IMG/VR virus record: IMGVR_UViG_3300030943_000201
Span: 1 to 20,247 of that record
Direction: 5' to 3' (one strand)
DNA: 20,247 bases
Origin: a virus
This document shows, in pieces, positions 1 to 20,247 of the stretch; within the stretch, counting starts at the first letter, position 1, and each line of letters begins with the position of its first letter. The notes under the pieces were generated by a model. The model made no database searches, had not been told where the DNA came from, and worked only from the letters and a program-made list of their open reading frames with translations. The translations under genes and the position numbers were made by a program.

Positions 1-699
1 ATCGGGCACTTCCAGAAAATGGCCGATTACGAGAACGGTCTACACTGGACCGGGGTACCGACTCCATATGCGACAGGTCATAATGCAGCTCGTGACGATA
101 AAACCGGTGAAGTAATTCCGATAAAACTCGGAGGATCCACATTCCTGATATTTCCTGAACCTGATGCAGTCGTCAGTTATCTCGAATTCGAAGGCAAAGG
201 CCTCGATCAAGGTGAAAAAGCTATCCAGAACTGTGAGGAACGCATGGCCATCCTCGGCGCCCGAATCATCTCGGCCGAGAAAAAGGGCATCGAATCCGCT
301 GAAGCCGCCAAAATCCACCGCGCCGGCGAGAATGCGGTCCTCGGTGCCTTCGCGCAGAACATGGCCAATACGATCACCCAAGTGATCCGCCTGATCGGCG
401 AATGGGCGGGAATCCCCGGATCCGAGAAAGCCACTTACGAGCTGAATACCGATTATGATGTCGCCGGCATGGATTCGCAGTCATTCGCTGCCCTGACAAA
501 TGCTCGGCTTCAGGGGAAAATCCCTGAGACAGTCTATTTCTGGAACCTGCAGCATGGGGAATATACACCGCCGGGAATGGATCTCGATCAGTTCGTTGAT
601 GAACTCGCCAAGGAAGGTGTGAAACATGGAACGGACGGGGATGATTTGACGGATCCAGCAGGAACTGAATCGAAAAATAAAGGAACACAAACTGCATGA
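1..699 (+). CDS. DUF4055-type phage portal protein, C-terminal part (5' end outside window)
   Basis: The reading frame is open from base 1 with no start needed, so the gene begins upstream of the window. The visible 232 residues end the protein. The motif GLHWTGVPTPYATG, followed by a G-x-G linker and EERMAILGARIIS, is what I know from DUF4055 phage proteins, which act as portals (the dodecameric DNA channel at the capsid vertex). After this comes a helical region (about residues 100-145) and an acidic tail rich in D, G, T and E. Position agrees: the next gene is a MuF/gp7-type minor head protein, the usual partner of portals, and the two overlap by 4 bases (ATGA). The in-frame ATG at 19 is internal. 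Family assignment is from recognised sequence pattern, not from a search; the portal role is inferred from family and order. Confidence 0.82.
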   Translation: MGHFQKMADYENGLHWTGVPTPYATGHNAARDDKTGEVIPIKLGGSTFLIFPEPDAVVSYLEFEGKGLDQGEKAIQNCEERMAILGARIISAEKKGIESAEAAKIHRAGENAVLGAFAQNMANTITQVIRLIGEWAGIPGSEKATYELNTDYDVAGMDSQSFAALTNARLQGKIPETVYFWNLQHGEYTPPGMDLDQFVDELAKEGVKHGTDGDDLTDPAGTESKNKGTQTA

Positions 700-2375
700 C
701 CGCGAATGAATCCCTTCTCGACAGCATGATTTCCCACGCCGTTTACTTCGAGCGCTACAAAACGCACGAGGTAAATCAGCTGCTCGAGGTATTGGATAAT
801 GCCAATGAGCAGGCAAAAGCGGTAGTGCGTCGGACAAACGGTGCCGCGACAAGGAAGCGTTACCTGGATATCATGCGGGAGATTCAGAGCATCAGCTCAC
901 AGGCCCGTGAGACGATGGACAAGCAGCTTACGCTCAATCTGGGAGAATTTGTGAATACAGAGATCATTTCTACTGTCGGGATGATCAACAAAGCCGTCGG
1001 CGTGAATCTCGATCTTACGCTCCCGGCGCCGAAACAGGTTTACACCGCGGCGACATTCATGCCTTTCGCTTCGAGTCAGTCTTTCACGAAAATGCTTAAT
1101 GATATCGACAGCAAATTGTATTCCACCTGGGATATGTCGGTCCGGACCGGTTACCTCATGGGTGAAACCGCGCAGCAGATTAACAGGCGGGTACTCGGAA
1201 GCGTCAAAGAGGGTACCGTCGGACAGATCCAGGCGCTCCGGCGTGCGCTCGAGACAAATACCCGGACAATGATCTCCCACTATGCCGAACAGGCCCGGAA
1301 TTCGGTCTATCGGGAAAACGAGGATATCTTCCAGGGGTACCAGCGTATTGAAACGCTCGATACCCGTACTTGCCTGGCTTGCGGCGTTGAGGATGGGAAA
1401 ATCTATAAGTCGCTCGAGGTTGCTCCGGCGCTCCCCGCGCACTACGGATGCCGCGGGCTGTATTTACCGATCCTCAAGGGTTGGGAAGGGCTCGGTATCA
1501 CCGAACGCGCTTCAGTTGACGGCGCGGTCCCAGGGAACATGACCTATGAAGATTGGCTCCGGAATCAAAGTGAGGATCGGCAGCGGGATATTTTAGGACC
1601 TGCCAGGTATGCACTTTTCAAGAATGGTGCGTCATTAAAGGGTTTTACTTCTGATGGTCGAACAGTAAATCTTTCAAAATGGAAAGAGTTTGAAGGAACG
1701 GCGGTTATTGGTCCGAAAGATAAAATTCAAACAGCTATTGGATCATCATTGAAAAATGAACAAGATATAACAAAGGCAGGAATGCTCGTACTCGAACAAG
1801 CACGAAAAGACGGGGTAGATGTTTTTACGGTTCTCAAGCGTTATCGGGAATTCGATTCACCTGAAAAACATGGATATGCAAAAGGCTCGAATAATTATGC
1901 GAAGGATGAGATGGTTAGAGCTCAAGCCTATTATCCTCGTGATTGGATAACAAAGTCGGTATCCCAATCCAATCGAAATCCGATTCTTTTCAAGAAAATC
2001 CAACGAGGATATTACGCCCACGGAAATAAACCGATTTTCAGTGTTTCTCAGCGAACGGATTGCGCTGTTCATGAGTTAGCTCATCGCATGGAAGCAATTA
2101 AGCCTGAAATAGTCGCCGCAGAGAAAGAGTTTTACAACCGAAGGACAGCCGGAGAACAATTACAATATCTTCGAAATCTGACGCCAATAAACTATCCTCT
2201 TACTGAAAAAGCGCGGCCAGATAAGTTCAGGGATCCGTATGTTGGCAAGGATTATGGCGGAAGTGCTTATGAAATATTAAGCATGGGCATTGAAAAATTG
2301 AAAAATCATGCGTATATTAAAGGCGATGACGATGATTTTGATTCATTTATCATTGGGCTTCTTTTGGGGGTATGA
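696..2375 (+). CDS. MuF/SPP1 gp7-type minor head protein with C-terminal HExxH zincin-like (toxin-like) domain
   Basis: The 559-residue protein has two parts. Residues 1 to about 320 match the phage head morphogenesis (MuF/SPP1 gp7) family: helical N-terminus, then the metal-binding-like set C226-x2-C229 and H249-x2-C252, ending in DILGPARYALFKNGA. The family sits on the portal and often enters the head or is ejected with DNA. Residues about 330-559 are an extension not needed for that role. They hold HELAH (H459, E460, H463) and a later YEILSMG with E526, the arrangement of a zincin metallopeptidase with a third glutamate ligand. Base composition shifts to AT-rich near 1600, where the extension begins, a sign of domain exchange. 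MuF proteins with swapped C-terminal toxins are known from temperate phages; that this one is a toxin is inference. It overlaps the upstream gene by 4 bases and the downstream gene by 4 bases. Confidence 0.85.
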   Translation: MTANESLLDSMISHAVYFERYKTHEVNQLLEVLDNANEQAKAVVRRTNGAATRKRYLDIMREIQSISSQARETMDKQLTLNLGEFVNTEIISTVGMINKAVGVNLDLTLPAPKQVYTAATFMPFASSQSFTKMLNDIDSKLYSTWDMSVRTGYLMGETAQQINRRVLGSVKEGTVGQIQALRRALETNTRTMISHYAEQARNSVYRENEDIFQGYQRIETLDTRTCLACGVEDGKIYKSLEVAPALPAHYGCRGLYLPILKGWEGLGITERASVDGAVPGNMTYEDWLRNQSEDRQRDILGPARYALFKNGASLKGFTSDGRTVNLSKWKEFEGTAVIGPKDKIQTAIGSSLKNEQDITKAGMLVLEQARKDGVDVFTVLKRYREFDSPEKHGYAKGSNNYAKDEMVRAQAYYPRDWITKSVSQSNRNPILFKKIQRGYYAHGNKPIFSVSQRTDCAVHELAHRMEAIKPEIVAAEKEFYNRRTAGEQLQYLRNLTPINYPLTEKARPDKFRDPYVGKDYGGSAYEILSMGIEKLKNHAYIKGDDDDFDSFIIGLLLGV

Positions 2376-2644
2376 TGTTTACGATTACTGGATTCATTAA
2401 CAAAGGCAAATACACTCTGAATTACACCGAAGGGGAACTTTCTGGTGACAAGGAAGCTGTTCATAAAGCCACTGAAGAATCAAAAATCAATCACGGATCT
2501 GTTGGATTTCATCCTGACGTAATCGAATCAGAGTATTTATCTCAGGAAATCCCCGCATATGCCCTGATCACCTCATTCGTGTTCGACTCGATAGAGTCTG
2601 AAGAAAACGACTGGGAAGCGGTTCCGGATAATGCCGTATTTTAG
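2372..2644 (+). CDS. Small acidic protein, candidate immunity partner of the MuF-zincin protein
   Basis: The 90-residue protein is unrecognised by family. It is acidic, with a beta-type pattern at the start (MMFTITGFINKGKYTLNY) and a negatively charged C-terminus (SIESEENDWEAVPDNAVF). No signal peptide or membrane segment is visible, so it should be cytoplasmic. It overlaps the end of the MuF-zincin gene by 4 bases (ATGA), so translation is probably coupled; a second ATG at 2375 could also be used. Its AT-rich composition matches the zincin extension rather than the head genes. A small acidic protein directly after a polymorphic toxin is the usual place for an immunity protein, and a terminator closes the unit 23 bases downstream. 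The immunity role is inference from position and size; it may instead be an unrelated accessory protein. Confidence 0.7.
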   Translation: MMFTITGFINKGKYTLNYTEGELSGDKEAVHKATEESKINHGSVGFHPDVIESEYLSQEIPAYALITSFVFDSIESEENDWEAVPDNAVF

Positions 2645-2667
2645 TATTTTTCCACGTTCACTTCTAA

Positions 2668-2693
2668 GGGCGCCCATTCCGGCGTCTTTTTTT
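2668..2693 (+). terminator. Rho-independent terminator after the MuF-zincin/immunity-like unit
   Basis: A stem of seven pairs (GGGCGCC at 2668-2674 with GGCGTCT at 2681-2687, two G-T wobbles) has a 6-base loop and runs straight into seven T residues (2687-2693). It lies 23 bases after the stop of the small gene and ahead of an AT-rich gap, so it probably separates the portal/MuF transcript from the scaffold/capsid transcript. Confidence 0.8.
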
Positions 2694-2982
2694 ATCGATT
2701 TTTGAAAATATTGTAATTTTATTTTTGGTATCTGAAATATACACAAAGATATAATGCTCCACGAACTGCATTAAATCTTTATAACCCTGTATGTAGTTTT
2801 ATAACACAATAACGAAAACACTAACATTTGATTGAATATTCCGCACTTGCGCTATTTAATTTCCCGTGTATACACTTACCTCAAACAAATCTGATCTACA
2901 CGTTTTATCAGCGCTGGGCGCAACGGCAGGAGCCGGATGAAACAAATCACGCTACATATCGCGCAGGAGCGCAGGAGACAAC
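2694..2982 (+). other. AT-rich non-coding gap between terminator and scaffold gene
   Basis: No convincing gene is visible. The first 200 bases are strongly AT-rich; the last 80 are GC-rich. A second weak promoter candidate is TTGCGC (2847-2852), 16 bases, TATACA (2869-2874). Just before the scaffold start, an 8-base unit GCGCAGGA is repeated in tandem (2961-2976), giving two Shine-Dalgarno-like AGGAG copies; the second, 2973-2977, is 5 bases from the ATG at 2983. A 31-codon frame from ATG 2937 has its own AGGAG and ends at 3032 inside the scaffold gene. Its sequence is basic and unremarkable, so I treat it as chance, although a leader peptide cannot be excluded. Confidence 0.6.
2725..2755 (+). 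promoter_or_regulatory. Candidate sigma-70-type promoter upstream of scaffold/capsid genes
   Basis: A perfect -10 box TATAAT (2750-2755) is preceded by TTGGTA (2725-2730, 4 of 6 matches to TTGACA) with a 19-base spacer, slightly long. It lies just after the terminator and upstream of the highly expressed scaffold and coat genes, where a strong promoter would make sense. The surrounding region is AT-rich, so a chance match is possible. Confidence 0.4.
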
Positions 2983-3699
2983 ATGCCAATCAATGCAGAA
3001 TTTCTGACCAAGACACTTTCAGGAGAAGGTGAAGCGGACGCCAAGGTGAAGGCTATTCTCGCCGAATTCGACGCTGATGTGAACGGGCTCAAACTGAATC
3101 GCGATGTGATCAAGGGTGAGAAAGACACCGCACTCACGAAACTGAAAGAGTTCGAAACCAAGGCCGCCGAGTACGACAGACAGATCAAGGAACTTTCCGA
3201 CAAGGTGAAGTCTTCCGGATCTGAAGAGGCAAAGCTTTTTTACGAAGCCGAGAAAAAGCGCCTGACCGAGGAATACGAATTAAAGGTCACGAATCTTTCT
3301 GTAGAACGGGATACTGCCTCCAAACGTATTACCGAACTCATGAGCGTTTCGGAGTTCGAAAAGGCGCTTGATGGGAATACCAGTATCAAGCCCGAGGTGA
3401 AAGGTGCCCTTCGAGACCTGTTCTATGTGCGCAACCAGTTTGACCGGAAGACGATCGACGGAAAGGAAATGTTTCTGTCCGGCGAAAACAAAACGGTCAA
3501 AGATACTCTTGCGGCATACCTCGGAACGCCTGAAGGTAAATATTTTGTTCAGGAAACGAACTCCGGAGGCGGGGCGGGCGGAAGCCACAACGCGAACAAC
3601 TCCGGTGCCAAAACCATGAAGCGCGCTGACTTCGAAGCGCTTGATGCCGCCGCAAAAACCAAAGCAGTGACGGTCGACAAGATCGCTGTTGTTGATTAA
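2983..3699 (+). CDS. Phage capsid scaffolding protein
   Basis: The 238-residue protein is highly charged and helical. A long coiled coil of E, K, L and D residues covers about residues 28-130, followed by a short globular part and a Gly/Ser/Asn-rich linker (near residues 195-210), then a small basic-acidic C-terminal helix (KRADFEALDAAAKTKAV). This layout, directly upstream of the coat gene, is that of a scaffolding protein, whose C-terminal helix binds coat subunits during procapsid assembly and which is later lost. The start at 2983 has AGGAG 5 bases upstream. The coat gene follows after 14 bases with AAAGGAG as its binding site, so the two are surely co-transcribed. No protease motif is seen, so this is not a protease-scaffold fusion. 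Role rests on order and composition; no sequence match was computed. Confidence 0.82.
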   Translation: MPINAEFLTKTLSGEGEADAKVKAILAEFDADVNGLKLNRDVIKGEKDTALTKLKEFETKAAEYDRQIKELSDKVKSSGSEEAKLFYEAEKKRLTEEYELKVTNLSVERDTASKRITELMSVSEFEKALDGNTSIKPEVKGALRDLFYVRNQFDRKTIDGKEMFLSGENKTVKDTLAAYLGTPEGKYFVQETNSGGGAGGSHNANNSGAKTMKRADFEALDAAAKTKAVTVDKIAVVD

Positions 3700-3713
3700 A
3701 AAGGAGCCTTTAT

Positions 3714-4859
3714 ATGGCAAATAGCCTGACGGGGTTAATCCCCACTCTGTACGAAGCAATGAATGTTGTATCCCGCGAAATGGTGGGATTTATTACGGCT
3801 GTCCGTTCCGACTCCAATGCTGAACGCGCTGCTATCAACCAGGTTGTTCGCGTACCGATCGGTGAATCCGGTGCGCTCGAAGCAATTACCGCTGGTCCGG
3901 CCCCTGCCGCTACCGGGGACACCACTGTCGGATATGCCGATGTGGCGATTACTAAACAGTATGCCGCCCCCATTCGCTGGAATGGTGAGGAGCAGAAAGG
4001 TGTTGGAACTACCGGTCAGTTTAACAAGGTACTTGCTGATCAGTTCGCCGACGGTATGCGTAAGCTCGTCAACGCGGTCGAAATTGATCTTGCGGCCGCT
4101 GCTTATAAGGGTGCGTCTCGTGCCTATGGAACCGCCGGTACCGCTCCATTCGGAACCGCAAGTGATTTCAGCGATTTCGCTGGAGTTCTTAAAATTCTGA
4201 AAGACAACGGCTCACCTGATACCGATCTGCAGCTTGTCCTTAACTCAACTGCTATTTCGAATCTTCGCGCAAAACAGTCTGTATTGTTCAAGGTAAATGA
4301 AGCAGGTACCAACGATATGCTCCGTAACGGCATGACCGACCGCATCATGAAAATGGCACTTCGTGAATCTGCGGGTCTCGTTGCTGTCACCAAAGGTGGC
4401 GGTATGCTGTATGTCGCAAACGGTGCATCTGCTATCGGCGCAAACTCCATTACCCTGAAAACTGGTTCCGGAACTCTTCTCGCTGGTGACGTTGTAACCT
4501 TTGCTGGAGACACTAACAAATATGTCGTTGGTACAGGCCTTGCCGCTCCCGGAACCATGGCTCTCAACAAACCCGGACTTCTTGCAGCCCTTGTTGACTC
4601 CCAGGCAATGACGATCGGTGCCAGCTTTACCCCGAATATTGCTTTCGCCCGCAGCGCTATTGTACTTGCCGCTCGTGCGCCGGCAGTACCCGAAGGCGGT
4701 GACTCTGCCGACGATTCAATGATGATTTCAGATCCCATCACTGGGTTAACCTTCGAGGTTCGCGTTTATCGCCAGTACCGCCAGGTGAAGTATGAAATTT
4801 GTCTGGCATGGGGTGTTTCGGTCATCAAGAGCGAGCACATCGTCAACCTCCTCGGCTAA
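3714..4859 (+). CDS. Major capsid (coat) protein, P22-coat-like HK97 fold
   Basis: The 381-residue protein forms the capsid shell. Its N-terminus (MANSLTGLIPTLYEAMNVVS), then RVPIGE, the IRWNGEEQKG block near residue 85, ADQFADGMRKLVNAVE and the SRAYGTAG stretch near residue 140 match the P22-type coat proteins I know from siphophages and podophages. Residues about 237-300 look like a beta-rich insertion (TLLAGDVVTFAGDTNKYVVG), comparable to the P22 insertion domain. The C-terminal part (DPITGLTFEVRVYRQYRQ, then VIKSEHIVNLLG) is typical of the family's end. It is slightly shorter than P22 gp5 (about 430). No cleavage site or delta domain is visible. It follows the scaffold gene and is followed by a stem-loop, the expected place for a strongly expressed coat gene. 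Codon use is regular and the frame is clean. Confidence 0.93.
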   Translation: MANSLTGLIPTLYEAMNVVSREMVGFITAVRSDSNAERAAINQVVRVPIGESGALEAITAGPAPAATGDTTVGYADVAITKQYAAPIRWNGEEQKGVGTTGQFNKVLADQFADGMRKLVNAVEIDLAAAAYKGASRAYGTAGTAPFGTASDFSDFAGVLKILKDNGSPDTDLQLVLNSTAISNLRAKQSVLFKVNEAGTNDMLRNGMTDRIMKMALRESAGLVAVTKGGGMLYVANGASAIGANSITLKTGSGTLLAGDVVTFAGDTNKYVVGTGLAAPGTMALNKPGLLAALVDSQAMTIGASFTPNIAFARSAIVLAARAPAVPEGGDSADDSMMISDPITGLTFEVRVYRQYRQVKYEICLAWGVSVIKSEHIVNLLG

Positions 4860-4867
4860 CAAACTGA

Positions 4868-4897
4868 GCCTCGGCCTTAACCGGTCGAGGCTATTTT
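4868..4897 (+). terminator. Stem-loop after coat gene, probable partial terminator
   Basis: GCCTCGGCC (4868-4876) pairs with GGTCGAGGC (4883-4891), nine pairs with one G-T, around a 6-base loop, followed by TATTTT. It sits 8 bases after the coat stop. The T run is short, so it may act as a leaky terminator or a 3' end protector that keeps coat mRNA abundant while letting some transcription reach the connector genes. Confidence 0.65.
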
Positions 4898-4913
4898 CAG
4901 AAAAGGAAACCAA

Positions 4914-5342
4914 ATGAAACTTGTGAAGATGATTCGCGATGTTCCGGAAGTACCGAATGCACCGACCACCACTGAGGTCCAGGAACAGGATATCCCGGCG
5001 CTTGAATCCCGCGGATGGAAAGTTGTGGGTGAACCCTACGAAATGGGAATTCCTTCCGGCGATGACAAAGCGGTCCTTCTGGCCCGTGCCCTTGAACTTG
5101 ACCTCGGCGATCCCGCAGAACTTGAATCGATGACCGCCGACGAACTCACCGCCCTGATCGCGGATAACACTGACGATACCCGTGGCGATGACAAATCCGC
5201 CCTGGTCGCGAAGGCCCTCTCCCTCAAGGAATCGAATCCGAAAGCTGTCCATGCATCTCCTTCCGCAATCCCCTCGATGAGCGTCAATAAACTCACAGCC
5301 CTGATCGCGGAAGCTGAAGCCATCATCAAGGAACAGGTTTAA
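4914..5342 (+). CDS. Small protein with two tandem HeH/SAP-like domains, after coat gene
   Basis: The 142-residue protein starts at ATG 4914 with AAAGGAAA upstream. Residues 1-45 form a variable head (MKLVKMIRDVPEVPNAP...). Then two related copies follow: GDDKAVLLARALELDLGDPAELESMTADELTALIAD (about 49-84, quoted as spaced key parts GDDKAVLLARALEL and MTADELTALIAD) and GDDKSALVAKALSL ... MSVNKLTALIAE (about 91-137). Each copy is a short helix-extended-helix shape like the HeH/LEM or SAP folds that bind DNA or nucleoprotein, often at the ends of phage head-region proteins. The middle of the second copy is longer. Function is unknown; a role in head completion or DNA-end contact is inferred from position. 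It is followed by the connector gene after 2 bases. Confidence 0.75.
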   Translation: MKLVKMIRDVPEVPNAPTTTEVQEQDIPALESRGWKVVGEPYEMGIPSGDDKAVLLARALELDLGDPAELESMTADELTALIADNTDDTRGDDKSALVAKALSLKESNPKAVHASPSAIPSMSVNKLTALIAEAEAIIKEQV

Positions 5343-5344
5343 CC

Positions 5345-5896
5345 ATGGCCCTGATAGTCGAAACCGGTACCGGAATAGCTGACGCAAACTCATACATCGA
5401 TATCGCTTTCGCTGATACCTATCAGGCGGATCGCGGTCGTTCTGCATGGGCGTTACTCACCGAACCGGTTAAGACTGTCGCCTTGATTGCCGCTACCCAG
5501 TTTGTTGATGAATCGTTACCCTGGATCGGCTCGAAAGGAACTGCAGCGCAGGGCCTTAAGTGGCCGAGAATCGCCGGGGTTGATTCGTTGGGTGATTCTA
5601 TCCTTCTTATCGATCGCGACGGTTTCGATATCACCGGTGTCCCTGCGGCGCTCAAGAAAGCAATCGCGGAAGCAGCGTTTCTATCATCAACCGATGCTGA
5701 ATTCTTCACCGAAGCCGATTCCAATGGAAAGATCATCCGGAAAAAAACTGATGTTCTTGAAACAGAATACCAGGCTGAATCATCTGCGCTCAAGCCTGCC
5801 CAGCCAACCGTCTACAGCGTCTTAAACCTTCTTTTGAAGGGTTTGTATGTCGCTCCCTCGACGGGCTTCGCATGTGCGAAGGTGACGCGCGTATGA
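5345..5896 (+). CDS. Head-tail connector-type protein (DnaT_2-like)
   Basis: The 183-residue protein begins MALIVETGTGIADANSYIDIAFADTY, a start I recognise from phage connector proteins often labelled 'putative DnaT-like' (adaptor binding the portal). The pattern AATQFVDES...LKWPRIAGVDSLG and a later AIAEAAFLSS is typical. It starts 2 bases after the previous stop and ends overlapping the next start by 4 bases (ATGA). It probably forms the ring below the portal that begins the neck. The DnaT-like name is misleading; no replication function is suggested. The 14 C-terminal residues (STGFACAKVTRV) overlap the upstream region of the next gene. Confidence 0.75.
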   Translation: MALIVETGTGIADANSYIDIAFADTYQADRGRSAWALLTEPVKTVALIAATQFVDESLPWIGSKGTAAQGLKWPRIAGVDSLGDSILLIDRDGFDITGVPAALKKAIAEAAFLSSTDAEFFTEADSNGKIIRKKTDVLETEYQAESSALKPAQPTVYSVLNLLLKGLYVAPSTGFACAKVTRV

Positions 5897-6249
5897 GCTA
5901 TGCCAGTGATGCGAAAGGGGTCAGAAAAGATCTCAAGAAATCCGGCGCGAAATGCACGTTGAAGAAACCTATTGGAGCACCTGTTTACAGCCCTGAACTC
6001 GACGCCCTGGTTGAGAATTTTGACGATTACCCGGGGTTTTGCCTTCCGACGGGATACTCAGCTTCCATGGTTGATGGGACGGCAATCCAGGCGGGCGATG
6101 TAAAGCTGCTTTGTTCGCTCGATGTGGAGCCGACCATCGGAAAAGACAAGATAGTCGTCGGTCTGGATACCTACCGGGTTATGAACTGCGCGAAGCTCGC
6201 TCCGGATGGAAAGACGGTGATCATGTACACGATTCAGGGGAGGAAGTAA
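5893..6249 (+). CDS. Head closure / head-tail joining protein
   Basis: I start at ATG 5893, giving MSYASDAKGVRKDLKKSG, because this overlaps the connector stop as ATGA and has GAAGGTGA upstream; an ATG at 5872 would extend it by seven residues. The 118-residue product is beta-rich, with a basic start followed by a middle part (GAPVYSPELDALVENFDDY) and a regular end with GLDTYRVMNCAKLAPDGKTVIMY. This resembles head-closure or stopper proteins that sit between the adaptor ring and tail terminator. Placement between the connector and the small basic gene matches that role. I see no enzymatic motif. Confidence in the gene is high; confidence in the exact neck role is moderate. Confidence 0.72.
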   Translation: MSYASDAKGVRKDLKKSGAKCTLKKPIGAPVYSPELDALVENFDDYPGFCLPTGYSASMVDGTAIQAGDVKLLCSLDVEPTIGKDKIVVGLDTYRVMNCAKLAPDGKTVIMYTIQGRK

Positions 6250-6460
6250 TGAACTCGAAAAATGCGAAAGCTATTCGCCGATCAGTTCGCAAAAATCAAA
6301 ACAAGCTTGCACTGACCATGGTCAGTGCAAGCTTGAGTACGGTTTCAAGCTGCGTTTGTCCTTCGCGTTCAATCTTCTTTGGATTCCGATCAAACGAAAG
6401 ATATTGGCGAAAATCGCTGTTTTCAAAGAGAAGCTGAAAAATGTCCCAGTGGTCGCTTGA
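6249..6460 (+). CDS. Small basic neck-region protein interrupted by a 34 bp palindrome (recoded or broken)
   Basis: ATG 6249 overlaps the previous stop by one base (TAATG). The first frame reads MNSKNAKAIRRSVRKNQNKL, a basic start typical of small phage genes at this place, then meets a perfect 34 bp palindrome at 6302-6335. After it, the first frame gives 42 unconvincing residues ending at 6437. The -1 frame gives LEYGFKLRLSFAFNLLWIP and on to a stop at 6458-6460; this looks far more protein-like. Removing 26 bases between two copies of AAGCTT (6303 and 6329) joins the two parts as a 61-residue protein. A -1 slip near 6290-6296 (C AAA AAT, 5 bases before the hairpin) would also restore the second part, giving about 70 residues. 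So the gene is either broken, an assembly or replication artefact, or recoded by bypassing or frameshifting. Confidence 0.6.
6302..6335. repeat. Perfect 34 bp palindrome
   Basis: Bases 6302-6335 equal their own reverse complement exactly. The centre is CCATGG (6316-6321). An 18-base palindrome CACTGACCATGGTCAGTG (6310-6327) is flanked by two copies of CAAGCTTG (6302-6309, 6328-6335), itself an 8-base palindrome. As RNA it can form a stem of about 15 pairs with a tiny loop. The 26-base offset between repeats is not a multiple of three. The layout of an 8-base direct repeat around a palindrome also resembles an insertion footprint with target duplication. Confidence 0.95.
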
Positions 6461-6875
6461 TCTGGAAAAATGGGCGGCCCAACAGAAAACTAAAATGGAA
6501 GATGTGCGCCGTTATTTTGCTTTTGCTATGTATGCCAAGATTGTTATGCGAACACCTGTTGATAAAGGCGGAGCCCGACAAAATTGGCTGGTAACTTTGA
6601 ATAATCAGACCAGCGAAGTCGTGGCAGCCAACCGCGGCCACTATTTGGATAAAGGAAAAGCGATAATCGATTCTGCGAAAGGTGATGAGAAGATAATCTT
6701 TCAGAATAACTTACCGTACATCGAAAAGATCGAATACGGCGGATATGGGCCGAAGAGCCCAACCGGAAAAACGGTAAACGGATTCAGCAAGCAGGCCCCC
6801 CAGGGAATGCTTGGTATTTCGATGCTCGAGGCAGGGGCAACCTTGACGGAAGCAATAAGCGAGGTAGGGAAGTGA
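6441..6875 (+). CDS. HK97 gp10-like neck / tail completion protein
   Basis: The 144-residue protein starts at ATG 6441. Signature parts are VMRTPVDKGGARQNWLV (about residues 36-52) and a later NNLPYIEKIEYGGYGP with QAPQGMLG, the glycine-rich pattern of HK97-gp10-like proteins that bind between head and tail. Helical start (EKWAAQQKTKMEDVRRYFAFAM) then beta-rich end. It overlaps the following tail terminator start by 4 bases (GTGA). The alternative -1 frame of the upstream small gene runs 20 bases into this one. The product most likely completes the tail end that joins the neck (lambda gpZ position). Confidence 0.8.
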   Translation: MSQWSLDLEKWAAQQKTKMEDVRRYFAFAMYAKIVMRTPVDKGGARQNWLVTLNNQTSEVVAANRGHYLDKGKAIIDSAKGDEKIIFQNNLPYIEKIEYGGYGPKSPTGKTVNGFSKQAPQGMLGISMLEAGATLTEAISEVGK

Positions 6876-7294
6876 CAGATACATTTATCGAAGAAACGCT
6901 GATCACCGCTCTGAAAACGCTTACGAAATACATAACGAGCACGAATACGGCCTACCAAAATGAATCGTTTACGCCGCCCGCCGAAGGTGGATGGTATGAA
7001 GTTGATTTCCTTCCGGCGCCTCCGGTTCAGTCAGAATTGGGTGAATCGGGTCAGAACCGTTGGACTGGTTTGTTCCAGGTGACGATTTGTGTTCCGTTGA
7101 ATAGTGGAAAGGAAATGTCGAATTATCGATATAACATGATCGCGGGACTTTTTAAGCGCGGCTCGTTTTTTTCAGGTGTTGAGGTGGTAAATATCCATCG
7201 AAGCACCAATTTGCTTTCTGAACATGAAGGCGTTAACCAGGCGCATTACCGGCTACCAGTCCGGATTGAATATAAAGCTGATCTCGAAAATTAA
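6872..7294 (+). CDS. Tail terminator protein (DUF4128 / lambda gpU-like)
   Basis: The start is GTG 6872, overlapping the previous stop as GTGA. The 140-residue protein has an N-terminal helix (EETLITALKTLTKYITS), NESFTPPAEGGWYEVDFLPAPP, and a beta-rich end (LFQVTICVPLNSGK, then HYRLPVRIEYKADLEN). This is the layout of DUF4128 proteins, which cap the tail tube and stop its growth. Order supports it: it sits directly before the tail tube gene, as gpU precedes gpV in lambda. The AAAGGAG before the next gene overlaps its stop region. Family assignment is from pattern recognition. Confidence 0.8.
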   Translation: MTDTFIEETLITALKTLTKYITSTNTAYQNESFTPPAEGGWYEVDFLPAPPVQSELGESGQNRWTGLFQVTICVPLNSGKEMSNYRYNMIAGLFKRGSFFSGVEVVNIHRSTNLLSEHEGVNQAHYRLPVRIEYKADLEN

Positions 7295-7305
7295 AGGAGA
7301 ATAGT

Positions 7306-8490
7306 ATGGCAAGAAAGAAATCCGGTGCAAACCGCGCCCTGTATATCGGGCAGTACAATGGACTCGGAGTAATCCCCGCAACCTCGACCCCTGCTATGTA
7401 TCTCCGCAACCAGAGCGACAGCCTGGACGGTACAACCGAGGTACTCAAATCAAACGAGCTGCTCCCCGGGCGCGCGACGGCCGAGCCCCAGATCGGAGCC
7501 AGTTCGGTCGGCGGCGGTGTTCCGATTGAATTTTCAGCGCTTTCTTTCGATCGCCTACTCGCAGCCGTCCTGATGTCCAACTGGGTCCAGGATGGAACGG
7601 ATCCGAAGATCGCAACCCTTAACGCCGGTTCGATCTCGAAAAAGTTCTGGATCCTGAAAAAGTTCGCCGAGTCCGATTACCCGATGTTTCAGCTCTACAA
7701 GAAACTCGTGGTTGATTCCTTCGATCTTTCACTGGCCGTAAACGCACTCGTTACCGGAAACTTCGCGTTCATGGGAGTCAATGACCCGATCCTAGAAACC
7801 ATCAATCCGGTAACCGGCCTCACGGTTTTCCCGGCCGCTTTAACTACTTCGGCGTTTACCAGCCGCCGGGGATTTCTGAAGGTCGACGCGGTTACCTTCA
7901 CCTATGCGAAGGAACTCAAGTTTTCGCTCAAGAACAACAACGCGCTGCTTCCGGCCCTTTTCGTAGATGAATCGGATACGGTTGAAAAGATGTTCGACGT
8001 TACCGGATCGCTGTCCGCGTACCTTTCCGATGAGATCCTATTCAATAAAGCCGTGAATGGTACCAAAATCACCATCGGCGTTGAAGTGGACGACGCGGCT
8101 GGAAACAAATATCTCATTGAGTTTTCGAATATCAAACTCGAATCGCACAGCTCGGCAGCTTCCGGAAAAGACGAACTTGTTCCGTCCTACAATTGGACCG
8201 CCTTCGGCTCTGATGTCGTGAAGATCACCCGGACCCTCGTGACTGCCGCCCCGGTGTTCTCGTTGACCTATGACGGAAATACATCTACTGGCGGTACCGT
8301 GCCGCCCGTGGTAACCAAACTGGAAGCCGGATCCGTGTCCTATGCCGCGGCTAACTCCGGGCTTTTGGTCAAAACCGGTAAGGTTTTCTCCGGATGGAAC
8401 ACCCTGGCAACTGGCCTCGGAGACGATTACGCCGTCGGAACTCCGGTCGTTGTCGAAGTCGCCCTGACGCTCTATGCGAAGTGGGTGTGA
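7306..8490 (+). CDS. Major tail tube protein with C-terminal Flg_new-type domain
   Basis: A strong AAAGGAG lies 8 bases before ATG 7306. Residues 1 to about 312 form the tube protein: MARKKSGANRALYIGQYNGLG..., the block ELLPGRATAEPQIGASSVGGG, then FDRLLAAVLMSNWVQDG, typical of the tail tube family with long N-terminal arm. Residues about 317-394 are an added domain: LTYDGNTSTGGTVPP, FSGWNTLATG, and the end ALTLYAKWV. This is the Listeria-Bacteroides repeat (Flg_new/InlB B-repeat) signature. Such domains would decorate the tube surface, like the lambda gpV Ig-like domain, and may help weak contact with cells or surfaces. The protein is longer than a usual tube protein (about 250-320) because of this domain. 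It follows the tail terminator and precedes the amidase by 3 bases. Confidence 0.87.
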   Translation: MARKKSGANRALYIGQYNGLGVIPATSTPAMYLRNQSDSLDGTTEVLKSNELLPGRATAEPQIGASSVGGGVPIEFSALSFDRLLAAVLMSNWVQDGTDPKIATLNAGSISKKFWILKKFAESDYPMFQLYKKLVVDSFDLSLAVNALVTGNFAFMGVNDPILETINPVTGLTVFPAALTTSAFTSRRGFLKVDAVTFTYAKELKFSLKNNNALLPALFVDESDTVEKMFDVTGSLSAYLSDEILFNKAVNGTKITIGVEVDDAAGNKYLIEFSNIKLESHSSAASGKDELVPSYNWTAFGSDVVKITRTLVTAAPVFSLTYDGNTSTGGTVPPVVTKLEAGSVSYAAANSGLLVKTGKVFSGWNTLATGLGDDYAVGTPVVVEVALTLYAKWV

Positions 8491-8493
8491 TGA

Positions 8494-9084
8494 ATGAAAA
8501 AGATCATTGAAGCACCTCTGACAGTCAACGGATTCTCAAGACCTGGGAAAGAACTGCCGGAAGTGCGCGGAATCGTGATTCATTACCTCGGAAAAGCAAA
8601 ACAGACCGCAATGGAAGCCCGGGATTACTTCGAAACGCTAAAGGGGCAGGATGCCATGGATGCAATCCCGGACCGGTCGGCCTCGGCGCATTACATCATT
8701 GACCAAACAGGAGAGATAATCCGGTGTATCCCGGAAAACGAAAAGGCCTATCACGTTGGATCCGAAGTATATACCGATCTTGCTCGAAAGGTTTTCGGAA
8801 AATACGCCTCCGATCCAAAGAATATCTCACCGAACAGCTGCTCAATCGGAATTGAACTGGCCCACATCGACGATCAGGGCCGGTTCACTGTCGATACCAT
8901 AGAATCCGCGACCGGTTTATGCGCGTACCTCTGCCGGAAGTACAAACTTGATCCGGCCACGCAGATTCTCACGCACTATGAAGTTGTGGGCTGGAAAAAA
9001 TGCCCGCTATTATTCGTAACCAAGCCCGCGCTTTTTGAAGCGTTCAAGGCTGACGTCAAAATAAAGATGAAGGATGAAAACTGA
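8494..9084 (+). CDS. N-acetylmuramoyl-L-alanine amidase (Amidase_2 family), phage endolysin
   Basis: The 196-residue enzyme should cut the bond between N-acetylmuramic acid and L-alanine in peptidoglycan. Expected zinc ligands are visible: H30 in GIVIHYLG, H161 in LTHYEVVG, and C170 in KKCPLLF. SAHYIIDQTGEIIRCI (from about 64) and CSIGIELAH (116-124) are standard Amidase_2 features. There is no signal peptide and no cell-wall binding domain, so release needs a holin-type step, or the enzyme acts from the tail. Its place between tail tube and tail chaperone genes is unusual for an endolysin, which normally sits with the spanins at 19.6 kb. The start at 8494 is 3 bases after the tube stop. The gene overlaps nothing if the next start is 9086. 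Confidence 0.92.
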   Translation: MKKIIEAPLTVNGFSRPGKELPEVRGIVIHYLGKAKQTAMEARDYFETLKGQDAMDAIPDRSASAHYIIDQTGEIIRCIPENEKAYHVGSEVYTDLARKVFGKYASDPKNISPNSCSIGIELAHIDDQGRFTVDTIESATGLCAYLCRKYKLDPATQILTHYEVVGWKKCPLLFVTKPALFEAFKADVKIKMKDEN

Positions 9085-9085
9085 A

Positions 9086-9559
9086 ATGAAACTCGATGGA
9101 TTTGTAACTCAGGAAAACGCGGAGAAGGGTGTTTGGTTCGAGCCCGAACTGAACGGAAAGAAAATTGGTGTCGAATTTCTCGTAATCGGAAAGGATTCCG
9201 ATATCGTGAAGAAGTTCATCACTGAGCAGTCCCGGATGTTCCCCAAGATGACCAAAGAAGAAGCGGAACAGTTTGATATCAACGAACAGGCCCGGAAAGG
9301 CGTCGCACTTCGGATCCGCGACATGCGCTCTACCGATGGTCAGCCGATTGTTCTTGCCGGTGAAACCCTCACGGCTTCGAAAGCGTCGTACCTGAAGATC
9401 TTTGAAGCGATTCCTGATATCCAGGACTCGATCTGGTTTTTCTCGGAGAAACGCGCCAATTTTTTATCCAAGCCGAAGAAGGCCTCGAGCGAACCGTTCG
9501 AAAGTTCTTCTTCCTCAACTTCCCCCATTCCGTCGGAAAAGGGAGAGACCGACAAATAA
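9086..9559 (+). CDS. Tail assembly chaperone, zero-frame product (lambda gpG-like)
   Basis: I choose ATG 9086 (MKLDGFVTQENAEKGVWFEP) because AAGGA lies 11 bases upstream; ATG 9074 would overlap the amidase by 11 bases. The 157-residue product binds the tape measure protein during tail assembly. N-terminal beta-rich domain (residues 1-45), then a helical region (VKKFITEQSRMFPKMTKEEAEQ), then SIWFFSEKRANFL. After the frameshift site the zero frame gives a low-complexity tail rich in S, P, K and E. This short ending, with a longer product made in the -1 frame, is the known G/GT arrangement. It sits between tube and tape measure genes as in lambda and HK97. Confidence 0.82.
   Translation: MKLDGFVTQENAEKGVWFEPELNGKKIGVEFLVIGKDSDIVKKFITEQSRMFPKMTKEEAEQFDINEQARKGVALRIRDMRSTDGQPIVLAGETLTASKASYLKIFEAIPDIQDSIWFFSEKRANFLSKPKKASSEPFESSSSSTSPIPSEKGETDK
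9460..9510 (+). promoter_or_regulatory. Programmed -1 ribosomal frameshift signal in tail chaperone gene
   Basis: The heptamer T TTT TTA (9460-9466) stands in the zero frame exactly as X XXY YYZ, the class used by HIV-1 gag-pol. After an 8-base spacer, GAAGAA (9475-9480) can pair with TTCTTC (9505-9510), with a short inner CGAA/TTCG stem (9490-9493 with 9497-9500). Slipping moves ribosomes into the -1 frame, which stays open to 9867. The stem is modest, so the heptamer is the stronger evidence. Confidence 0.82.
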
Positions 9560-9867
9560 TCCGGAACCGGGATGATCGAGACTTCTTTTTCAAAGAGTTC
9601 GGCATTCCGGAAAAAGGATCGGACGAATATAACGCATTTGCGGATTATATGGAGATTCCGCCGCCTGAATGTTTCGCCTGGCTCTTTGGTCAATTCATCG
9701 ATCTGTATAACGCCAGCGATTCGATTATAACTCCGGCGACCGTCGAAAGTTTCCAGGGGATTTATCAGTTCCGGTTCACGATTTACGAAGTACATCTCAT
9801 TTTTCGGATGAAAAACTGGGCTGAAGATGAAAAGCAAAAACTACTTGAGGAGGTGAACGATGCCTGA
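9466..9867 (+). CDS. Tail assembly chaperone -1 frameshift extension (lambda T-like part of GT)
   Basis: This frame is open without its own start and joins to the upstream chaperone by -1 slippage at 9460-9466, so the full product is 9086-9466 joined to 9466-9867, about 260 residues. The extension reads IQAEEGLERTVRKFFFLN, then RDFFFKEFGIPEKGSDEYN, then MEIPPPECFAWLFGQF and an acidic helix (WAEDEKQKLLEEVNDA). It is rich in aromatic and charged residues, unlike the low-complexity zero-frame ending over the same DNA, which supports it as real coding. The ATG at 9649 is inside it and is not a separate gene. It overlaps the tape measure start by 8 bases. In lambda, the T part recruits tube subunits to the tape measure complex. 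Confidence 0.8.
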   Translation: MQAEEGLERTVRKFFFLNFPHSVGKGRDRQIIRNRDDRDFFFKEFGIPEKGSDEYNAFADYMEIPPPECFAWLFGQFIDLYNASDSIITPATVESFQGIYQFRFTIYEVHLIFRMKNWAEDEKQKLLEEVNDA

Positions 9868-12304
9868 TTTATCGAAACTTGTACTTGAAATTGACTCTAA
9901 AGGCGTCGTAACTGCTTCCGGTAATCTCGATGTATTTACGAAAAAGGCTAAAGAGGTTGGCGCAGAATCTGAAAAAGCCGGAAAGAAAGCTACTGGTTTC
10001 GGCGCTGACCTGAAGAATGGACTGATTGGTTCAGTTGCTGCAGGAACCTTAGCTGCGGAAGCCATTAAAAAAGTTGCTCAAGCCGGAGTAAACCTGGTTC
10101 AATCTTCCTTGGCCGCCTCAGGTCAACTGGAAATGATCCGCGCAAACCTTGAAACCGTAATGGGTAGCGCAGAACTGGCAGGAAAAACTTTTCAAGACCT
10201 GAAAGATTTTGCCAATCGAACCCCATTCAATATGCCCGGTATTACCGACTCAGCAATTATGCTGAAACAATCCGGTGTCGCCGCCGGCGATCTGATTTCG
10301 ACGCTTCAGAACCTCGGAGATGCTGCAGGCGGAAGCCAAGAAAAACTCGATCGGATCGCACTCAATTACGCTCAAATTATGTCCGTTGGAAAAGCGTCAA
10401 CTATGGATATCAAACAGTTTGCCATGGCCGGCCTGCCTATTTATGACGCTCTAGCGAAGGTTCTCGGGGTCTCAAACGAAGAACTCGGCGATATGGTAGG
10501 AAACGGTAAGGTAACGAAAGAAGTCGTCGTAAAGGCCTTTCAGGACATGACAGGGGCCGGCGGGGCTTTTTATAATGGAATGGCCCGTGGAGCAGTTACT
10601 CTTGAAGGAAAAATGTCCACTTTGCAAGATACCTGGAAAAGCTATATTGCATTGGTTGCCGATGCAAATGGTATTTCAGATCTGGCCAAGAATAGTGCCG
10701 ACGTGCTCACAGTAGCCCTTCAGGGACAATCAAACGAGCTCGAGTATCAATTAGCATTAAAACAAGCCATAGCGGCCCAAGATGCCGGGGAAACGCTTAG
10801 CATAGATCAACAGATCGTTCTTTTGAAAGCAAAAATCGGGCAGGTCCATATTATCCGCGGTCTTTTGTTTAACCGCGCCGAGCTTATAGGCGAAGTCGCT
10901 CATTTTGTAACAACCAGCCAAAAAGAAGTCACAGCGTTAAATTCCCAAATTGATGCCCTGAAGGTAAAAGCGGAATGGGAGGAACGTATTGCGAAATTTC
11001 GATCCGATGCCGCCGAAGCTGAAAAAAAACAAAAGGCCGATGCTCTTAAAGATCAGAAAGAAAAAGATCAAGCTTCTAAAAGTAAATGGCAAGAACCACT
11101 AAAATCAGCTTTGGGAGTTGAAAATGTTAGCTCCGGAAGTGCAGCCTTTGAAGAATATCAATCAAAAACTGAATCCTCATTAAACGGTGCCCTTGCTTTC
11201 GCTAAAATGACCGGCGGAAGTATTCGCGATGTGTATACAGAATATGCCTCAGATATATCGAAAGCGCTCGAAACGCTCATGAAATCAGGACTTTGGAAAT
11301 CTGATGAAAAAACAATTGTCGAAATGGATAATTATCGTAAAAAGATTCAATCCATGGCCGATGCAAAAACTGGAATGACGGGATATCAGTATGGATCTCC
11401 TGAAAATCCGAATTTCATGCCAGATACAAAGAATCCATTTGCTCTTGCACCTGTCGAAAATCAAACAGGGTTCAGCATGAATTATGGTGATCTTCAATCC
11501 GGTGAAGAAACAGACCTTGATAAAAAAAATACGCAAATAATGTCTCTTACCGATTCACTGAGTGGGCTTGAAGATAAACTCAAATCGCTCGGTCCACAAT
11601 TTGCTCAACTCGCCGCAAACGCCACTTTCGACGGACTTCGGGATGTGGGCGCTGCTTTATATGATGGAGCAAATGCCGCAGAAGCATTCGGCCGTTCGAT
11701 GTTAAAGTCTATTATCAATAACGTTCCAGCCATGTTATTCCAGGCAGGTTTTGAACTCGCCATAAGCGGGAATATTTATGGTGGACTTGCATTAATGGCC
11801 GTATCAGGACTTGCCGGAGTTGCCGGCGGTTATCTGAATGCCATGATGAATGATACCAGCAGCCAGTCCGAGGCCGATAAACTCCAAACAATCGCCGATC
11901 AGCTCTCAAGCCTAATCGATCAGGCCAGAAGCGATGCGCTGTATTATCAGACAACCCTTAAAAGTAAATCAGCTGATTACGCAAATTCAACCGTATCAGT
12001 AAATGACGCGATCATCGCCCCGGGTGGAAAAGTAATTACCACCGATCCGGATGATTATTTGATTGCCACGAAAACACCCGGGTCTCTCGGAAATTCTGGT
12101 GATACGAAGGTCTATTTCACCGTTGTCAATAATGTCGGATCAGACGTTGAGGTATCAAAAGAAGAGAAAACGAATTCAGATGGAACAAAAGAGATAGTCG
12201 CAATCGTTCGGAAAATTACACGAAATGATATTGCCTCTGGAGAACTCGATGGAGCCCTGGATGCCAGGGATCGTCGACTCCAAGGAAGGAGGTTGAGCAA
12301 TTGA
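9860..12304 (+). CDS. Tape measure protein
   Basis: The ATG at 9860 follows GAGGAGGTGA. The 814-residue protein runs through the tail lumen and sets tail length. Residues about 85-275 hold the tape measure domain: GQLEMIRANLETVMGS, FANRTPFNMPGITDSAIMLK, GGSQEKLDRIALNYAQI, MDIKQFAMAGLPIYDALA and KVTKEVVVKAFQDMTG. A charged helical middle (380-410) follows. A hydrophobic region at about 614-664 (VPAMLFQAGFELAISG, then LALMAVSGLAGVAGG) could enter the host membrane at DNA ejection. At the usual 1.5 angstrom per residue the tail would be about 120 nm. No peptidase or lysozyme domain is visible. The TTG start of the next gene overlaps its stop. Base composition in the middle is AT-richer than the head genes. 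Confidence 0.92.
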   Translation: MPDLSKLVLEIDSKGVVTASGNLDVFTKKAKEVGAESEKAGKKATGFGADLKNGLIGSVAAGTLAAEAIKKVAQAGVNLVQSSLAASGQLEMIRANLETVMGSAELAGKTFQDLKDFANRTPFNMPGITDSAIMLKQSGVAAGDLISTLQNLGDAAGGSQEKLDRIALNYAQIMSVGKASTMDIKQFAMAGLPIYDALAKVLGVSNEELGDMVGNGKVTKEVVVKAFQDMTGAGGAFYNGMARGAVTLEGKMSTLQDTWKSYIALVADANGISDLAKNSADVLTVALQGQSNELEYQLALKQAIAAQDAGETLSIDQQIVLLKAKIGQVHIIRGLLFNRAELIGEVAHFVTTSQKEVTALNSQIDALKVKAEWEERIAKFRSDAAEAEKKQKADALKDQKEKDQASKSKWQEPLKSALGVENVSSGSAAFEEYQSKTESSLNGALAFAKMTGGSIRDVYTEYASDISKALETLMKSGLWKSDEKTIVEMDNYRKKIQSMADAKTGMTGYQYGSPENPNFMPDTKNPFALAPVENQTGFSMNYGDLQSGEETDLDKKNTQIMSLTDSLSGLEDKLKSLGPQFAQLAANATFDGLRDVGAALYDGANAAEAFGRSMLKSIINNVPAMLFQAGFELAISGNIYGGLALMAVSGLAGVAGGYLNAMMNDTSSQSEADKLQTIADQLSSLIDQARSDALYYQTTLKSKSADYANSTVSVNDAIIAPGGKVITTDPDDYLIATKTPGSLGNSGDTKVYFTVVNNVGSDVEVSKEEKTNSDGTKEIVAIVRKITRNDIASGELDGALDARDRRLQGRRLSN

Positions 12305-12645
12305 TAACATGGCCTGTTGGTGTGAACCAAATAATCAGAAATGAATCCTCAGGTGCCGGCCGAAACGGAATTACCAGCGATACCATGCGCAGCGGAAAGA
12401 AAAAAATCCGGGTTCAGTCGACTTCGGCTCCCAAACCGTTATCAATCGTAATGGTATTCACACGAGCCGAATTTCAACTATTCGAATCGTGGTTTGAAGG
12501 GTCCCTTCGCCTCGGGTCACTCTCTTTTCAGTTTCCGAAGGTGGCCGGTACCGGAAATGCGGAATATATAATTCTTCCGCCGTATCAATGGTCTCAATAT
12601 GGCCGAGATACCCTGAAAGTCACGATGTCATGGGAGACAGCATGA
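12301..12645 (+). CDS. Minor tail protein at lambda gpM position
   Basis: The gene starts at TTG 12301, with AAGGAGG at 12286-12292 and its start overlapping the tape measure stop (TTGA). A start at any later ATG in this frame would lose the conserved-looking beginning (MITWPVGVNQIIRNESS). The 114-residue protein is beta-rich: RVQSTSAPKPLSIVMVFTR, FQLFESWFEGSLRLGSLSFQF, and an end in LKVTMSWETA. It resembles short phage proteins following the tape measure, where lambda has gpM at the tail tip. I do not recognise a precise family. It overlaps the next gene by 4 bases (ATGA). Confidence 0.72.
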   Translation: MITWPVGVNQIIRNESSGAGRNGITSDTMRSGKKKIRVQSTSAPKPLSIVMVFTRAEFQLFESWFEGSLRLGSLSFQFPKVAGTGNAEYIILPPYQWSQYGRDTLKVTMSWETA

Positions 12646-13121
12646 ACCCTTCACCTAAGGCACTTCAACAAATGTATCGACTCAGAACAAATGCACAATT
12701 TCCGGCACTTATTGAAATTACCCATGCCGATATACCTGGAGGAGTTATTCGGCTAGTAAATTCAGATGAAAACATGACATATCTTGGATATGTATACCTT
12801 GCATCATGTTTTAAATATACACCTCCAAAATATAACGATAAAAAAATGGGCGACGGTTCGATTACAATCTCAGCGATTGATAGTGAGATAATCCTAGTAA
12901 TACGGAATTTATTCGGTAGAGCAAAGGCCGTTGTAACTGCTTCTTTTTATTATGACAATGGGGCCATTTTATTTGAACCGATTGAGGAATGGAAATTTGA
13001 CCTTGCATCGGTAAGTTGGGACGGATCGGCCGCCACCTGGCAAATGAAATATGACACAAGAATGGACATCGTTACCCCTTGCGATAAAATGACGGCGCAG
13101 AAATGCCCAGGCGTAGCATGA
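12642..13121 (+). CDS. DUF1833-type tail tip protein (lambda gpL-like)
   Basis: I begin at ATG 12642 because it overlaps the previous stop as ATGA; an in-frame ATG at 12588 would overlap far into the upstream gene. The 159-residue protein has ALIEITHADIPGGVIRLVNS, a TYLGYVYLASCFKYTPPKY block, MGDGSITISAID, and ends TPCDKMTAQKCPGVA. The pattern fits DUF1833, which in many siphophages stands between tape measure and NlpC/P60 genes. Two cysteines near the end (C-x7-C) could be metal ligands; lambda gpL carries an iron-sulfur cluster, but with four cysteines, so that is only a loose parallel. It likely forms part of the hub under the tape measure. Confidence 0.75.
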   Translation: MNPSPKALQQMYRLRTNAQFPALIEITHADIPGGVIRLVNSDENMTYLGYVYLASCFKYTPPKYNDKKMGDGSITISAIDSEIILVIRNLFGRAKAVVTASFYYDNGAILFEPIEEWKFDLASVSWDGSAATWQMKYDTRMDIVTPCDKMTAQKCPGVA

Positions 13122-13495
13122 TAGAGGTTCGTGATCTCATCGGAAAACCCTACAAGGTACATGGACGCGGTCCTGACGCTTACGACTGCTACGGACTCGC
13201 CATTGAGGCCTGCAAGCGTTTTGGAAAGATACTTCCAGATGCTTTTTACTCATCAATTGATAGATCATCGAATGAAATCTTAATAGAATCTCAAAAATTT
13301 ACAGCCAAAGCTAAAAGAATAAACACTCCACTACCTGGAGCGGTTGTAGTAATTACCGTCGGAGGAAGACCAAGCCATATAGGTGTTTGTCTCGGAGACG
13401 GAAGCTTTATTCATGCAATGAAAGATATAAACGTTCGAGTTTCAGAATTTAGTGGCTACAGCAAGCGGATCGAGGGGTATTATACATGGCAATAA
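13118..13495 (+). CDS. NlpC/P60 tail tip peptidase (lambda gpK-like)
   Basis: ATG 13118 overlaps the previous stop as ATGA; ATG 13103 would overlap more. The 125-residue protein has the cysteine peptidase catalytic residues: C24 in YDCYGLA, H87 in PSHIGVCLGDG, and H99 in FIHAMKD. NlpC/P60 enzymes cut D-gamma-glutamyl links in peptidoglycan peptides, helping DNA pass the cell wall at infection. It has only the catalytic domain, lacking the JAB domain found at the N-terminus of lambda gpK. It overlaps the tip protein by 10 bases, so coupling is likely. Confidence 0.88.
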   Translation: MIEVRDLIGKPYKVHGRGPDAYDCYGLAIEACKRFGKILPDAFYSSIDRSSNEILIESQKFTAKAKRINTPLPGAVVVITVGGRPSHIGVCLGDGSFIHAMKDINVRVSEFSGYSKRIEGYYTWQ

Positions 13496-16400
13496 TTACA
13501 ATTTTCAGAAATCCTTTTTCTGATGAAAAAGAACAATTTGAATTCAAAGAAGCCATCGCTCTAAAAGATGCAATAATTTTCAACCATGGAAATTCAACAG
13601 TTTTTATTAATGGGATTAAACGCGACGAAAATTACATTTTGCAAAACAATGATGTATGTTTAATCCGCGAATATCCAGGTGCGGCTGTGGCTGTCGTTGC
13701 TTTTGTATTTAAGATAATTGTTATCGGTGGTGCTTTTATTGCTGCCGACCTGATCACATACGGTATTTCTGGAAAACACATCTGGGAACATTTTGTTTCA
13801 TGGATGAAAGGAATTTTAACTCCTGACACATCCGATACGAGCTCGCTTGAAAAAATACCTCAACTCAGAGGAGCAAAAAATCAATCCGGATTAGGGATGT
13901 CGGTACCGCTCATACTTGGTAAACATCTTTTTACACCGTATTATTGCGGAAGCCCATATACCTGGATTGATCCGACTGATGGCAGTGATGGTGAAAACCA
14001 ATATTTCATCGGTCTATACATGCTGGGATATTCCAATATTAAGGTATCGCAATTACAGTTGGGAGATCTACTGCTTGCAAGTAATGATGTCGGCGTATTC
14101 AATGGCTTTATCTCCCCTGATGGTTTATATCCTTATGCGGATGATGGAACTCGAAAAGGATATAGAACTCAGATTGAAATTCAACAATCTAATGAAGTAT
14201 CTCTCTATACCCAAAAAGTAATTGAAGAACAGCTAAGTATTGAACTATATAATGTCGCGACGGAAGTTGGTCCGAGTAATCCGATTAGATTCAGTGCTAA
14301 CAACCCAATGAAAATCGAATTGGAAATACTTTTTAATAACGGCCTTTATGGAAATAGTAGTAACGGTGATATAGAGAACAGATCCGTAATGGTCAGGGCT
14401 CAGTGGAGGCCATTAAGTAGTCCGGGGGATGATCCGGATACGGGATGGACCAATTTTCCTTCTTTTCATGGATCTACTAGTTATAATGCTGTTACCGGAA
14501 CAAGCACATTTACTCGAAATAAAAACAAGCAAGCCCGTTTTGTATCAATCTATGAATTTGAATATTCAGAAATAACGGCTGTTCCGGAAGGTGTTGTCGA
14601 ACTAAGAATGACTCGAATGAATCATCAGGCCAACGACAATCGATCCGCCGATACAATAATTTGGTCAGCGATTCGAACATATTGTTTTGATAAATCGAAA
14701 TCAAAAACAGAACTTTCACTCATACCTCAAGTTCCTTTGATCGAAAAAACAAGACAGATCACCTGCCGTATTGGTTTCAAGATTCGGGCCGGTGATGAAA
14801 TAGCAGGAACAATTTCTAAGTTTAATATGATTCTCGAATCTGTTGCGCGCACCTGGTCAGGATCATCGTGGACGACCATGGCTGATGCGAAAACATCCGG
14901 AACGGTCTCGAATAATCCCGCCTCAGCAGCATTACTGGGCCTCCAGCAGCCATCGATGGGTAAAGAGCCATACCTTGATTCTGAACTCGATATGAATGCG
15001 TTTGGGGCTCTTTATACCTTTTGTGCGACGAAAGGATTTACGTGCAACGCAGGAATAACCGCTGATACTAAGGAGAGAGATCTAGTTGATCAGATATTAA
15101 CAACCTGTCGATCTCAATTAATCATTCGGGATGGAAAGTATGCTCCCCTGATCGATAATGAACGTTCATATCCGGTAACCGTTTTGAATCAACAAAATAC
15201 AATATCGGCAACCAACACCAAGACCTTTGATATTTTGCCGGATGGATTAAAAATAACTTTTATTGATGAAGCCGATGGATATCAAACAAACGAAATGTAC
15301 GTCATGTACGACGGAAAGTTATCTGAAGATCCGGACATGGTTTTTCAGGATATTGAGCTTCCGTTTATAACCAATCGAAATCATATTTTTAAGCAAGGTC
15401 GATACATTCTTGCCTGCATGAAACTGCGGCCCGAAGTTTGGTCAAGAAAAGTGTCCCTTGAAGGGTATAATATTCCTATTGGTTCACTTATTTCTGTTCA
15501 GGATGAAACTATTTCCGTTGGCTTGAATGAAGGTGGCATTATCACGGAATTGATCACTTCCGGAGGATTTATTACCGGAATCGTGTGTGATTCATTTTTC
15601 GAAATGGCCGATGGGCTTCAATATGGTATTAAAATTATTCAGGCTGATGGATATTCAAACCCATCTGTCCGGACTCAGCAGGTAATTACTTTTATCGGTT
15701 ATGTGAACTCATTTACCTTTACAGTACCCATACCCGTAATTGATTCCATTCGCCCTTCCATTGATGATATCGTCACTTTTGGTGAATACTCAAAAATCGC
15801 AATTGATGCCCTGGTGGTAGGAAAAACTCCTGGTGATGATCAGACGTTCGATTTGATACTGGTTCCTTATGATCCTGCAATTTATACGGCTGACTCCGGA
15901 CCGATGCCGGAATTTGATTCGAAAACTAGTAAGCCATTATCAATGTCCGCGATCATTCAATACCCACCACATTATGCCTCAATTGATGATATTGGCGCTG
16001 CTGTTGAGATTATAAGTAACGGAACGAATGATTCAATTCCCGATACGATTGATTCCGTTATGGTAACCGCCCGACAAGACTATCTTGAAATTTCATGGCC
16101 GTGGAGCGGGGCGGGCCTGGATAATGTTCTGAAACGGTTTATTATTCAGATCTCCGATGATACCGGCGCATCCTGGTGGACTCTTTATAGTACGAAAAAC
16201 GGGTTCAATTATTATTTTAATCGCAATACTGATGGTTATCCAGAGGTTTCAGATCTTTCATCATGGCGAGTACGGGTAAAAGCAGAAAACCTGCATAATA
16301 AAGTTTCGCTCGACTATTCCCCGAGCTCTTCAGGTCAACCCGTAAATACGGTTAATTATGGAACCTGGATTCCTCCTGTACCTACCGTCTCTCCATACTG

Positions 16401-18828
16401 TAATGGCCGTGAGGCTGTACTGAATTGGACCGCTGGAAAGCAGTACGGGAAATTCGGGTATCAGGTTCAGATTTGTAAAAAAGATACCGATCCGGATGAA
16501 GCAGACTGGTTGAAACCAGATATTACGCTTGATGCTCGTTCCAGCGAAAGCAATTTCACCGACGGTACGGCCGGCGAGCTATTTGTATCCGTCGAACAGA
16601 TTTCTCAAAGCCTGCCGCTTACCGGTCAAGGTGATAATTTACCAGTCGATACAAAGTTCTGGTATCGTGTCCGCGGGGTAACGGCAAAACCAACAACGTC
16701 GTTTCCTGCAGCCATTACCACGGGAGTATGGACTGCCGCTTATGGGGTTCTCGCACGTCCGACCGGATCCGTCGATATCGTTGCCAAGGCAATAAAAGAA
16801 GCGCAGATCGATGATGGCGCCGTTGTCGCTCGAACACTATACGTTGAAAACATGACCTTCGTTGACGGAAAAGCCGGAGCGCTCTATGGAGACGATGCTG
16901 AAAACTATAAACTTGTTCTTTCTGGCGGAGTTCCAGGGGAACCGGATGCACCCGGAACATTTTTACTCGGCTCTGATGGTTCCGGAACAGTTCCCGCTGA
17001 TCCTTCTTTCTTCAGACGATGGAAGGATTCCTCTGGTATTTGGCGCATGGCGATTAAACTTCAATCCTTCCTGGTTGACGCGCTGTCTTCAACGATTCTC
17101 GGTATTTTCAAGGTTCGGAACGCATCGAATACCGTAACCGTATTCGAAGTAAACGGAGCTACCGGCCGAGCAGAACTATCCGGAACGATGGGTATCGGTG
17201 GTCCTGTAAATAAAACATCTCGTTTATCATTACGTGAAAATGTTGGTGTTTCTGGAATCACGTTTACCGGATCTGGAATCAATTCTCTTGAACTTATTGA
17301 GACTGGACTTACCCCGGCTGATATCGAGGTAAAAGTTGACAGTGTTACGGATACCCCCGGAGGGAATTGGTTACTCCAGAACGTAGGTACTTTTGGAAAT
17401 AATCACATCGTAAAATTCGGAACAAAATATTATACCTTCTCAGGCGTAAATCTATTAAGCTGCACTGACGGTTATAGTTTTTATTTCGATCATAAGTTCA
17501 CGAGTTATTATGGCGATGAAACTATACTTGGAATTTCTGCATGTTCTGGAAGTCTGGTTGTCTTGACGGTTGAACCCCATGCAACGAAAACAGTTTATAC
17601 CTCATCGGACGGATCGTCATGGAGCGCTGGAACAACTCTTGGTGGAAACTATTGTTCCATTCTTGATGGTGCAGGAGAATTTACGCTTGTAAGAAATATT
17701 GCCGGGTGGGCATCTTTCAAGTTCCCCGGATATTCAATGTGTTCTCTTCCATTTACTCAAAACGGTCAATCATTTAGTTTGGATTATGCAAACTCGAAAT
17801 ATATTCTTGTAAACTGGACAACAGGGGTATGGTATACAAGTCCTGATCTTTCAACGATTCCAACCTGGACGATTATCGGAACTCAATCGTGGACGTCTGG
17901 AAAAAATTTAACGAACTCTCAGTTAATGACGACAAACGAACTTCATCTCTATATTCAATTCATTTCGGGTATATATATTTGTATGACCGGAGGAATAATA
18001 AGATATTCTTATGATTTGATTACGTGGTTTGAAAAGTCAGTTTCAATTTCATTAATAGCGATGCTGAACATTTCCGGAGTTTTGATAGGATATACTTCAT
18101 CTGGGAAATACAGTTCAACATCAGGTATTTTTACACCATTCATGAAATGGAGGGTAGCGGACGGAACATGGAACACAGCACAAAGGATCGCCGTTGGTAT
18201 TCAATATGTTTTGACTGGTTATGGGATTAAAATAAGTTATTCATCGATAACCGGAATGGTAACTGGTGATTTATGGAGTTTCTCACAAATAGCAATCAAA
18301 ACCTTGACGCTTGAGGATTCATCTGGTTCGGTTTATTTAAATGCTGAAAATGGCGTTGTTTCGGGGAATATTAACGCGCGCAAACTGGAGACTGCGCGAA
18401 ATATTAACGGTATGCCTTTCGATGGCACTGCCGATATATTATCTATTTTTGTATCGGCTGAACAGCCCGCTAATACTGCCTCATACGCTATCGGAGTGGC
18501 GATACCTTTCGCTACAATTATTAAAAACTATGGAACTTCACTAACTACAGCGGGATTTTTTACCGTTCCGGTTTCTGGAATTTATTTAATCACCGTTCAA
18601 TATTTGCGAAAAATAGATACCACCGGCGATGATTGGATTTCCATCTCAGTAGGTGGTGTTAAAAAACAAATTGGAAAAACACGTTCTGAAAATAGTTCAT
18701 GGTTCGGTGAATTCTCCTATCTGTTTTCCGCAACTGCTAATCAAACAGTTTTTATTAGTAATGATGTTTCAGCGCGCTCTTATTATGCCGGTGGAAAAAT
18801 GCAAATATTAAGGGTAGGCGGTTCATAA
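13486..18828 (+). CDS. Tail tip / host specificity protein, fused I and J type, with propeller-like and C1q-like end
   Basis: The 1780-residue protein begins with a ubiquitin-like beta-grasp domain (residues 1-63) and a hydrophobic stretch at about 66-92, together like lambda gpI, followed directly by J-like hub sequence (SGLGMSVPLILGKHLFTPYY). Further on come two fibronectin-like repeats (about 856-950 and 966-1069: DYLEISWPWSGAG; AVLNWTAGKQYGKFGYQ), an EAQIDDGAVVARTLYVENMTF block (1107), and about 1295-1600 a repeat region with Asp-box-like YTSSDGSSW (1372-1379), YTSPDLSTIPTW and YSYDLITW. A TARNINGMPFDGTADI fibre motif follows near 1640, and 1655-1780 look like a C1q/TNF-like jelly roll (FTVPVSGIYLITVQYL). 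The distal parts probably bind the receptor. The region after about 17400 is AT-richer. Confidence 0.87.
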   Translation: MAIITIFRNPFSDEKEQFEFKEAIALKDAIIFNHGNSTVFINGIKRDENYILQNNDVCLIREYPGAAVAVVAFVFKIIVIGGAFIAADLITYGISGKHIWEHFVSWMKGILTPDTSDTSSLEKIPQLRGAKNQSGLGMSVPLILGKHLFTPYYCGSPYTWIDPTDGSDGENQYFIGLYMLGYSNIKVSQLQLGDLLLASNDVGVFNGFISPDGLYPYADDGTRKGYRTQIEIQQSNEVSLYTQKVIEEQLSIELYNVATEVGPSNPIRFSANNPMKIELEILFNNGLYGNSSNGDIENRSVMVRAQWRPLSSPGDDPDTGWTNFPSFHGSTSYNAVTGTSTFTRNKNKQARFVSIYEFEYSEITAVPEGVVELRMTRMNHQANDNRSADTIIWSAIRTYCFDKSKSKTELSLIPQVPLIEKTRQITCRIGFKIRAGDEIAGTISKFNMILESVARTWSGSSWTTMADAKTSGTVSNNPASAALLGLQQPSMGKEPYLDSELDMNAFGALYTFCATKGFTCNAGITADTKERDLVDQILTTCRSQLIIRDGKYAPLIDNERSYPVTVLNQQNTISATNTKTFDILPDGLKITFIDEADGYQTNEMYVMYDGKLSEDPDMVFQDIELPFITNRNHIFKQGRYILACMKLRPEVWSRKVSLEGYNIPIGSLISVQDETISVGLNEGGIITELITSGGFITGIVCDSFFEMADGLQYGIKIIQADGYSNPSVRTQQVITFIGYVNSFTFTVPIPVIDSIRPSIDDIVTFGEYSKIAIDALVVGKTPGDDQTFDLILVPYDPAIYTADSGPMPEFDSKTSKPLSMSAIIQYPPHYASIDDIGAAVEIISNGTNDSIPDTIDSVMVTARQDYLEISWPWSGAGLDNVLKRFIIQISDDTGASWWTLYSTKNGFNYYFNRNTDGYPEVSDLSSWRVRVKAENLHNKVSLDYSPSSSGQPVNTVNYGTWIPPVPTVSPYCNGREAVLNWTAGKQYGKFGYQVQICKKDTDPDEADWLKPDITLDARSSESNFTDGTAGELFVSVEQISQSLPLTGQGDNLPVDTKFWYRVRGVTAKPTTSFPAAITTGVWTAAYGVLARPTGSVDIVAKAIKEAQIDDGAVVARTLYVENMTFVDGKAGALYGDDAENYKLVLSGGVPGEPDAPGTFLLGSDGSGTVPADPSFFRRWKDSSGIWRMAIKLQSFLVDALSSTILGIFKVRNASNTVTVFEVNGATGRAELSGTMGIGGPVNKTSRLSLRENVGVSGITFTGSGINSLELIETGLTPADIEVKVDSVTDTPGGNWLLQNVGTFGNNHIVKFGTKYYTFSGVNLLSCTDGYSFYFDHKFTSYYGDETILGISACSGSLVVLTVEPHATKTVYTSSDGSSWSAGTTLGGNYCSILDGAGEFTLVRNIAGWASFKFPGYSMCSLPFTQNGQSFSLDYANSKYILVNWTTGVWYTSPDLSTIPTWTIIGTQSWTSGKNLTNSQLMTTNELHLYIQFISGIYICMTGGIIRYSYDLITWFEKSVSISLIAMLNISGVLIGYTSSGKYSSTSGIFTPFMKWRVADGTWNTAQRIAVGIQYVLTGYGIKISYSSITGMVTGDLWSFSQIAIKTLTLEDSSGSVYLNAENGVVSGNINARKLETARNINGMPFDGTADILSIFVSAEQPANTASYAIGVAIPFATIIKNYGTSLTTAGFFTVPVSGIYLITVQYLRKIDTTGDDWISISVGGVKKQIGKTRSENSSWFGEFSYLFSATANQTVFISNDVSARSYYAGGKMQILRVGGS

Positions 18829-18928
18829 ATCGAATGAAATAATTTTCTATAGACTATTACGGGCTGTAGTTAATTGTTTGTGTACTGAGTTTTTTAACGA
18901 AATTGCGTATTAAGGGGAGGGTAGAAAT

Positions 18929-19612
18929 ATGACTTTAACAGGAATACCGGTAGTCGGTTGGGGAGTAATTGCGTTCATCGGATTACTCGTATTTATTTTG
19001 CTGATGAAAAAAGGATTCAAAGCAGGGATTGGAGACAAAACCATTGAAGTACCGGGCTCCGATGGTGAGAAGCAAAACGTCGACAGTCAGGGCCTCATGT
19101 ATATCATGAGCGATAACTGCCGGCAGATCGAGCAACGTAAAAAAGAAAGGATCGATGGTATCATCCCTGATCTTACCTATCGTCTGAGCGATATCAGTTC
19201 GACCTCGTGCCTTGGCCTGCTGGTTGAATCGATTCTCCAAGCTCGGCGCCGGAAGAACGGTTTTGAAAAACTGATCACCGAGAAGCTTTTCAAGGATTAC
19301 GTGTGGGATGTTTCCGGGGAGATCAATGGTAAAGTTAAAAAGGAGACCGCGAAGGTTATTGAGTGCTCGAAACTCCCGGTCCAGAACTGTGACGCCGATG
19401 CCGTTACCGAGATCGTTCATCGGTTCACGCTCGATGCCGTAAAAGCCTGTGTCGATGAGTACCGGGATAAATCGACAATGTACTCCCAGTACATGCCGAT
19501 GTACGAGATCCTCAAGGATAAGAACCGGGTGGCGTTCTGCAAACAGAAAATCGAGAAACACGATGAACGTATCGCAGAACTGGAAACAATGATCGCAAAG
19601 ATCGAGGGGTGA
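18929..19612 (+). CDS. Unrecognised phage membrane protein with one N-terminal membrane segment
   Basis: ATG 18929 has AAGGGGAGGG upstream. The gene follows 100 bases without a gene, in which I see no clear promoter or terminator. Residues about 8-27 (VVGWGVIAFIGLLVFILLMK) form one membrane segment; the rest (to 227) is charged, mainly helical, and cytoplasmic if the usual positive-inside rule holds, since KKGFK follows it. Six cysteines are scattered (SDNCRQ, TSCLG, IECSK, QNCDAD, KACVD, AFCKQ). The end is a coiled coil (KQKIEKHDERIAELETMIAK). I do not recognise a family. Its stop overlaps the GTGA at the spanin-like genes, so it may belong to the lysis unit, but it does not look like a typical small holin. 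Confidence 0.75.
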   Translation: MTLTGIPVVGWGVIAFIGLLVFILLMKKGFKAGIGDKTIEVPGSDGEKQNVDSQGLMYIMSDNCRQIEQRKKERIDGIIPDLTYRLSDISSTSCLGLLVESILQARRRKNGFEKLITEKLFKDYVWDVSGEINGKVKKETAKVIECSKLPVQNCDADAVTEIVHRFTLDAVKACVDEYRDKSTMYSQYMPMYEILKDKNRVAFCKQKIEKHDERIAELETMIAKIEG

Positions 19613-19614
19613 CG

Positions 19615-20085
19615 ATGTGCAAAAAATACTTTTTTGTGTTATGTGCCTTATTTTGTTTGTTGGCTGCCAATCTGCCGGCCGAGCCGTGGTTCCGGATATC
19701 GGGGATGGAGTTAACCAGGCTCGAAACGATATCGCAGACCTGGCAGCAGGACAAACAAACCTGGCTCTCGCAGGTGAGCGTATTGAAGACCATAGCGCAG
19801 GACTTGCAAGCGGAATCGACGAGCTTGAACAGTCAATTATCTCAGGAACGGACGAAAACGCAGTCCTTGAGGAAATCATTCGAGCAGTCAGAAACCGACC
19901 GATTGACGCAAGCCAGTAACTACGAAACCGAAATTGCTGATTTGAAGGCGGGGAAGGCGAGGGTAGAGATCGAGGTACTTAGGGTGAAGAATCAGCGTAA
20001 CGTGCTGTTTTCTATTCTGACGCTGATTGGAATTTTGGTTACGGTAATAATCATCGCGCGGATCCGCGGGCTGATAAAATTATAA
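19615..20085 (+). CDS. i-spanin-like protein: signal peptide, coiled coil, C-terminal membrane segment
   Basis: I prefer ATG 19615 (MCKKYFFVLCALFCLLAA) to GTG 19609. The hydrophobic start ends near NLPAEP, a plausible signal-peptidase site. Residues about 30-125 are a long helix rich in Q, E, S and K (LSQVSVLKTIAQDLQAES), and 131-150 are a C-terminal membrane segment (LFSILTLIGILVTVIIIA) followed by RIRGLIKL. The membrane anchor plus periplasmic coiled coil fits the inner-membrane part of a spanin pair, which fuses inner and outer membranes at lysis. Topology is reversed from classical Rz, whose anchor is N-terminal. A lipoprotein gene is fully nested within it in another frame. Function is inferred. 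Confidence 0.72.
   Translation: MCKKYFFVLCALFCLLAANLPAEPWFRISGMELTRLETISQTWQQDKQTWLSQVSVLKTIAQDLQAESTSLNSQLSQERTKTQSLRKSFEQSETDRLTQASNYETEIADLKAGKARVEIEVLRVKNQRNVLFSILTLIGILVTVIIIARIRGLIKL
19617..19919 (+). CDS. o-spanin-like lipoprotein nested in the i-spanin-like gene
   Basis: GTG 19617 starts two bases after the ATG of the longer gene, the two starts overlapping as ATGTG. AGGGGTGA at 19606-19612 is 4 bases upstream. The 100-residue protein begins MQKILFCVMCLILFVGCQSAG: charged start, hydrophobic run, then a lipobox-like FVGC with C17 as the probable lipid-carrying residue. The mature part is helical and acidic-basic mixed (QARNDIADLAAGQ, LEEIIRAVRNRPIDASQ). Nested Rz/Rz1 pairs are classical in lambda, but there Rz1 starts well inside Rz. 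The T-rich start makes hydrophobic sequence likely in any frame, so part of the match could be chance; the long helix-like remainder argues against that. Confidence 0.65.
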   Translation: MQKILFCVMCLILFVGCQSAGRAVVPDIGDGVNQARNDIADLAAGQTNLALAGERIEDHSAGLASGIDELEQSIISGTDENAVLEEIIRAVRNRPIDASQ

Positions 20086-20099
20086 ATCCTGCAATGGTA

Positions 20100-20247
20100 T
20101 CAATCGCAGCTGTTTTTGAATTTCTCATATTCTGAAACAAGATCTGCTTTTGATGCCATTTGTAAAATATCATCTTCTTTATCTAAGTAAATTACTTCGC
20201 CATGCATTCCAAGATAGAAATTTGTTGGTAAATCACCAAACAATACG
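20100..20247 (-). CDS. C-terminal part of an unrecognised minus-strand gene (start outside window)
   Basis: Read from the right edge leftwards, a frame is open for 48 residues to a stop at 20100-20102: GDLPTNFYLGMHGEVIYLD, DDILQMASKADLVSEYEKF, KNSCD. The last part is helical, the first beta-like. It is the only minus-strand gene here, and converges on the lysis genes with a gap of only 14 bases and no visible terminator. AT-rich composition differs from the lysis genes. It may be an accessory phage gene or host DNA past the phage. No function is claimed. Confidence 0.65.
   Translation of the reverse strand, partial: VLFGDLPTNFYLGMHGEVIYLDKEDDILQMASKADLVSEYEKFKNSCD

Follow-up and report, generated by a model that had tools for sequence, protein, structure and literature searches.

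The last plus-strand locus of the window (the 20,247-base stretch analysed here, which is the whole virus record of an uncultured phage) very likely encodes two proteins in overlapping reading frames, both begun at a single AUGUG sequence. A 156-residue protein is encoded by the longer frame, and a frame of 100 codons for a lipoprotein lies entirely inside it (Table 1). At the level of sequence, coding and helix signals are present in both frames, and the start site and lipobox are in place. Our best guess from these features, held with modest confidence, is that the pair is a spanin whose inner-membrane partner is inverted. That such a split, inverted two-component spanin represents a third spanin layout, with a C-terminal inner anchor and a subunit ratio set by ambiguous AUGUG initiation, is a more tentative proposal, to which we give slightly less than an even chance.

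Table 1. Positions of the two-frame locus and associated features in the window
Feature	Position	Strand	Basis or remark
Endolysin-type amidase	8494..9084	+	Amidase_2; phrog_9611
Upstream 227-aa protein	18929..19612	+	N-terminal TM segment
Shared Shine-Dalgarno region GAGGGGUGA	19604..19612	+	Duplex with E. coli anti-SD
AUGUG, overlapping starts of two frames	19615..19619	+	Sequence; precedent in PMC9841429
Long ORF, 156 aa, proposed inverted i-spanin-like subunit	19615..20085	+	ATG to stop
Predicted signal peptide, residues 1-22 (...ANLPA/EPW)	19615..19680	+	Sequence, AlphaFold; putative cleavage
Helical, coiled-coil-like region, residues 30-128, no Cys	19702..19998	+	AlphaFold, helix periodicity
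C-terminal TM segment VLFSILTLIGILVTVIIIA, residues 130-148	20002..20058	+	Hydropathy
Nested lipoprotein ORF, 100 aa, +2 frame of long ORF, proposed o-spanin-like subunit	19617..19919	+	
Lipobox FVGC	19656..19667	+	Sequence

Overlapping starts share one ribosome-binding region

The start region reads GAUCGAGGGGUGACG-AUGUG, in which the AUG (19615-19617) of the long frame and the GUG (19617-19619) of the nested frame overlap; in its frame, no other start lies between the GTG and the preceding stop. The original prediction had placed both starts behind one ribosome-binding region, and the coordinates and sequence were correct, with a strong Shine-Dalgarno region shared by the two. The duplex calculated for this region was -12.5 kcal/mol, the second strongest of 15 window genes tested, with an E. 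coli anti-Shine-Dalgarno sequence that may not be that of the host. Under the same E. coli assumption, the aligned spacing by the best duplex was approximately 12 to 13 nt to the AUG and 14 to 15 nt to the GUG, or 15 and 17 nt when GAGG alone was paired. The TGA (19610-19612) that ends the upstream 227-aa gene lies 2 nt before the AUG and shares bases with the pair's Shine-Dalgarno region. Since this UGA falls inside the ribosome-binding site, reinitiation may contribute to translation of the pair.

Kohl et al. studied sites of this kind in E. coli, combining reporters, both in vitro and in vivo, with toeprinting (PMC9841429). At an aligned spacing of 12/14 both frames were translated and the AUG was favoured, by 2-to-3-fold at pqiA, and longer spacing left only residual use of the GUG (PMC9841429). 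Because of this behaviour at 12/14, it is plausible that both starts are used here and that the lipoprotein would be the minor product, provided that the host ribosome is E. coli-like. The idea that start choice sets the stoichiometry of the pair is consistent with the published behaviour of AUGUG, from which the ratio at this locus would have to be extrapolated. The locus resembles the E. coli sites, such as pqiA (PMC9841429), in its overlapping starts and its single strong Shine-Dalgarno sequence, and perhaps in its spacing, which is near 12/14 by the best duplex and longer if GAGG alone pairs, but differs in that the second frame is a 100-aa phage ORF with an export signal and a coding signature.

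Both frames carry a coding signal

Coding potential was measured with a codon-usage score trained on this phage's own genes. Over residues 23-100 the nested frame scored 0.19 (gene median, 0.22), which exceeded all 14,958 sense off-frame windows of the phage's genes (maximum, 0.055); antisense frames can score up to 0.28. Past the nested stop the score in that frame dropped to about -0.5. The long frame scored -0.004 in the overlap, where the 99th percentile of off-frame windows was about -0.05 and two other open off-frame stretches matched its score. After the overlap it scored from about 0.0 to 0.12, remaining coding-like to 20085, with the other two frames mostly far below.

One protein was then held fixed while synonymous codons were shuffled, either among its own codons or according to the codon usage of the window. 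When the long protein was fixed, the nested frame stayed open for 100 codons in 0.8 to 0.9% of own-codon shuffles and in 0.15% with window usage; an open frame, the coding score and heptad periodicity were obtained jointly in 2 of 150,000 shuffles. When the lipoprotein was fixed, the long frame was open, began with a signal-like N-terminus and equalled the helix periodicity in 77 of 100,000 own-codon shuffles and in 0 of 100,000 with window codon usage. The statistical strength is in the joint test and not in single features. Since shuffles that preserve one protein rarely reproduce the other, neither frame is a by-product of the other. The claim that two exported proteins are made from one start site is thus well supported by the coding scores, the shuffle tests and the documented AUGUG mechanism (PMC9841429).

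We considered the possibility that translation is limited to one frame and that the second is incidental. A single T-rich stretch encodes both hydrophobic N-termini and would do so whatever the frame, so that two signal sequences in overlapping frames are a cheap coincidence, and +1-frame open stretches of at least 80 codons are not rare, there being 11 in this phage's main genes. The nested frame nevertheless outscored every sense off-frame window, and the long frame, besides surpassing nearly all shuffles, continues for 55 further coding-like codons, including the TM segment, beyond the nested stop. Translation of a single frame is very improbable indeed.

A second possibility is that a unimolecular spanin, like T1 gp11, was broken by one indel, through assembly error or mutation, in which case the 5' end of the lipoprotein frame and the TM segment of the long frame would belong to one protein. 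The nested coding signal does stop near the nested stop codon while the long frame goes on with a TM segment, as in the order of a u-spanin, and the absence of Cys is typical of u-spanins (PMC6139136). The locus is also covered by a single record, the phage's other two records ending short of it. However, the portion of the long frame that lies upstream should then be noise, and yet it is open and has a signal sequence and helix periodicity, a combination reached in only 0 to 77 per 100,000 shuffles. That periodicity persists beyond the nested stop, drifting modestly in phase, and so argues against a single gene that was broken. Moreover, the interval 19860-19919 is without a long homopolymer, and known u-spanins are mostly beta (PMC6139136). 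A broken gene is improbable on this evidence.

Predicted architecture of the two proteins

The nested protein reads MQKILFCVMCLILFVG/CQSA and contains ...LILFVGC, with Cys17 as the predicted lipidation site and a Gln at the +2 residue that is compatible with sorting to the outer membrane. It has the lipoprotein signal and lipobox of an o-spanin, and FVGC is listed among o-spanin lipoboxes (Kongari et al., PMC6139136). AlphaFold modelled helices at residues 26-76 and 80-92 (block pLDDT, about 62 to 85).

The long protein runs from MCKKYFFVLCALFCLLAANLPA/EPW... through a Cys-free helical region to the TM segment, followed by RIRGLIKL. A single-sequence AlphaFold model gave a helix at residues 3-18, a break at 19-29 and one continuous helix at 30-155 (block pLDDT, 80 to 98), which together with the helix periodicity agrees with the helical periplasmic domain of i-spanins. 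The proposed layout, a signal peptide, coiled coil and far-end membrane anchor in one frame and a lipoprotein with FVGC in the other, was found in the sequence as predicted. An N-terminal TMD is the defining feature of i-spanins (PMC6139136), whereas here the anchor is C-terminal and the N-terminal segment is signal-peptide-like. Because positive charges flank the C-terminal TM segment on both sides, its orientation is assigned from the N-terminal signal.

If the N-terminal hydrophobic segment were retained, the long protein would be an i-spanin anchored at the N-terminus, as is usual, and again at the C-terminus. The first segment is TM-like by hydropathy, and a TMD at this end is the mark of an i-spanin (PMC6139136). 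It is short, however (about 14 to 16 residues), and is followed by LPA/E, which appears to be a plausible signal peptidase site; retention is decidedly improbable.

Comparison with known spanins and proposed mode of action

As in lambda Rz/Rz1, the entire lipoprotein gene is enclosed by a gene for a helical periplasmic protein with a membrane anchor. In the embedded class the o-spanin is in the +1 frame of the i-spanin (PMC3556154), whereas the nested gene here starts 2 nt after the outer start, in the +2 frame. The pair differs from Rz/Rz1 also in its C-terminal anchor, in the lack of a periplasmic Cys and in a lipoprotein that is not Pro-rich. At least one periplasmic Cys is present in 507 of 528 two-component spanin pairs; in this pair the lipobox Cys is the only Cys outside the signal sequences. 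Similarity to the unimolecular spanin T1 gp11 extends to an exported N-terminus, a C-terminal inner-membrane anchor and the absence of a periplasmic Cys. In contrast to gp11, the lipid anchor belongs to a second protein, read in a different frame, so that lipobox and C-terminal TMD are not in one polypeptide, and the domain is helical rather than beta.

The pair was not filed in the two-component family, since several of the defining features tested were absent. A spanin-like working is proposed because a locus that encodes a lipoprotein together with a periplasmic helix anchored in the membrane shows the pattern of two-component spanins; that the pair is a spanin at all is plausible. We infer the following sequence of events. 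One ribosome-binding site and the AUGUG start would serve both frames. Initiation at the AUG would give the 156-residue protein, which would be exported, would probably lose its signal peptide, and would then cross the periplasm as a long helix whose C-terminal segment anchors it in the inner membrane. Initiation at the GUG, 2 nt downstream, would give the 100-residue lipoprotein, whose heptad-repeat helix would be held at the outer membrane. The two proteins would pair through their helices in the periplasm and, once endolysin had removed the cell wall, would disrupt the outer membrane in the manner of a two-component spanin. The polarity of the inner subunit would be opposite to that of Rz, with a free N-terminus instead of a C-terminus toward the outer membrane.

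The two-component spanins surveyed in PMC6139136 keep the inner anchor N-terminal, and no i-spanin with a C-terminal anchor was found in the open papers searched. If the inverted pair is real, inner subunits are not bound to one polarity, and the arrangement resembles an intermediate stage between two-component and unimolecular spanins, two groups whose relationship is still an open question. The locus would, in addition, be a natural example from a phage in which AUGUG ambiguity yields two functional, interacting proteins; within PMC9841429, such ambiguity has been shown with reporters and E. coli start sites only.

Gene context and search for relatives

The window holds the structural half of a tailed phage, with genes for portal, head morphogenesis protein, major capsid, tail proteins, a tape measure, an NlpC/P60 protein and a 1780-aa tail-tip protein. 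Another record of this phage, IMGVR_UViG_3300028857_000015 (L118; 38.8 kb), adds upstream sequence and ends at window base 15925. The amidase endolysin gene lies about 10.5 kb from the pair, in no shared cassette; its position is between the tail tube and tape-measure genes, outside any lysis cassette. No holin was recognised.

Counting against a spanin, then, are the distance from the endolysin, the lack of a recognised holin or homologue and the lack of a periplasmic Cys. We considered whether both frames might be real and exported and the pair yet serve another purpose, for example as a module for envelope functions or exclusion that closes the late operon. Accessory genes commonly occupy the last position in a tail operon. 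The pair does not adjoin the endolysin, matches no family and, unlike most two-component spanins, is without a periplasmic Cys. Against such a module, a lipoprotein paired with a membrane-anchored helix at one locus is a spanin hallmark, and the approximately 43 kb of this phage hold no other spanin candidate. Such a role is unlikely, though it deserves serious consideration.

Family-library searches gave no match for the proteins of the pair or for the 227-aa protein, and neither a Foldseek comparison with viral models nor a PDB sequence search gave anything significant. The long ORF, the nested ORF and the 227-aa protein had no relatives among IMG/VR viral contigs or phages, nor did the long ORF among plasmids or the 227-aa protein among genome contigs and 22 related viral records. 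Searches of 247 genomes from the Geobacteraceae-locus phylum, 398 from the Dokdonella-locus phylum and 289 from the Opitutaceae-locus phylum likewise gave no relative of the 227-aa or the nested protein. Three weak matches in the genomes of the Geobacteraceae-locus phylum were attributed to chance. In 1.8 Mb of fetched loci, this locus was the sole occurrence of the two-frame layout. Relatives by major capsid diverge before the lysis region, and one of them carries an Rz/Rz1-like pair of the classical kind, anchored N-terminally.

Other features of this phage were also observed. On the minus strand at 20100-20246 of the window, the record end truncates a convergent ORF, whose final part (VLFGDLPTNFYLGMHGEVIYLDKEDD...NSCD) had no Pfam match. 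The only other lipoprotein found in the approximately 43 kb, in which no second spanin-like pair was seen, is a Phage_VG64 family lipoprotein (PF25682; E value, 9e-48) at L118 17363-17767. A single 1174-aa ORF at L118 10007-13531 fuses SbcD-like and SbcC-like domains, with Leptospira phage LE1 among its best matches, and the ParB of this phage resembles those of Variovorax and Acidovorax phages. Between two head-tail genes, window positions 6302-6335 form a perfect 34-nt palindrome, CAAGCTTGCACTGACCATGGTCAGTGCAAGCTTG, which could be a putative hairpin or binding site.
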